Below, in pieces: positions 1 to 64,000 of a stretch of DNA of 64,000 nt. A program made the position numbers and the translations under genes. The DNA is taken from NCBI RefSeq assembly GCF_016859125.1, contig NZ_CP069338.1, positions 5,457,501 to 5,521,500 of the forward strand. The letters are read 5' to 3'. The stretch's first letter is position 1, and each line of letters opens with the position of its first letter. Under the pieces are notes generated by a model. The model ran no database searches. It had not been told where the DNA came from and worked only from the letters and a program-made list of their open reading frames with translations. The DNA comes from Archangium violaceum. Its GTDB lineage: Bacteria; Myxococcota; Myxococcia; Myxococcales; Myxococcaceae.

Positions 1-661
1 CATGTTCAGCGCGGACAAGGAGCACATCCACCACCGGCTGATGAGCCGGCTGGTGCTCAGCCACCGCTCGGCGGTGCTGGTGATGTACGGGCTGTGCGCC
101 CTCTTCACCCTGACGGCGCTCGGCCTGCACTGGGCCAACCGCGCCCAGAGCGCCATGCTGCTGATGGGGATGGGCGTGGTGGTGGCGGTGCTGATGCGCA
201 AGCTGGGCTACCTGGACCTGCGGCGCGCCAGCGGCGTGAGCGAGGTGCGGCGCAGGAACATCCGGCTGCGCTCGCTGGTGAGGGATGTGACCGACGCGGT
301 GCGCTCGGCCACCGGGGTGAAGGACCTGTGGGCCGCGGTGCGTCCGCTGGCGGATGCGCTCGAGGCCTCCCGCCTGGAGCTGCGCCTCGAGCGCCAGCAG
401 GGCCATCACCGGGATGGCCTCACCTTCGAGACGCAGCGGCCCGCGGGCTCGGCGCTGCCGTTGGAGGTGTTCCTGGATGTGAAGGGCGGGGACCAGAAGC
501 TCGGCCGCTTCCTGATGGCCTGGAGTGACGGGCGCGCGGAGATCAACCGCGACGAGGAGCTGGCGCTGGAGTTGGTGGCGGACGCGTTGGGAGACCGGGC
601 CGCGAAGCTGCTGGCCCAGGCCGAGGCGGATCCGCAGCGCGTCATCGCGTTGCGGCGGTGA
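1..661 (+). CDS. WecA/MraY-family sugar-phosphate transferase, C-terminal part
   Basis: The reading frame is open from the window edge, so the start lies outside. The visible residues include HIHHRL, the C-terminal His motif of polyprenyl-phosphate GlcNAc/hexosamine-1-phosphate transferases (WecA/TagO/MraY family, glycosyltransferase 4 superfamily). Two membrane segments follow, near residues 24-46 and 50-64 of the visible part. Such enzymes load the first sugar onto undecaprenyl phosphate at the cytoplasmic membrane. After the last membrane segment there is an unusual soluble tail of about 140 residues (arginine-rich helix, then an alpha/beta stretch that could be a degenerate GAF-like domain); ordinary WecA ends shortly after the membrane core. 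The TGA stop overlaps the GTG start of the next gene by 4 bp (GTGA), so the two are probably translationally coupled. The substrate cannot be told. Confidence 0.8.
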   Translation, partial: MFSADKEHIHHRLMSRLVLSHRSAVLVMYGLCALFTLTALGLHWANRAQSAMLLMGMGVVVAVLMRKLGYLDLRRASGVSEVRRRNIRLRSLVRDVTDAVRSATGVKDLWAAVRPLADALEASRLELRLERQQGHHRDGLTFETQRPAGSALPLEVFLDVKGGDQKLGRFLMAWSDGRAEINRDEELALELVADALGDRAAKLLAQAEADPQRVIALRR

Positions 662-1713
662 GCGGCGTGGGGGCGCGGGCGCTGCTGGACGTGCTCCGCG
701 CCTGGCCGGAGGTCGCTCGGGGCGACGTGCCCGGGGACGTGGACGCGCTGGTGCACGCGGCGGCCCGGCATGGGCTCGCGGGCTTCATGCAGCACGTGGT
801 GGGCCGCTCGGCGTGGACACCGGACGAGGCGGTGCGCACCCGGCTGCGCCGCGAGGCCCTGGCGCAGGCCGCGCGGGGCATGCGGGTGAAGGCGCTGCTG
901 CTGCGGAGCCTGGAAGCGCTGGCCGCCGTGGACGTGGTACCGGTGCTGCTGAAGGGGTACGGCCTGGCGCTGCGCCTCTACCCGGAGCCGCTGCAGCGGG
1001 CCACCACGGACGTGGACCTGCTGGTGGCGGACGCGGAGGTGGAGGTGGCGTCGCGTGCCCTGGTGGGATTGGGGCTGAGGCCGCTCGGCGAGGCGGCGGC
1101 GGCGCATGCGCGGGAGCACGAGCACCACCTGACCTTCACGGGCGCGGCGGGGATGGTGGAGCTGCACTTCCGGGCGCTCGTGGGGTACGGCCAGGCGCTG
1201 GAGGCGCGGGCGCTGCTGGCCCGAGCGGAGGAGTCGGTGCTGGAGGGCCGGCGCGTGCGCTACCTGCGCGCGGAGGACGAGCTCGTCTATCTGGCGCTCC
1301 ACGCGAGCAACCACCTGTTGCAGCGGCTGGCGTGGCTGTTCGATCTGAAGTTGCTGATGCTGGCGCACCCGGGGCTGGACTGGGGGCGGGTGGTGGAGGT
1401 GGCGCGGGGCTCGGCCTTCCCCCACCTGGCCTGGTACGCGCTGGAGGCGGCGCGGCGGTTGATGGGGGCGCCGGTGCCGGAGGAGGTGCTGGCCGCCCTG
1501 GCGCCGCCCTCGTGGCAGCGGCGGATGGCGGCGCGCTTCTTCAGCGCGGAGCGGCTGCTGGGGACGGAGTTGATGCGGCACAAGCCGGCGTGGGTGGTGG
1601 CCAAGCTGCTGCTCGCGCCCCGGTTGCTGCCCATGGTGCGCTACACCGTGCGCCGGCTGCGGGAGGACGGGCTCGCGGCGTTGCGTGGGAAACGCATCCC
1701 CTCTCCCCCTTGA
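658..1713 (+). CDS. Nucleotidyltransferase-fold protein (NTP_transf_5 / PF14907 type)
   Basis: A 351-residue soluble protein. Residues 95-123 carry the family signature: LLKG at 97-100, LYPEP near 108, an Arg at 114 and DVDLLV at 118-123, where D118 and D120 would bind metal in a polymerase-beta-type nucleotidyltransferase fold. Family members in myxobacteria are common in exopolysaccharide and lasso-peptide-like clusters, but their reaction is mostly unproven. The GTG start lies inside the stop of the WecA-like gene (4-bp overlap), so I infer one operon and a role in surface polysaccharide assembly. Compare the gene at 4032, which looks like a distant relative with the catalytic residues replaced. 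Confidence 0.8.
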   Translation: MSGVGARALLDVLRAWPEVARGDVPGDVDALVHAAARHGLAGFMQHVVGRSAWTPDEAVRTRLRREALAQAARGMRVKALLLRSLEALAAVDVVPVLLKGYGLALRLYPEPLQRATTDVDLLVADAEVEVASRALVGLGLRPLGEAAAAHAREHEHHLTFTGAAGMVELHFRALVGYGQALEARALLARAEESVLEGRRVRYLRAEDELVYLALHASNHLLQRLAWLFDLKLLMLAHPGLDWGRVVEVARGSAFPHLAWYALEAARRLMGAPVPEEVLAALAPPSWQRRMAARFFSAERLLGTELMRHKPAWVVAKLLLAPRLLPMVRYTVRRLREDGLAALRGKRIPSPP

Positions 1714-1777
1714 ACACGTCTTGAGTCCCGACCCTGGGGCGCTACGCTGTGCCGCCTTGCGTCAAGGAGACTCACGC

Positions 1778-2476
1778 GTGAGCACTTCCTCTGTCGAGCC
1801 CTCGGTGTCGAACGATTACCCTCCCGCTCCCTGGACCTTGCGCGGGCAGATGTACCTCTCCGTCTGGATGGTGCCCGCCGAGCGCGTCCGGTTCGAGTTG
1901 GATCCGGCCTTCGAGCTGTTCACCCTGGCGGGCCGCGCGTGCGTCATCACCTGCTTCGTGGACTACCAGCAGGGGAGCGTGCTGACCTACGGCGAGCTCT
2001 TCGGCGGCATCAGTGTGAAGACGCGGGGCTCGGGTCGCCTCGGCATGACGGTCACCCATATGTGGGTGGACAGCGAGCGCTCCCTGCGCGGAGGGCGCGC
2101 GCTGTGGGGCATGCCCAAGGTGATGGCGCGCTTCGAGCTCGACCATCAGCCCCCGGGCGGAGGTGCCTTCGCGGGGTCGAGCTGGGATACCCAGGGGAAG
2201 TTGCTGGCGCGGGTCCGCTTCGAGCCACTCGCCGCGCTGCCGCCGAGCGTCCGCATCCCCATCGGCCTGCCGAACCTGCAGATGCTCAACGGACGGGTGC
2301 ACGCCCCGAAGGACTCGGACCTCCGCTTCTCGCCCCGGTTGCTCCAGGGCGCGGACTGGTTCATTCCGACGGACAGTCCCCTGGCCTCGCTCGGTGTCGC
2401 GGAGGCCCGCCCCTGGGTGAGTGCCCAGGTGCGCGACTTCGAGTGGACCCTGCCCGCGGCGATGCCCGTGGACTGA
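1778..2476 (+). CDS. Acetoacetate decarboxylase family protein
   Basis: 232 residues from a GTG preceded by AAGGAGA at 1764-1770; the frame is open further upstream but only this start has a ribosome site. The N-terminus YPPAPW and the stretch GSVLTYGEL are typical of the ADC fold (PF06314). GMPK at 111-114 corresponds to the motif around the Schiff-base lysine of acetoacetate decarboxylase, so K114 is the candidate catalytic lysine. The true substrate is uncertain, because many ADC-like proteins are hydratase-aldolases or act on other beta-keto acids. It stands alone, 65 bp after the nucleotidyltransferase gene and convergent with the DUF418 gene, whose end is 8 bp away. Confidence 0.8.
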   Translation: MSTSSVEPSVSNDYPPAPWTLRGQMYLSVWMVPAERVRFELDPAFELFTLAGRACVITCFVDYQQGSVLTYGELFGGISVKTRGSGRLGMTVTHMWVDSERSLRGGRALWGMPKVMARFELDHQPPGGGAFAGSSWDTQGKLLARVRFEPLAALPPSVRIPIGLPNLQMLNGRVHAPKDSDLRFSPRLLQGADWFIPTDSPLASLGVAEARPWVSAQVRDFEWTLPAAMPVD

Positions 2477-2484
2477 GCGCCACG

Positions 2485-3810
2485 TCAGGCCGCCGTGGCG
2501 GTCGCGACCTCGGGGGCCCCGGTCCGGCGCATCGGCTGGGCCTTGCCGTACGTCAGCGAGCGCCACACCCACTCGGCGGGGCCGAAGCGGAAGCGCGCCA
2601 GCCACCAGTGGCTGAAGGCCACCTGCACGCAGAAGATGGCCAGGGTGAGCCCGATGCTCGCCGTGGGGCCCAGCTTCCCCATGAGCCCCAGTCCGAAGCC
2701 GTAGTACACGAAGAGGCTGATGACCGTCTCGCCGAGGTAGTTCGTCAGCGCCATGCGGCCCACGGGTGCGAGCACCAGCAGCAAGCGCCGCCACGTCTCG
2801 CGTTGGAAGAGGAGCACGAGGCCCGAGACGTAGACGGCGGCGAGGCCCACCTCGTTGAGCTGCCGCACCGGCGTCATGAGGACGAGCCACTGCGCCTGCG
2901 GGTCGATCATCTTCTGGCGCATCATGTACTGCAGCACGAGCCCGGCGGCGCTGCCGATGGCACCGAGGACGAGGCTCCACTCGAGGAGCTTGCGGAAGAA
3001 CCCCAGGTGCTGGGGCGCGTCGTGGAAGAGGCGCCGCCGTCCGGCCATGAACCCGAGCAGGAACCGGCCGAGCAGGGCGAACAGCACGGGCAGCATGCCC
3101 TGGATGAAGTGGCCGAGGTAGTAGCGGGCATTGGCGCGCACGACCTCGAAGTAGGTGCCGTGGGTGAAGGCCTCCAGCGTCTGGGCCCGGGCCTGGTTGG
3201 AGCGCTCCATGGCCGCCTTGGCCGCCTCGGCCGCACCCTCCGCGCCACCGCCGTTCACGAGCATGGGCACGACCTTCATGAGGACGTTCGTCACGAGCGG
3301 CATGGCGAAGATGAGGACGGCGGCCCAGATGAGCAGCGTCTTGTCGGCGCGCTTGCGGAACAGCAGCAGCGCGAAGCCCAGCACCGCGTACGTGGTGAGG
3401 ATGTCACCGAGCCAGAGCCCGAACAGGTGCGCGGCGCCAATGAGGAACATCACGCACAGCCGCCGCATGTAGAGCGGAGCGATGGCGGCGCCGCGTGCCT
3501 CGGCGCGGATCATCTGCACGGAGAAGCCCAGGCCGAAGAGGAACGAGAAGAGGGTGATGAACTTGCCGGACACCAGCGTCCCGGAGACATACACGGCGGC
3601 GGTGTCCAACCACGAGGCCGAGGCCATGGCGGCCTCCAGCTGCGCGCGCTGCATGTAGGCCCGGCCGGAGAACCACCCGAAGACGTTGGAGACGAAGACG
3701 CCGCACAGCGCGAAGCCGCGCAGCACGTCGAGCAGGTCGAGTCGCTCGCTGGCGTCTATCGGGCGGGCTTCGGACGGCGGGGCGGGAAGCGGAGTGGGCG
3801 GTGGGCTCAT
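2485..3810 (-). CDS. DUF418 domain membrane protein
   Basis: 441 residues starting at MSPPPTPLPAPP; an upstream in-frame ATG adds 23 residues but falls in the intergenic dyad region. After a proline-rich cytoplasmic head the motif RLDLLDVLRGFALCGVF (residues about 22-38) opens a run of roughly ten hydrophobic segments. The C-terminal third has the DUF418 pattern (PF04235), with GPAEWVWRSLTYG near residue 415. Members are polytopic inner-membrane proteins related to acyltransferase-3 proteins, with no established reaction; some are thought to acylate surface molecules. Convergent with the ADC-like gene, divergent from the gene at 4032. Confidence 0.85.
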   Translation of the reverse strand: MSPPPTPLPAPPSEARPIDASERLDLLDVLRGFALCGVFVSNVFGWFSGRAYMQRAQLEAAMASASWLDTAAVYVSGTLVSGKFITLFSFLFGLGFSVQMIRAEARGAAIAPLYMRRLCVMFLIGAAHLFGLWLGDILTTYAVLGFALLLFRKRADKTLLIWAAVLIFAMPLVTNVLMKVVPMLVNGGGAEGAAEAAKAAMERSNQARAQTLEAFTHGTYFEVVRANARYYLGHFIQGMLPVLFALLGRFLLGFMAGRRRLFHDAPQHLGFFRKLLEWSLVLGAIGSAAGLVLQYMMRQKMIDPQAQWLVLMTPVRQLNEVGLAAVYVSGLVLLFQRETWRRLLLVLAPVGRMALTNYLGETVISLFVYYGFGLGLMGKLGPTASIGLTLAIFCVQVAFSHWWLARFRFGPAEWVWRSLTYGKAQPMRRTGAPEVATATAA

Positions 3811-3907
3811 GTCCGCAAGAGAGCGCACAACCCGTGCCAGCCCGCCCCTATTCCTCACGAGCGGGCCGCCCCTCGGCACCTTCCCTCTTCACGCGGAGTC
3901 CTCCTCC

Positions 3908-3929
3908 CCCTGTCCATCTCCGGACAGGG
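3908..3929. promoter_or_regulatory. 8-bp inverted repeat between divergent genes
   Basis: Perfect arms CCCTGTCC and GGACAGGG are separated by 6 bp (ATCTCC), and a further TCCGGACA half-site lies at about 3940-3947. It sits in the 221-bp gap between the divergent DUF418 gene and the gene at 4032, where an operator would be expected. The regulator is unknown and a simple RNA hairpin is an alternative. Confidence 0.35.
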
Positions 3930-4031
3930 CGGTGCCACATCCGGACAACTCCGTCGCTCCCACTGCCATGCTCCGGGCGTCGCGGGCTTTCATTGCACCC
4001 TGTGCGTGGAAATCGTTAAAGGTGCGTCGCC

Positions 4032-5006
4032 ATGGCCATCAGTCTCATCGACACCTTCCGCGTCCTTGCTTCGTTCGACCCGCCGCGTGGCTCGCTGCGC
4101 GGGGCTCCCTGGGAGGACTACGTGGACTGGGCCATCGCGCAGGGCCTGGCGCCGCTGGCCTCCTACAACCTCGAGTACCGCCTGGCCGGCGGAGCCGACG
4201 CGCCGGAGTGGGCGAGGGATCGGCTGCTGAGCATCTACTCGGGCTCGGTCAACGACAACGTGATGAAGCTCGTCAACTTCAAGCGCTGCGTGGACGAGCT
4301 CGAGGGCCGTCAGCTGCTCCTCACGGGCGGAGCGGCCTTCGCCGACACGCTCTATCCGCACGTGGGCTTCCGTCCCGTGTTGGAAATTTCCATGTTGCTG
4401 CGGCGCATGGACGTGGATGCCTTCGCTGGCTACCTCGCCCAGCACCAGTTCCGCCCGGAGCCCAACGAGCCGGCCCACGGCGCGATGAAGGTGGTGTCGG
4501 ACGGACGCACCCCCATCTTCCTGTACGCGGATGTGCTCGGCGCCGAGCGGCGCGCGGAGGTGCAGGGCATCTTCGAGCGCTCCAAGCCCATGAGGATGTA
4601 CGGCCCGTCCATGTTCCGTCCGGACCTGGAGGACGCGGTGCTGCTCGTGTGCCTGGAGCAGGCGCGCGAGGGCTACCAGATGCCCTGGTTGTCCTACCTG
4701 GACCTGCGCGAGCTGATGACGGGGGCGACGTCGATGGGGAGCGTCTATTCGCGCCCCGTGGACGTGGCGGTCCTGCTGGAGCGGGCGAAGGCGTGGCGGC
4801 TGGAGCGCGCCCTCTACACGTCGCTGTCCATCCTGACGCGGCTCTTCCCCTCGATTGCCGAGAATCTGAAGCCCGCACTTCCCCCGCTGCGCCGCGCCAC
4901 GCGGGAGTTGTTGGATCGGCTGGTCGTCCTTCCGGCGAGCGAGCCCGGGAAGATGAGCCATGTCCGGGGCTCGGAGCGTCTGCGCCGGTTGCTGACCGGG
5001 CAATGA
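4032..5006 (+). CDS. Degenerate nucleotidyltransferase-like protein
   Basis: 324 residues. Overall layout matches the NTP_transf_5 protein at 658: residues 95-123 align with its active-site segment (LLLTGG against VLLKGY, LYPHVGFRP against LYPEPLQRA). The lysine is replaced by Thr, and the two aspartates by Glu118 and Ser120 (EISMLL against DVDLLV). The fold is probably kept while catalysis is lost or changed. The last 100 residues are helical and rich in Arg and Leu. It stands alone, 87 bp upstream of ugd. The similarity is by eye; no other family was recognised. Confidence 0.6.
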   Translation: MAISLIDTFRVLASFDPPRGSLRGAPWEDYVDWAIAQGLAPLASYNLEYRLAGGADAPEWARDRLLSIYSGSVNDNVMKLVNFKRCVDELEGRQLLLTGGAAFADTLYPHVGFRPVLEISMLLRRMDVDAFAGYLAQHQFRPEPNEPAHGAMKVVSDGRTPIFLYADVLGAERRAEVQGIFERSKPMRMYGPSMFRPDLEDAVLLVCLEQAREGYQMPWLSYLDLRELMTGATSMGSVYSRPVDVAVLLERAKAWRLERALYTSLSILTRLFPSIAENLKPALPPLRRATRELLDRLVVLPASEPGKMSHVRGSERLRRLLTGQ

Positions 5007-5093
5007 GACGGGGCCTGGGCGCCCACTGCCCCCTTCCCCTCCATGCCGTTCCCGGCGTATGAGCGATCCCTGCCTCTGGCATCTGGAACGATC

Positions 5094-6392
5094 ATGCATA
5101 TCGCCATCATTGGAACGGGCTACGTAGGGCTTGTCGCGGGCACCTGCTTCGCGGACTCAGGAAATGACGTGACCTGCGTGGACATCGACGCGCGGAAGAT
5201 CGCGATGCTCCAGCAGGGCGAGGTCCCCATCTACGAGCCGGGACTGGAAGAGCTCATCCGCAAGAACACGAAGGAGCGGCGCCTGTCCTTCACCACGGAG
5301 ATGGCGTCGGCGGTGGCGCGCTCGCAGGTGGTGTTCATCGCCGTGGGCACTCCCGAGGGCGAGAGCGGCGAGGCCGACCTCCAGTACGTGCTGGCCGCGG
5401 CGGAGCAGATCGGCCGGGCCATGCGTCAGTACACGGTGGTGGTGGACAAGAGCACCGTGCCGGTGGGCACCGCGGACAAGGTGCGCGAGACCATCGCCCG
5501 GGTGACGGAGGTGGAGTTCGACGTCGTCTCCAACCCCGAGTTCCTCAAGGAGGGCGCTGCGCTGGACGACTTCCTCAAGCCGGACCGGGTGGTGATCGGC
5601 ACGGAGTCGGAGCGGGCGCGCAAGGTCATGGGCCAGCTCTACGCGCCGTTCGTGCGCACGGAGAACCCCATCCTCTACATGGACACGCGCTCGGCCGAGC
5701 TGACGAAGTACGCGGCCAACGCGATGCTCGCCACGCGCATCTCGTTCATGAACGACATCGCCGCGCTCTGCGAGAAGGTGGGCGCGGACGTGGACTTCGT
5801 GCGCAAGGGCATGGGCGCGGACAAGCGCATCGGCTATCCGTTCCTCTTCCCCGGCGTGGGCTACGGCGGCTCGTGCTTCCCCAAGGACGTGAAGGCGCTG
5901 GTGGCCAAGGGCCGTGAGCAGGGGTTGGAGTTGGATCTGCTGCGCGCGGTGGAGCGCACCAACGAGCGGCAGAAGAAGCTGCTGGTGCAGAAGGCGCTCA
6001 AGCACTTCGGCTCGCTCGAGGGGCGCTCCTTCGCGGTGTGGGGCCTGGCCTTCAAGCCGAAGACGGACGACATGCGCGAGGCACCGTCCGTGGAGGTCAT
6101 CGAGGGTCTGCTGGCCAAGGGCGCGAAGGTGTCGGCGCATGACCCGGTGGCCGAGCACACCGCGCGGCGCGTGCTGGGCGACCGCATCCGCTACACGAAC
6201 GTGCCCTACGAGGCGCTGGAGGGCGCGGACGCGCTCTTCGTCGTCACGGAGTGGAACGAGTTCCGTCACCCGGACTTCGAGCGCATGAAGGCGCTGATGA
6301 AGACCCCGGTCATCTTCGACGGCCGCAACATCTACGACCCGGACCGGATGAGGGACATGGGCTTCACGTACATGGGCCTGGGTCGTCGGTAG
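5094..6392 (+). CDS. ugd: UDP-glucose/GDP-mannose dehydrogenase
   Basis: 432 residues, the usual size. The first in-frame ATG 51 bp upstream is rejected because MHIAIIGTGYVGLV is the canonical N-terminus of the NAD-binding Rossmann domain. The dimerisation/central domain contains NPEFLKEG (147-154) and GVGYGGSCFPKD (254-265) with catalytic C261. The C-terminal UDP-binding domain includes GLAFKPKTDDMRE. The enzyme oxidises UDP-glucose to UDP-glucuronate (or GDP-mannose to the mannuronate) in two NAD-dependent steps, supplying acidic sugars for exopolysaccharide or LPS. It lies with polysaccharide genes on both sides, on the same strand. Confidence 0.95.
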   Translation: MHIAIIGTGYVGLVAGTCFADSGNDVTCVDIDARKIAMLQQGEVPIYEPGLEELIRKNTKERRLSFTTEMASAVARSQVVFIAVGTPEGESGEADLQYVLAAAEQIGRAMRQYTVVVDKSTVPVGTADKVRETIARVTEVEFDVVSNPEFLKEGAALDDFLKPDRVVIGTESERARKVMGQLYAPFVRTENPILYMDTRSAELTKYAANAMLATRISFMNDIAALCEKVGADVDFVRKGMGADKRIGYPFLFPGVGYGGSCFPKDVKALVAKGREQGLELDLLRAVERTNERQKKLLVQKALKHFGSLEGRSFAVWGLAFKPKTDDMREAPSVEVIEGLLAKGAKVSAHDPVAEHTARRVLGDRIRYTNVPYEALEGADALFVVTEWNEFRHPDFERMKALMKTPVIFDGRNIYDPDRMRDMGFTYMGLGRR

Positions 6393-6463
6393 TCCGCCCC
6401 GGGGACGGCCTGGGACCGCGCTCCTCCTGTCCGGGGATCGCGTTCCCGAGCCCGGTGCTGCTT

Positions 6464-6479
6464 GGCCCGTCAGCGGGCC
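6464..6479. terminator. Hairpin between convergent ugd and lipoprotein genes
   Basis: Arms GGCCCG and CGGGCC close a TCAG tetraloop, 72 bp after the ugd stop and 18 bp beyond the end of the minus-strand lipoprotein gene. There is no long T-run, so termination efficiency is uncertain; it could serve both genes. Confidence 0.4.
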
Positions 6480-6497
6480 GGGTTCAACGCGCCGGGT

Positions 6498-6791
6498 TCA
6501 GCGAGACAGACCGCAGGCGTCCTTGCCCGCTTCCGTCTCGAGGATGTCGCAGGTTTCCGGCCTGTTCGCGTCGATGGTGCACGTCTGCAGCTTCTGCTCG
6601 CAGACGCTCAGCTCCTCGTCGGTGGGCTCGATGTTCCGCTCGCGCTCGGCCACCAGTTGGACGCAGTCGTCGCGCTGGTACGACTCGACGCAGTCGCAGA
6701 GCCGCTCCGACAACTCCCGGCACGGGTTCTTGCAGCCAGCGAGGGCGAGCAGGGCGGAGAAGAGCAGGGTGATGGTGGCGGAGCGGCGCAT
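6498..6791 (-). CDS. Small cysteine-rich lipoprotein
   Basis: 97 residues starting at MRRSATITLLFSALLALAGC. The signal peptide ends in a lipobox (LAGC) with acylated C20, so the protein should be anchored in the envelope. The mature part has eight further cysteines in about 75 residues (for example CDC and CTI), which suggests four disulfides in the periplasm or outer surface. A longer frame adds 14 residues upstream but would bury the signal sequence. No family recognised. Convergent with ugd and divergent from the gene at 6897. Confidence 0.65.
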   Translation of the reverse strand: MRRSATITLLFSALLALAGCKNPCRELSERLCDCVESYQRDDCVQLVAERERNIEPTDEELSVCEQKLQTCTIDANRPETCDILETEAGKDACGLSR

Positions 6792-6896
6792 GGGGTGGGT
6801 GAAGATGCCAGATGGCGCCCTGGATGCAAGCAATGGCCGAACGAAGGGGGGGTGCTAGCTTCGCTGGCCGCTCACTTTCCTGGAGGCCGTTCAGCC

Positions 6897-7502
6897 ATGG
6901 TGTCCCTCGTCGCCGTCCTGCTCGCCGTATCGCCCCTGCCCGGCCAGCCCTCGCTGCTGGCGCCCGTCCAGACGGAGCTCCGTGCCTCGACGCGGCTGCT
7001 CGTCGCGCAAGGTGCGCCCGCCGGGGAGGGCTCCCGGTTGGAGGCGCCGGCTCCGGATGACCGCGAGGCGCGCATCCGCCAGCTGACCCGTGAGGTGGAG
7101 GACATCAACGCCCGCCTCCGCCGGACGGACGCGAACTGGCCCATCGGCTCCCTCGTGATGGCCTACTCGGGCTACGTGCTGGCGCCGCTGCTGCTCGTCG
7201 GCATCCCGATGATCATCATTGGACTGACGTCGACCGTGTCGTACGCGACCACGCTCGTGGCCGTGGGCGCGGTCTTCTCGGTGCTCGGCGGCGGCGGAGT
7301 GGCCCTGCTCATCGCGGGGATCGTCACGGGCCTCGAGACCTCGAGCAGGGTCAAGGCCGAGCGGGAGGAGCTCATCCGCCAGCGCGGCGCGCTCGAGGAC
7401 GAGCTGCGGGAGTTGAAGCGGACGAGGCCGGAGTCCTCCGTGCAGGCCTGGCGCGATGGACGGGGCGAGAGCTTCATCCCGGTGGCCTCGCTCGTCTTCT
7501 GA
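6897..7502 (+). CDS. Small membrane protein with flanking coiled coils
   Basis: 201 residues from an ATG with CTGGAGG about 12 bp upstream; the open frame extends well upstream but that stretch runs over the neighbouring lipoprotein gene. A signal-like hydrophobic start (residues 2-20) is followed by a charged helix (about 58-82), two strongly hydrophobic segments (about 85-110 and 115-145, glycine-rich), and a second charged coiled-coil helix (about 150-178). Probably an inner-membrane protein with soluble helices on both sides. No family recognised. Its own transcript or read-through into the O-antigen ligase gene 86 bp downstream are both possible. Confidence 0.6.
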   Translation: MVSLVAVLLAVSPLPGQPSLLAPVQTELRASTRLLVAQGAPAGEGSRLEAPAPDDREARIRQLTREVEDINARLRRTDANWPIGSLVMAYSGYVLAPLLLVGIPMIIIGLTSTVSYATTLVAVGAVFSVLGGGGVALLIAGIVTGLETSSRVKAEREELIRQRGALEDELRELKRTRPESSVQAWRDGRGESFIPVASLVF

Positions 7503-7588
7503 GCAGGCGGGCGCGTCCACCCGTTCACTTTCCCGGGTCGTCCACTTCCAGGCGTCCGCGTGGACCCGTGACATAATCGCGACCCTCC

Positions 7589-10207
7589 ATGCTCCCCGCG
7601 TCCCACTCCCGTTCGCACACGTCCCGGTACGCCCTCGGCGCCGAAGCGGTGCTGGCGGTGTTGCTGGTGCTGCTGCCTCTGTCGCTCGGGGGCGCGCCCA
7701 CGTGGGTGCACTGGCCGCTGGTGGTGCTCGCGGGCCTCGCCTTCGTGTTGGCGTGCCTGGGGGCGTGGAGGCAGCACCGGTCGCTGCACCTGCCGCTGCT
7801 CTCGCTTCCACTCGGGGCGGGGGCGCTCCTGTGCCTCCTGCAGCTCGTCCCGCTGCCGCCGGGGTTGCTCGCCGTCCTCAGCCCCGAGGCGGCCGGGCTG
7901 CGTGACTTCGTCCTCGTCCCGCTGGGACTGGAGGGGCCGAGGCCCCTGTCGATGGAGCCTCCGGCCACCTGGCGCGAGCTGGCCAGGCACCTGGCGTACC
8001 TGCTCACCTTCGTCGCCGCGGTGCAGGTGTGCCGCTCGGAGCGCGCGCGCCGACGGCTGCTGGGCACCCTCTCCTTCACGGGAGCGGCGGTGGCCGTGCT
8101 GGGCCTGCTGCACTCGCTGTTCGGCCTCGATCGGCTCCTGGGCTTCATCGCCTTCATCCACGCGCGTCCGCCGCTGCTCACCCCCTTCGGCAACCCCAAC
8201 CACCTCGCGGCCTTCCTCGGGCTGTCGGCCACCGTGTCGTTGGGGCTCGCGCTCTCCAGTGGGACGCGGCTGCGCGCGGCGCCCTTCGTGGTGGCCACCC
8301 TGCTGGGCGGGGCTGGCGTGCTGCTGTCCCTCTCGCGCGGAGGCGTCGCCTTCTTCGTCTTCGGACAGCTCGCCTTCGCGCTCCTGCTGCTCGGGCGCCG
8401 GGCGGGGACGGAGCGGGGTCGGACGTGGCGTCGCAGCGGCACCGTGCTGCTGTGCCTCCTCGCGGTGCTCACGGTGGGCGGGCAGATCGCCTCCGAGCAG
8501 CTCCTGGCCGAGCTGGAGACCGCGGACAGCGTGGAGAAGCTGCGCCACAGCAAGCTGGAGCTGTGGCCGGCGTTGGCCTCGGTCGCGAGGGCCTATCCGC
8601 TCGGCCTGGGCCGCGGCGCCTTCGAGTCCGTCTTCCCCCGCTACCAGGAGCGGCCCGTCCTCAACACGCTCACGCACCCGGAGAACGCGGTGCTGCAGCT
8701 CGCCACCGAGTTCGGTGTGCCCGGGCTGCTGCTGCTCGCCGTGGGGCTGTGGGGGTTCATCCGGTTGGTGCGCCGCGAGGGCCTTGGCGCGGTGGAATGG
8801 GCGGTGCTCGCGGGGGTGGCGGCGCTCGGGCTGCATGATCTCTTCGACTTCAGCCTGGAGCTGCCCGCGAGCGCGGTGGCGGCGTGGGTGGCGTTGGCCT
8901 GCGTGGCCCGGCCCGAGGACCGGGAGCGCTGCGTGGCCCGGCGCGGTCATGCGCCCTTGCGCGTGCTCGCGGTGGGTGGCGTCCTGGCCGTGCTGGCGCT
9001 GGTCGCGCTCATCCCTGGACGGAGCACTTTGGCCGAGGCCGAGGAGGAGCTCGGGGACCTCGTCCGCGCGCGGGCCCCCCTGGCCGAGGTGCGTGCCCGT
9101 GGGCTCGCCCTCATCGCGCGGCACCCGGCCGATCATGCCCTGCAGGTCCTGATGGGCCTGGCGCATACGGGCCTGGGGCGCGCGGAAGCGGTCGAGGCGC
9201 TCGGCTTCGTCAACCGGGCCCTCTTCCTGAACCCGGTGGATGCGCGGGCCCACCGCGTGGCCGCACGCGCCCTGCTCACCCTGGGACGCCGCACCCAGGC
9301 ATTCCTCGAGTACCGCCTGGCCTTCGAGGCCGGGGACCAGGAGGTGCTGTGGCGCGAGGCGCTCGGGCGGGCGCGCACCCTGGAGGAGCTGCGGGCCCTC
9401 ACGCCGGAGTCGGGACGGAGCGCCGTGCTGCTCGCCACCGAGCTGATGCGCACCCGGCGTCACGAGGTGGCCCTTCCCTGGCTCGCCTGGGCCCGGGAGC
9501 ACTTCGACGCGACTCCCGAAGCCGTCCAGCTCTGGGAGCGCGAGACGCGGTTGCGGTTGGAGCGACAGGAGCTGGCGGAGGCGGAAGCCGCCAGCGCGGA
9601 GGTCTCCCGCCGGGCCCCGGACGCGCTCTCCTCGTACCTGCTGCACGCGGAGGTCCTCCATGCCCAGGGGCGCAAGGACGAGGCGCTCGAGTCGCTCGAG
9701 TCCCTGCGCACCCGCTTCCCCGGCAGCGTGGAGCTGGCCTTCACGCTCGCGCGGATGGAGGTGGAAGCGGGGCTGACCCGGCGAGCGCGGGAGACACTCC
9801 AGCAGGTGAGCCCCTTCGTGTCGGACCTGGGATTGCGCGCCCAGCTCTTCATGCTCGAGGGCTCCAGCTTCGAGAAGGAGGGGCACCGCGCGCGAGCGCT
9901 CGAGTCCTGGAAGTCCGCGGCGCGCATCCAGCCCTCCGCGGGCGTCTGGTTCAAGGTGGCGCGGCTGCACGAGTCGCTGTACCAGCTCGACGCGGCGGCG
10001 CGGGCCGTGCGCGAGGGGTTGCGGCTGCAGTCCCCGGAGCAGCGCGCCGAGGGGGAGGCGTGGGTGGATCGCCTGGAGGCCGCGGAGCGCCAGCGCGTGG
10101 AGGAGCGGCGCCGGGTGCGTGAAATGGGTGTGGACGCGCGGGACCGGCTCCTGTGGGAGGTAGGCGCGGACGAGGACGCGGGGGGAGAAGAGGACGAGGC
10201 ACCCTGA
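7589..10207 (+). CDS. O-antigen ligase family protein with C-terminal TPR domain
   Basis: 872 residues. The first 460 or so are mostly membrane segments, with a Wzy_C/O-antigen ligase pattern (PF04932): the loop after GNPNHLAAFLGL (about residue 205) and LSRGG near 252. The HPENAVLQLATEFGVPG stretch near 363 matches the conserved periplasmic loop of ligases and polymerases. From about 475 the protein becomes soluble and consists of TPR-like helical pairs (A/L-rich with repeated FxxA and AxxLxP patterns) to the end. The family transfers or polymerises polyprenyl-linked glycans at the periplasmic face. The TPR tail may dock partner glycosylation proteins. Position after ugd supports a surface polysaccharide role; which polymer is unknown. 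Confidence 0.85.
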   Translation: MLPASHSRSHTSRYALGAEAVLAVLLVLLPLSLGGAPTWVHWPLVVLAGLAFVLACLGAWRQHRSLHLPLLSLPLGAGALLCLLQLVPLPPGLLAVLSPEAAGLRDFVLVPLGLEGPRPLSMEPPATWRELARHLAYLLTFVAAVQVCRSERARRRLLGTLSFTGAAVAVLGLLHSLFGLDRLLGFIAFIHARPPLLTPFGNPNHLAAFLGLSATVSLGLALSSGTRLRAAPFVVATLLGGAGVLLSLSRGGVAFFVFGQLAFALLLLGRRAGTERGRTWRRSGTVLLCLLAVLTVGGQIASEQLLAELETADSVEKLRHSKLELWPALASVARAYPLGLGRGAFESVFPRYQERPVLNTLTHPENAVLQLATEFGVPGLLLLAVGLWGFIRLVRREGLGAVEWAVLAGVAALGLHDLFDFSLELPASAVAAWVALACVARPEDRERCVARRGHAPLRVLAVGGVLAVLALVALIPGRSTLAEAEEELGDLVRARAPLAEVRARGLALIARHPADHALQVLMGLAHTGLGRAEAVEALGFVNRALFLNPVDARAHRVAARALLTLGRRTQAFLEYRLAFEAGDQEVLWREALGRARTLEELRALTPESGRSAVLLATELMRTRRHEVALPWLAWAREHFDATPEAVQLWERETRLRLERQELAEAEAASAEVSRRAPDALSSYLLHAEVLHAQGRKDEALESLESLRTRFPGSVELAFTLARMEVEAGLTRRARETLQQVSPFVSDLGLRAQLFMLEGSSFEKEGHRARALESWKSAARIQPSAGVWFKVARLHESLYQLDAAARAVREGLRLQSPEQRAEGEAWVDRLEAAERQRVEERRRVREMGVDARDRLLWEVGADEDAGGEEDEAP

Positions 10208-10225
10208 GCCGCTGGGCTCCGGGTG

Positions 10226-10729
10226 TCATGGATGCATGGCGTGATGCTCCACGTGTCGACCCGGGCGCTCGTGGATGATGTCGGCCATCTGGGGTGACTC
10301 GAGCGCGATGAAGTCCTCGACGCTCACCTCCAGCGCCTCCTCGTGCGAGCCGGCGCGCAGCAGCAGGTCCTCGGCCACGCCCAGGCTCTCGTCCATCAGC
10401 ACCGGCAGCCCGTAGAGGTGACCGAAGGGCGGTTCCGCGCCCAGCTCGCAATCGGGGAAGTGGTTCGCGAAATCGTCCTCGGTCGCCAGCTGGACCTCCC
10501 GGACACCGAGCGCCTCCCGGACCTTCTTCAGGTCCAGTGTCTCCGAAGCGGGAGGGAGGCAGATCCACAGCTGCTGGCCGGCCCGGACGATGACCGACTT
10601 GGCCACGCGGTACCCTGTCACGTGGAGCGCCTGGGCCAGCTCCTGCGCCGTGATCGCGCGTGGGTGCCAGTGACGGAGGAAGGGGACGTGTTGCTGCCGG
10701 AGGTAATCCTGGATGGGGACGGGGATCAT
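10226..10729 (-). CDS. YbaK/ProX-type aminoacyl-tRNA deacylase
   Basis: 167 residues from ATG; longer upstream frames are non-homologous. The YbaK/EbsC domain (PF04073) fills residues about 20-150, with the conserved Lys at 44 (VAKSVIV), the PPASE segment and the GAEPPFGH motif typical of the substrate pocket. These free-standing editing proteins hydrolyse mischarged aminoacyl-tRNA, usually Cys- or Ala-tRNAPro. The substrate of this member cannot be assigned. It lies 98 bp downstream of astB on the same strand, so it may share its transcript. Confidence 0.85.
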   Translation of the reverse strand: MIPVPIQDYLRQQHVPFLRHWHPRAITAQELAQALHVTGYRVAKSVIVRAGQQLWICLPPASETLDLKKVREALGVREVQLATEDDFANHFPDCELGAEPPFGHLYGLPVLMDESLGVAEDLLLRAGSHEEALEVSVEDFIALESPQMADIIHERPGRHVEHHAMHP

Positions 10730-10827
10730 GGGCGGCACCTCTGTCTCGAAGGTGGACTGCCCCCGTCCCTCCGGCCATGGCGCGCCGGGCGAGTGCCTCC
10801 CAGGCGGGCGGGCACGCGCCCCGGGTC

Positions 10828-12153
10828 TCACCGCTGGAAATCGTAGACGCTGCCCAGGTTGAGGATGCGCGTGAGCTCGTCGAGCGCCGTCATCGTCTCG
10901 CGGGCCAGCTTCGGGTCCGCCAGGTCCCTGGCGCGCAGGTCCTCGCGGTAGTGCCGCTTCACCCAGCCAGCGAGCGCCTCGTGCAGCTCCGGGGTGTAGA
11001 AGACGTTCGCCTTCACCGCGGCGCGCTCGGTGTCGGTGAGCCACACGCGCTGGCGCAGGCAGGCCGGGCCGCCTCCATTGTTCATCGACTGGCGCACGTC
11101 CAGGTAATACACGCGCTTGACCGGGTTGTTCTCGGCCACCACGCGCTCCAGGAAGCGCCGCGCCGGCTCCGTCTCCCGGCTCTCCTCCGGCGCGATGATG
11201 GCCATGGTGCCATCCGGCAGCGTCAGCACCTGCGAGTTGAACGGGTAGGCCTTCACCGCGTCGCGCGCGGGCAGTTCCTCGTTGGTGGCCAGCACGTAGG
11301 TGAACTCATCCCCCAGCTTCTCGCGCAGCGTCTTCAGCAACCCCTGGGGGTCCACGAAGGCCAGCTCGTGCAGCATGAGGAAGCTCTGGTTGCCCACCGC
11401 CATCACGTCCGTGTGGAAGGCGCCCGCGTCGATGCCCTCGGGGGACTGCTGCGGCAGCAGCACCTGCGCCGGATCCAGCTTGTGCAACCGGGCCAGCGCC
11501 TGGCTGGCCTCGTATGTCTGCCGTGCGGGGAAGCGGGTGGGGTGGCGCACGTCATCCCGCCAGGCGCTCCGGCCCCAGGCGAGCAGGTGCACCGCCTTGT
11601 GCCCCGGGGTGGCGAGCCGGGTGTGGTTGGCCGCGCCCTCGTCCGCGAAGTGCCCACCGCCGGGCAGTGGCGCGTGGACGGCGAAGTGCTTCTCGTCCGC
11701 GAAGATGGAGCGCAGCACCGAGTGCGTCGTCTCCGCCTCCAGCGCCCGGTGGAACATCTGCTGGAGGTTGGCCGGCGTCAGGTGCATCCGCCCGTCCGCC
11801 GTGTCCTCGGAGGGCGCTCCCGTGGCCGCGTTCGCCGTCCACATGGCGGCGGAGCTGGAGGTCAGCCGCAACAGGTGCTCGGCCTCCTGCCCGGCCCGGG
11901 TGATGACCTCCTCGTCCGTACCGGAGAAGCCCAGGGCGCGCAGCGCCCGCAGCGAGGGCCTCGGCTGGGGAGGCAGCACACCCTGGCCCACGCCCAGCTC
12001 CGCCACGAAGCGCATCTTCTCCAGCCCCTGGAGGGCCGCTTCGCGGGGGTGGCTCACCTCGCCGCCATGGAGGGCGGACGCCAGGTTGCCGGGCGACAAG
12101 CCGCCGTAATTGTGGGTGGGACCGACGATGCCGTCGAAGTTGTATTCGCGCAT
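10828..12153 (-). CDS. astB: N-succinylarginine dihydrolase
   Basis: 441 residues, close to the 447 of E. coli AstB. The N-terminus MREYNFDGIVGPTHNYGG and the segment NNGGGPACLR are diagnostic. The nucleophile falls at C365, the same number as in E. coli. It converts N2-succinylarginine to succinylornithine, ammonia and CO2 in the AST arginine catabolic pathway. None of the other ast genes (astA, C, D, E) is in the window, so the pathway genes are dispersed or incomplete here. The ATG is divergent from the lpxL-like gene with only 5 bp between the two start codons, so their promoters must overlap each other's coding regions. Confidence 0.95.
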   Translation of the reverse strand: MREYNFDGIVGPTHNYGGLSPGNLASALHGGEVSHPREAALQGLEKMRFVAELGVGQGVLPPQPRPSLRALRALGFSGTDEEVITRAGQEAEHLLRLTSSSAAMWTANAATGAPSEDTADGRMHLTPANLQQMFHRALEAETTHSVLRSIFADEKHFAVHAPLPGGGHFADEGAANHTRLATPGHKAVHLLAWGRSAWRDDVRHPTRFPARQTYEASQALARLHKLDPAQVLLPQQSPEGIDAGAFHTDVMAVGNQSFLMLHELAFVDPQGLLKTLREKLGDEFTYVLATNEELPARDAVKAYPFNSQVLTLPDGTMAIIAPEESRETEPARRFLERVVAENNPVKRVYYLDVRQSMNNGGGPACLRQRVWLTDTERAAVKANVFYTPELHEALAGWVKRHYREDLRARDLADPKLARETMTALDELTRILNLGSVYDFQR

Positions 12154-12158
12154 GGGGT

Positions 12159-13088
12159 ATGGAAACGCTCGTGGAGCGCCCTCCCTTAGCAAAGCGCCTG
12201 AAGCGTTTCCTCCGCTACCTGCTCGTCCGTGCGGCATTGACCATCGTGAGCAGCCTGCCGCTGGGGCTCGCTCGGGTGTTGGGGGCGGGTTTCGGCCGGT
12301 TCGCCTTCGCCGTGGCCGGCGGGGAGCGACGCAAGGCGTTGAAGTCCCTGGCCCTCGCCTTCCCGGAGAAGTCCGACGCGGAGCGGCATGCGCTCGCCCG
12401 CGCCTCCTTCCGCCACCTGGGCATGGCCGTCTTCGAGGTGGGCGCCACCGCCTCCATGGACCGGCAGCTCGAGCGCCTGGTCCGCTGGCCGGAGGAGGAC
12501 CGGCGTGTCCTGGAGACGGCGCTCGCCCGGGGCAGGGGCGTCGTCTTCGTCTCCGGCCACGTGGGCAACTGGGAGCTGTTGGCCCGGCGGGTGGCGCGGG
12601 CGGGCTACCCCAGCCAGAGCATCGCCAAGGAGACCACGGACCCGAGGCTCACCGCGCTCGTCGAGCGCTTCCGGGCCCAGGGCGGGGTGCGCAGCATCTG
12701 GCGCGGCCAGGAGGGCGCGGCGCGAGCCATGCTGCGCGCCCTCAAGGCGGGGGAGATCCTCGGGCTGCTCATCGACCAGGACACGAAGGTGCAGTCCGTC
12801 TTCGTGCCCTTCTTCGGAGCGCTGGCGGCCACGCCCCGGGCGGCGGCGGACCTGGCGCTGCGCACGGGCGCGGCGGCGGTGGTGGGCTTCTGCCAGCGGG
12901 AGGGCGAGGGCTACCGGCTGTGGATGGAGGAGGTGCCCTGGCAGGCGAGCGGGGACCGGGAGGCCGATGCCGTCGCGCTCACGGCCGCTCTCTCGGAGAG
13001 GATAGAGGCAGCCATCCGCCGGGCACCTGAGCAATGGGTGTGGATGCACCAGCGTTGGAAGACCCGTCCCACCACCCAGACCCGATGA
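12159..13088 (+). CDS. Lauroyl/myristoyl acyltransferase (LpxL/HtrB family)
   Basis: 309 residues. A hydrophobic N-terminal anchor (about 18-55) is followed by the acyltransferase domain; SGHVGNWELL carries the HX4E catalytic motif as H134 and E139. The family adds secondary acyl chains to lipid A on the inner face of the cytoplasmic membrane. The gene ends in an ATGA overlap with lptC, making it the first gene of an lpxL-lptC-lptA-lptB operon that couples lipid A acylation with LPS export. Some family members acylate other lipids (lysophospholipid or phosphatidylinositol mannoside), so the exact acceptor is inferred from the operon. Confidence 0.85.
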   Translation: METLVERPPLAKRLKRFLRYLLVRAALTIVSSLPLGLARVLGAGFGRFAFAVAGGERRKALKSLALAFPEKSDAERHALARASFRHLGMAVFEVGATASMDRQLERLVRWPEEDRRVLETALARGRGVVFVSGHVGNWELLARRVARAGYPSQSIAKETTDPRLTALVERFRAQGGVRSIWRGQEGAARAMLRALKAGEILGLLIDQDTKVQSVFVPFFGALAATPRAAADLALRTGAAAVVGFCQREGEGYRLWMEEVPWQASGDREADAVALTAALSERIEAAIRRAPEQWVWMHQRWKTRPTTQTR

Positions 13089-13696
13089 TACAAAAGGGCC
13101 TCGTGCCACGTACCGTCCTCTTCTCGAGCCTCTTCTGCCTCCTGGCCGCCTGCTCCCCGAGGCAGGCTCCAGGTGATGCCTCAGCGCCGCCCGCCGTGGT
13201 GATGCACGGGGTCCGGCTGCGCTCGTTCGACGGCAGCACCCTGTCCATGACGGGCCAGGCCGAGCGGGCCACCTACGATCGCAACGGTGACATCACCGCC
13301 TCGAAGGCCACGCTCCTCATGCTCGGCAGGAGCCCGCTGGCGGACGCTCCTCCGGCGGGCAAGAAGGCGCGCACGAAGGACGAGGGCGCGCAGGCACAGG
13401 TGCAGGTCCCTCCGGGTGGCACGCTGGTGCGTGCGAATCTCATGGAGGGCAACCTGGGCACGAGACAGATGGTGGCCTCGGGCGACGTGGAGGTGCGCAC
13501 CGCCTCCGGGATGGTGGCTCGCTCGCCCCGGGCCACCTACGACGGGGTGCAACAGACGGCGCGGGGCACGGAAGGTGTGCAGGTGGACGGGCCGGAGTAC
13601 CACGTCCAGGCGGACGCCTTCTCCCTGTCCTTCCCCGACGAGAGCTTCGCCTTCGAGGGCTCGGTGCGGACCGTCCTGGGAGCCGCGCATGATTGA
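13085..13696 (+). CDS. lptC: LPS export ABC transporter periplasmic protein LptC
   Basis: 203 residues, starting at the ATG within the ATGA overlap with the lpxL-like stop. Residues 1-25 form a signal/anchor with a cysteine in LLAACSP that could be a lipobox, unlike the plain transmembrane anchor of E. coli LptC. The rest is a beta-jellyroll pattern with GVRLRSFDG and TARGTEGVQVDGPEY, typical of LptC/OstA-like repeats. LptC connects the LptB2FG transporter to LptA. It overlaps lptA by 8 bp and is called partly from this context. Confidence 0.8.
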   Translation: MIQKGLVPRTVLFSSLFCLLAACSPRQAPGDASAPPAVVMHGVRLRSFDGSTLSMTGQAERATYDRNGDITASKATLLMLGRSPLADAPPAGKKARTKDEGAQAQVQVPPGGTLVRANLMEGNLGTRQMVASGDVEVRTASGMVARSPRATYDGVQQTARGTEGVQVDGPEYHVQADAFSLSFPDESFAFEGSVRTVLGAAHD

Positions 13697-14672
13697 GTAT
13701 CTCGTGACGGCCTTCTTCCTGGCCCAGCCGGTGAAGCCGACCGCGTTCGAGGCCAGCGCCGGCTCGCCCGGCGGGGCGGAGGCTCCGGCGGTTCGCAACA
13801 ACACGGTCATCACCTCCCAACGGGTGTTGGGCTCACGCAACCAGGCCGTCTTCAAGGGCGACGTGGTGGTGAAGCAGGGGACGATGGACCTGCGGTGCGA
13901 CGAGATGATCGCCTTCTACAGCGGCAACGGCCCGCGTGAGGTGACGCGCGTGGAGTGCGTGGGCAACGTGCGCGCGGTGGACGGCGACCGGACGGCCAGG
14001 GGCGAGCGGGCCGGCTTCGACGTACCCAGTGGCCTGCTGGTGGTGACGGGCAATCCCGAGGCGCAGGATGCCACCACGCACCTCAAGGGCACCGAGCTGC
14101 GCATGACGGCGGGCAACAAGAACCACGAGTACCAGGTGGAGAACGCCGTCGTCACCCTCCAGTCGGCACCGTTGAAGCCGCCGTCGCGCAGGGGCTCGGG
14201 CAAGGAGTCCTCCCCACCGAGAGAGCCCGCGGTGATCTCCGCCCGGCGGGTGATCGGCTCGAACAACCAGGCCGTCTTCACGGGCGACGTGGTGGTGAAG
14301 CAGCGGACGATGGACCTGCGGTGCGACAAGATGATTGCCCACTACAACGGTCCACGAGAGGTGACGCGCGCGGAGTGCGTGGGCAATGTACGTGCGGTGG
14401 ACGGCGAGCGCTCCGCTCGGGGCGAGCGGGCCGACTTCGACGTGCCCACCGGCCTGCTCGTGGTGAAGGGCAACCCCGAGGCGCGTGATCCCACCACGCA
14501 CCTCCGGGGCTCCGAGGTGCGGATGACGGTGGGCAAATCGAATTTCGAGGTGAAGGACGCCGTCATCACCGTGGAGACGGCGCCGCTCGAGCAGCGGCAG
14601 CGCAAGGGTGGGGGTAGGAGCAATCCAGGTAGCGCGTCCGGCCACACGGGCGCGGGGGGAACGAAGCCATGA
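13689..14672 (+). CDS. lptA: LptA-like OstA protein with two tandem OstA domains
   Basis: 327 residues, against roughly 185 for E. coli LptA. A signal-like start (MIEYLVTAFFLAQPV) is followed by two copies of an OstA/LptA beta-jellyroll unit, about residues 38-145 and 180-285. The copies share nearly all positions, for example NQAVF, GDVVVKQ, TMDLRC, ECVGNVRAVDG and GLLVV.GNPEA. LptA forms the periplasmic bridge that carries LPS to the outer membrane; a two-unit protein would be a pre-joined longer segment of the bridge. The stop overlaps the lptB start (ATGA). The tail after residue 300 is low complexity (Gly/Ser/Arg). Confidence 0.85.
   Translation: MIEYLVTAFFLAQPVKPTAFEASAGSPGGAEAPAVRNNTVITSQRVLGSRNQAVFKGDVVVKQGTMDLRCDEMIAFYSGNGPREVTRVECVGNVRAVDGDRTARGERAGFDVPSGLLVVTGNPEAQDATTHLKGTELRMTAGNKNHEYQVENAVVTLQSAPLKPPSRRGSGKESSPPREPAVISARRVIGSNNQAVFTGDVVVKQRTMDLRCDKMIAHYNGPREVTRAECVGNVRAVDGERSARGERADFDVPTGLLVVKGNPEARDPTTHLRGSEVRMTVGKSNFEVKDAVITVETAPLEQRQRKGGGRSNPGSASGHTGAGGTKP
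13802..14541 (+). repeat. Tandem intragenic duplication inside lptA
   Basis: The segment at about 13802-14121 is repeated at about 14229-14541 in the same frame. Long identical DNA blocks are visible in both (for example GGGCGACGTGGTGGTGAAGC and TGCGTGGGCAA), and encoded residues look about 85% identical by eye. The inter-copy linker is Pro/Ser/Lys-rich. Confidence 0.8.
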
Positions 14673-15406
14673 GCAGCCGGTTGTACGCCGAGGGTCTCCA
14701 GAAGACCTTCCGCAAGCGCAAGGTGGTGCAGGGCGTGTCCTTCTACGTCTCCCAGGGAGAGGTGGTGGGGTTGCTCGGGCCCAATGGCGCCGGCAAGACG
14801 ACGAGCTTCAACATGGTGGTGGGCCTGGTGCGGCCCGATGTCGGCCGGGTGCGCGTGGACGACGAGGAGCTCACCCACCTGCCCATGCACCGGCGCACCC
14901 TGCGCGGTCTGGGCTACCTGCCCCAGGAGTCCTCCATCTTCCGCAAGCTCACCGTGAGCCAGAACTTCCTGTCCGTGCTGGAGCTGCAGAAGAACCTGGA
15001 CCGGTCCGCCCGCGAGAAGCGCGCCCGGGAGCTGCTGGAGGAGTTCGGCCTGGGCCATGTGGCCGAGTCGCTCGGCGAGACGCTCTCCGGTGGCGAGCGC
15101 CGCCGCGCGGAGATCGCCCGCTCCCTCATCCCCAACCCCCGCTTCATCCTCTTCGACGAGCCCTTCGCCGGCGTGGACCCCATCAACGTGGGGGACCTCC
15201 AGCGGCAGATCTCCCACCTGAAGTCCCGTGGCCTGGGCGTCCTCATCACCGACCACAACGTCCAGGACACCCTCGGCATCTGTGACCGTGCCTACATCAT
15301 CGCACAGGGGCAGATCCTGGAGGAGGGCACGCCGGCGCAGCTCGCCTCCTCGGCCCGGGCGCGTGCGGTGTACCTCGGCGAGCGATTCCGCTTGCAGTCG
15401 GTGTGA
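14669..15406 (+). CDS. lptB: LPS export ABC transporter ATPase LptB
   Basis: 245 residues, normal length. Walker A GPNGAGKTT at 37-45, signature LSGGERRR at 139-146, Walker B ILFDEP at 160-165 (D163, E164) and switch His196 in ITDHNV are all intact. It powers extraction of LPS from the inner membrane with LptF and LptG, which are not in the window. It is the last gene of the lpx-lpt operon; rpoN follows after 262 bp. Confidence 0.97.
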   Translation: MSSRLYAEGLQKTFRKRKVVQGVSFYVSQGEVVGLLGPNGAGKTTSFNMVVGLVRPDVGRVRVDDEELTHLPMHRRTLRGLGYLPQESSIFRKLTVSQNFLSVLELQKNLDRSAREKRARELLEEFGLGHVAESLGETLSGGERRRAEIARSLIPNPRFILFDEPFAGVDPINVGDLQRQISHLKSRGLGVLITDHNVQDTLGICDRAYIIAQGQILEEGTPAQLASSARARAVYLGERFRLQSV

Positions 15407-15605
15407 GCGCCGAAAAACCGGCTTCGTGAGCCGCTCGGGGGCGGACCGCACCCGCGTGCCGCTCCCCCTCCGCACGTCCATTGTTGAACGTCTTCGGCGG
15501 CGTTCGAGACAATGCAAGTACGCGGAATAAATGAAGAATTTAACGAAGTGCAAGGTACGGGCCGGACTCTCGGACACTGGACGAAGTCGGGGGGCCTTGC
15601 TACTT

Positions 15606-15620
15606 TGGCACGGTCCTTGA
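15606..15620 (+). promoter_or_regulatory. Possible sigma-54-type promoter upstream of rpoN
   Basis: TGGCACG, 4 bp, TTGA: the -24 element is perfect and the spacing is right, but the -12 element has GA in place of the near-invariant GC. It lies 49 bp before the rpoN start. It could allow sigma-54 to bind its own gene, as activator or as a blocked complex. The 15480-15560 stretch just upstream is notably A+T-rich for this genome and may hold the main promoter. Confidence 0.35.
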
Positions 15621-15668
15621 TGGCGGGCCGCCATCGAGTCGAGTGTTGAAACGGGCGGGAGACAGAGA

Positions 15669-17183
<1,515 letters not shown>

Positions 17184-17308
17184 CCGGGCCCGATGTGGCC
17201 GCGTCTCTCCTGGGCGCGGCCTTCCGGGACGGTTCTCATCCGCTCGAGCGTGTACTTCTCTCCGTCGGCCCGGGACTTGCGAACGAGCCTCTGTCGACGG
17301 AGGCACGG

Positions 17309-18784
17309 ATGGGCATTCGCGTAGGCGTGGTGGGCGCAGGACTCGCGGTCATCTCATTGTTCACGGCAGGTTGTGCTGACCGGAACAAGACACTCGAGCC
17401 GCGGGAGAATCAGGGGACCGGTCCATCGGACGGAAACGAAGTTCCCTCGGGCACCCCGCCCGTTCCCTCGGAGGATGCCGGCACACCCCCGATTTCCACA
17501 CCGGGTGGGGACGCGGGGACACCGGACGGGGATGGGGGGACGTCGCCCGACAAAGGCGAGCCGCCAGATGCAGGGCCGTGGCCAGTGGAGGCGGTGCTCG
17601 ACTACACGCAGGTGTTTGGCGTCGGCAGGCCGCAGAGCGTTGGGCTCGATGAAGGGCTGAACTTCTGGTTCCTCGACGGCAATCGCATCGGCGTGCTGCG
17701 CCCGGGCGACACGGCTCCGACGTGGACCACGGGGGTCGGTCAGGCGCGCCTGCCGTTCGGCCGGGATTCGCTCGCGATCGGCTCGACGGTCATCTGCGGC
17801 GGTGAGGCCGGGCGCGCGTACGTGGGGTATCGCGCCGCCGAGATGCAGCGGGCGGAAGGCATTTCACAGCGCACGTACATCCCCGGACCGGGCGAGGCGA
17901 ACTACACGCCCGAGCGATACGCCGAGTACCAGAAGGGAGATCTCGACGCGGTCCGCCTCCAGCCCGATGGGACCGTCGTGCTCGAGGAGCACATCTGGCG
18001 CACCACCGGCGCGTCGAACGCGGGCAGGCAGATCGGCATCCACAACACGAACGACTTCCACTACGAGGAGGACCGCAGCGTCCTGAATTGCGCTCGCGTG
18101 ACACGCGGCGCCTATCGCGGCGACCTCTACATCACGACGAACCACGGCGTGACCCGCATCCAGGGGCTCACGTACAACAGCCACCGCCATCCGGGCTGGT
18201 ACCTCATCACCACGAACCCGGACGGAACGAAGGACGAGTCGCTCCAATGCCCGCCGATGTACGGGCTCGGCCTCGCGAGCAACGGAGATGTCCTCGTCGC
18301 GAACGAGCAGATGGTCGGAGTGCTCGTCCCGAGCGCGAGGCTCGAGGAGTGGGACCGCGAGTACACCTGGGAAGGTCCCACGCCCTGGAGGTTCAAGGGC
18401 TTCAACGGCGTGCTCAATGATCAGGCGTCCGATGATTTCTGGCGCGCCTTCGAACAGACCACCTCGGGTCACTACTACCTGGGGAGCGCGGAGTTCGGTG
18501 TCTGGTCGCTGAAGCCGAAGTCACGCTCCGCGGGGGACTGGTCGAAGCTCGCCGGGCTGCCGACGAACCAGATCCTCGCGCTCAAGGCGACGGACGATGG
18601 CGCGCTCTACATCGGCACGAATGGCGCGGGCCTCTGGCGGCTGGAGCCGGACGGCGTGACGCTGACCCAGGTGGAGGAGGTGTCGGGTCAACGCGTCCTG
18701 CAGCTCGTCTATGAACCCACCGTGAAGCCGAGCATGCTGCTCGTGCTCACCGACCTGGGACTGACCGTCCTTCGTGGGCCGTAG
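17309..18784 (+). CDS. Lipoprotein with propeller-type C-terminal repeats
   Basis: 491 residues from an ATG with CGGAGG at 17297-17302; earlier in-frame codons lack such a site. Signal peptide with lipobox (FTAGC), then a 70-residue linker rich in Pro, Gly, Thr and Asp, as in myxobacterial surface lipoproteins. The rest shows repeated short segments of the two-component-regulator-propeller/beta-propeller type: GVLRPG, LYITTNHGVTRIQ, VLVANEQMVGVL, ALYIGTNGAGLWRLE, LLVLTDLGLTVLR. Likely an outer-surface beta-propeller of unknown ligand. It lies 82 bp upstream of the broken pilY1-like gene. Confidence 0.65.
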   Translation: MGIRVGVVGAGLAVISLFTAGCADRNKTLEPRENQGTGPSDGNEVPSGTPPVPSEDAGTPPISTPGGDAGTPDGDGGTSPDKGEPPDAGPWPVEAVLDYTQVFGVGRPQSVGLDEGLNFWFLDGNRIGVLRPGDTAPTWTTGVGQARLPFGRDSLAIGSTVICGGEAGRAYVGYRAAEMQRAEGISQRTYIPGPGEANYTPERYAEYQKGDLDAVRLQPDGTVVLEEHIWRTTGASNAGRQIGIHNTNDFHYEEDRSVLNCARVTRGAYRGDLYITTNHGVTRIQGLTYNSHRHPGWYLITTNPDGTKDESLQCPPMYGLGLASNGDVLVANEQMVGVLVPSARLEEWDREYTWEGPTPWRFKGFNGVLNDQASDDFWRAFEQTTSGHYYLGSAEFGVWSLKPKSRSAGDWSKLAGLPTNQILALKATDDGALYIGTNGAGLWRLEPDGVTLTQVEEVSGQRVLQLVYEPTVKPSMLLVLTDLGLTVLRGP

Positions 18785-18816
18785 TCGTATTTGTCAGGGG
18801 CTGCGTGTATCCACGT

Positions 18817-18855
18817 CAGACGAGCACTCCACCCATGCAGGGGGGTGCTCGTCTG
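18817..18855 (+). promoter_or_regulatory. Long hairpin ending at the ribosome site of the pilY1-like gene
   Basis: Perfect 11-bp arms CAGACGAGCAC and GTGCTCGTCTG, extendable inward by three more pairs (one G-U), stand 37 bp after the propeller lipoprotein stop. The 3' arm runs straight into GGAGA, the ribosome site of the ATG at 18867. No T-run follows. It may act as terminator or stability element of the upstream mRNA, or control translation downstream. Confidence 0.5.
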
Positions 18856-18866
18856 GAGAACGCGAA

Positions 18867-19094
18867 ATGTCAGGTGGATGGGGTACACGTAGAGGTTTGA
18901 CCTTGGGACTGATGGCGGCGGGGCTGGCTGGGTTGCTGCCCCTCCCGGTCCAGGCGCAGGAGATTCCACCCAATGTCATCCTCCTGCTGGACAACAGCGA
19001 GTCCATGCAGGACTTCCCGCGGTATCTGCCCGAGGCCTTCACGCCCGGTTACTACCCCAGGCCCACGAACCCCGCTCCTGGAGACCTTGGATGA
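18867..19094 (+). CDS. PilY1/PilC-like protein, N-terminal fragment (frameshifted)
   Basis: 75 residues with a clear signal peptide (cleavage near PVQAQE) and the first strand of a von Willebrand A domain with the metal-ion motif DNSES (D-x-S-x-S) in VILLLDNSESMQDF. The frame stops at TGA 19092-19094, yet the sequence continues as the expected secreted domain in another frame from 19091. A secreted protein cut off just after its MIDAS motif cannot work alone, so I read this and the next entry as one gene with a frameshift near 19090. ATGA coupling of two real genes is the less likely alternative. Confidence 0.55.
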   Translation: MSGGWGTRRGLTLGLMAAGLAGLLPLPVQAQEIPPNVILLLDNSESMQDFPRYLPEAFTPGYYPRPTNPAPGDLG

Positions 19095-20527
19095 AGAACG
19101 GCTCCGTCGTCTATGACAGCGACCCCGACCTCGTCTCTCCATTCTTCGATCCGGGCAGGTTCTACCACACTCGCGGCCGGCGCATTGCCTGGCAGGTGAA
19201 GGAATCCCCGTACTCACTCCACCCAAACTTCGATTTGAACAGCATCAAGGGTGACGCACTCGTCGCCTGCTACGACTCGGTGAGATGGGACATCGATGAC
19301 TATCCCTATCCCTACTCCAACTCCTCGCTCATGGCGGAGTGCATGAGCTGTCTGAACACCAAGGGCTGGTGGCGGGGTCCGATGGTGATCGCCACGACCG
19401 TTTCGCACCAGGATGGCCCCTTCCCGGAGCCCGGTGAGCCACCGCTTCCTCCCGAGGCGTATCGCAGGTGGGTCGTCAGTGGCCGGGTCCTCAACGTGCG
19501 TCCGCCCAGGTTCGTGATCGCGCGCAAGGTGATCAAGGACGTCATCAGCTCGGTGACCCACGTGCGCCTGGGCGTGGCCACCTTCGGCAGGGATCACGGC
19601 TGGTTCGATCCGCCGGAGCTGCTCGCACCGCTGGCTCCGACCTGCGAACAGTCCCATCCCACCTTCGACGAGACGGCGATGGACCGGCCCGGGCTGAAGA
19701 AGGCCGTCAACAGGGTGCAGTTCCGCAACAACGAGCGCTCCATTGGCGAGGCCCTGTTCGGTCTGGGGGGCTACTTCTCCTCGCAGCGGATGGACCTGAA
19801 GTGGGAGAACTGGTTCAAGCAGCCCCTCAACCCCGGGTACTTCGGCTGGCCGGGGTGCTGCAACGGTGGCACCTACGATGATCCGTACACGGGCAAGGAG
19901 GGCATTTACTGGGGTGTGGCGTACAACGAGTGGCTGATGCCGCCCTTCACCGACCCATCGACCGGGGCCTATATGCCGGGCCAGCCCTGGGAGGAGCCCT
20001 GGGCCCAGCGGCGTTCCACGTGCTTCGCGTCCCAGACCAATGCCGTCATCGTGGTGAGTGGGGGAACGCCCCGTTCCGACAACACGGTGCCCATCACCCG
20101 GATGATGGAGATCCTCATGGCGAGGGGGGTCAGGCACGACGATGGCTCGTGGCTCCGGTTCGACCCGGCCTACCCCGAGACGAACCCGGACGTGGGCGGC
20201 GTGAACTACTGCGATCGTGTCGGCTCCACCAAGGCGGCGTGTGACTACACCGAATACAACTGGCCGACCGGCCTGGGTGTGGGCAACAAGAACTTCATGG
20301 ATGACGTGTCCTTCTTCCTGTCGCATGTGGATCTGCGTGACGACATGCCGGGCGACCAGACGATGCGCACGTTCGTCGTCGGCTACGGAGACAGCAGCCC
20401 CATGCTCCAGAGCATCGCGTTGGCGGGCAAGGGCAGCTTCTTCCGTGCGGACAACGTGAGCGAGCTGCGGGACGCCATCCTGTACGCGATTGCTCAGAGC
20501 CGCACGAGCACCAGCTCCGCGCCGTAG
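19091..20527 (+). CDS. PilY1-like VWA domain protein, fragment without signal or C-terminal propeller
   Basis: 478 residues with no signal peptide. The sequence has the features of the VWA half of PilY1/PilC type IV pilus tip adhesins: GRFYHTRGRRIAW near the start, LGVATFG, TNAVIVVSGGTPRSDN, and FVVGYGDSSPMLQSIA followed by ADNVSELRDAI, the typical end of a VWA domain with several Cys and Trp. Homologues continue for another 500 or more residues into a calcium-binding beta-propeller (PF05567), which is absent here. Together with the frameshift this points to a decaying paralogue. If still made, it would be a cytoplasmic VWA fragment. Confidence 0.6.
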   Translation: MKNGSVVYDSDPDLVSPFFDPGRFYHTRGRRIAWQVKESPYSLHPNFDLNSIKGDALVACYDSVRWDIDDYPYPYSNSSLMAECMSCLNTKGWWRGPMVIATTVSHQDGPFPEPGEPPLPPEAYRRWVVSGRVLNVRPPRFVIARKVIKDVISSVTHVRLGVATFGRDHGWFDPPELLAPLAPTCEQSHPTFDETAMDRPGLKKAVNRVQFRNNERSIGEALFGLGGYFSSQRMDLKWENWFKQPLNPGYFGWPGCCNGGTYDDPYTGKEGIYWGVAYNEWLMPPFTDPSTGAYMPGQPWEEPWAQRRSTCFASQTNAVIVVSGGTPRSDNTVPITRMMEILMARGVRHDDGSWLRFDPAYPETNPDVGGVNYCDRVGSTKAACDYTEYNWPTGLGVGNKNFMDDVSFFLSHVDLRDDMPGDQTMRTFVVGYGDSSPMLQSIALAGKGSFFRADNVSELRDAILYAIAQSRTSTSSAP

Positions 20528-20619
20528 GGCGACTCGGGGCCGCGGCGCGGGTAGGGGCTGGAGGCGTACGCGGCTGGCCAGGGCACACGAGCACGAGGCG
20601 CGTGTGTCCGTCTCCCTCC

Positions 20620-20642
20620 CTGGAATCCCCCCAGGATTCCAG
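20620..20642 (+). terminator. Hairpin after the pilY1-like gene
   Basis: Perfect 9-bp arms CTGGAATCC and GGATTCCAG with a CCCCA loop, 93 bp downstream of the stop. No T-run follows, so it may be a Rho-type or mRNA-end structure. The rest of the 297-bp gap to the next gene shows nothing recognisable. Confidence 0.45.
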
Positions 20643-20824
20643 GCGCGTGCCGCAGCGTTCTCCTCAAGGGACATGTCTGTCGCCCGGAGGCAATGAGGTC
20701 CTTCACAGCCCGTTCAACAAAGATCTGCCAGGGTGGGTGACACCCGTGCCACACGGCTCCGGTTGAACACGTACTGGCAAATTCGATGTGAACTGTGATT
20801 CCAGAGAGGGGAGAGCGGCTCATC

Positions 20825-21391
20825 ATGAAATCTTGCAACAATACGGCATGGAAGTTCTTGAGCGAAGCCGACGTGTTTTCGGGGTCCGAGCTCCTCGCGG
20901 GGGGGGTGGAGCGGTCGCACGCGCACGCCCTCTCGGGCGTCCAGAACGCCTACATCGTCGACCTGCGCTCTCCGGGCCACGGCGTGACGTATGAGGAGGT
21001 GCTCACCACGATCAAGGAGCATGTCAGGGGGAAGAGCGCTGGCGACTGGGTCTTCTTCGTCAACTTCGCCCCCTCGCTGCTGGGCTTCGTCCCCGGAGTC
21101 GGCCTCCGGCGACTCGGGTTCGAGCAGCTCGACCGGATCTCGACCACGGTGAACATCGTCGTCGAGAGCGCGTCCGGCCATGGTGCCTACGCGAACTCCA
21201 CCGCCTTCGCCTCGGTGGGGGTGACCGCGGCGACCCCCGCCCCGCCGAACTCCAGCTACGAGGTGGACGCCGACGGCGAACTGACGGGGGTCATGTTGGA
21301 GCCGCCCTCGTTCGGGCCGTTCCTGAAGCACAAGCCGAAGGACATGGTCGGTCGGGCTCCCTACGGCTCCTCACCAACGGTGCTGGTATGA
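20825..21391 (+). CDS. Fragment of a YtcJ-like amidohydrolase (Amidohydro_3)
   Basis: 188 residues from an ATG preceded by GAGGGGAGAG. The middle resembles an internal piece of Amidohydro_3 enzymes (PF07969): a segment like the substrate-cap region, LDRISTTVNIVVES, then GHGAYANSTAF (compare the GH..WVNS signature) and DADGELTGVMLEPP, matching the usual D-x-DG-x-x-TG-x-L-x-E pattern. The N-terminal metal-binding HxH strand and most of the barrel are missing, and the frame stops about where the barrel should continue. Probably a remnant that can be translated but is not an active hydrolase. Resemblance judged by eye. Confidence 0.5.
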   Translation: MKSCNNTAWKFLSEADVFSGSELLAGGVERSHAHALSGVQNAYIVDLRSPGHGVTYEEVLTTIKEHVRGKSAGDWVFFVNFAPSLLGFVPGVGLRRLGFEQLDRISTTVNIVVESASGHGAYANSTAFASVGVTAATPAPPNSSYEVDADGELTGVMLEPPSFGPFLKHKPKDMVGRAPYGSSPTVLV

Positions 21392-21457
21392 ATGTGAGAC
21401 CTTGACCGCAATGACAATCACGCACATCTCGTTTCCATTCCAGAACGGGGCTGTCCG

Positions 21458-22851
21458 ATGACGGACCTGGCTTCTCTCGCCCGCCTCGATGGCGTGGCAC
21501 AGGCGGAGCTGTGTGCTCGGGGAGAGGTCTCGGCGGACGAGTTGTTCGACGCGTGCATGGCGCGCATCGACGCGTTGAACCCGTTGTTACGTGCCGTCGT
21601 CACGGTCGCACGCGAGCGCCCCCGTCGGGTGGGCCCGGGTCCATTCTCCGGAGTGCCGTTCCTGGTGAAGGACGCCACGGCGTGGCCAGGTCTGCGTTGG
21701 TCGATGGGCTCGCGGCTGTTCGCGTCCAATGTCTCCCAGCAGCAGACTCCGTACGGCAGACGGCTCGAGGACGCGGGGCTCGTGTGCGCGGGCAAGAGCG
21801 CGATGTCGGAGTTCGGATTGCTCTTCAGCACCGAGACGTTGCTCGAGGGCGTGACGCACAACCCCTGGGACCTCGCCTGCTCGGCCACGGGCTCGTCCGG
21901 GGGCAGTGCGGTCGCCGTCGCCGCGGGGCTGGTTCCTCTCGCGCACGCCAGTGATGGCGGCGGCTCCATTCGCATTCCCGCGTCGGCGTGCGGTCTCTTC
22001 GGCTTCAAGCCGAGCCGTGGTCGCACGGTGCCCGCGAGCTTCGTCAGCTCGGACTTCGGGGACATGACGAGCGAGCACTGCATCAGCCGCTCGGTGCGTG
22101 ACAGCGCGCTGTTCCTCTCGCTCACCGAGGATCGTTCGAGTGGTACGCCCGTCGGCTTCGTGCGCGCTCCAATCGCGCGCAAGCTGCGCATCGCGGCCTG
22201 GACGCGTACGGTGATGGGCACGGAGCCGGAGCCCCCGGTTCGCCGGGCCTACGACGAGTCGGTGGCGCTGCTCACCGGGCTCGGTCACACGGTGGAGCCG
22301 ATCGCGCCGCCCCTGTTCGACGGTTCCGCACTGGGCGATGCGTTCTACCTCGTCACGGGGGCGGCCATCGCGGGCGTCGTCGAGAGGGTGGACCAGACGC
22401 GTGACGTGCCCGTGCAGCACGACGAGCTGGAGCCGTTCACCTGGGAGCTGGTCGATGCCTTCCTCGAGCGCGGTCCCGATGCGCTGCCGCACGCGCGCGC
22501 CGTGTTCGCGCGGGCGGTGCGGGCCTATCTCGAGGCGACCCGAGGATACGACGTGGTGCTCACGCCGACGATCGCCACCGAGCCATGGCGCATCGGGCAC
22601 CTGTCGCCGATTCACGGGCGTGAAGAGCTGCTGCGCCGCACGGCGCGCGCCCTCGGTTACACGCCGATCCATAACATCGCGGGTTGCCCCGCCATGTCCG
22701 TTCCTCTTCACTTCCCGGAGGGCGGTCTACCCATTGGCACCCATTTCGCCGCGGCGCCCGGCGACGACGCGCTGCTCCTTGGCCTCGCGTACCAACTCGA
22801 AGAGGCGCGCCCATGGAAGGACCGTTGGGCGCCCTATTCGATTCCCGCGCT

Positions 22852-22855
<4 letters not shown>
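21458..22855 (+). CDS. Amidase (amidase signature family)
   Basis: 465 residues, full length for the family (PF01425). The Ser-cisSer-Lys triad is visible: K71 in FLVKDA, S146 in TGSSGGSA, and nucleophile S170 in [11 protein letters not shown]. Such enzymes hydrolyse amide bonds of small molecules (6-aminohexanoate cyclic dimer hydrolase and aryl-amidase types look closest by general layout), and the substrate is not evident. No signal peptide, so cytoplasmic. The TAG stop overlaps the stop of the convergent monooxygenase gene (CTAG). Confidence 0.9.
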
Positions 22856-24645
<1,790 letters not shown>

Positions 24646-24680
24646 CAGAACACGTCCTTTCGACTCGACTGCCGCGGCGC

Positions 24681-24700
24681 ATGTACACGGTCGTGTACAT
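24681..24700. promoter_or_regulatory. TetR-like operator upstream of the BVMO gene
   Basis: Perfect 9-bp arms ATGTACACG and CGTGTACAT with a 2-bp GT centre, 36 bp upstream of the monooxygenase ATG. A third half-site CGTGTACAT occurs at 24739-24747. Palindromes of this size and A+T content are typical of TetR-family sites in front of inducible monooxygenases. No TetR gene is adjacent or elsewhere in the window. Confidence 0.6.
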
Positions 24701-24923
24701 CATTGGACATAAACCAGTCGTTGTCGTAAGTAAACCGCCGTGTACATAGCTGGCCTCACCGAGCCCAGGGAATCAACGCGTTGGCGCGATGTCGAGCCAC
24801 GCTGAGGCATGACTCGCGGCGTGGTGAAGGACGCGGAGCGGCTCCAGACCTCCTCTGGCTTGTGCGCTGCGTGGGAGACGCCTACGGTTTCGCGGCGTAG
24901 CTTCCCGGATTGGAGGAACGAGT

Positions 24924-25574
24924 ATGTCAGCTGCGATCGAAGAATTCGTCAGGCCTGTCCTCATCGGACGCTCGAGCTCACACTTCACGCGCGTCGCGCG
25001 GATATTCGCCGCGGAGATGCGCATCGACTATTCCTTCCGGGTGGTGCGCGATCTCATGTCCTCGAATCCGGAGGACTATGGCGGCAATCCCGCGCTCAGA
25101 ATACCGGTCTTGCAGACGTCTCGAGGGGCCTGGTTCGGTGCACTCAATATCTGTCGCGAGCTGTGGCGGCGGTCGAGCCCCAGGCCCCGTGTGATCTGGC
25201 CGGAGGACCTCGACGAACCCTTGCTCTCCAATGCGCAGGAACTCGTTCTTCAGTCCATGGCGGCGGAAGTGACGCTCATCATGGACAAGTTGGCTGGCAT
25301 CGGCGACAGCAGTGCCCACCACGCGAAGATGCGAAAGGGGCTGGTCAACATGATGTCGTGGTTGGAGGAGAACGCGAGGTCCGCTCTCGCCGTGCTCCCG
25401 CCACAGCGGGACCTGAGTTATCTGGAGGTCACGCTCTTCTGTCTCGTGACCCATCTGGAGTTTCGGGAGGTCTTGCCGACTGCCTCCTACCCTGAGTTGA
25501 AGAAATTCTGTCAGCAGTTCTCGACACGAGCCTCAATCGACGAGACCGCGTATCGCTTCGACTCCACTCCATGA
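24924..25574 (+). CDS. Glutathione S-transferase-like protein
   Basis: 216 residues. The N-terminal 75 residues follow the thioredoxin-like GST fold: a strand at VLIGRSSSHFTRVARIFAAEM with serines at the usual catalytic turn, then a PVL strand (IPVLQTSRGAWFGALNICREL) equivalent to the cis-Pro and ES/glutathione-gamma-glutamyl site, although the usual ESxxI is replaced by GALNI. The C-terminal part is all-helical. Overall identity to known classes looks low, so activity is uncertain. Its last 42 bp overlap the convergent lipoprotein gene. The 278-bp gap upstream holds the BVMO operator and otherwise nothing recognisable. Confidence 0.65.
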   Translation: MSAAIEEFVRPVLIGRSSSHFTRVARIFAAEMRIDYSFRVVRDLMSSNPEDYGGNPALRIPVLQTSRGAWFGALNICRELWRRSSPRPRVIWPEDLDEPLLSNAQELVLQSMAAEVTLIMDKLAGIGDSSAHHAKMRKGLVNMMSWLEENARSALAVLPPQRDLSYLEVTLFCLVTHLEFREVLPTASYPELKKFCQQFSTRASIDETAYRFDSTP

Positions 25575-25916
25575 CGAGGAGGGGTTGCTCATCCACTGAC
25601 AGCTCCAGGGTTCATGGCCTGGCACGGAGATCGTCAGCCGGGTCGAGCACATCGGCGCGTCGGCCAGACGCACCCACGCGCGCAGCTGCGTGCGTCTCGC
25701 GAAGTGGAATTCACCCGTTTCATTCGTGCTCGTTCGGAATGAGGCTTCGCGGTCGGAGTGGATCTCCATGACAATCTCCGCGCCGGTGATGGGACGACCA
25801 TCCGATTGGGCAATCACCCTTCCCTGGATGTCCGGGTGCAGCGGGACGCGATTCGGGATGGGCAGGCAGCCTGTCAGGCCGAGGAGTGTCAAAAGGAGCG
25901 CGCGCGGATTTCTCAT
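25533..25916 (-). CDS. Small lipoprotein with carboxypeptidase-regulatory-like domain
   Basis: 127 residues from ATG (MRNPRALLLTLLGLTGC), a signal peptide with lipobox LTGC. A GTG 12 bp earlier overlaps the stop of the transpeptidase gene and could be used by coupling. The mature part has the pattern of a CarboxypepD_reg-like beta-sandwich: GRVIAQSDGRPITGAEIVM, then TNETGEFHF. Such domains are usually attached to larger surface proteins; alone it is a small envelope lipoprotein of unknown role. The 3' end overlaps the convergent GST-like gene by 42 bp. Confidence 0.65.
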   Translation of the reverse strand: MRNPRALLLTLLGLTGCLPIPNRVPLHPDIQGRVIAQSDGRPITGAEIVMEIHSDREASFRTSTNETGEFHFARRTQLRAWVRLADAPMCSTRLTISVPGHEPWSCQWMSNPSSSWSGVEAIRGLVD

Positions 25917-25927
25917 CCTATGGGGCA

Positions 25928-26779
25928 CTACTTACGCGCGGCCACCGCGCCCGAGAGATCGGGTTTCTCCGTCGGGGTCGTGGGCGCCGCGCCCAGGTGC
26001 GGGTCGTTGACGCTGTCGACAATGGCGACCATGTCCCCCACCTGGAGCGCGTCGTAGAGGGCGAGGATGGCGGCATCATCGTGGCGGATGCACCCGTGCG
26101 AGACATCCTGGCCGAGCTGGGCGGGAGCGTTGGTGCCGTGGAGCTCCTCTCCCGAGCGCGAGCCATCCGCCCACGAGAGGTCGATGAGGCGGGGCCCGAA
26201 GACGGGGCCACCCCACAACTTCTTGCCCAGGGCGTGCGCCTGCGCCTCGTTGAGCTTGCCCGTCACCTTCTTCAATCCGGAGTCCGTCTTCGTGTGGCGA
26301 GCGCCCACCGCGTTGCCGAAGAGACCCTGGAGCTGGCCCTGGGGGTCGAAGAGGTAGGTCCGGTGCTCGTCCTTCACCACGACGACGCGCACGGGCGTGC
26401 CCTTGTAGCGCGGCGCCGGGAGGTGCTGGGTCTGGCTCCGCTGTCCCGGTGCCGGGGCGAGCGCATCCAGGGCCCGCAGGGTGGCGGCATCCACCACGCC
26501 GGTGGGTTGCACTTCGGGGAAGGCCGAGCGGGCGTGTGTCTGGAAGTTGCGTACCGCCTTGGCGGACTGCGGGCCGAAGGCGCCATCCGCGCCTCCATGC
26601 AGGCTGAAGCCCATGTCGGCCAGGGCCTGCTGTACGGCGCGCACGCCGGGCCCCTTGGCACCCGTGCCGAGTGTGGCTTTTCCCGCGAGTACGCCCGTCA
26701 GGTCCGGTTGGCTGGCGAAGCGTTCGTTGCGCAGCGCGGCGATGGGGGGCGTCGAGGAGCCAGTGGAATCAGCGGTCAT
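25928..26779 (-). CDS. L,D-transpeptidase (YkuD) with peptidoglycan-binding domain
   Basis: 283 residues. Residues 37-108 form a PG_binding_1 domain (GPGVRAVQQALADMGF, then GAFGPQSAKAVRNFQ). Residues 128-265 form the YkuD domain, with H214 in HGT and the SHGCIR motif (H228, C230). The family makes 3-3 cross-links or attaches proteins to peptidoglycan through a cysteine acyl-enzyme. No signal peptide is visible at the N-terminus, which is odd for a periplasmic enzyme; either the true start is elsewhere or export is non-classical. The lipoprotein gene follows directly and may be in the same operon. Confidence 0.9.
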   Translation of the reverse strand: MTADSTGSSTPPIAALRNERFASQPDLTGVLAGKATLGTGAKGPGVRAVQQALADMGFSLHGGADGAFGPQSAKAVRNFQTHARSAFPEVQPTGVVDAATLRALDALAPAPGQRSQTQHLPAPRYKGTPVRVVVVKDEHRTYLFDPQGQLQGLFGNAVGARHTKTDSGLKKVTGKLNEAQAHALGKKLWGGPVFGPRLIDLSWADGSRSGEELHGTNAPAQLGQDVSHGCIRHDDAAILALYDALQVGDMVAIVDSVNDPHLGAAPTTPTEKPDLSGAVAARK

Positions 26780-26867
26780 GGAGGACCTCGCAATGGGAGA
26801 GAATGTGAGCGATGGCGTTCGAGCCTAGCGACTTTCGACACGTCTGGGGATTACACATCGCGGTTTC

Positions 26868-27497
26868 ATGAGCACCGAGACCGATCCCATCCTCTACCGT
26901 GAGACCACGCCCCTCCTCGTCCCGCAGGTGACGCTGGAGGGGCTCGCGGTGCGCCTGGAGCCGTTGGCGATGAGCCATGCGCCCGCCCTGGCCGCCGTGG
27001 CCGAGCCCGACATCTTCGAGAACTTCAACACGGTGCTGCGCACGCTCCAGGACATGGAGTCGTACATCTCCGACGCGCTGGAGGCGACGGCGCGCGGAGT
27101 GGAGCGGCCCTTCGTCATCATCGAGAAGCAGACGGGCTCGCCGGTGGGCAGCACGCGCTACCTGGACATCCAGCGCAAGCACCGCACGCTGGAGATCGGC
27201 AGCACGTGGTTGGCGAAGCGGGTCTGGCGCTCGCGGGTGAACACCGAGTGCAAGTACCTGCTGCTGCGGCACGCCTTCGAGGAGCTGAAGGTGATGCGGG
27301 TGCAGCTCAAGACGGACCGGCGCAACGCGCGCTCGCGGGCGGCCATCGAGCGCCTCGGCGCGCGCTTCGAGGGCATCCTCCGCCAGCACATGCTGGTGCG
27401 TGGCGGCGTGGTGCGCGATACGGCCTACTACGGCATCATCGACGGCGAATGGCCCGAGGTGAAGGCGCGGCTGGAGCGGATGCTGGCCGAGCGCTGA
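26868..27497 (+). CDS. GNAT family N-acetyltransferase (RimJ/RimL type)
   Basis: 209 residues. The layout is that of the RimJ/RimL/SpeG-like Acetyltransf_3 group: LEGLAVRLEPLAMSHAPAL at the start, GSTRYLDIQRKHRTLEIGSTWL strand pairs, and the acetyl-CoA loop before TECKYLLLRHAFEEL, followed by KTDRRNARSRAAIERLGARFEG, the typical N-x-xSxxAIEKLGF motif. It acetylates an amino group, possibly an N-terminus or small molecule. Stand-alone, divergent from the transpeptidase gene. Confidence 0.88.
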   Translation: MSTETDPILYRETTPLLVPQVTLEGLAVRLEPLAMSHAPALAAVAEPDIFENFNTVLRTLQDMESYISDALEATARGVERPFVIIEKQTGSPVGSTRYLDIQRKHRTLEIGSTWLAKRVWRSRVNTECKYLLLRHAFEELKVMRVQLKTDRRNARSRAAIERLGARFEGILRQHMLVRGGVVRDTAYYGIIDGEWPEVKARLERMLAER

Positions 27498-27504
27498 GCG
27501 TGCC

Positions 27505-28605
27505 TCAGGACCGCATCGCTCGCTCGAGGGTGTCTTCCACCAGGCCCACCCGGATGGAGGGAAGGCAGAGACGCTCGGCCCGCTGGCGTCCCGCGCGTCC
27601 CAGGGCCTGTCTCACGCCGGGGTCAGCCACCCAGCGCGCGAGCACCTCGGTGACCGCGTCCGCACGGGGCTGCACCCGGGCCCCACAGTGCTCGTCGACG
27701 ATCTCCCGGGCCCCTCCGATGTCCGTCGTCAGCACGGGGAGGCCCGCGTACATCGCCTCGATGAAGACGATGCCGAAACCCTCGGGCACGACATTGGGGT
27801 GGCAGAACACGTCCGCGCCGGTGAGCAGCCGGGGGATGTCGGAGCGCTGGCCGAGGAAGCGCACCCGCTCCGTCAGTCCACGTTCGGCCACCTGGGCCCG
27901 CAGGCGCTCCAGGTAGGACTGCTCCTCGGGACGCTGGGCGCCGCCCACCAGCCAGCACTCCCAGGCCCCGTCACGTTCCAGCCGCGCGAGCGCCTCCACC
28001 AGGAGCGCGTGCCCCTTGCCCGGCTCCATCCGACTCACCTGGAGGATGACCGTCGTTGCCTCGGCCACACCCAGCTCCTGGCGGACCGCCTGACGTACCC
28101 CGGGCTCCTTCGGGGTTCGGTCCTCGACGGGGCAGCCGGCGACGAGCGGCGTGAGCCGGGGCATGAGAGCGGAGGCGGACGCGGCCGAGAACTCCGAGTT
28201 GGCCAGGAGGGCTCGCGGAGGGAAGCGGGCCGTCAGCGCGTCCAGCCGGTTGTGACGGTCCATCTGCCCGTGCACGAAGAGAGCCTGCCGGTAACCGGTC
28301 AGCGCCGGAGCCGCGACGAGCTTCAGCCACGTGGAGTGGGAGAGCACCAGGTCCGGGCGCCACGTGCTCAGCAGCCGGCGCAGCCGGAGCTGGGGCCCGA
28401 CGAGCGTCCAGGGGCGCCCCAGCCGCGCCGCGCCGAGCACCTCCACGTCGGCTCCCGCGGCCCGCAGCTCCGAGGCCAGTCGGCCCTCGAAGAACAGCGC
28501 GAAGCGGTGCTCCAGCCGCCGGGGCGAGCGCGCCAGCGTGACGAGGAAGGTCTCCACGCCTCCGTACAGGTTTCCCGCCGCCAGATGAAGCACTCGGCCC
28601 GCCAC
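27505..28605 (-). CDS. Glycosyltransferase family 4 protein
   Basis: 366 residues from a GTG with GAGGAGG just upstream; a longer open frame to 28896 has no homology-like content and a poorer start. GT-B fold: N-terminal VLHLAAGNLYGGVETFLVTLA acceptor domain (GGVE loop), C-terminal donor domain with VSRMEPGKGH and the E-x7-E retaining motif in PEGFGIVFIEAMYAGLPV. It transfers an activated sugar to a glycan or lipid. It is away from the main polysaccharide cluster and ends 8 bp from the convergent GNAT gene. Confidence 0.92.
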   Translation of the reverse strand: MAGRVLHLAAGNLYGGVETFLVTLARSPRRLEHRFALFFEGRLASELRAAGADVEVLGAARLGRPWTLVGPQLRLRRLLSTWRPDLVLSHSTWLKLVAAPALTGYRQALFVHGQMDRHNRLDALTARFPPRALLANSEFSAASASALMPRLTPLVAGCPVEDRTPKEPGVRQAVRQELGVAEATTVILQVSRMEPGKGHALLVEALARLERDGAWECWLVGGAQRPEEQSYLERLRAQVAERGLTERVRFLGQRSDIPRLLTGADVFCHPNVVPEGFGIVFIEAMYAGLPVLTTDIGGAREIVDEHCGARVQPRADAVTEVLARWVADPGVRQALGRAGRQRAERLCLPSIRVGLVEDTLERAMRS

Positions 28606-28759
28606 GTTGCCTCCTCGCTGTCTCGTCCTGGCGCGTCCTTTTGCCACATCTGGTGGGCGAGTGAGGAAGCGTCGTGGCGTGTGGCGCGAACCGTTGGTTG
28701 GGACTCGACCGGCCGCCTGGTTGCGGACCCTTCCCCGGGGGGGTGTTAGGGTGTGCTCG

Positions 28760-29536
28760 ATGGCTTCCGCTTCGTCTCCTCGTTTCGTCATGGGCGCGCT
28801 CGCCGCGCTGGGGCTCCTCGCCGGTTGTGGCCGCACCGTGGCCGAGCCCGTCACCCTCGCGGACCTGAAGGACCGCACCCTCCAGTTCGTCCTCACGGAC
28901 GTGGACTCGCTGGAGCGGGACTCGTCCGTCGGTGCCTACCGCTTCACCTTGAAGTTCTCCGAAGGCTCCTCCTGCGCGCGGCTCACCGAGGGCGTCACCG
29001 CCTCCTTCAACGGTCAGCCCATGAAGCTCTCGCTCGGCGGTGTCCCCGACACCGGCGCCGGTGGGCGCGACGTCTGCGAGGTCCCGAGCGCCACCTTCGA
29101 CTTCGATCCCTCGCAGTGGAACGACGAGCCCACCGAGGACATCCGCGTCATCCTCCAGGACGACACCCACTCCGTGCTGCTCGTCCTCCAGGACGCCAAG
29201 GCCAAGCGGCGCTTCCTGCGCAGCGGCGGCACCGCCGGCACGCTGCGGCGCGGGCAGACCCATACCTACGTGTGGCTGCCCGAGACCGATACCGTCCAGG
29301 AGGGAACCGTGCAGGCGAGCCTCGTCCATGAGGCCAGTGCCACCGTGGCCGACCTCGACGTGAAGCAGGAAGGCAACGCGGCCCTCCTCACCGTTCCCGC
29401 GGGCACCGTCGAGGCCAGATACGTCCTGCGCCTGAGTGGCACCGCCGCCCCACGGGTGCTCACCTGCGAGGGCGTGGCCGGCTGCGCGGGCGCCCTCTTC
29501 CACTCCGAGGACGTGGAGGTTTCCGTCACGAACTGA
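28760..29536 (+). CDS. Secreted lipoprotein of unknown function
   Basis: 258 residues from ATG, signal peptide with lipobox LLAGC (C23). The mature protein is beta-rich with two pairs of cysteines (CARL and CEVP; CEGV and CAGA) and no recognised family. An upstream extension of the frame to 28607 is rejected because it lacks a signal sequence. It is followed after 29 bp by a GC-rich hairpin. Confidence 0.6.
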   Translation: MASASSPRFVMGALAALGLLAGCGRTVAEPVTLADLKDRTLQFVLTDVDSLERDSSVGAYRFTLKFSEGSSCARLTEGVTASFNGQPMKLSLGGVPDTGAGGRDVCEVPSATFDFDPSQWNDEPTEDIRVILQDDTHSVLLVLQDAKAKRRFLRSGGTAGTLRRGQTHTYVWLPETDTVQEGTVQASLVHEASATVADLDVKQEGNAALLTVPAGTVEARYVLRLSGTAAPRVLTCEGVAGCAGALFHSEDVEVSVTN

Positions 29537-29565
29537 GCCCGCCAGCCCTCCCGGCAAGGGTCCCT

Positions 29566-29585
29566 ACCCCGGCGGTTGCCGGGGT
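29566..29585 (+). terminator. Hairpin after the lipoprotein gene
   Basis: Arms ACCCCGGC and GCCGGGGT with a GGTT tetraloop, 29 bp downstream of the lipoprotein stop and 52 bp before the SDR start. No T-run. It probably ends or stabilises the upstream mRNA. Confidence 0.45.
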
Positions 29586-29637
29586 CCGATGCTCTCCCCA
29601 CCGTGGGCAGGGTAGTCAACACGAGAGGACCCATTCC

Positions 29638-30516
29638 ATGGCTCAGAAGAATCCCCGCGAAGCAGGACCCAAGCCTCCTCTGCCCGGCCAGGAGCAGTCG
29701 CACCCTGGCCTCGAGACGGAGATGACGCCCGAGCCGGACTACGGCCTCACTTCCTACAAGGGGCTCGGCCGGCTGAAGGACAGGGTGGCGCTCGTCACCG
29801 GTGGAGACAGCGGCATTGGCCGCGCGGTGTGCCTGGCCTTCGCTCGCGAGGGCGCCGACGTGGCCTTCGCCTACCTCAACGAGGATCCGGACGCCGAGGT
29901 GACCCGGCGTGTCGTGGAGGACTCGGGACACCAGGTGCTCTCCCTCAAGGGAGACCTCACCGATGAGAGCGTCTGCCGGCGCATCATCGAGGACACGGTG
30001 AAGCGTTTCGGCCGCATCGACGTGCTCGTCAACAACGCGGCCTTCCAGGGCGAGAAGGTGGAGAAGTTCGAGGAGCTCACGGCCGAGCGCATCGAGCGCG
30101 CCTTCCGCACCAACATCCTCGCGATGTTCCACCTGGTGCGCTACGCGCTGCCACACATGAAGCCCGGCTCCTCCATCATCAACGTGGCCTCCATCCAGGC
30201 CTACCAGCCGTCGCCGGGCATCCTCGACTACGCGGCCACGAAGGGCGCCATCGTCACCTTCACCAAGGGGCTGGCGCAGGAGCTCATCGAACGCGGCATC
30301 CGCGTCAACGCCGTGGCCCCGGGCCCCGTGTGGACGCCGCTCATCCCGCAGTCCTTCGATGCAGAGAAGGTGAAGAAGTTCGGCCAGCAGTCGCCCATGG
30401 GCCGGGCCGCGCAGCCGGTGGAGCTGTCGCCCTCGTTCGTGTTTCTCGCCTCGAACGAGTCGACCTACGTCAACGGTGAAATCCTCGGCGTCACCGGCGG
30501 TCAGGTGCTCGCCTGA
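29638..30516 (+). CDS. Short-chain dehydrogenase/reductase (YghA/GsiB-39 type)
   Basis: 292 residues. Residues 1-45 are the Pro/Gly-rich extension typical of the stress-associated SDR group (YghA, YdaD/general stress protein 39). Cofactor loop TGGDSGIGRAV (54-64), NNA at 132-134, and the catalytic S185, Y198, K202 are present; the acidic residue pattern after beta-2 does not decide NAD against NADP. These enzymes are usually linked to osmotic, alcohol or general stress. A strong intrinsic terminator follows 16 bp after the stop, so it is monocistronic and isolated from the sRNA unit downstream. Confidence 0.92.
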   Translation: MAQKNPREAGPKPPLPGQEQSHPGLETEMTPEPDYGLTSYKGLGRLKDRVALVTGGDSGIGRAVCLAFAREGADVAFAYLNEDPDAEVTRRVVEDSGHQVLSLKGDLTDESVCRRIIEDTVKRFGRIDVLVNNAAFQGEKVEKFEELTAERIERAFRTNILAMFHLVRYALPHMKPGSSIINVASIQAYQPSPGILDYAATKGAIVTFTKGLAQELIERGIRVNAVAPGPVWTPLIPQSFDAEKVKKFGQQSPMGRAAQPVELSPSFVFLASNESTYVNGEILGVTGGQVLA

Positions 30517-30532
30517 GTGGTCGCATGCGTGG

Positions 30533-30576
30533 GCGCCGGGTCGCGTGACATGCCCGTGACCCGGCGCTCTCCTTTT
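30533..30576 (+). terminator. Intrinsic terminator of the SDR gene
   Basis: Perfect 10-bp arms GCGCCGGGTC and GACCCGGCGC, extendable by three more pairs (one G-U), with a 9-nt loop, then a short T-run (CCTTTT, T at 30573-30576). This separates the SDR transcript from the noncoding unit that follows. Confidence 0.85.
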
Positions 30577-30602
30577 CGTGGGGCCGAGCCTGAAGCGCGA
30601 CC

Positions 30603-30668
30603 GCGGTAGGTTTTACCGCTTCCCAGTCCGGTGCTCCCCACGGCAGCTCGATAAACCACTGGAATCAC
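30603..30668 (+). promoter_or_regulatory. Upstream activator-type elements of noncoding unit A
   Basis: Two blocks shared with unit B. Block 1 is a perfect dyad GCGGTA, 5 bp, TACCGC (30603-30619), ending 74 bp before the -24 element. Block 2 is CGATAA followed by a CACTGGAATCAC stretch (30649-30668), ending 25 bp before it. Distances are the same in unit B (75 and 25 bp). Position fits the binding site of a sigma-54 enhancer-binding protein; which one is unknown. Confidence 0.5.
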
Positions 30669-30692
30669 AAGCGCTTGCGCCCGTGGCCCTGC

Positions 30693-30708
30693 TGGCACGC
30701 GGGATGCT
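30693..30708 (+). promoter_or_regulatory. Sigma-54 promoter of noncoding unit A
   Basis: TGGCACG, CGGG, ATGCT: matches the -24/-12 consensus TGGCACG-N4-TTGCW at every position but one, with exact GG-to-GC spacing. The start of transcription would be near 30719. Confidence 0.7.
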
Positions 30709-30718
30709 CTATGTCCGT

Positions 30719-30949
30719 CGCGTAGAGGTAACGGGGCAGGACGGGGTGGTTGGGGCAGGGCGGGGCTGGAGCCTCGAGACGGTTGGGGTGGCTTTCAGGG
30801 CGGCGGGTAGGTCGGGGTTGGTGGTTGGGGGGATGGGGGGTTGGGGGGAAGCAGACGAGTCGGGGGACTCTTCGGGGGTAGTACGGGGACGTGAAGGGGA
30901 AGTGGGTCGGGGGGGCGCTGCTTGGGGGCGGCTCCTCCCCGATTCTTTT
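30719..30949 (+). ncRNA. Putative sigma-54-dependent G-rich small RNA, copy A
   Basis: Predicted transcript of about 231 nt from the sigma-54 promoter to an intrinsic terminator. The 5' part (CGCGTAGAGGTAACGGGGCA and on) and the 3' part from 30866 are conserved in copy B, while the middle differs in length. Most of the RNA is runs of three to seven G separated by T, A or TT, an obvious G-quadruplex candidate around 30815-30850. Terminator: 5' arm 30909-30918, 12-nt loop, 3' arm GCTCCTCCCC (30931-30940), T-run 30946-30949. No plausible ribosome site with start codon and conserved peptide was found inside the predicted transcript. Confidence 0.55.
30909..30949 (+). terminator. Intrinsic terminator of noncoding unit A
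   Basis: 10-position stem with one C-U mismatch and one G-U pair, a 12-nt loop, then GATTCTTTT. It matches the terminator of unit B position by position. Confidence 0.65.
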
Positions 30950-31026
30950 GGGCCGCTCGTCGCCTGCCGGGCCGTCCACGGAGCCGCCGTGCCGTATGGC
31001 ATTGGGAGCGGAGTCTCGTTCACTTA

Positions 31027-31056
31027 ATTGCAGATGCAATAGGGTTGCGTTAATTG
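31027..31056 (+). promoter_or_regulatory. Promoter/operator candidate of the DUF1826 gene
   Basis: An A+T-rich island just before the DUF1826 start. It contains a perfect dyad ATTGCA-GA-TGCAAT (31027-31040), an overlapping GCAA/TTGC dyad (31036-31048), and a TTAATTG direct repeat (31024-31030, 31050-31056). TTGCAG at 31028 and TAATTG at 31051 are 17 bp apart and could be -35 and -10 elements, which would put the transcript start almost at the ATG. The dyad overlaps this promoter, as a repressor site would. Confidence 0.45.
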
Positions 31057-31064
31057 TCGAGGCC

Positions 31065-31673
31065 ATGCCCTTGCCCGCCACCCGTCAACCTCCTCCCTCC
31101 TTCGTCACCGTGGAGCAGGTCGCCGACCTGACCGCCATCTTCGAGGAGCACCTCAACGTCTGTGTCTGGGAGCGCCCGGCGGACGCGGTGCTGTCGTACT
31201 GGCTGGAGGAGGTGTGCGCTACGCACCGCTTCCTCCAGGTGCGGGAGACGCGCGTGGGAGACGCGGAGCTGGGCGGCGTGCTGGCCCCGTTGCCCGATTC
31301 ACCGGGACGTGAGCGTTTCCGCCAGGAGTTGGCGGGGCTGGTGGAGCTGTACGCGGACCTCTTCGGTGCGGAGCGGGTGGGCGTGCGGCTGGGCACGTTG
31401 GATGCCCCCATGTGCCCCCGCTTCCATGTGGACCGGGTGGGCGTGCGGCTGCTGTGTACCTATACGGGTGCTGGCACCGAGTATCTCGACGAGGCGGATG
31501 TGCAGCACTCCCCGCTGGACGCGCGCCCGGGTGCCGTGACGCGGAGGATGGCTCCATTCGCCGTGGGGCTCCTCAAGGGAGAGGCCTGGCCCGGCAACGA
31601 GGGGCATGGCGCGGTGCACCGCTCGCCGCCCGGCTCCGAGCTCCGGCTGCTCCTCTCCCTGGACCTGCTCTAG
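31065..31673 (+). CDS. DUF1826 domain protein
   Basis: 202 residues from ATG. The C-terminal half has the DUF1826 signature (PF08856): CPRFHVDRVGVRLLCTYTG, GTEYLDEADV, and an HRSPPG segment before the LLLSLDLL end. The Cys, His and Asp in CPRFHVD suggest metal binding. In other bacteria DUF1826 genes often accompany zinc-homeostasis genes (COG0523 GTPases, Zur regulon), so a role in metal limitation is a reasonable guess; no such partner is present here. It lies alone between the two G-rich noncoding units, with its own A+T-rich control region. Confidence 0.85.
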   Translation: MPLPATRQPPPSFVTVEQVADLTAIFEEHLNVCVWERPADAVLSYWLEEVCATHRFLQVRETRVGDAELGGVLAPLPDSPGRERFRQELAGLVELYADLFGAERVGVRLGTLDAPMCPRFHVDRVGVRLLCTYTGAGTEYLDEADVQHSPLDARPGAVTRRMAPFAVGLLKGEAWPGNEGHGAVHRSPPGSELRLLLSLDLL

Positions 31674-31693
31674 ACACACGCCGAGAGGTGCAT

Positions 31694-31720
31694 GGGAGAC
31701 CCGGGCAGCAGCGGTCTCCT
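31694..31720 (+). terminator. Hairpin after the DUF1826 gene
   Basis: GGGAGACC (31694-31701) pairs with GGTCTCCT (31713-31720) across an 11-nt loop, 20 bp after the stop. No T-run directly after. Confidence 0.4.
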
Positions 31721-31819
31721 CGTCTGGTGTAATCCCTCTATAAATGCGGCTCTGTTGCATGAGGCCTTTCCATGGGCTCTCTCGGAGCGCGTGGCTGCCT
31801 TTGGCGCCCAGGCCGTTGG

Positions 31820-31885
31820 ACCGTAGGTCTTACCGTCTCCAGGGCGGGGCCTTCCCACCGCTACCCGATAAGCGCTTGAAATCAC
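31820..31885 (+). promoter_or_regulatory. Upstream activator-type elements of noncoding unit B
   Basis: Counterparts of the unit A blocks. Block 1 ACCGTAGGTCTTACCGT (31820-31836) has lost part of the left arm of the dyad. Block 2 is CGATAAGCGCTTGAAATCAC (31866-31885). They end 75 and 25 bp before the -24 element, as in unit A. Confidence 0.45.
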
Positions 31886-31909
31886 TGGCGCCTGCCCCTG
31901 GCTCACTGC

Positions 31910-31925
31910 TGGCACGGGGGATGCT
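31910..31925 (+). promoter_or_regulatory. Sigma-54 promoter of noncoding unit B
   Basis: TGGCACG, GGGG, ATGCT, with the same single deviation from consensus as unit A and identical spacing. Predicted start near 31936. Confidence 0.7.
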
Positions 31926-31935
31926 TGGTATTCGC

Positions 31936-32130
31936 CGCGTAGACGTGACGGGGCAGGACGGGGAGTCGGGTAGGGCGGGTAGGTGGGAATGGGGTGGGGG
32001 GGTTGGGGATTTGGAGTTGCGTTGTGACTGGGGGCAGTACGACGGGTAGGTGCAGTCTTCGGGGGTAGTGCCAGGGGAACCACGTCGGGGGGGAGCTGCT
32101 GGGGGGCGGCTCCTCCCCGACTCTTTTTTT
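31936..32130 (+). ncRNA. Putative sigma-54-dependent G-rich small RNA, copy B
   Basis: Predicted transcript of about 195 nt. The first 25 nt or so (CGCGTAGACGTGACGGGGCA and on) and the last 78 nt from 32053 align with copy A; between them the G-rich core is shorter and diverged. It ends in a better terminator than copy A: 5' arm 32087-32096, 12-nt loop, 3' arm GCTCCTCCCC (32109-32118), then seven T. It ends 17 nt from the stop codon of the convergent giant kinase gene, so it could also pair with that mRNA's 3' end if read-through occurs. Confidence 0.55.
32087..32130 (+). terminator. Intrinsic terminator of noncoding unit B
   Basis: 10-bp stem with one G-U pair, 12-nt loop, and TTTTTTT at 32124-32130. 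The strongest intrinsic terminator seen in the window. Confidence 0.8.
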
Positions 32131-32146
32131 CGCGACACCCCGACCG

Positions 32147-35100
32147 TCACGCGGACGGACGCGCCAGCTTCCCCGGGAGCACGACGGTGAACTCCGTGTA
32201 GTGTCCCTCCTCGGACTCCACCCTCAGTTTTCCACCGAGTGCGACGATGATGTCGTGGCTGAGTGACAGGCCCAGCCCGGTTCCTTCACCCGCGGGCTTG
32301 GTGGTGAAGAAGGGCGTGAAGAGCTTGTCGCGCAGCGAGGCGGGGACGCCCTGGCCATTGTCCCTCACGCGGATTTCCACCTCGCTCCCGGTCCAACGCG
32401 TGGACACCTTCAGCCGCGGCGGCTCGACCATCTCGGGCCGCCGGGCCTTCTCCTGGGCCGCGTAGCAGGCGTTGTCCAACAGGTTGAGGATGACGCGGCG
32501 GAGGTCCTCGGGCACCAGGCGGAGTTGTGGCACGGCCTCGTCGAAGGATATGTCGACGGTCACGTGACGTGGGGGATTCCGGGCGCGCAGCCCCTGCTGA
32601 ACGAGCCGGAGGGTCTCCTCCACCAGTTGATTGATGGAGGTGGGCTGCGGCTCTCCCCGGTTGTTGCGCGCGTGCCGCAGCATCCCATTGATGATGCCGC
32701 TGGCACGTTGCTCGTGTTCGCTCACCTTGGAGATGTTCTGCTTCAGCTCGTTCATCAGGGCGTCGAGCTCCTCCCGCTTCGAGGTGGCCCGGGCGCGGTT
32801 CACCGCTTCGCTCAGCTCGGGCAACAGCTCGAGCGACAGCTCGGAGAAGTTCTTCACGAAGTTCAGGGGATTCTTCAGCTCGTGGGCGATGCCGGCGGTG
32901 AGCGAGCCCAGGGAGGCGAGCTTCTCCTGGGTGATGATCTGCGCCTGCATGGCCTTGAGGCTCTCCAGTGCGCGCTGGAGCTCGGCGTTCTTTTGGTGCA
33001 ACTGCTCCGTGCGCTCCTGGACGCGGTGCTCCAGCGTGCGGTTGGACTCCGCGAGCTTGCGGTAGAGCCCGGCGTTCTCCAGGGAGATGGCCGCCTGGGC
33101 CGAGAGCATTCCGAGGACCCGGAGGCGGTTGGAGTTGAAGGCGCCCGCGATGAGGTTGTTCTCCAGGTAGAAGAGGCCGAGGACCTGCCTGCGGTGGAGG
33201 ATGGGGGCGCAGAGCACCGAGCGGACGTTGCGCCGTGCGATGTAGGGCTCGTCACGGTAGGGCTCCTGGGCGGAGGCATCGTCGATGAGGAGGGGGCTGC
33301 CGGTCTGCAGGACGAACGCGGCGACGGTCTGGCAGAGCGCGTCGCTGTGAGCCAGGCGCTGCGCGGAATCGAGGGGCCCGCTACCGCTGCCCACCTCGCC
33401 CGTGGCCTCGACGAAGAAGTCGTCCTCCCGCTGGAGCACCAGCACGCCGCGCTGGGCACCCGTGCTCTTCATGAGGATGTCGATGAGGTTGGCGGCGAGC
33501 TGTGGGAAGTGCAGCTCGCTGGAGATGGTCTGCGAGGCCTTCATCACCGAGGACACGTCGAGCGCCTCGTTGAGCGACTCGGTGCTGGACAGGTCGGGGC
33601 CGGACTGGAACTCCGGGTACTCACCTCCCAGGGGCCGTGCCGCCGGGGAGCCGGCTCGCTGGAGCTTGTGCTCCCAGGCCCCGAGCGTGCCGGTATAGGT
33701 TTGCAGCAGGTGGGACTGCTCGGCCACCAGGAGATGGACCTTGCCCGCGGCTCCCCATCGCTCGTAGGCGTTGAGGGACTCGACCAGGTAGGCGGCGGCC
33801 AGCGGAAGGCGGCTCAGGTCCGCCTGGAAGCGGAATGCCTGTTCACAGGCGATGGCCTCCACGCTGGTGAAACCGCTGGCGCGGGCCGCGGCGATGGCTT
33901 GCTCGTATAGGGTATGCGCCTCGATGTGCTGTCCCGTCACCCGGGCGAGCTCCGCGCGGACCAGCAGATGGTAGGGCGAGAAGTTCTCCGGCGCGCGGTG
34001 GGCGCACTTCTCCAGGTACGCGCGCTGTTGCTCCATGACCGCGAGCAGCTCCTGCTTCCGGCTCTCGCTGGCACCCGGGTACACCGAGGCCGCGCTCAGC
34101 GCGTGATAGAAGGCGTGTGTGGTCAGCAGGAAGACCCCGGGAGCGGCACGCATCAGCGGGGTCCCCTCCTCCGCCAGTGTCATCGCCTGGGATGGCTGGC
34201 GGAGCAGGTAGTGCTGCTCGAGCAGCACCATCGCTACGAATGCCTTGGCCGCTGGCCACTGGAGGTGGGAGAGCTGGATGGCCTGCTGTGGCACGTCCTG
34301 GGCTCCGGTCAGCAGCAGCAATGTCTGCCGGAACGCCCAGTGCATGTAGTGGTTGTCAGGGTCTTTCTGGGTGCTCAGCGAGTTGATGAACTTCTGGTTC
34401 TCTGCCAGGAGTTCCAGGAGCGGATCTCCCAGGGCGAGGCGCCGCCAAGACAACAAGGTGAAGCAATCTCCTGCATACTTCCAGTCCCCACTCTCCAGGA
34501 GGATTTTGTAGGCCTCGGCGAGTTGGGAGATGCCAACGCGCGCGCTTTGCGTCCAGTGATCGATGAAGCCCGCTTGGATGCAGAGAGTGCGGGCGTACTG
34601 CATTGGATCCTTGAACTGTGTAGCGAGCTCGACGCCGAGCAGGCCAACCCGCCTGCCGACGACAGGGTCGTCGAGAAGCGTCGAAACGACGAAGCCAAAG
34701 GAGGTGTAGCCATAGGGCAAGAACCGGTTGTTACCGTGCTCCAGGCTCAGTCTGATCTGTTGGAGTGTCAGGAGAACGAGGAGCTTCTGGGATGCGTAAT
34801 AGGCGGAGATCGCGATGGTGCCCATCAGTTCGGAGGCAAGCTGCGCCGAGGGATCGCTCATCCGGGGCAGGGCGAGCAGCTCCGCGGTGTCGCGGCGCGC
34901 CAGTGCTTCCTTCACTGTGCGCAGCTCCCTGACGAGCGTGGCGTCGTCAGGTGTGGTCGGGATATCGATGCCGAGCAGACGCAGGCCCTCGAGAGCATAC
35001 TCCAGCGACTCGGCATGCCGGTCGCCGAGGGTGCTCAGGGTGGCTTGTAGGCAGAGGACATTGGCTCGCTGGAGCGGGGTTCGCACCTGGGCGAGCAGTG

Positions 35101-37618
35101 TGGCGAAGCCGGAAGTCGCCGCGTCGATGTCGCCAGCGAGATAGTGGGATTCCGCGAGCTCCTTCTGGAGTGCGAAGGTCCGCTCGTGCTCCCGTTCCCG
35201 GGCCGCTGGAGGGATGAGCACGCCGCCCGTTCGGAAGAGCTCACAGGCGGTGCGGTACGAGCCCGAGCTCTTCGCCCGGCGTCCCGCTGCCAGGTAGAGG
35301 TCGGCCAGTTCCAGCCGCAGCGAGTCCGAAGTGATGCGCTCCGGCGCGTGGCCCAGGTGCGGCAGGATGGCGAACATCCGCTCGTCGAGCGTCTTCGTGG
35401 CGCGGGCATCCTCGTACAAGCGCAAGCCCACCTCCAGATGCCACGCCGCGCGCTCGTTTTCGGGAATGAGCGAATAGGCGGCCTGCCGGATCCGGTCGTG
35501 CTGGAAGCGGAAGGGGACATCCAGGTCCGTTGATTCCACCGCGCCGCCTTGAGGATCGAGCAGCACGTAGTCCTTGCCGAGCGGGAGCACGAATCTGTGC
35601 TCGATGGCGGTCCAGAGAATACGCGCCGTCTCCCCGGCCGTGGTTCCGTGGGCCACCCTGAGATCGCGGAAGCCAAACGTCATGCCCAGGCATGCCGCGA
35701 GCCGGAGCAGTGCGCGGGTCTCCGGAGGCAGCCGATAGCTCTCGGTTGCCCTCAGCGCGGCCATGTCGTCGGGGATCTCCTGGGCCTCCAGGTGGGCGAG
35801 ATCCCACTCCCACTGGTGGCTCCGCATGTCGAAGCGGAGCAGGCCCTGCTCGTACAGGAAGCGGAGGAAGAGCTTGATGGAGAAGGGGTTGCCGCCCGTT
35901 CTCGAGTGGATGAGGCGGGCGAGGTCCAGCTCGCGTCCGGCTTCCGCGGCGATGGCCTCGTGCACCATCCGGGCGACTTCCTCGATGTTGAGTGGCGCCA
36001 GGTGGAGATGCTCCCAAGTGATGCCGGTGGCACGCAGTTCGTCGAGCGCGAGCGTGAGGGGATGCGTCGTGGAGACCTCCGCATCGCGGTAGGCGCCGAC
36101 GAGCAGCAGGTGCCAGGTGGAGGGATCCCTGGCAAGTGTCTGCAGCAGGGTGAGCGTGGCGCTGTCGGTCCATTGCAGGTCATCCAGGAAGAGGGCGAGC
36201 GGGCGTTCGGGAGTCGCGAAGGCCTGGAGTGTCCTCGCGAGCACCATGTTGAGGCGGTTCCTGGATTCGGAGGCGGGGAGGGGGGCGGGCGGAGGTCGGT
36301 CGCCCACCAGCGCGCGGATTTCGGGGACGGCCTCGACGAGGACGGCGGCGTTCGCCCCGAGTACCTCCTGGAGGCGCTCACGCGCGAGGGCTGTCTCCTC
36401 CTCGCCCTCGCCGAGCGTCTGCCGCACCAGGTGTTGCAAGGCCTGACGCACGGCATCGAAGGGCTCGCTGCGCAGGAGCTGGTCACACTTGCCGATGGCC
36501 ATGCGCCCCCGGCTGGCGGCCGTCACCCGATACAACTCGTTGACGAGCGAGGACTTCCCGATGCCCGCCGGGCCGGAGATGAGCAGGAACTGGCCGTGTT
36601 CGGTCGAGGCGCGCGCATACGTCCTGGTCAGCAGGGCGATTTCCGAGCCGCGTCCATGCAGTCCCTGGGGCGTGCGGAACTGGTGGGAATGATCCTCGGT
36701 GCCCAGGGGGAAGGAGCCGGCCGGGTTTCCTTCTCGGAGCTGGCGTTGGCACTCCTTCAGGTCGGCGATGAGCCCCCAGACGCTCTGGTAGCGCTCCTCC
36801 GGGGCCTTCGCCAGCAGCTTGAGGACGATGGCCGCGAGGCACTCTGGCACCTCGGGGACGAGGTCTCGCGGTGAGCGCGGTGCCAGGGCCACGTGCGCGT
36901 GGAGCAGCTCCAGGGGCGTGTTCGTGGTGAAGACGCGGCGGTCGGTGAGCAGCTCGAAGAAGGTGGCGCCCAGGGCGTAGAGGTCCGCGCGGTAGTCCAC
37001 GCCCCGGTTCATGCGTCCGGTCTGCTCGGGCGCCATATAGGCCAGCGTGCCCGTCAGGTGTGTGGGGATCTCGGGGGGAACGACCTCCAGCGACAGGCCC
37101 ACCGCGAGGGAGAAGTCGGTGAGCTTCAGCACCCCGGTGGTGGGGTTGACGATGATGTTCTGGGGCTTGATGTCCTTGTGGATGACGCCGTGGTGGTGGA
37201 TGTGCCCCAGCGCCGCGCTGATGCGCACGGCGAAGTCGAGGAAGGTGGTCACGTCCAGGGGACCGCGCTCGTCCAGCAACTGGCGCAGGGAAATGCCACC
37301 GAAGTCCTCCAGGACGAGCGCCGCCCGGTCGGGGAACTCCTCCAGGCCGAGCACCCGGACGATGCCCTCTCCCTCGACGCGGCGGGCGACGGCGTACTCG
37401 CGGCGCAGCTCGAGGGTGCGGCGCCGGTCGAGATAGTCGCTGGTGGTCAGCTTGAGGATGACCGGACACTGGTCGCTGAGCCGGGTGGCCCGGAAGAGCG
37501 TCGAACGATGGCTGGCATGGAGCTGCTGATGAAGGGTGTACCCCGCCCGGTGTGCCACGGCTTCTCCTTCGTGCTCCAACCTCTGCCCATTCGCTGGGGG
37601 GCCAGCTGAATGTGGCAT
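32147..37618 (-). CDS. Ser/Thr kinase - AAA ATPase - GAF - histidine kinase fusion
   Basis: 1823 residues. A protein kinase domain (about 25-300) has K56, HKDIKPQN (147-154, D149) and DFS in place of DFG (168-170). An ATPase/STAND-like module has P-loop GPAGIGKSS (349-357) and a Walker B LALFLDDLQW. A long helical, TPR-like region spans about 720-1330. A GAF domain follows (about 1345-1520), then a coiled coil, and a HisKA domain with H1579 in AHELKNPLNF. The HATPase domain has N-box LNLLDNACYA and GTGLGLSLSH. This is the known 'trifunctional' architecture of large signalling kinases in myxobacteria and cyanobacteria. No response regulator partner is adjacent. Ribosome site before the ATG is weak, so the exact start is uncertain. 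Confidence 0.93.
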   Translation of the reverse strand: MPHSAGPPANGQRLEHEGEAVAHRAGYTLHQQLHASHRSTLFRATRLSDQCPVILKLTTSDYLDRRRTLELRREYAVARRVEGEGIVRVLGLEEFPDRAALVLEDFGGISLRQLLDERGPLDVTTFLDFAVRISAALGHIHHHGVIHKDIKPQNIIVNPTTGVLKLTDFSLAVGLSLEVVPPEIPTHLTGTLAYMAPEQTGRMNRGVDYRADLYALGATFFELLTDRRVFTTNTPLELLHAHVALAPRSPRDLVPEVPECLAAIVLKLLAKAPEERYQSVWGLIADLKECQRQLREGNPAGSFPLGTEDHSHQFRTPQGLHGRGSEIALLTRTYARASTEHGQFLLISGPAGIGKSSLVNELYRVTAASRGRMAIGKCDQLLRSEPFDAVRQALQHLVRQTLGEGEEETALARERLQEVLGANAAVLVEAVPEIRALVGDRPPPAPLPASESRNRLNMVLARTLQAFATPERPLALFLDDLQWTDSATLTLLQTLARDPSTWHLLLVGAYRDAEVSTTHPLTLALDELRATGITWEHLHLAPLNIEEVARMVHEAIAAEAGRELDLARLIHSRTGGNPFSIKLFLRFLYEQGLLRFDMRSHQWEWDLAHLEAQEIPDDMAALRATESYRLPPETRALLRLAACLGMTFGFRDLRVAHGTTAGETARILWTAIEHRFVLPLGKDYVLLDPQGGAVESTDLDVPFRFQHDRIRQAAYSLIPENERAAWHLEVGLRLYEDARATKTLDERMFAILPHLGHAPERITSDSLRLELADLYLAAGRRAKSSGSYRTACELFRTGGVLIPPAAREREHERTFALQKELAESHYLAGDIDAATSGFATLLAQVRTPLQRANVLCLQATLSTLGDRHAESLEYALEGLRLLGIDIPTTPDDATLVRELRTVKEALARRDTAELLALPRMSDPSAQLASELMGTIAISAYYASQKLLVLLTLQQIRLSLEHGNNRFLPYGYTSFGFVVSTLLDDPVVGRRVGLLGVELATQFKDPMQYARTLCIQAGFIDHWTQSARVGISQLAEAYKILLESGDWKYAGDCFTLLSWRRLALGDPLLELLAENQKFINSLSTQKDPDNHYMHWAFRQTLLLLTGAQDVPQQAIQLSHLQWPAAKAFVAMVLLEQHYLLRQPSQAMTLAEEGTPLMRAAPGVFLLTTHAFYHALSAASVYPGASESRKQELLAVMEQQRAYLEKCAHRAPENFSPYHLLVRAELARVTGQHIEAHTLYEQAIAAARASGFTSVEAIACEQAFRFQADLSRLPLAAAYLVESLNAYERWGAAGKVHLLVAEQSHLLQTYTGTLGAWEHKLQRAGSPAARPLGGEYPEFQSGPDLSSTESLNEALDVSSVMKASQTISSELHFPQLAANLIDILMKSTGAQRGVLVLQREDDFFVEATGEVGSGSGPLDSAQRLAHSDALCQTVAAFVLQTGSPLLIDDASAQEPYRDEPYIARRNVRSVLCAPILHRRQVLGLFYLENNLIAGAFNSNRLRVLGMLSAQAAISLENAGLYRKLAESNRTLEHRVQERTEQLHQKNAELQRALESLKAMQAQIITQEKLASLGSLTAGIAHELKNPLNFVKNFSELSLELLPELSEAVNRARATSKREELDALMNELKQNISKVSEHEQRASGIINGMLRHARNNRGEPQPTSINQLVEETLRLVQQGLRARNPPRHVTVDISFDEAVPQLRLVPEDLRRVILNLLDNACYAAQEKARRPEMVEPPRLKVSTRWTGSEVEIRVRDNGQGVPASLRDKLFTPFFTTKPAGEGTGLGLSLSHDIIVALGGKLRVESEEGHYTEFTVVLPGKLARPSA

Positions 37619-37791
37619 GACCCGTTCGTCGCGGCAAAGCCTCGCATGCTCCCTGCCCGGCCGCTGTGACGGACGTCACAGCCCGGGAGAATCACGTGGT
37701 CTCACGCGCTCGCCCCGGCATGACGGCTCGGCGGATGTCCGGCCCTCGGCCCAGGTGCGCCTGTCCGTGTATGGGGCGCTCCGAGGACACC

Positions 37792-38708
37792 TCAGGCCAG
37801 CGCGTTCTCGAGCTGGGCCACGAGCATCAGCATCGCGGTGCGCTCCCCGTCGGCGAGGCGTCCCTTTCCATCGCACCGGCGCAGGAGCCCCTCCGCCGTC
37901 TGGCGAGCCGTGGAGGCCAGGGGCGATACCTGCTCGAGCGTCTGGGTGAGCGCGATGAGGCCGCGCAACGTCGATGCGTCGTCACGAACCCCCGGGAGGA
38001 ATCGGACGCTCGGTTCCGGTCGGGCGCACGCCTCGCGGACGAGCCGCTCCAACCACCGCGCCGTGGCGTGGATCTTGGCGTAGTCGAGCTTGTCCGGCGT
38101 GTCCTCGGGCGTGTCTCGGCCCTGGCCAGCCGGTCCACCAACGCGCCGGTTCCCTCGCTCCGCTCCGCCCCGAGAGCGAACACCGACTGGCGCACCTCGC
38201 CCGGCACCTCGTCGGGTCCCAACGCGTGGCCGACCAGGTCCATGCACACCATCAAGTCGATCGTGTCGAGGGGAACGGTGGGGTGGAGGGCGAAATGCTC
38301 CGAGCCCATGGCCTCCGAGAGGAAGTACGGCGGCTCCTCTCCATCGAAGGCGGCGAAGAGGACGCCTCGATCCCTGGGCGCGTCCTGCCGCAGCGCCCGG
38401 GCCACCTCCAGGAGGATTCCCACGGCCGCCGCGTTGTCGTCCGCGCCGCGGTAGATGCTCCGGCCCGAGTGGCCCACGTGGTCATGGTGGGCCCCGACGA
38501 GCACCCATCACTCCCGGTCGCCCGGCAGCGAAGCGAGCACGTTGGCTCCGGAGCAGCCAGGGACGGGTTGCTCCACGGGCGAGAGTCCTGCCTCCTCGAA
38601 GGACTCCTTCACGAGGGCTCGGGCCGCCAGTCCTCCCGCGCTCCCAGGCGCCCGGCCGGCACATGAGTCCGAACAGAGGCTCTCGATGAAGGACTCGATC
38701 GTCTTCAT
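37792..38708 (-). pseudogene. M28-family zinc aminopeptidase, disrupted
   Basis: The protein can be followed through three pieces. MKTIESFIESLCSDSCAGR starts at 38708. An in-frame TGA at 38508-38510 interrupts it right after LPGDRE. The same frame continues with WVLVGAHHDHVG, RGADDNAAAVG and FAAFDGEEPPYF, the zinc-site motifs of peptidase M28. Near 38115 a frameshift moves the reading into another frame that continues TPEDTPDKLDYAKIHATARW to the stop at 37792. Two independent lesions make a sequencing slip unlikely. The intact product would be about 300 residues without a signal peptide. An unrelated intact M28 gene lies at 48018. Confidence 0.8.
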
Positions 38709-38818
38709 GAGGTGAAAACCTGATGGCCCGGGTGTCCAGCGGCAGGCGGGGTGCCCGGGTGGGGGATCAGACGAATCGCCGCCTGCTTCCCTGAGAGGTT
38801 GAAGATCGAATCAGACCG

Positions 38819-39835
38819 TCAAGGTCTTGCATTCGAGGCGGCGGGCACCGCGAGCTCAATGTAGGGCGGTACGGGTGATTCGCAGGGGTCCGTGCGAAAC
38901 TGCATCATCCGGAACTTGAAGTCGTACGTCACCTCGATGGGCTGGCCCTGCTGCTCCACGGGCGTGAAGCGCATCTTCGACAGGGCACGGAGGATGGCTT
39001 CGTCCATGAAGGGGAGGGACTTGAGCACGCAGCACTCCCGGGGCTCGCCCTCGCGGGTGAGGCGGCACCGGGCGGTGAAGAGGCCCTGGATGCGCGCCTC
39101 GACAGCCTCCCGTGTCCAGGGAGGCATGGCCCCGGAAAGCAGCCTGGGTGGGGTCATGTCCTGCTCGAAAGGTCTGCCAGCCATCCCCTCGCGCTGGGCG
39201 GAGCAGCGGCTCACGTCGATGGGGTGCGTGCGCCGCTCCTCCTCTTCAGGAAGCAGGTAGGCGGCGCGCCAGCCCGCGGGGGTGAGCTGGAATGCCAGCT
39301 CATACTCGCGGGTGACGGTGTCGGGGTGACGCAGGGTCCAGCGCACCAGGGCCGCCATGCGCCGCGTTGGCGTCTGGGGAGCGATCACCTCGGGCGTCAG
39401 CAGGGAGGGGTCCTCCCAGCGGGGTCGGCTCTCCCGGATGGAGGCCGTGGCCCGTTGTCCCTGACGCCACACGCTGACCTGGCACTGGGCGAAGTGGGCC
39501 AGCACCTTGTGAAGGCCGTGGGTGTCGAGCTCCGTGAGCGGTACCCGGGGTGGGTGACGTTGGACGAAGTCGAGGTCCTCCTGCCGGATGAACTCGGAGG
39601 GTGAGGCGGCCTTTGGGAGACGCGAGAGCACCGGCCATGGGAGGAGCTGGTGGCGGCAGAGGAACTCCGCCTTCTGTCGTATCTCCTTCATCGCCCGCTG
39701 CTGCTCCCGTACCTCGTAGGCGGAGGGGCCTGTCGTGCAGACAGGCTCACCGGCATGCACGGTGGACGGAGCGCACACCCCGAGGAGCAAGGACACCAGG
39801 ACGCGCGGGGCTGACCAGGGCAGGGAACGAGGCAT
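38819..39835 (-). CDS. Secreted protein with TonB-C-like domain
   Basis: 338 residues, signal peptide (cleavage near TVHAGE). The C-terminal part from about 230 follows the TonB C-terminal pattern (PF03544): PPRLLSGAMPPWTREA, a middle strand with CRLTREGEPRECCV, then AILRALSKMRFTPVEQQGQP and EVTYDFKFRM. The usual TonB inner-membrane anchor and Pro-rich spacer are missing, so it is a periplasmic or secreted TonB-like protein rather than an energy transducer. The preceding 200 residues match no recognised family. Divergent from the GH31 gene. Confidence 0.7.
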   Translation of the reverse strand: MPRSLPWSAPRVLVSLLLGVCAPSTVHAGEPVCTTGPSAYEVREQQRAMKEIRQKAEFLCRHQLLPWPVLSRLPKAASPSEFIRQEDLDFVQRHPPRVPLTELDTHGLHKVLAHFAQCQVSVWRQGQRATASIRESRPRWEDPSLLTPEVIAPQTPTRRMAALVRWTLRHPDTVTREYELAFQLTPAGWRAAYLLPEEEERRTHPIDVSRCSAQREGMAGRPFEQDMTPPRLLSGAMPPWTREAVEARIQGLFTARCRLTREGEPRECCVLKSLPFMDEAILRALSKMRFTPVEQQGQPIEVTYDFKFRMMQFRTDPCESPVPPYIELAVPAASNARP

Positions 39836-39912
39836 GAGGGACCCGCTGCCAACACTAGCGCAAGAAGAATTGCCGTGCCCGGCGCGTCGGAGCGCATAGG
39901 CTCCACGCCCCC

Positions 39913-42309
39913 ATGAGCTTCGACGACATTTCCATCGAGTCCGCCCGCATCACCTTCTGGGGTTCGCGCACCGCGTTGGAGGTCCGTAGCCCCCTTCCTG
40001 GCGTCCTCCGGCTGCGCCACCTCCCGAGCCTCGGCCACCGGGAGCTCGGTCCTCGCGAGCTGCCGCCCAAGCAGTCCTGGGCCGTCGTGGAGCACCGGGA
40101 GCTGCCACTCTCCTTCCGCCGCGAGGAGGAGGGCCGGGTCGCCGTGGTGGGCACGGAGGAGCTGTCCCTGGAGGTGCGGCTCGCCCAGGGCACCTGGCGC
40201 CTGCTCGACGCCTCCGGCCGGGAAATCACCCGGTGCGAGGGCTTCTCCGGTGAGGCGATGACGGACTACCCCGTGACGCGCTTCCGCTCGAGGATTTCCC
40301 TGCACTCCCCGCCGGACGAGGCCTGGCTGGGCTTCGGCGAGAAGGTCGGGGCGCTCGACAAGCGCGGCATGCACTTCGTCTTCTGGAACACGGACGTGGT
40401 GCCGCACCACCCGGACACGGATCCGCTCTACCAGTCCATTCCCTTCAGCCTCGGCCTGCGGGACGGGGTCGCCTGGGGCTTCTTCCTCGACGAGTCGTGG
40501 CGGATGGAGGTGGACGTGGCGTCCGAGGACCGCTCGCGCGTGCGGTGGGAGTCCACCGGGCCCGAGCTGGACACCTACCTCTTCGCCGGACCCATGCCCG
40601 CGGACGTGGTGCGGCGCTACACCGCCCTCACCGGACGCCCGCCGCTCCCTCCGCTGTGGAGCCTGGGCGCGCAGCAGTCCCGCTGGGGCTACGAGAACGC
40701 GGAGGAGATCCGCTCCGTCATTCACGGCTACCGGACCCGGAAGCTCCCGCTGGACTGCGTGTACCTCGATATCGACTACATGGAGGGCTACAAGGTCTGG
40801 ACGTGGGACCGTACGCGCTACCCGAATCCGGCGGGGCTCGCGAGCGAGGCGGCCTCGCACGGCGTGCGGCTGGTCACCATCATCGACCCCGGGGTGAAGG
40901 CCGAGCCCGGCTACCCCGTCTACGACGAGGCGCTCGCGGGGGACTACCTGGTGCGCAACGATCGGGGCAACGTGCTGCTCGGCGAGGTCTGGCCGAAGCC
41001 CGCCACCTTCCCGGACTTCACGCGCGAGCCGGTGCGCAAGTGGTGGGGCCAGCAGCACCGGGGCTTCGTGGAGGCGGGCATCGCCGGCTTCTGGAACGAC
41101 ATGAACGAGCCGGCCTGCTTCCGCCTCATCAACGGCCAGGAGACCTTCTCCATCATCTCGGCGCCCGCGACGGACATGGGCAAGGTGGAAGGGCCCACGC
41201 TGCCGCACGACGCGCGGCATGGCGACAAGCGCCACCTCGAGGTGCACAACGTGTACGCGCTCGGCATGGCCCGGGCGGCGTTCGAGGGGCTGCGTGAGCT
41301 CGCACCGGAGCGGCGGCCCTTCATCCTGACGCGGGCGGGCTTCGCGGGCATCCAGCGCTACTCCGCGGTGTGGACGGGAGACAACTCCAGCTACTGGTCC
41401 CACCTGGAGCTGTCCATCTCCATGCTGCTGGGCCTGGGGCTGTCCGGCGTCTCCTTCGCGGGCTCGGACGTGCCCGGCTTCATGGGGCGCGCGACCGGGG
41501 AGATGCTCGTGCGCTGGACGCAGCTCGGCGTCTTCTACCCGCTGCTGCGCAACCACTCCGCCAAGGGCACTCCGTTCCAGGAGCCCTGGCGCTTCGGCGA
41601 GCCCTACCTGTCCCTCACCCGCGAGTGGCTCGAGCGGCGCTACCGGCTGCTGCCCACGCTCTACACGCTCATGCACGAGTCCTCGCAGGAGGGCCTGCCC
41701 GCGCTGCGCCCGCTCGTCATGTACGCGCCGGGGGACGCGGAGGCGCTGCGCATGGACGACGCGTTCCTGTTCGGCAAGGACCTGCTCGTGGCCCCCGTGG
41801 TGCGCCAGGCCCGCACGCGGCGGCATGCGTACCTGCCCGAGGGCCGGTGGCTGCCCTTCTCCGACTTCGGGCAGTCGGGAGAGGCCGTCGAGGGACGGCA
41901 GCATGTGCTCGCCGAGGCGCCACTGGGCACGGTGCCCATGTGGCTGCGAGCCGGTGGCGCGCTGGCCCTCACCGAGCCCGCGCTGCACACCACCTCGGCC
42001 AACTGGGCGCGCCTCACCTGGCACATCCACGCGGCGCCCCGGGTGGAGGCACGCCTGTACGAGGACGCGGGCGACGGCTACGGCGCATCGCGGCTCACCC
42101 GGCTGAGCGGTGAATGGGCGGGAGACCGCTTCGTGCTCGAGCGGAGCACGGAGGGCGAGCTGCCCCTGGCTCGCGAGACGGAGACGCTGTGCGTGTACGC
42201 CCTGTCCACGCCACGCGAGGTGCTCGGCGCGCGGGAGTACCGCTTCGAGGACGGCGTGCTCCTGCTGGAGGTGGAGGCGGGGTGGAGCCGGGTGGAGGTC
42301 CGGCTCTAA
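39913..42309 (+). CDS. Glycoside hydrolase family 31 (alpha-glucosidase type)
   Basis: 798 residues. N-terminal beta-sandwich, then a TIM barrel with YLDIDYMEGYKVWTWD, the nucleophile D396 in GFWNDMNEP, and acid/base D490 in WTGDNSSYW, followed by the distal beta domains. GH31 enzymes release terminal alpha-linked glucose or xylose, or transfer it. No signal peptide is visible, so it should act on imported oligosaccharides in the cytoplasm. It is convergent with a sugar-binding protein gene, which suggests shared use of an alpha-glucan-derived sugar (for instance products of the GH87 enzyme nearby). Confidence 0.95.
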   Translation: MSFDDISIESARITFWGSRTALEVRSPLPGVLRLRHLPSLGHRELGPRELPPKQSWAVVEHRELPLSFRREEEGRVAVVGTEELSLEVRLAQGTWRLLDASGREITRCEGFSGEAMTDYPVTRFRSRISLHSPPDEAWLGFGEKVGALDKRGMHFVFWNTDVVPHHPDTDPLYQSIPFSLGLRDGVAWGFFLDESWRMEVDVASEDRSRVRWESTGPELDTYLFAGPMPADVVRRYTALTGRPPLPPLWSLGAQQSRWGYENAEEIRSVIHGYRTRKLPLDCVYLDIDYMEGYKVWTWDRTRYPNPAGLASEAASHGVRLVTIIDPGVKAEPGYPVYDEALAGDYLVRNDRGNVLLGEVWPKPATFPDFTREPVRKWWGQQHRGFVEAGIAGFWNDMNEPACFRLINGQETFSIISAPATDMGKVEGPTLPHDARHGDKRHLEVHNVYALGMARAAFEGLRELAPERRPFILTRAGFAGIQRYSAVWTGDNSSYWSHLELSISMLLGLGLSGVSFAGSDVPGFMGRATGEMLVRWTQLGVFYPLLRNHSAKGTPFQEPWRFGEPYLSLTREWLERRYRLLPTLYTLMHESSQEGLPALRPLVMYAPGDAEALRMDDAFLFGKDLLVAPVVRQARTRRHAYLPEGRWLPFSDFGQSGEAVEGRQHVLAEAPLGTVPMWLRAGGALALTEPALHTTSANWARLTWHIHAAPRVEARLYEDAGDGYGASRLTRLSGEWAGDRFVLERSTEGELPLARETETLCVYALSTPREVLGAREYRFEDGVLLLEVEAGWSRVEVRL

Positions 42310-42329
42310 TCCTCCTCAGGGCAGATACT

Positions 42330-42350
42330 CCCTCTCCCGAAGGGAGAGGG
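42330..42350. terminator. Bidirectional hairpin between GH31 and sugar-binding protein genes
   Basis: Perfect 9-bp arms CCCTCTCCC and GGGAGAGGG around GAA, 20 bp beyond the GH31 stop and 57 bp beyond the end of the convergent gene. Similar palindromes are common dispersed intergenic elements in GC-rich genomes, so it may be a repeat as well as a terminator. Confidence 0.55.
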
Positions 42351-42406
42351 GAAATGGCCGCGGTTGTCAGCTCCTGTTCCCAGGACCCGGTGCTACCTGC
42401 TGCCTG

Positions 42407-43675
<1,269 letters not shown>

Positions 43676-43814
43676 TTGGATTTGCCTCCTAGGGGGGTAG
43701 GGCGCAACGTGCGGAAGCATCCCTGACTTCCGGGTCAATTCCAACAGAATCGGTGTCAGGCGTCCGTCCCGGTGGTGCTCGTTTGATGCCGTGCGTCATC
43801 GCGCCAGAATGAAA

Positions 43815-43845
43815 GAGGCTGCCCACCAGGAGGGTAGGCAGCCTC
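43815..43845 (-). terminator. Intrinsic terminator of the GH87 gene
   Basis: Arms GAGGCTGCC and GGCAGCCTC (9 bp, perfect) with a 13-nt loop, 26 bp beyond the GH87 stop on the minus strand, followed in that direction by CTTTC. The weak T-run lowers certainty. Confidence 0.6.
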
Positions 43846-43870
43846 GCGCGGAAGAACCGGAGGGTTCGGC

Positions 43871-46800
43871 CTACCAGTTGTTGCCGCCGCCGTTCACGAG
43901 GGTGAAGCCACCATTGCTCTGGTTGACGACCTTTCCACTGGGGGCGTTGTTCACCGTCACGTCGGTGAAGGTGCCGCTGCCCCTGGCGGTGGACAGGATC
44001 TGGATGCCGTAGGTCGTGGGGTTGGAGATGGTGATGTTCTGGAAGGAGACGTTGGTGAAGACGCCCCCGTTGTTGCTCTGGATGCTGATGCCCTGGTAGG
44101 TCGGATCGATGATGTCGACGTTCCTGACCGTGATTCCGTTGGTCGGGTTCATGTCGGCGCGCAGCCAGATGGAGCCGAACTGCTGCCCGCCCCAGTAGGT
44201 GCCACCCGTCCGGACGAGCGTCAGGCCATCGACCGTCGCGGACTGCATGGGATAGGGCTGGAACTCGGAGCTGAGGGTCAGACCGGGATAGGTCAGGGTG
44301 TCATAGGCGATGCTGTTCTCGATGCGATTGCCCGTGCCGCCGTAGATGGCGAAGCCCGCGGCGCGCCAGGTGATCTGCACGGTGCAGTTGCGGATGACGT
44401 TGTTGGTGGCCGGGTAGGGGTAGAGGTCGGTCGCGGACCAGATGGCGAAGGCGTCGTCGCCGGTGTTCCGGGCGTGGGAGTTCTCGACCACGCTGTCCCG
44501 GGTGCCGTTGCAGAGGTTGACGGCGTCCGCGCCGGTGTTGCGGAAGCGCACGTTGCTGATGCGCAGGTTCGTCGACTCGGCGTTGCCTCCGACCCAGTAG
44601 CCGCACTGGACGTGCTCGACCCACATGTTCTCGATGACCGTGTTCTTGAAGGCCGAGTTCACCCAGGCCTTGCCGCCCTGGGTGCGCAGACCGTCGGTGT
44701 TGCCGAAGATGGCGAAGTCCCGGAACTGCGCGCCGTCACCGGTGATGATGAAGCCCGTCTGACCCCAGCCCGGGTCCTCCGCCAGGCTGGCGTTGTAGAG
44801 CCGGGTGTACCAGATGCCCGCGCCCTGGATGGGGATGCCCTTGACCTGGTACTTGTTGGTCTGGTCGAAGACGCCCGGCGGGAAGTAGACGCCCTTGTAC
44901 TGCCCGGCCATGGCCGCCCAGATGGCCTGATTGATGGCGTTGTCGTCGGAGATGCCATCGTTGGGCACGGCGGGCGCCCATCCGTGCCCGGGCTCCGTGA
45001 TGTCGATGTAGCCGGCGGGCTTCGCGATGGGGGGACCGACGAGCTCGAGGTCGATGAAGTCGATGGCGTAGTACGCGGCGGTGTCGCCCGAGTCCTTCTG
45101 CAGGCGGACGGTGGCGCCAGCGGGGATGGTGGTGCTCAGCAGCTTGCTGGCCTCGTCGTAGATGCGCCGGGGGGCGCCGCCCGAGGGGCTGTTGGTCTGG
45201 GTGTCATCACCGCCGTAGATCCACGCCTCCTTGGAGGAGAGGGTGAGCGTGGTGAGCTTGCTGCCATTGACGTAGAGGCTCAGCGTCGCCGTGATGCCGC
45301 CGCCGCCGGGCGCGTCGGGGATGCTGTTGCGGACGACGATGGCGTTGGCGACCGCGGTGGTGGTCCACTGCACGTAGTGGCCGGTCGCGCTGAGCACGAC
45401 CGCCTTGCGGCCGGAGGCCTCGCCAGGAATGGTGCCGAGCGCGCGGCTGGGGCCCTGGACCTGGGCGTTGGTCGTCCCGTTCTCGGCCTCGTACTCGATC
45501 CACGGCACGTTGGCGCCGCGGCCGACATGGAAGCTCGAGGCGGAGGTGTTGTTGCCCTCCACGGCCTCGGAGATGGCGTTGGCGGGGTCGACGGTCGCGA
45601 GCAGGGTGTGGTTGCCGTTGGTGGCCGTCCAGGTGCCGCTCAGTGCGACGACGGAGGTCGCGCCCGCGGCGATGGCCGAGGTGGAGACGCCGTTGAGGGT
45701 CGTCGTACCATCGATGACCAGCTTCACTGCGGCGGCGCTACTGGTCGCATCGAGGCCCTGGTTGGCGAGGGTCACCAGGAAGTTGACCGGGGCGCCAGCG
45801 GCGGGGGTGTTCGGGCTCCAGGAGATGCCCCGGACGACCAGGTCCGGACCGGGGAGCTGCGTCACCGTGATGTTCTTGGTGTAGCCGTTGTTGCTGTCGT
45901 TGAGCTCGGCGATGGCGTTGTCCGGGTCCACGAGGGCGGTGATCGCATACGTGCCGTTGGCGCTGGACCAGGCGGCATTGGCCGTCAGGGTCGCGCTCGC
46001 ACCGGCCGCGATGGAGGTCGTGGGGGTCGCGGTAGCGATCTCCTGGTTGTTGACGCGGAAGGAGACCTTGTGGACGCCGCTCGGGCTCGCGGCGGTGCCG
46101 TTGTTCTTGACGACGGCCTCGAGGGTGATGGCCTCGCCCTCCCGCGGAGGATTGTGGGCCGCGGTCCACTGGATGTCGGTCACGAGCAGGTCGGCCTTCT
46201 TCACGGTCGAAGGGGCGACGGTGATGAAGTCCAGGTTGATGTTCGCGCCATCCCCGGCGTCGTACTGGTAGGTCACCTGATTGCCGCCCGCATTCAGATA
46301 GAAGGTCTCGGCCTTGTTGGCCCAGGTGTCCCAGTTGCCGGTCGTGGGCAGGGCGCTCTGCACCAGGCGCGTGCCATTCACGTAGACGGAGATGTTGGAA
46401 TCCGCGAAGCCGTTGCCGTAGCGCAGGCTCACGTCATACCAGCCAGCGCTCGCCACGGAGACGTTGAAGCGGGTGCTCGCCCCCTGGGTCCAGTAGCCCT
46501 CCACGAAGCCCGAGCCGCTGTAGTTGGCGTGGTTGGTGGTCACCGCCGCGCCGCCGCTCAGGGTCGCGGACTCCGCCTCGTATTTGTTGCCGCCCGTGCT
46601 CGCCGAGTACGTGGCGGTGAGGGTCGCAGCCGCCGAGCCCATGGTGTACGTGGTCGAGGCCGCGTAGATGTTGCCGAAGCTCGAGGCGACCCCGCCCGTC
46701 CAGGAATTGAAGACCTGACCCGCGGGTGCGGCGTTGGCCGCGATGTTCACGACCGTGCCGGCCGCGTAGGAGCCGCTTCCCGTGCCGCCGTTGACGGTCA

Positions 46801-47380
46801 GGGCATAGGTCGCCGTTCCGCCGGACGGCGTTCCGAAAATCTGGAGCTCGGCGACCTGCGCGCCCGGGGCGCCACTGTTCGAGGCGAACTGGAGCCGGAG
46901 CTCGCTCACGGTGGCTGTCAGGGGAATGGTCACCTGATTGCCCGTCGCGGGGTTGAAGGTGTAGGTCGCCGCGGCCACCAGGGTGGAGAAGGTGCTCGTG
47001 CTCGCGTTGTGTCCCAGCACCGTGAAGTTCTGGGTTCGGGTGCCCCAGATGCTGTCCGGGTTGAGCTGCACCACGACCGAGCTGATGTTGTGGTTGCCGC
47101 CGAGGTTCACCGTCAGCGTGTTGGGATAGGCGTTGGGTGCCCCTTCCCAGTAGGTGCTCCTGTTGCCGTCGTTCGCGTTCGTCGCGGCGTAGACCTGCGT
47201 ATACGAAGAGGCCGTGATGCTCTTGCCGAGCGCGACGTTCTGGTCCACCGCGGATGCCACGACACCCGGGTCTTCCGCCGGTACGGGCGGCTGGGCCCCG
47301 CAGGCGCTGATGAGCATCTGGAGCGCCAGCAGCGCGGCGCTTCGTGCTCGGGTCCAAACCAGCGTGTTCCTGTTTCTCAC
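43871..47380 (-). CDS. Multidomain GH87-type alpha-1,3-glucanase (mycodextranase), lipoprotein
   Basis: 1169 residues from a GTG with AGGAGG five bases upstream. Signal peptide with lipobox ISAC. Then, in order: an F5/8 discoidin domain (about 45-180), a short beta repeat (about 185-265), a CBM35/6-like module (KYEAESA, about 268-395), two CARDB domains (about 400-505 and 510-620), a second CBM-like module (EYEAENGTTN, about 628-780), and a right-handed beta-helix (about 790-1169). The helix has D952 in GADAV and D975-D976 in TGDDAF; the +23/+24 spacing equals that of the three catalytic aspartates described for the Paenibacillus GH87 enzyme Agl-FH1. It should cut alpha-1,3-glucan of fungal walls or dental-type mutan, fitting a predator. 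Confidence 0.85.
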   Translation of the reverse strand: MRNRNTLVWTRARSAALLALQMLISACGAQPPVPAEDPGVVASAVDQNVALGKSITASSYTQVYAATNANDGNRSTYWEGAPNAYPNTLTVNLGGNHNISSVVVQLNPDSIWGTRTQNFTVLGHNASTSTFSTLVAAATYTFNPATGNQVTIPLTATVSELRLQFASNSGAPGAQVAELQIFGTPSGGTATYALTVNGGTGSGSYAAGTVVNIAANAAPAGQVFNSWTGGVASSFGNIYAASTTYTMGSAAATLTATYSASTGGNKYEAESATLSGGAAVTTNHANYSGSGFVEGYWTQGASTRFNVSVASAGWYDVSLRYGNGFADSNISVYVNGTRLVQSALPTTGNWDTWANKAETFYLNAGGNQVTYQYDAGDGANINLDFITVAPSTVKKADLLVTDIQWTAAHNPPREGEAITLEAVVKNNGTAASPSGVHKVSFRVNNQEIATATPTTSIAAGASATLTANAAWSSANGTYAITALVDPDNAIAELNDSNNGYTKNITVTQLPGPDLVVRGISWSPNTPAAGAPVNFLVTLANQGLDATSSAAAVKLVIDGTTTLNGVSTSAIAAGATSVVALSGTWTATNGNHTLLATVDPANAISEAVEGNNTSASSFHVGRGANVPWIEYEAENGTTNAQVQGPSRALGTIPGEASGRKAVVLSATGHYVQWTTTAVANAIVVRNSIPDAPGGGGITATLSLYVNGSKLTTLTLSSKEAWIYGGDDTQTNSPSGGAPRRIYDEASKLLSTTIPAGATVRLQKDSGDTAAYYAIDFIDLELVGPPIAKPAGYIDITEPGHGWAPAVPNDGISDDNAINQAIWAAMAGQYKGVYFPPGVFDQTNKYQVKGIPIQGAGIWYTRLYNASLAEDPGWGQTGFIITGDGAQFRDFAIFGNTDGLRTQGGKAWVNSAFKNTVIENMWVEHVQCGYWVGGNAESTNLRISNVRFRNTGADAVNLCNGTRDSVVENSHARNTGDDAFAIWSATDLYPYPATNNVIRNCTVQITWRAAGFAIYGGTGNRIENSIAYDTLTYPGLTLSSEFQPYPMQSATVDGLTLVRTGGTYWGGQQFGSIWLRADMNPTNGITVRNVDIIDPTYQGISIQSNNGGVFTNVSFQNITISNPTTYGIQILSTARGSGTFTDVTVNNAPSGKVVNQSNGGFTLVNGGGNNW

Positions 47381-48017
47381 TCCTGCCTCCTGTTGATGAA
47401 GCGGTTCGAGCCAAGAGCCGCGTGACGGTTCAATCGGGTCACATGTCTCTTGAACGGGCACAGCCCGGCCACCCAGAGGGGGCAGTCGGGCCTGGTGGGG
47501 TGGATGAACCTGAAAGGGAGCGTGGCGCAGGGCGTCGAACCTGCCCGGCGACGAGCGACCCACGCTCCGTCATTCCTCGGTGTGAATGACGGCCGTGACG
47601 TTTGTCATAAGGCCATGAAATCCGTCAAGAAGAGAAAATCCAGATATCCCCCGGATGGGGGATGTGGCTCCTGTGTTGACGTGAAGAAGTGAACAGGTGC
47701 TGTGCATCCCAAGAGGAAAGGGCCTGTCCTGGCGGTCTCCGAGAAGACGATGGGCGGTCAAAGGCAATCATGCTGCCGTGGGCGTGAGGGCCTCGTATTC
47801 GCCTGGCGGCATCATCCTGGTTTCCGTCTCATTGGATGTGTATGTCTTCACCCGGGGCTTCGCACCCTGACTCCTGGTTCATTGGGGCTCCTCTGTCCGT
47901 GCGAGGGCGGGGGCGCGAGTGGGCGAGCTCCGGAAATGTTCCGCGCCGCGGGGTGTTGGGGGCCCGCCGTTTCCGTCCTCCGGGCCCGGGCTCCTCCGGG
48001 TCGAAAGCGAGTCCTTC
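47381..48017. other. 637-bp intergenic region with two dyads
   Basis: Divergent gap between the GH87 and M28 genes. No gene is supported. It contains a perfect 8-bp dyad CGTCATTC/GAATGACG with an 8-bp spacer (47568-47591), an A+T-rich stretch around 47600-47645, and a perfect 7-bp dyad ATCCCCC/GGGGGAT with a 4-bp spacer (47646-47663). These may be control sites for either gene. Confidence 0.5.
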
Positions 48018-49649
48018 ATGTCCTGTCGTTCCCGCGCCTCTCTGTTCGCCGCGCTCGCCCTCCTGTCCGGGCCCGCCGCCCGCGCCAATGCGCCCTCCCC
48101 GGACGGAGCGAGCTGGTGGAAGCACGTGGAGTTCCTCGCCAGTGATGCGCTGAAGGGGCGTGAGACGGGGAGCGAGGGCTACCAGAAGGCCGCTGCCTAT
48201 GTCGCCGAGCAGCTCGCCGCCGCTGGGGTGAAGCCGGGGGCTGGCGAGGGCTACCTCCAGGAGGTGTCCCTGGTGTCGCGCCGGCTGGTGGAGGAGCGCT
48301 CGCGCCTGGCGCTGGTTCGGGGCGGCAAGGAGACGCCGCTCGTCCTGGGCGAGGACGCCATCATCTCCTCCCGCATGGGCGAGCCGGGCACGGTCGACGC
48401 GCCCCTGGTGTTCGTGGGCTACGGGCTCTCCATCCCCGAGGCGGGGCACGATGACCTCGCGGGCGTGGAGCTCCAGGGGAAGATCGCGGTCGTCCTCCAG
48501 GGCGGGCCCGAGAAGATCTCCGGCGCGCTGCGCGCCCACCATGGCTCCTCGAGCGAGCGGGTGAAGGCGCTGAAGAAGGCGGGGGCGGTGGGCATCGTTC
48601 ACGTGCAGAACCCCAAGCTCGTGGAGGTCCCCTGGGAGCGCGTGGCTGGGGCGCGCAAGATGCCCTCGATGATGTTCGCCGACTCCGCCCTCAACGATGA
48701 TCAGGGATTGAAGGTGGGCGTCGTCATCAACACGGCGCGCGCCCAGAAGCTGTTCGCGGGCGCTCCGCACTCCTTCGAATCCCTGGTCGCCCTGGCCAAC
48801 GCGGACAAGCCGCTGCCGAAGTTCGAGCTGCCCGCGCGCCTGAAGGCCACGGTCGCCTTCGAGACCGCGCCGGTGAAGTCCGCCAACGTGGTGGGTGTGC
48901 TGCCGGGGAGCGATCCCCAGCTCGCGGGCGAGTACGTGGTCCTCTCCGCGCACCTGGACCACGTGGGCGTGGGAGCGCCGGTGAAGGGGGACCGCATCTA
49001 CAACGGCGCCATGGACAACGCCTCGGGCGTGGCGGCGGTGCTCGAGGTGGCGCGGGCGCTCCAGGCCTCGGAGACGAAGCCGAAGCGCTCGGTGCTCTTC
49101 GCCCTGGTGACGGGCGAGGAGAAGGGACTGCTGGGCGCGAAGTACTTCGCGGCCCGTCCCACCGTGCCGGCGCGCGGGCTGGTGGCGGACCTCAACCTGG
49201 ACATGTTCCTGCCCCTCATGCCCCTCACCCACGTGGTGGCGTATGGGCAGGAGGAGTCCACCCTGGGCGAGACGCTGAAGCAGGTGGCGGGAGCGCATGG
49301 CGTGAAGGTGCAGCCGGACCCGCAGCCCAACCGCATGGGCTTCGTGCGCAGCGACCAGTACGCCTTCATCCGCGAGGGCGTGCCGGCCATGGCCTTCAAG
49401 TTCGGCTTCGAGCCGGGCTCCAAGGAGGAGCAGCTCCAGAAGCAGTGGTACCGCGAGCGCTACCACGCGCCATCGGATGACCTCGCCCAGCCGGTGAACA
49501 AGGAGGGCGCGGCGAAGTTCGTCCGGATGCTCGCCGACCTCGCCCGCACCGTGGCGGACGCCCCCGAGCGCCCGCGCTGGAACGAGAGCAGCTTCTTCCG
49601 CCGGTTCGCCGCGACGGCGGAGCAGGGCGGCGCGGGCTCGCGGCCGTAG
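48018..49649 (+). CDS. Secreted M28-family zinc aminopeptidase
   Basis: 543 residues from ATG; signal peptide with cleavage near AARANA. A PA-like insert (about 120-290, containing GKIAVVLQGGP) precedes the peptidase domain. Zinc ligands and catalytic residues are visible in SAHLDHVG, AMDNASGVAAV, TGEEKGLLGAKYF, LNLDMF and RYHAPSDD. The enzyme removes N-terminal amino acids from peptides outside the cytoplasm. This fits nutrient scavenging by a proteolytic predator. Monocistronic. Confidence 0.95.
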   Translation: MSCRSRASLFAALALLSGPAARANAPSPDGASWWKHVEFLASDALKGRETGSEGYQKAAAYVAEQLAAAGVKPGAGEGYLQEVSLVSRRLVEERSRLALVRGGKETPLVLGEDAIISSRMGEPGTVDAPLVFVGYGLSIPEAGHDDLAGVELQGKIAVVLQGGPEKISGALRAHHGSSSERVKALKKAGAVGIVHVQNPKLVEVPWERVAGARKMPSMMFADSALNDDQGLKVGVVINTARAQKLFAGAPHSFESLVALANADKPLPKFELPARLKATVAFETAPVKSANVVGVLPGSDPQLAGEYVVLSAHLDHVGVGAPVKGDRIYNGAMDNASGVAAVLEVARALQASETKPKRSVLFALVTGEEKGLLGAKYFAARPTVPARGLVADLNLDMFLPLMPLTHVVAYGQEESTLGETLKQVAGAHGVKVQPDPQPNRMGFVRSDQYAFIREGVPAMAFKFGFEPGSKEEQLQKQWYRERYHAPSDDLAQPVNKEGAAKFVRMLADLARTVADAPERPRWNESSFFRRFAATAEQGGAGSRP

Positions 49650-49839
49650 CCCCGAGCGCCGTGCCTGTGACAGTCGTGATGGAGGGGAGCCTCGGCTCCC
49701 CGTGCGCCGGAAAATGGTCTCGCGTGGTCCCGGAATTACAGAATCAGTTTGAAAAAGCCGCTCATTGTGTAATGTGCCGCGTGCGCTCGCGTATCCGAGC
49801 CGGCGGACGAGCGGCATTCATCCGGGAGAGGGGAGACTC

Positions 49840-50985
49840 ATGAGCAGGACGATTCGGTTGTCTTTGTTGATGGCGGGCGTGGTGACCGTTTCGAGCGGGT
49901 GTGGTGGCGCGGAAGCGCCGGCCGCAGGGGTGGTGGGGTCCTCCGAGGCGCAGGCGCTCAGCTCCGCCTACTGGACCAGGAACGCGAACATGTATGACGC
50001 GCGCAACCTGCACACGGCGACGTTGCTCGAGTCGGGCCTGGTGCTGGTGGCGGGCGGCACGACGGGCTCGGGCGTCATCTCCCGGAGCGCCGAGCTGTAC
50101 AACCCCTACACGGATTCGTGGAGCTCCACGGGCTCCCTGAACGCGCCGCACCAGAACTTCAGCGCCGTGCGGCTCGACTCGGGCCTGGTGCTGGCGACGG
50201 GTGGCCAGGATGGGAGCGGTGCTCCCTACTCCAGCGCCGCGGAGCTGTACGACCCGGACACCGGCAGGTGGAGCCTCACGGCCAACATGGGGGTGCCGCG
50301 CGCCTTCCACACCTCCACGCTGCTCGGCTCGGGCAAGGTGCTGGTGACGGGCGGCATGACGCCGGTCGGGGACGCGTCCCGCAGCACGGAGCTGTATGAC
50401 CCGGCCACCGGCACGTGGACGCCCGCGGGCTCCATGTCCACCGAGCGCTTCTTCCATGCCGCGACGCAGCTCTACTCGGGCGAGGTGATGCTGACGGGCG
50501 GGCTGCCCCTCATGTCCAACCAGGTGGACGTGTACAACCCGGCCACCAACACGTGGCGCCAGGTGCAGCCCCTTCCCACCCTGCGCCAGTCCCACACCGC
50601 GACACGGCTCTACTCGGGTTACGTGATGGTGGTGGGCGGCCAGGATGTCAGCAACAACGTGCTGAGCTCGGTGGACGTGTACGACCCGTACAACGACCAG
50701 TGGTTCTCCGCCCCGCCGATGAACCGGCCGCGCCGGGGCCACACCGCGACCCTGCTCTACTCGGGCGCGTTGATGGTGACGGGCGGATCCGACGAGTCCG
50801 GTCCCCTGGCCAGCACCGAGGTGTATGACCCGCAGTACAACCGGTGGTTCCTGATCGACTACATGCCCCAGGCGCGCATCGGTCATACCGCCACGCTGCT
50901 GGATACGGGGGAGGTGGTGGTGACGGGCGGGACGACCACCTCGGGCAACCTGCTCGCGACCACCGTGCGATTCACGCAGCAGTAG
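49840..50985 (+). CDS. Kelch-repeat lipoprotein
   Basis: 381 residues from ATG after a GGGAGAGGGGAG ribosome site. Signal peptide with SSGCGG lipobox. Residues about 45-381 are seven kelch-like repeats of roughly 47 residues, each with the pattern HTATLL.SG.V.V.GG followed by a SAELYDP..W element, forming a closed beta-propeller. Many myxobacterial surface lipoproteins carry such propellers as adhesion or binding modules; no ligand can be assigned. Confidence 0.9.
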   Translation: MSRTIRLSLLMAGVVTVSSGCGGAEAPAAGVVGSSEAQALSSAYWTRNANMYDARNLHTATLLESGLVLVAGGTTGSGVISRSAELYNPYTDSWSSTGSLNAPHQNFSAVRLDSGLVLATGGQDGSGAPYSSAAELYDPDTGRWSLTANMGVPRAFHTSTLLGSGKVLVTGGMTPVGDASRSTELYDPATGTWTPAGSMSTERFFHAATQLYSGEVMLTGGLPLMSNQVDVYNPATNTWRQVQPLPTLRQSHTATRLYSGYVMVVGGQDVSNNVLSSVDVYDPYNDQWFSAPPMNRPRRGHTATLLYSGALMVTGGSDESGPLASTEVYDPQYNRWFLIDYMPQARIGHTATLLDTGEVVVTGGTTTSGNLLATTVRFTQQ

Positions 50986-51073
50986 GAGCACCAGCCGCTC
51001 CCTCGTTGGCCAGCCTCGCCGCGAGCCAGGGTGCGGGTCTGCGTTCCCGGGGTGGGGTGCACAACTTCACTCC

Positions 51074-52171
51074 ATGATCGCGACACAGGCTCTGCACGAG
51101 GCCGGCCAGCGTCTCTGGCTGGATAGCATCACCCGCGAGTTGCTCGATTCGGGTCGGTTGGAGCACTACATCACCGACCTGTTCGTCACCGGGCTCACCT
51201 CCAATCCCACCCTCTTCGACCACGCCATCCGCCGCAGCCGCGACTATGACGCCTCCATCGCCAGGGAGGCGGCGAATGGCTTGAGCCCCGAGCTGCTCTT
51301 CTTCCGGGTGGCGTTGGAGGACCTCTCGCGAGCGGCGGAGCTCTTCCTGCCCATCCACCAGCGCACCCGGGGCCAGGACGGCTGGGTGTCGTTGGAGGTC
51401 TCTCCGCTCCTGGCCTTCCAGCAGCCGGAGCTGACCGTGGAGCAGGCGACCATGCTGCACGCGGAGGCGGGTCTGCCCAACCTCTTCGTCAAGATTCCCG
51501 GGACGCCCATGGGGCTGCGCGCCATCGAGGAGGCCATCTTCGCGGGGGTCCCCGTCAACGTGACGCTCCTCTTCTCGACGGAGCAGTACCTGGCGGCCGC
51601 GGACGCGTACATGAAGGGCATCGAGCGGCGGTTGGAGGCGGGGGAGTCACCCGAGGTGCCGTCCGTGGCCTCGCTCTTCATCAGCCGGTGGGACAAGGCC
51701 GTGGCGGGCCAGGTCCCCGAGTCGCTGCGCAACCGGCTGGGCATCGCGGTGGGCGAGCGCACCTACCGGGCCTACTGCGAGCTGCGCGAGAGCGCGCGCG
51801 TCCGCCGGCTGGTGTCCGAGGGGGCCTCGATGCAGACGCTGCTGTGGGCGAGCACCGGCACGAAGGATCCCACCGCGCGGGACACCCTCTACGTGGAGGC
51901 GCTCGCCGCCGCGGACACCATCAACACGATGCCGGAGCCCACCCTGCTGGCCTTCGCGGACCACGGACGGGTGGGGCCGTTGCTGACGCGCGAGGAGTGG
52001 GAGAGCGACGAGGTGCTGGAGGAGTTCAGGACGGCCGGTGTGGAGTTGGACGGCCTGGCCACGCAGCTCCAGCGCGAGGGCGCGGACTCCTTCGTGAAGT
52101 CGTGGAACAGCCTCATGGTGTGCATCGCCGAGAAGAGCGAGGAAGTGGGGGCGGCGCACCCCGACATGTGA
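51074..52171 (+). CDS. tal: Transaldolase
   Basis: 365 residues, the longer class found in actinobacteria, cyanobacteria and myxobacteria. TSNPTLFDHAI (42-52), the Schiff-base K140 in LFVKIPGT, and NVTLLFS are characteristic. It moves a dihydroxyacetone unit between sedoheptulose-7-phosphate and glyceraldehyde-3-phosphate in the pentose phosphate pathway. rpiA follows after 15 bp, so the two form an operon of the non-oxidative branch. Confidence 0.95.
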   Translation: MIATQALHEAGQRLWLDSITRELLDSGRLEHYITDLFVTGLTSNPTLFDHAIRRSRDYDASIAREAANGLSPELLFFRVALEDLSRAAELFLPIHQRTRGQDGWVSLEVSPLLAFQQPELTVEQATMLHAEAGLPNLFVKIPGTPMGLRAIEEAIFAGVPVNVTLLFSTEQYLAAADAYMKGIERRLEAGESPEVPSVASLFISRWDKAVAGQVPESLRNRLGIAVGERTYRAYCELRESARVRRLVSEGASMQTLLWASTGTKDPTARDTLYVEALAAADTINTMPEPTLLAFADHGRVGPLLTREEWESDEVLEEFRTAGVELDGLATQLQREGADSFVKSWNSLMVCIAEKSEEVGAAHPDM

Positions 52172-52186
52172 TGAGGTCCGGCCTCC

Positions 52187-52894
52187 ATGTCCGCACCCGC
52201 CGAGAGTGACGCCGTCCGTTTCAAGCGACTGGCCGCCGAGCGTGCCGTGGACTCCATCCAGCCGGGCATGGTGGTGGGGCTCGGCTCGGGCAGCACCTCG
52301 GCGCTCGTGGTGCGTCGGCTGGCAGCCCTGCGTGGCGAGGGACGGCTGATGGACGTGGTGGGCGTCCCCACGTCGGTGGAGACGGAGCAGCTGGCGCGCT
52401 CGTTGGGCGTGCCCCTCACCACGCTGGAAGAGCATCCGGTGTTGGACCTCACCCTCGACGGAGCGGACGAGGTGGAGCCGGAGCTGCGTCTCATCAAGGG
52501 CGGGGGCGGGGCGTTGATGCGCGAGAAGATCGTCGCCCAGGCGAGCCAGCGGGTGCTCATCGTGGTGGACGCGAGCAAGTTGTCGCCCCGGTTGGGAACG
52601 AACTGGCCGGTGCCGGTGGAGGTGTTGCCCTTCGGCTGGCGTTCGCAGGCCCTCTTCCTGGAGAAGCTGGGTGCGCGCATCACCCGGCGGGAGGGACGGG
52701 ACGGCACGCCCTTTCGGACGGATCAGGGCAATCTCATCCTCGATTGTGCCTTCGGTCCCATCGAGCATCCGGAGGAACTGGCTTCGAGGCTGGATGCGCG
52801 GGCCGGCATCGTGGCGCATGGCCTGTTCATCGGCCTGACCTCCGAGTTGGTGGTGGCGGGTCCTGGGGGCGTGGAGCACCGCCGACCGACTTGA
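52187..52894 (+). CDS. rpiA: Ribose-5-phosphate isomerase A
   Basis: 235 residues. GLGSGST (31-37), DGADE (91-95) and KGGGGAL with K104 followed by E113 are the phosphate-binding and catalytic segments of RpiA. It interconverts ribose-5-phosphate and ribulose-5-phosphate. In operon with tal. Its TGA stop is part of a TTGA overlap with the AraC-like frame that follows. Confidence 0.97.
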
Positions 52895-53436
52895 GCGGGC
52901 GGTCGCCGTGGCGCTCCCCTGCCTGGCTGTTCCCTCCCCTGCATCGCTTCTTCGGTACGGAGGAGCTCGACTTCGGCCGCGCCGGGAATGGCCTGTCATT
53001 CGACGCGGGGTGGATGGAGGCCCGGCTGACCACCGCGGACCCACGCCTGCTCGCCACGGCCGAGCGGTTCGCCGACTCGGCGTTGCGCGCGAGGGCCTCG
53101 GCCGGGGACTTCCCCTCCACCGTGGCCGCGCGCATCGCGGAGGCTCTCGAGTCCGGGGCGGGCGCGGAGGACATCGCCGCCCGGCTGCACATGAGCAAGC
53201 GCACACTCCAGCGCAGGCTCGAGGAGGGGGGCCTGTCCTTCCAGGAGTTGTTGGACCGGGTGCGCGCGGAGAAGGCGCGGACGCTCATCCGCGACGAGCG
53301 CCTCGAGCTGGCCGACGTGGCCTTCCGGCTGGGCTTCTCGGACGTGAGCAGCTTCAGCCGCTCGTTCCGGCGCTGGACGGGTGTGTCCCCCGGCCGCTAC
53401 CGGTTGCTGAAGAAGCCTCCTCCCCTCGAGCCTTGA
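52891..53436 (+). CDS. AraC-family regulator, N-terminally truncated
   Basis: 181 residues if translation starts at the TTG that overlaps the rpiA stop; no ATG or GTG fits better. The C-terminal AraC DNA-binding domain is complete (helix-turn-helix [19 protein letters not shown] and [25 protein letters not shown]). Only about 60 residues of the preceding ligand-binding domain remain ([20 protein letters not shown] and the following ADPRLL), the end of an Arabinose_bd/OruR-type domain that normally needs about 180 more residues. It is either a remnant fused behind rpiA or a small constitutive regulator made by coupling. Confidence 0.6.
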
Positions 53437-53439
53437 GGC

Positions 53440-56349
53440 TCACTCACTCCGGCGCAACAGCGAGGCGGCCACCCGCAGCAACTCCGAGGGCTCCAGTGGC
53501 TTGGCCACGTGAGCGTCGAAGCCCGCGAGCCGGGCCGCGTACTGGTCCTCCTCCCGGGCGTACGCGGTGAGTGCCAAGGACCGCACCCGCCCACCCTGCT
53601 CGGGCGGTCTTCCGCGGACCTCCCGCATGAGCGCGTAGCCGTCCATCTCCGGCATGCCGATGTCGGAGATGAGGAGCTCCGGCGGCTCCTGGCCCAGGAG
53701 CTCGAGGGCCCCGGCCGCGCTGACCGCGGTGGAGACCCGGGCTCCTCCTTCCCGCAGCATCGTGGCGATCAGCTCGCGCGCGTCCGCGTCGTCGTCGACC
53801 ACCAGGATGTGGCGTTCACGAAGCTCCTGCGGGTAGTCGACGGGGAGGCTCGGCGGAGGTGGGGTGGTCGCACGCACCGGCTCGGCCACGTCCGGGCGGG
53901 GAGCCTTTCGTGGCAACCGGACGATGAAGGTGGCGCCCAGGCCCTTGCCGGGGCTCTGGGCCTCGATCGTGCCGCCGTGCAGCTCCACCAGGTGGCGCAC
54001 GATGGACAACCCCAGCCCCAGCCCGCCGTAGCGGCGCGTGGAGGAGGCGTCCGCCTGGCGGAACCGCTCGAAGAGGTGGGGCAGGAAGTTCGCCGCGAGC
54101 CCATCCCCGGTGTCGCTCACCTGGAGCTCCACATGCGAGGACCCCTGGGCGAGGGACACCGTCACGCGTCCCCCCTGAGGGGTGAACTTCACCGCGTTGG
54201 ACACGAGGTTCCACACCACCTGCTGCAGTCGGTCCGGGTCCACCAGGAGGGGGGGCGTCTGGGGGTCCATCCGGGTCTGGAGCTGGAGGCCCTTGGCCTC
54301 GGCGGCCGGGCGCACCACGTCCAGCGCGTTCTCGATGACCCGCGTCAGGTGGGTGGGGCGCACGTCCAGTCGCAGCTTGCCACTCACGATGCGGTTGACG
54401 TCCAGCAGGTCCTCGACGAGCTGGGTCTGTGCCCGTGCGTTGCGCTCGATGGTCTCCAGGGCGCGCTCGCGTTTCTCCGGTGCCAGCTCCCACGTGCGCA
54501 GTATCTGGGTCCATCCGAGGATGGCGGTCAGCGGCGTGCGCAGCTCGTGGGAAAGCACGCCGAGGAAGTCATCCTTCAGGCGGCTGGCCTGTTCCGCGCG
54601 CTGGCGCTCCGTCTCCGCCACCTCGTACAGGCGCGCGCGCTCGAGGGCCTGGCCACACTGCTGCGCGAGCATCCGCAGGAACTGCATCTCCTCGGGGCCG
54701 CAGGTGCGTGGGTCGTTCAAGCTGAGCACGATCGCGCCGATGGGCTGGCCGTGCACCCACATGGGCAGTGTCACGGCCGCGTGGTCATTCACCTCCGGGC
54801 GCGCCGCCGCGACGTCCGGGTAGCGCTCGGACAAGGTCGCGTTGGAGCGCAGCCAGCTCTCCCTGCCCGTGCGCACCGCGTTGGTGACGGGGGTGTCCGC
54901 GTCGGGGGAGACGAGGCGATACTTGCCGATGTAGCTCTCGGGATATCCCACGTCATAGAGGACCTCGAGCAGACCATCCGCGCGCCGGCGGTAGACGGCA
55001 CCCGCGTTGGCGTCCATGCCGCCCAGGGCCTCGGTGAGGATCGTCCGGGCCACGTCACCCGGGGTGAGGGCCTGGGAGAGGGCGGAGGTCGCCGACTGCA
55101 GGCGCGCGGCGCGCTCCTCGGCCCGGCGGGCCTCGGTGATGTTGTCGAGGATGGCCACCGCGGCGATGGTCTGGCCGCGCTCGTCGCGGATGGGCGCGCA
55201 GTTCACCCGGATGAAGCGGTTGTCCTTGTTGTCCTTCCCGTGCAGCCAGAGCACCTCGCCACGCACCACCTCGCCATGGCGCAGGCTGCGCGACAAGGGC
55301 AGCTCCTCGGGCGAGTACTCGGTGCCATCCAGACGGTGGTAGTGGTAGGCGGCGGCGCCCCGCTCCGTTTCCGGAGCGAAGAGGGGATGACCCGAGAGGG
55401 CCTGCACCTGGGCATTGGCGAACGTCAGCTCGCCGCGAGGTCCGGCCAGGAGGAAGCCCGAGGGCATCTGCTCGAGGACGGCGGACAGCAGCCGTTCCTT
55501 GGACATGAGCTCCGCCAGCAGGATGTTGCGCTCCTCCTCGGCGATCTTGTGCTCGGAGATGTCCGTGGTGGTGCCCACCCATTCGCGCACGGTGCCGTCC
55601 AGGTTGAACACGGGCACGGCGCGGGCCCGGACCCAGCGCCAGCTCCCATTCGCGTGCCACACGCGGCTTTCGACTTCGTAGGGCGTCTTCGTGGCGAGGC
55701 AGTTCCGCCAGACGGCCTCGACGCGCACGCGATCCTCGGGATGGATGCTCTCCATCCAGGCGGTGCCGTCCAGCCACTTGTCGAGCGTGTAGCCGGTGAA
55801 GGCCCGCCAGGAAGGGGAGTCCTCCACCGGGACGCCCTGGGCGTCGGTGGTCCAGACGGCCGCCGTCGAGGTCTGCACGAGCGAGCGGAACCGCTCCTCG
55901 CTCTCGTGCAGCGCCTTCTCGGCCTGCTCCTGTCTGTCATTGGCCCGCTCGGTGACGTCCTCGGCGACCAGGAGCCATTCCACGCGCCGCCCCGCGTCGT
56001 CCTTCACGGGCAACGCGCGCACGTGCAACTCGCGCCAGGTCCCATCCGCCCCGCGCACGCGGCAGGCGAGCTCCTCGCCGGTGGCGTGCGCGCTCGTGAA
56101 GGCGGACCCGCCCGGCTCCAGTTTCCCCTGATCGTCGGGATGGATCGGCTCCATCCATCGCCGGTCCCTCATCTGCTCGGGCGGCTGGCCCGTGAAGGCC
56201 GCCCACGAGGGAGAGGGCTCCTGCATCCTCCCCATCTCGTCCACCGCCCAGACGAGCCGGCGAGTATCCGCCAGGAGCGCACGCAAGCGGAGCGTATCCC
56301 GTGACGGAGTCGCCGGAGCGTGCATGAAGGGGTCTTCAGAAGGTGTCAT
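53440..56349 (-). CDS. PAS/GAF hybrid sensor histidine kinase with receiver domain
   Basis: 969 residues, soluble. Order: PAS (about 20-135), PAS with PAC (150-275), PAS (285-405), GAF (420-575), HisKA with H601 in LSHELRTPL, HATPase (N-box VVWNLVSNAVKF, GLGLGLSIVRH), and a C-terminal receiver domain with D896 in LISDIGMPEMDGY. Without membrane segments it senses a cytoplasmic signal. The internal receiver suggests a phosphorelay or feedback. The ATG at 56349 and one at 56325 are both possible starts. It ends 3 bp from the AraC fragment stop (convergent) and diverges from the next histidine kinase. Confidence 0.93.
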   Translation of the reverse strand: MTPSEDPFMHAPATPSRDTLRLRALLADTRRLVWAVDEMGRMQEPSPSWAAFTGQPPEQMRDRRWMEPIHPDDQGKLEPGGSAFTSAHATGEELACRVRGADGTWRELHVRALPVKDDAGRRVEWLLVAEDVTERANDRQEQAEKALHESEERFRSLVQTSTAAVWTTDAQGVPVEDSPSWRAFTGYTLDKWLDGTAWMESIHPEDRVRVEAVWRNCLATKTPYEVESRVWHANGSWRWVRARAVPVFNLDGTVREWVGTTTDISEHKIAEEERNILLAELMSKERLLSAVLEQMPSGFLLAGPRGELTFANAQVQALSGHPLFAPETERGAAAYHYHRLDGTEYSPEELPLSRSLRHGEVVRGEVLWLHGKDNKDNRFIRVNCAPIRDERGQTIAAVAILDNITEARRAEERAARLQSATSALSQALTPGDVARTILTEALGGMDANAGAVYRRRADGLLEVLYDVGYPESYIGKYRLVSPDADTPVTNAVRTGRESWLRSNATLSERYPDVAAARPEVNDHAAVTLPMWVHGQPIGAIVLSLNDPRTCGPEEMQFLRMLAQQCGQALERARLYEVAETERQRAEQASRLKDDFLGVLSHELRTPLTAILGWTQILRTWELAPEKRERALETIERNARAQTQLVEDLLDVNRIVSGKLRLDVRPTHLTRVIENALDVVRPAAEAKGLQLQTRMDPQTPPLLVDPDRLQQVVWNLVSNAVKFTPQGGRVTVSLAQGSSHVELQVSDTGDGLAANFLPHLFERFRQADASSTRRYGGLGLGLSIVRHLVELHGGTIEAQSPGKGLGATFIVRLPRKAPRPDVAEPVRATTPPPPSLPVDYPQELRERHILVVDDDADARELIATMLREGGARVSTAVSAAGALELLGQEPPELLISDIGMPEMDGYALMREVRGRPPEQGGRVRSLALTAYAREEDQYAARLAGFDAHVAKPLEPSELLRVAASLLRRSE

Positions 56350-56801
56350 CGGATGCTCACGGCTCGCCCTCCCTCGAGCCTCGGGGTGAGGGGGGTGAGC
56401 GGGCCGCCCCCATTATCACCGCAATCGCGACTCACGGTGTTCGCCCCCCCCCACGGAACATTTGCTCCGGGAGTGCGCTTCCCGTGTCAGAGGCGCGGGC
56501 CTTGCTGGAATCAGGGCGCCTGGAATATGCGCATCGACTTCGACGCCGTGGGACGTGCGAGGAAATGGTCGCTGGGCGAAGTGGCTCGCCAATCCCATCC
56601 ACCCGGGCTGGGGCTCCCCGTCTCCCGACGCGTGGCTCGAGGACACCCAGCCGGGGGAGGGCGGTGGCGAGGAGCGCTCCGTGTGCTTCGCCCTGCCGGC
56701 TGCTTCCGCTGTGCCTGGAACCAGGGGGTGGTTCGTCCGTGGACCTTCACTCACCATTCCCCGGTCTTGACGTAAGGGCCCGGGCCAGCGACCGTGGAAG
56801 G
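56350..56801. other. 452-bp gap between divergent histidine kinase genes
   Basis: Open frames cross this stretch, but none has a recognisable domain or a good ribosome site, so I leave it as a regulatory region for two divergent kinases. No clear dyad or promoter was identified. Confidence 0.4.
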
Positions 56802-58328
56802 GTGAGCGCGTCCTCCGTTCCGAACGCGCCCGGTTCCGGCCAGGCGACTTCTTCCGATTCCGGCGGCCCCCCGCCCCCCACCGACGAGCGGCTGCGGTTG
56901 TTGCTCTCGCACATGAACGAGGCCTTCCTCTCGCTGGATTCGCGGGGGCGGGTGCTCGACTGCAACGCGCGGGCGGTGTCGTTGCTGGGCGTGGACGCCG
57001 AGCGGCTGCGAGGTCAGGCGCCCTGGTCGGCGGTGCCGGCGCTGGCGGGCAGGACGTTGCACGAGCGGCTGTTGGCGGCACTCGAGGCACCCAGGCCCAC
57101 GCGCTTCCTGGCCTCGTTGCCGCCGCGCGTGTGGCTGGAGGTGTCGGTCATCCCCGTGCGGGAGGAGCTGTGGGTGCTCGCCACCGACATCACCCAGCGC
57201 GAGGAGGCCGAGGCCCTGGTGGAGCAGACGGAGAAGCGCTTCCGGCTGTTGGGTGAGCGCTTCCAGGTCGCGCTCGACTCCGCGGAGATGGCCGTCTGGG
57301 AGACGAACCTGATCACCGGCAAGGTATTCCGCTCCGAGGGCCATGACCGGCTCTATGGCTACCCCGAGCAGCTGCCGGAATGGACGCACGAGAAGTTCCT
57401 GGCCGCGCTGCACCCGGAGGATCGCCCGGAGGTGGAGGCGCAGGTCACCGGCATCTTCTCCAATGATGTGAAGTCCTATACCTCCACCTTCCGGACCCGG
57501 TGGTCGGATGGCTCCTGGCACTGGCTGACCAGCCGAGCGCGCGTGCTGCGCGATGGGGAGGGGCGGCCCATGGTGGTGCGTGGCGCCATCCTCGACATCA
57601 CCCAGTTGAAGGAGACGGAGCTGGCGCTGCAGGAAGCGGTGCGCGTGCGCGACGACTTCCTGTCGCTCGCCAGTCACGAGCTCAAGACGCCGCTCACCGG
57701 CCTGTCGCTGCAGATGCAGCTGCTGCGGCGGCTGGAGGCCGAGAATTCCTCCCTGCCGCTGGAGTCTTCCAAGGTGCGGGCGCGGTTGGAGGCCATCGAC
57801 CGTTCCCTTCGGCGCCTGGGGCTGCTGGTGGACAACCTGCTGGATGTCAGCCGCATCCGGCATGGCAGGTTGGACTTCCTCTTCTCCACCGGGGACCTGT
57901 CGGCGCTGGTGTCCGAGGTGGTGGCGCGCACCGCGGACGAGGCACGGCTGGCGGGCGTGTCCCTCATCTCGCACGTCGAGCCATCGTTGGTGGGGCGCTT
58001 CGATCGGCTCCGGCTCGAGCAGGTGTTGATGAACCTGCTGTCCAACGCACTGCGCCACGGCGGAGGCAATCCGGTGGAGGTGCGGCTGGAGCGGACCCCC
58101 AAGGGGGCTCGGCTGGTGGTGCGGGACGAGGGGCCGGGCATTCCCGAGGCCGATCGCGAGCGCATCTTCGCGCGCTTCGAGCAGGTGCGCGGCGCGGCGC
58201 GCGCTGGAGGCCTGGGGCTGGGCCTCTTCATCGTGCGGCAGATCGTCGAGGGCCATCAGGGCCACGTGCACGTGGAGCCGGGGCCTGGAGGAAGGGGCGC
58301 GGCCTTCGTGGTCGAGCTTCCGCTGTGA
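56802..58328 (+). CDS. PAS sensor histidine kinase
   Basis: 508 residues from a GTG preceded by GGAAGG; an open frame continues upstream to 56343 but has no domain. A PAS domain (about 28-140, LLLSHMNEAFLSLDSRGRVLDCN) and a second PAS/PAC (about 150-275, VWETNLITGKVFRSEGHDRLYG) are followed by HisKA with H292 in ASHELKTPL and a HATPase (LMNLLSNALRHGG, AGGLGLGLFIV). No membrane segment and no receiver. It may phosphorylate a separate regulator encoded elsewhere. Confidence 0.92.
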   Translation: MSASSVPNAPGSGQATSSDSGGPPPPTDERLRLLLSHMNEAFLSLDSRGRVLDCNARAVSLLGVDAERLRGQAPWSAVPALAGRTLHERLLAALEAPRPTRFLASLPPRVWLEVSVIPVREELWVLATDITQREEAEALVEQTEKRFRLLGERFQVALDSAEMAVWETNLITGKVFRSEGHDRLYGYPEQLPEWTHEKFLAALHPEDRPEVEAQVTGIFSNDVKSYTSTFRTRWSDGSWHWLTSRARVLRDGEGRPMVVRGAILDITQLKETELALQEAVRVRDDFLSLASHELKTPLTGLSLQMQLLRRLEAENSSLPLESSKVRARLEAIDRSLRRLGLLVDNLLDVSRIRHGRLDFLFSTGDLSALVSEVVARTADEARLAGVSLISHVEPSLVGRFDRLRLEQVLMNLLSNALRHGGGNPVEVRLERTPKGARLVVRDEGPGIPEADRERIFARFEQVRGAARAGGLGLGLFIVRQIVEGHQGHVHVEPGPGGRGAAFVVELPL

Positions 58329-58558
58329 TTTTGGATGACAGCGCGGCCCTCGCGCTCATTCCCGGGGCGCCTGGTCGCTCGCTCTGTCCGTGCCGGGAAT
58401 GCAGTCGCGCTGGAAAGTCAAGGCGACACCGCCTGTTGAGTGGAGTGCGATCAGCCGTCCTTCGCGGTGGGTGGGTTGCTTTCGTGCCCTCGGAACGTTT
58501 CTGATCTGTCACGGAGCTCAGGTCGTTTCACCCCAGCCCCCATGGGAGGCAGTCACGC

Positions 58559-59209
58559 ATGCAGCTCAACATCACCTTCCGCCAGTTTGGCTCGTCCGAT
58601 TCCCTCAAGGAGTACGCGAAGGAGAAGGTCGAGCGGGTGAACAAGTACCTGGATAGAGCCGGGGAGGCCCACGTGGTGCTGTCGCTCGAGCGGCACCTGC
58701 ACCACGCGGAGATCACCATCCACTCCGGCTCCTGGGTGCTGCGCGGCAGGGAGAAGAGCGCGGACATGTACGCGTCCATCGATCTCGCGATGGACAAGAT
58801 CGAAGCGCAGCTCCGCAAGTACAAGGAGAAGATCAAGAACCATCACGGGCGCGAGCGGGTGCACCACCGGCAGGAACTGGTGAACAACCTCAAGGTGCGC
58901 CACAAGGTCTTCGAGCTCCCCGAGGAGCTCCAGGAGGAGGCCGCCGAGGCTCCCGCCGCACAGCAGCCCGCGCCGAGCGCTCCGGCTCCCGCGGCGCCCG
59001 AGCAGCCCGCGCACCGCATCGTTCGCACCTCGGAGATCACCGTGAAGCCCATGTCGGTGGACGAGGCGGTGATGCAGATGAACCTGATGAACCAGGACTT
59101 CTACGTCTTCCAGCACACCACCACGCACGAGGTCTGCGTGGTGTACCGGCGCAAGGAGGATGGGCAGTACGGCCTCATCGGCGTGCACGCTCCGCCCAAC
59201 GCGGGCTGA
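58559..59209 (+). CDS. hpf: Ribosome hibernation promoting factor, long form
   Basis: 216 residues with GGGAGG 10 bp upstream. The N-terminal RaiA/HPF domain (1-105) binds the 30S decoding region. An Ala/Pro-rich linker (about 125-150) leads to the C-terminal dimerisation domain (155-212, IVRTSEITVKPMSVDEAVMQMNL, then FYVFQHTTTHEVCVVYRRKEDG). Long HPF alone makes 100S ribosome dimers in stationary phase. In many proteobacteria hpf directly follows rpoN; here 41 kb separate them. Confidence 0.97.
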   Translation: MQLNITFRQFGSSDSLKEYAKEKVERVNKYLDRAGEAHVVLSLERHLHHAEITIHSGSWVLRGREKSADMYASIDLAMDKIEAQLRKYKEKIKNHHGRERVHHRQELVNNLKVRHKVFELPEELQEEAAEAPAAQQPAPSAPAPAAPEQPAHRIVRTSEITVKPMSVDEAVMQMNLMNQDFYVFQHTTTHEVCVVYRRKEDGQYGLIGVHAPPNAG

Positions 59210-59212
59210 GGC

Positions 59213-61003
59213 TCAGCGCGCGCTCCGCTGCTCGCGGTGGGGCGCGTCCAATCCGTCACCGAAGGCGAGCCCATTGAGCCCCACGGGGAGCCGGCCCGGC
59301 GTGCCGATCTCCCCGAAGAGGGCGGCGGCGGCGGCCTCGGTGGCGGCGGGCTGGTAGGAGTAGACGGCCAGCACGGCCCGGGCCTCGTCTGCCTGTTCGG
59401 CGAGGTAGGGCAGTCCCATGGACACCACCAGCACCGGGCGCCCCGTGGCGGCGGCCATGGTGACGAGCTCGAGCTGGCGCGAGTTGATCATCCCCACCAC
59501 CACCACGTCCGAGGCGAGCGCCAGCCGGCGGGCCCGTTGCCGCAGCACGGCGCGGCGGGCGCGCGAGGGGTAGGCGGGCACGTTCATCACCTGGGCCTCG
59601 GGCACGCGGGCGCGGATGGCCTCGCCCAGGGAGTCCTCCGCGGTGATGACGCCCAGGCGCGTCTCCTGGGAGAGGGGGAAGTGCTTGCCGTCCGCGCGCA
59701 GCAGGGTGACGGCGGCGCGGGCGATGCGGTGGGCCACCTCCTCGTGCTCCGGAGAAGGCGGGGTGGCCAGGCGCTCCTCCAGCGGGAGGAGTGGCTCGAA
59801 GAGGCCGCGGCGCACCTTGGCGGTGAGGATGCGGCGCACCGCGTCGTCCAGGCGCGCCCGGGGAATGTCCTCGCTCCAGACCGCGGCCCTCAGCGCCTCG
59901 TACACCTCCCTCTTCTTCTCCGCCCGCCAGGGGACGAGCACCATGTCCGCTCCGGCGTTCACCGCCATCACCGCGGCCCGGCCTACGCCGTAGCGCTGGG
60001 CGATGGCGTCCATCTCCAACTCGTCGGTGAGCACCAGCCCGTCGAAGCCCAGCCGCTGGCGCAGCAGCCCGTCGAGCACCTGGGGGTGGATGGTGGCCGG
60101 CATGTCGTCCCCGGTGAGGCCGGGCACCGCCACGTGGGCCGTCATCAGCCCGTCCAGCCCGTCCTGGATGACGACGCGGAAGGGCTCCATCTGCGCGAGC
60201 ACCTCCTCGCGGGACTCGCTCATGACGGGCAGGGACTTGTGGCTGTCGGCGTCGGTGGCCCCATGGCCGGGGAAGTGCTTGGCCACGGTGACGAGCCCCG
60301 CGTCCTGCTGGCCCCGCACGAAGGCTCGCCCCAGCTCCGACACGAGCGGCACCGAGTCCCCATAGGAGCGGATGCCGATGACGGGGTTGCGCGGGTTGAG
60401 GTTGACGTCCAGCACCGGGGCCAGGTTCATGTTGAAGCCCAGACGTTTCAGATCTTCCCCCTGGGCGTGTCCCGCGGCGTAGGCCAACTCCGCCGAGCGG
60501 GTGGCCCCCAGCGCCATGTTGCCCGGCAGCACGACCACGCCGTCCCTCACCCGCACCACGTTGCCCCCCTCCTGGTCCAGGGCGAGGAAGGGGGGAATGC
60601 CGTTGGCCAGCAGCCGGCGCAGGCCCTCGTTGAGCCGGGCCACCTGCTCGCTGTCCTCGATGTTGCGCTTGAAGAGGCACACCCCGCCCACCCGGCGGCC
60701 GCGCACCAGCTCCTCCACGGACGCGTCCACCTCCGTGCCGGCGAAGCCCACCATCATCAACTGGCCCACCTTGTCCTCGACGGACAGGCGGGCCATGAGA
60801 GCCTCCACCCGGGCCTGGAGCGCCGGGTCCACCCGAGGGCTCGAGGGGGCGGCCGGGCCGGGGTCCGTCTCGACCTGGGCCGGCGCTCGAGGGGCGGGCA
60901 GGGCGTGCGGCCGGGATGCTTCGGGTTGTCCCTCGGTGGTGACGCAGGCCCCGAAGCACAGGACGAGCGGGACGGTGAGTGCGCGAAGGAGCCGGGGAAA
61001 CAC
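59213..61003 (-). CDS. Glycoside hydrolase family 3 lipoprotein (NagZ-like)
   Basis: 596 residues from a GTG; lipobox FGAC with C20. The GH3 barrel includes LALDQEGGNVVRVRDG, KHFPGHG (242-248) and nucleophile D327 in VLTDELEMDAI. The KHFPGHG-x3-DSH loop (D and H) marks beta-N-acetylglucosaminidases, so it should trim GlcNAc from muropeptides or chitin fragments. A second C-terminal GH3 domain (about 430-595) is present, unlike short NagZ. As a lipoprotein it would act in the periplasm or on the surface. It is inserted between hpf and ptsN on the opposite strand. Confidence 0.9.
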   Translation of the reverse strand: MFPRLLRALTVPLVLCFGACVTTEGQPEASRPHALPAPRAPAQVETDPGPAAPSSPRVDPALQARVEALMARLSVEDKVGQLMMVGFAGTEVDASVEELVRGRRVGGVCLFKRNIEDSEQVARLNEGLRRLLANGIPPFLALDQEGGNVVRVRDGVVVLPGNMALGATRSAELAYAAGHAQGEDLKRLGFNMNLAPVLDVNLNPRNPVIGIRSYGDSVPLVSELGRAFVRGQQDAGLVTVAKHFPGHGATDADSHKSLPVMSESREEVLAQMEPFRVVIQDGLDGLMTAHVAVPGLTGDDMPATIHPQVLDGLLRQRLGFDGLVLTDELEMDAIAQRYGVGRAAVMAVNAGADMVLVPWRAEKKREVYEALRAAVWSEDIPRARLDDAVRRILTAKVRRGLFEPLLPLEERLATPPSPEHEEVAHRIARAAVTLLRADGKHFPLSQETRLGVITAEDSLGEAIRARVPEAQVMNVPAYPSRARRAVLRQRARRLALASDVVVVGMINSRQLELVTMAAATGRPVLVVSMGLPYLAEQADEARAVLAVYSYQPAATEAAAAALFGEIGTPGRLPVGLNGLAFGDGLDAPHREQRSAR

Positions 61004-61165
61004 GTTGCCAGGCAGCCTAAGCGAGCCCTCCCGGCCCCTCCATCTTCCGGCCAACGAAGTTGAAGACGCCTGAAGGAGGACAGGGAGGGCAAGCGACCCT
61101 TGCGCGAAACGAGGGCCAGGAGTAATTGCCCGCGGAGGGAGCGCCACTGCGTTGGGAGCGCCAGC

Positions 61166-61627
61166 TTGCGAATCTCCGAGTTCCTCAGCCCCGAAGCCGT
61201 CATCGCGGACCTCCATGCCCGTGACAAACAGGAGATATTGCGCGAGATGAGTGCCGCGTTCGCCCGGGCGCACCCCTCCTTGAAGGAGGAGCGCCTGGTG
61301 GAGGTGCTGCGCGAGCGCGAGAAGCTGGGTTCCACCGGCATCGGCGAGGGGGTGGCCATCCCCCATGGGAAGCTGGCCGGGCTGACGCAGCTGGTCGCCG
61401 CCTTTGGCGTGTCGCGCCAGGGGGTGGACTTCGAGGCCATCGACGGCAAGCCCACGCACCTCTTCTTCGCCCTGGTGGCCCCGGAGAACAGCGCCGGCGT
61501 CCACCTCAAGGCTCTGGCGCGTATCTCCCGCCTCTTCAAGAATCCGCGCTTCCGCGCCTCCATCCTCGAGGCGCCCACGACAGCGGACATCCACGCCCTC
61601 ATCGTTCAGGAAGACGCCCGGCCCTGA
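61166..61627 (+). CDS. ptsN: PTS IIA-like nitrogen regulatory protein
   Basis: 153 residues starting at TTG (GGGAGCG upstream); this gives the normal length and N-terminus (LRISEFLSPEAVIADL). An ATG 66 bp earlier would add a basic, cysteine-containing leader with no counterpart. PTS EIIA type-2 domain with phosphoacceptor H67 in GVAIPHGK and GVDFEAIDGKP. It receives phosphate from an Npr-type HPr and regulates metabolism. rapZ, hprK and npr, frequent neighbours, are not in the window. Confidence 0.93.
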   Translation: MRISEFLSPEAVIADLHARDKQEILREMSAAFARAHPSLKEERLVEVLREREKLGSTGIGEGVAIPHGKLAGLTQLVAAFGVSRQGVDFEAIDGKPTHLFFALVAPENSAGVHLKALARISRLFKNPRFRASILEAPTTADIHALIVQEDARP

Positions 61628-61652
61628 TCGGCCACGTGGTAGGCTGAAGGGG

Positions 61653-62489
61653 ATGGAACTGGTCCTTCGGCCGGTCGATGACCGGTTCTTCCATGAGCAG
61701 GTGGTGCCCTTCTTGTCGCTCGCGATGAGTGACTCGTCCCAGGCACTGGTGTCGTTGCGGGAACAACTCGCGGACGATGAGACCCGGTTGCTCTGCGAGC
61801 GGCTGCTCTCCTCCCACCAGGGCGGCGGGTTGAGTGGGGTGGAGCAGGAGCCCTGGGCGGACCTGGTGGATCGTCTGATCTTCCTGCCCTGGGGTCCGAC
61901 TCCGGCGGGCTGGGCGGTGGTGGGCCAGCGCGCGGGCTACGCGGGCGACTGGGACGAGGCCCTGCACCTGGCGCTGATGCTGGAGGACCCCACCTACCCC
62001 TACGGGGATGCACGGGCCTCGCACGGGCGGCGCGAGGGCTTCCGGCTGCATCCGGGAGCGGACCTGGGGCTGGCCTCGCTGATGGGTGGCCAGTGGGAGC
62101 CCTTTCCCTCCTTCCCTCCGGACCGCGTCTTCTCCACCCAGGGGCGGGGCGAGTACGTCCCTCGCGAGCAGTACGCCTTCGCGGACTGGGCCTGGCGGCC
62201 GGCGCGCACGGTGGCGCACTGGAACGTCCACCTGGAGCGCAAGCTGCGGCGGCTGCTGGAGCGCGAGAAGGCGCGGCTCGCGCCGGTGGATCTGCCGGAG
62301 CTGGAGCAGGTGCTGGCGTACTGGCTGGGCCGGGCGCCCCAGCCCCCGGCGCTGACGGTGGCCTTCTCCGGACTGGGGCCGCGGGCGTCCTCGTGGGTAC
62401 AGGAGCTCGGCGTGCTGCTGTCGCACGTGCGCCAGGCGGCTCACGAGAAGGCCGCCCTGGTGTCGCTGGTGGTCAGCGCCCGGCGGTAG
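61653..62489 (+). CDS. Conserved-looking protein of unknown function
   Basis: 278 residues from an ATG 26 bp after ptsN, preceded by GAAGGGG. No signal peptide or membrane segment. Rich in Trp and Pro (for example [67 protein letters not shown]). Good codon bias supports it as real. Probably cotranscribed with ptsN. Its last 17 bp overlap the convergent dtd gene. No family recognised. Confidence 0.7.
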
Positions 62490-62940
62490 GTGCCGCGGCC
62501 CCCGGGCTCTCCAGGAGGAGGGTGACGGGGCCGTCGTTGACGAGCGCCACCTTCATGTCCGCGGCGAAGACGCCGGTGCCCACCGTGAGGCCGCGGGCGC
62601 GCAGGGTGTCGCAGACGCGCTCGTAGAGGGCCTTGGCGCCCACCGGCTCCATGGCGTCGATGAAGCTGGGGCGCCGGCCCTTGCGCGCGTCCCCATAGAG
62701 GGTGAACTGGCTCACGACGATGAGCTGCCGGGAGGTGTCCTCCAGCGACAGGTTCATCTTGCCCGCGGCGTCCTCGAAGATGCGCAGGGTGGCGAGCTTC
62801 TCCGCCATCCACGTCACGTCGGCCTCGGTGTCGCCCTTGCCGACGCCGAGCAGCACCAGCAGCCCGGGCCCCATCTGGCTGACACGCTCGCCCTGCACCG
62901 TGACGGAGGCCTCGAGCACCCGCTGCACCACTGCCTTCAT
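62473..62940 (-). CDS. dtd: D-aminoacyl-tRNA deacylase
   Basis: 155 residues, normal length. [15 protein letters not shown], the catalytic SQFTLYGD and the [11 protein letters not shown] segment (Gly-cisPro region) are complete. It removes D-amino acids and glycine from mischarged tRNA. The DUF2378 gene stops 5 bp upstream, so the two may be cotranscribed. Confidence 0.97.
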
Positions 62941-62945
62941 CTCGC

Positions 62946-63569
62946 TCACTCCCAGGAGAAGTCGTACACGCTGTCGAGCGGGGCCGTCTGCCTGCCGCGC
63001 ACCCTCACGTTCCTCGCTCCATACTGCGTGACGAGCCCCTCCACCACGCCCTCGTGATACGGCACGGGCAGGAAGGTGCGCCGCATGATGAGCCGGCCGC
63101 TCTTCTCTCCGGGCCACTCCAACCTGCGCTCCCCATAGGAGGACGTCATCCGGTAGAGCGTCTGGACGCTGCCCGTGAGCAGCTTGATGTCCTTGCCGGC
63201 CACCAGGCGCACCGTGTTGCCCACCGCGGAGGCCATGAAGTCCGCCGTGGCCTTGCGTCCCAGGGCCCGCACCGCGTTCTCCGGGCCTCCGTACTGGCCG
63301 CTCAGCTCCCGCATCGCCACCCCTGTCAGGCGCACCAGCAGGGGGGTGGGGTAGCTGAAGAAGGGCACGAAGGTGTGCCCTTCCAGGGCCTCCTGGCAGC
63401 GCGCCACCGCCACCTCGTTCCCGAGTCCCCGGATCGAATCCAGCATGCTGGTGAAGAACAGCCCACGCACGGTGTCCTGGGGCGTGGCGAGCAGACTGCT
63501 CTCGTGCAACTCCCTTGCCCAGTCGCGGGTCGCTCCTGCCTCCATGTTGGCTTCGCGGCTCGTGCTCAT
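62946..63569 (-). CDS. DUF2378 (TIGR02265) myxobacterial protein
   Basis: 207 residues from [12 protein letters not shown]; an ATG 24 bp later is an alternative. [17 protein letters not shown], the [15 protein letters not shown] segment, [20 protein letters not shown], and the [11 protein letters not shown] end fit the TIGR02265 family, which is greatly expanded in Myxococcales and nearly absent elsewhere. Function unknown; members often lie near signalling kinases, as here. A long N-terminal extension of the frame to 63779 is Pro/Arg-rich and rejected. Confidence 0.85.
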
Positions 63570-63739
63570 GGAGAGGGGGGGGCCCGGCGATTTTTTGTGA
63601 GCGGGGCTGCGGTCGCCGGGTCCTCTGGAACCTATCCGTGGGAGACCCTTCCGGGCAAATCCTCTACCGCCTCGGGCAGATGCCCCGGAGGGGGTGAGAT
63701 GACCTGCCGGAGGGGGGTGGCATAGACTGCGCGACTGAA

Positions 63740-64000
63740 ATGACTGTTCAGCGACCTTGCCGCACCTGTGGGGGGCCATTCCCGAGGGCTTGAATGAATG
63801 TCCCCGGGACGGAACGGCCTTCGAGCTGTTGTCCTATTCAGAGGACAAGACGGTGGTGCGTGCCGCGCTCGAGTCCTCGGTGGAGGAAGCTCCTTCCTCC
63901 TCGGAGAGGGAAGAGTGGGTGTCCACCGTCCGCAAGGACATCCTGGTGGGCCAGCGCCTCGGTTCGTGTCGAGGTGTTGGCGCGATGTGTACATCGACGG
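63740..64000 (+). pseudogene. Start of a Ser/Thr protein kinase gene, apparently frameshifted (partial)
   Basis: ATG at 63740 gives MTVQRPCRTCGGPFPRA and then stops at TGA; one base lost near 63776-63784 would rejoin PEGLNECPRDGTAFELL in the next frame, completing a CxxC...C zinc-ribbon-like head seen at the start of myxobacterial Ser/Thr kinases. That frame runs on through VRKDILVGQRLGS, the usual lead into the kinase glycine loop, but past about 63967 the expected glycine-rich loop is not readable in any single frame. The gene leaves the window. Either a decayed kinase gene or low-quality sequence at the edge. Confidence 0.4.

Follow-up and report, generated by a model that had tools for sequence, protein, structure and literature searches.

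The question raised by this locus is what is encoded by two similar, G-rich stretches of DNA on either side of a DUF1826 gene (PF08856, E = 6.3e-54), and how their products might act. Both lie in the window, by which we mean the whole 64,000-nucleotide stretch of the Archangium violaceum genome that was analysed, and an earlier note had described them as paralogous, sigma-54-driven units of a separate and possibly undescribed family of small RNAs. We consider it very likely that they belong to a real family of sigma-54 RNA genes. No transcript has been seen, so the label ‘sRNA’ rests on anatomy and conservation, and transcription itself is inferred.

The two units share one layout on the + strand, as had been described. 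In unit 1, a palindrome (CGGTAGGTTTTACCG, 30604–30618), a proposed activator site for which there are no binding data, is followed by a second upstream block (AAACCACTGGAATCAC, 30653–30668) at fixed spacing to the promoter and by the -24/-12 element TGGCACGCGGGATGCT (30693–30708). The counterparts in unit 2 are CCGTAGGTCTTACCG (31821–31835, found by inspection and by a relaxed pattern combined with the sigma-54 site), AAGCGCTTGAAATCAC (31870–31885, supported by inspection and promoter comparison) and TGGCACGGGGGATGCT (31910–31925). Both sigma-54 elements are predicted from the sequence only. RNA starts at ~30719 and ~31936 are inferred by counting 12 nt onward from the GC of the -12 element, following sigma-54 geometry, and with 3′ ends at the T-runs they yield predicted RNAs of ~231 nt (30719–30949) and ~195 nt (31936–32130), in agreement with the lengths first put forward. 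The unit 1 RNA comprises a leader (CGCGTAGAGG), a G-run core and a 3′ module. The leader is conserved as claimed, except that unit 1 carries AACGGGGCAGGACGGGG and not GACGGGG. The 3′ module contains a G-loop element that forms a weak hairpin (ACTCTTCGGGGGTAGT, 30867–30882, helix 1 of the R1 alignment introduced below) and an intrinsic terminator with a G-rich loop (30906–30949, from the terminator scan and the same alignment); in unit 2 the G-loop element, read from the sequence and the R1 alignment and likewise a weak hairpin, is AGTCTTCGGGGGTAGT (32054–32069) and the terminator spans 32084–32130. Both terminators were detected on the + strand. The 12-nt terminator loop proposed earlier does not hold, since the inner bases pair too, partly as G-U, and the scan of unit 2 gives a stem of 17 pairs, a 4-nt loop and a T-run.

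TGGCAC-N6-TGCT occurs in the window exactly twice, at units 1 and 2, and so does TGGCACNNNNNNTGCT (0.18 occurrences expected; two were reached in 0 of 100 shuffles). When unit 1 was used to query the whole genome, the top other match was unit 2 (E = 1.4e-23). The pair, with DUF1826 between its members, stands as reported, but it is not alone: five units of this type, plus one of a sister type, are present in the genome. The adjoining genes are an SDR gene, the DUF1826 gene and a kinase gene; no neighbour is common to the copies inspected, and because the flanking genes vary among them, the DUF1826 association looks incidental.

The known myxobacterial small RNA Pxr is the obvious comparison. 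It resembles the units in being intergenic and in having a sigma-54 promoter with a similar block 22–24 nt upstream, and several tandem pxr copies occur in Archangium and Cystobacter-type genomes. Pxr is, however, ~110 nt long with a C-rich key loop, the pxr copies read lack the GTAAGTCTTAC site, and pxr sits between the PxrR (nla19) and NADH-dehydrogenase genes (PMC5568312), a location that the units do not share. No Rfam model, whether for Qrr or for Pxr (RF01812), reaches gathering score in the window; when the units were scanned permissively, seven matches appeared, all below gathering, and seven other family loci submitted to Rfam gave none. Since the Pxr model instead places five pxr genes 46 kb from the units (L167), in the true cluster, the units are not Pxr, as the earlier note had held. 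We found no description of such an RNA family in the open literature searched, in which work on myxobacterial sRNAs concerned Pxr only.

A covariance model of the 3′ end (R1) was built on 18 hand-picked copies, namely 17 of 21 candidates (L004, L022, L024 and L045 omitted) plus L003. It finds 53 sense copies in 14 genomes, 2–9 per genome as tallied from the matches, with promoter and terminator conserved across three genera (g1, 6/6 genomes; g11, 4/4; g15, 4/7). A sigma-54 element precedes a G-rich stretch in 50 of the 53. Predicted transcripts range from 88 to 1050 nt, and core length varies about tenfold between copies. Excluded from the count were weak matches in other genera, Myxococcus-type among them (E 8.6e-5 to 0.009), two matches in g26 without a G-rich sigma-54 unit (G034, 6.4e-7; G073, 4.6e-6), and one G-rich yet ambiguous locus (L292 in G027). 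The G034 match has a sigma-54 protein gene upstream. By eye, three weak matches (G043, G044, G053) revealed no family unit. A scan of all genomes returned seven stretches, four from Archangium and three from unrelated MAGs; the latter, whose sequences were not read, are taken for chance.

From 50 promoters, removal of 12 that were more than 80% alike and of L119, with its degenerate upstream blocks, left 37, which align over 145 columns nearly free of gaps. L119 scores 38 bits with model R2, other units 58–95 among the matches listed. The strict palindrome GTAAGNCTTAC upstream of sigma-54 sites lies at family genes in 24 of 24 cases across 96 genomes (reversed control, 0), and a relaxed palindrome plus sigma-54 pattern in six genomes matched family units in 15 of 15 cases, units 1 and 2 included. 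GTAAGNCTTAC is the sole upstream site to remain exclusive to family genes in the 96 genomes; accompanying the sigma-54 element, it is a proposed activator site. The second upstream block is found at pxr and at some protein-gene sigma-54 promoters as well, so it does not mark RNA genes alone. A strict TGAAATCAC-like pattern in eight genomes gave 24 matches (15 G-tract genes, eight pxr and one protein gene; reversed control, 0), and the idea that only pxr and G-tract genes carry this block was weakened by R2, which in ten genomes scored protein-gene promoters like pxr among the matches listed.

A sister type with a different 3′ end occurs in 36 of 96 genomes and in 25 of 27 in g23, which we take to be Myxococcus. 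Some fruiting-body-forming myxobacteria thus carry several family copies per genome, and the majority of the Myxococcus genomes searched have the sister type. The layout of the sister gene is GGCACGCGCCCTGCT, then G-runs, then an GGAGCCGGTCCTC hairpin. Sigma-54 promoters were found at 22 of 23 testable loci, with no match on the opposite strand; the other 11 of the 34 R3 matches have less than 600 nt upstream. The pattern used had been widened after its first version missed a known promoter and, being too narrow, caught just 8 of the 23. Of 32 distinct sister modules, 31 could be placed, and these carry four (20/31; shuffles 6.6%) or three (11/31) G-tracts of 3+, without control for duplication or shared ancestry. 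No significant covariation was detected in sister-type helices.

Conservation within the family is highest in the leader and the 3′ module. In the R1 alignment of 18 copies, 97.6% of cells are paired in the terminator helix and 66.7% in the weak upstream hairpin, which is absent from the RNAalifold output; with the two helices taken together, changes at both partners of a pair affect 11 cells (2.8 in shuffles). The core has few Cs available for pairing, and its G-runs are regular. Across 50 transcripts, G content is 46–57%, G-runs of 3+ number 1131 against 888 (sd 15) in dinucleotide shuffles, and quadruplex patterns 182 against 101 (sd 6), again without control for duplication or shared ancestry. 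Of 46 units (four of the 50 omitted by length), 37 have more predicted quadruplex Gs than the mean of their shuffles, but fold energies including quadruplexes are no better than those of shuffles (-84.1 versus -84.8). Over 47 related pairs, G positions differ by 0.098–0.113 and non-G positions by 0.280. This is not clean evidence of selection, because aligners favour G matches and regular G-runs may stem from tandem duplication of short repeats. The earlier note likened the conserved ends and drifting middle to those of structured sRNAs; what the middle keeps is its G-run pattern more than a base-paired fold. Together, promoter and terminator conservation, the non-coding pattern considered below and the lack of an Rfam match support a separate RNA family of sigma-54 type.

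The best explanation overall, to which we assign a probability of about 0.5, is that these are free-standing, activator-switched RNA genes whose products act in trans as G-tract or G-quadruplex decoys. An unidentified NtrC-type activator, inferred from the GTAAGTCTTAC-like palindrome, would bind there and turn on sigma-54 polymerase, producing an RNA that opens with a short conserved leader, continues as a repetitive G-run core and closes with a conserved terminator hairpin whose loop is G-rich. The length-variable core most likely presents many equivalent, quadruplex-competent G-tract sites, so we propose that the RNA titrates a ligand, either an RNA-binding protein or C-rich RNAs. That the family acts as a multivalent decoy we hold only tentatively, at slightly under even odds; quadruplex formation in cells, decoy action and the ligand are all inferred.

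By analogy with CrcZ/CrcY or Qrr RNAs, scattered copies under a single dedicated switch may give a large joint output. CrcZ, a sigma-54 decoy RNA that titrates Hfq (PMC4063720), is comparable in being repeat-bearing, activator-switched and a titrator of a ligand, the last two only proposed for the family, but it uses A-rich motifs and Hfq where the family has G-runs. A-rich Hfq-binding repeats of CrcZ type are not what these G-rich transcripts offer, and Hfq itself lacks a homolog in M. xanthus (PMC5684412). The Qrr RNAs of Vibrio also have several sigma-54-dependent copies per genome, but the family differs in its G-run array, widely varying length and lack of an Rfam match.

A bolder version of the decoy reading, which we regard as speculative and unlikely, is a regulon consisting solely of G-quadruplex-array RNAs, in which one activator switches on 2–9 unlinked genes at once and the variable-length arrays sequester either Pxr or a protein that binds G-quadruplexes, thereby helping to time multicellular development. 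We know of no bacterial RNA class that works by repeat-number-tunable G-quadruplex arrays.

It is also unlikely that these are classical trans-acting sRNAs whose leader or G-rich loops pair with specific mRNAs at C-rich stretches, leaving the core as no more than a spacer or stabiliser. Conservation that peaks in the leader and 3′ module, and a core so variable in length, would fit such RNAs, but the G-run core is retained in the copies and in both 3′-end types, and its G positions appear constrained, with the alignment caveat given above.

We are more doubtful that the G-tract RNAs antagonise Pxr by pairing with its C-run loop (GGUUCCCCCCCACC), lifting the block on fruiting-body development. 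The C-rich SL1 loop is essential, a C-to-A change abolishing function (PMC5684412), and the direct targets of Pxr are stated to be unknown (PMC11928866). Of the 96 genomes, 88 have the loop pattern, among them every one of the 14 that carry the family. In addition, pxr promoters resemble family promoters, and 33 of the 50 units contain GGGGAA, the complement of UUCCCC, which is enriched overall (48 versus 26, sd 4.5); TTCCCC of the Pxr C-run loop (GGTTCCCCCCCACC) itself occurs 0 times in the 50 transcripts. The promoter resemblance, however, extends to protein genes, and the majority of pxr-bearing genomes lack this G-tract type. Six-G runs are avoided (78 versus 442), and pairing with the Pxr loop beats the shuffle mean in just 12 of 50 units; hence no tuning to the C7 loop was found, and pairing remains possible but untuned.

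It is improbable that the G-rich stretch acts as DNA, through a quadruplex or R-loop affecting recombination or neighbouring genes, with the transcript merely opening the duplex. A strong promoter type followed by DNA that is strand-asymmetric and prone to form quadruplexes would suit such a role, but the units have a dedicated terminator in which base-pair changes preserve pairing, so that it is conserved, and flanking genes vary among the inspected copies. A small G-rich protein-coding gene is scarcely credible: long open frames exist in some transcripts because stops are scarce in G-rich DNA, and a coding core is rejected on account of indels that ignore frame (of 152 separating related copies, 36 have a length divisible by three), of a longest open frame whose share of the transcript ranges between 0.29 and 0.97, and of an ATG in only 20 of 50, as the earlier note had anticipated. 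Weakest is a CsrB/RsmZ-like decoy for CsrA, which is brought to mind by the abundance of a short motif that contains GGA (CAGGACG, presumably fitting the CsrB repeat, with 63 occurrences against 2.3 in shuffles) but which is ruled out, barring an unrecognised CsrA-like protein, by the absence of CsrA (PF02599) from all 96 genomes searched, with 3 of 14 control genomes positive, E. coli among them.

The G-tract family adds a multi-copy, apparently jointly switched set of RNAs beside Pxr among myxobacterial sRNAs. Their G-run composition, complementary to the key loop of Pxr, makes them a testable Pxr partner, and the sister gene is present in 25 of 27 presumed Myxococcus genomes, a genus in which genetics is routine. 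Their G-run body also makes it directly testable whether bacteria employ G-quadruplex RNA arrays as regulators.

The two predicted RNA genes lie on the forward strand of the 12.68 Mb, single-contig genome of Archangium violaceum, unit 1 at 30604-30949 and unit 2 at 31821-32130 of the window. Both are built in one order: an upstream palindrome comes first, then a second block with an ATCAC end and the sigma-54 -24/-12 element, followed by a short leader, the G-run core and an intrinsic terminator. A search with unit 1 retrieved unit 2 at E = 1.4e-23, and TGGCACNNNNNNTGCT is confined within the window to these units (expectation 0.18). Our re-reading agrees with the unit coordinates and start points of the earlier note; the 12-nt terminator loop claimed there does not hold for unit 2, which instead has 17 pairs and a 4-nt loop. 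Convergent with unit 2 is a very large hybrid regulator gene (32147-37618, reverse strand) encoding protein kinase, AAA ATPase, GAF and histidine kinase domains.

Further units occur in the same genome near 3.33, 0.745 and 0.091 Mb, with a related unit near 9.56 Mb. The unit 2 sequence matched 13 of 59 genomes at E ≤ 0.001, its own included, of which three gave weak matches and contained no such unit on inspection. The earlier note had also proposed a covariance-model search, which was run on 96 genomes of the taxonomic family with R1, a model of the 3′ module built on 18 copies. R1 matched 26 of the 96 at E ≤ 0.01; matches below 1e-6 were found in 6/6 Archangium genomes, 4/4 of genus g11 (presumably Cystobacter), 4/7 of g15 (which we take to be Stigmatella) and one of g26 (Corallococcus, we assume). 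The tally, leaving out opposite-strand matches to the same hairpins, is 53 copies in 14 genomes of the first three genera, with 2 to 9 per genome. Like the pair in the window, units recur in tandem some 1.5 kb apart at three g11 loci (L101, L104, L108) and one Archangium locus (L135); the surrounding genes differ, and in g11 include an epoxide-hydrolase-like gene.

Of the 55 R1 matches examined (the 53 copies and two g26 matches), 50 have a sigma-54-like element ahead of a G-rich stretch; it is missing from both g26 loci, from two g15 loci, one of them at a contig end, and from an orphan terminator in genome G015. An alignment of 37 promoters is nearly gapless across 145 columns and runs in the order GTAAGTCTTACCG, CAA-CCCTTGAAATCAC, TGGCACGCGGGATGCT and CACGAGAAG-like leaders. 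A relaxed palindrome plus sigma-54 pattern gave 15 matches in the six Archangium genomes, all 15 at units, against one for its reversed control. The strict pattern gave 24 matches in 13 of 96 genomes, all of Archangium, g11 or g15, and its reversed control none in the 96; 23 fall at known units and the 24th marks an additional unit at a contig edge. This confinement fits a dedicated activator site, for which there are no binding data. The published NmpR (GCGCA-N5-TGCGC) and Nla28 (CT[C/G]CG[C/G]AG) sites, as given in the accessible portions of their sources, are unlike the palindrome.

With the promoter model R2, run on 10 genomes, units scored 58-95 bits among the matches listed, with one exception at 38; the lower tier of those matches held pxr and protein-gene promoters together with further G-rich loci, including one from a genome of g23 (Myxococcus, by our assignment). 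The upstream block also led to L212 (G015:C1:2185242), where a sigma-54 unit, again G-rich, has a terminator of a third kind. A similar block accompanies sigma-54 promoters, in several adjacent copies, before genes for PRPDINGN-repeat proteins (L279, L280, L282).

The further G-rich loci have in common another 3′ end: GGCT, G-tracts, AGCC and then a hairpin, GGTCCTCG...CGAGGACC. R3, a model of this sister type from six sequences, matched 36 of 96 genomes (25/27 of g23, 4/4 of g11, 3/6 of Archangium and, weakly, 3/7 of g15 and one of g8). We inspected 34 matches, two being the same place. GGCAY-N6-TGCW precedes a G-rich stretch in 22 of the 23 loci with at least 600 nt upstream, with no opposite-strand occurrence of this combination at the 23, and the promoter lies 161 to 929 nt from the 3′ module. 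Between GGCT and AGCC there are four tracts of at least three Gs in 20/31 sequences and three in 11/31; four occur in 6.6% of shuffles, though the real sequences are related and kinship was not corrected for. No significant covariation was detected in this 3′ end.

The 50 predicted main-type transcripts span 88 to 1050 nt, with 46-57% G and 13-23% C. Judged against dinucleotide shuffles, runs of at least three Gs are enriched (1131 vs 888, sd 15), as are quadruplex patterns (182 vs 101, sd 6), whereas six-G runs are much rarer (78 vs 442, sd 24). In 37/46 units the number of predicted quadruplex Gs is above the shuffle mean; fold energies are no different from those of shuffles (-84.1 vs -84.8). 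Across 47 related pairs the difference rate is 0.098 at Gs in runs, 0.113 at other Gs and 0.280 at non-G positions, and 36 of 152 indels are divisible by three. Constraint on the G positions is likely, though short of proof, since aligners tend to match G with G and regular runs can also arise by duplication. Of the cells of the terminator helix in the 18-copy alignment, 97.6% are paired, and three pairs show changes on both sides; an upstream G-loop hairpin is 66.7% paired and is omitted by RNAalifold. At two g15 loci, L124 and L121, the predicted transcripts reach 1050 and 821 nt and contain 135 and 93 G-runs. The long core of L124 is a tandem-repeat array, and repeat number at both loci seems to expand and shrink quickly.

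The separation from Pxr inferred in the earlier note is borne out: the Rfam Pxr model has no match in the window or at seven other family loci, and locates pxr, in five tandem copies, roughly 46 kb past unit 2 (L167 3528-4876, G000:C1:5535527-5536875), some 14 kb beyond the window end. Three tandem paralogs are described for Cystobacter strains, as far as the accessible text goes. A histidine kinase and an NtrC-type regulator flank the cluster on one side, by translation, and NADH-dehydrogenase genes on the other. The family promoter profile, searched over 709 kb, matches promoters of the supplied pxr loci (1.3e-10 to 0.07). Since some protein-gene promoters score like those of pxr among the matches listed genome-wide, this likeness is one of promoter style, not a private circuit. 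The G-tract RNAs could still act against Pxr, with whose C-run they would pair easily, and the Pxr loop GGTTCCCCCCCACC (at most one mismatch) occurs in 88/96 genomes and 23/26 genera, including all 14 genomes with main-type units. We consider such antagonism unlikely, however, because the cores appear untuned to that C-run: six-G runs are avoided, and pairing exceeds a unit's own shuffle mean in only 12/50.

Searches of the openly accessible literature turned up no description of such a family, related work being seen in part (PMC5568312, PMC10217877, PMC5684412, PMC11928866, PMC11841059, PMC9765219, PMC4063720); most subscription papers fall outside that scope, and absence from print is not shown.

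The most likely reading, with transcription, activator and titration all inferred, is that an unidentified activator at the palindrome would switch on several scattered RNA genes jointly, each RNA offering many G-tract sites that would titrate a ligand. CrcZ, which titrates Hfq and has an RpoN-dependent promoter activated by CbrB, is a precedent for such titration in the part of the source available (PMC4063720). CsrA is ruled out as the ligand, because a search for it matched 0/96 genomes of the taxonomic family, and M. xanthus is reported, in a source available in part, to lack Hfq (PMC5684412). Our first guess at the ligand is an unknown protein that binds G-runs or quadruplexes; our second is that the RNAs would titrate C-rich RNAs, Pxr among them.
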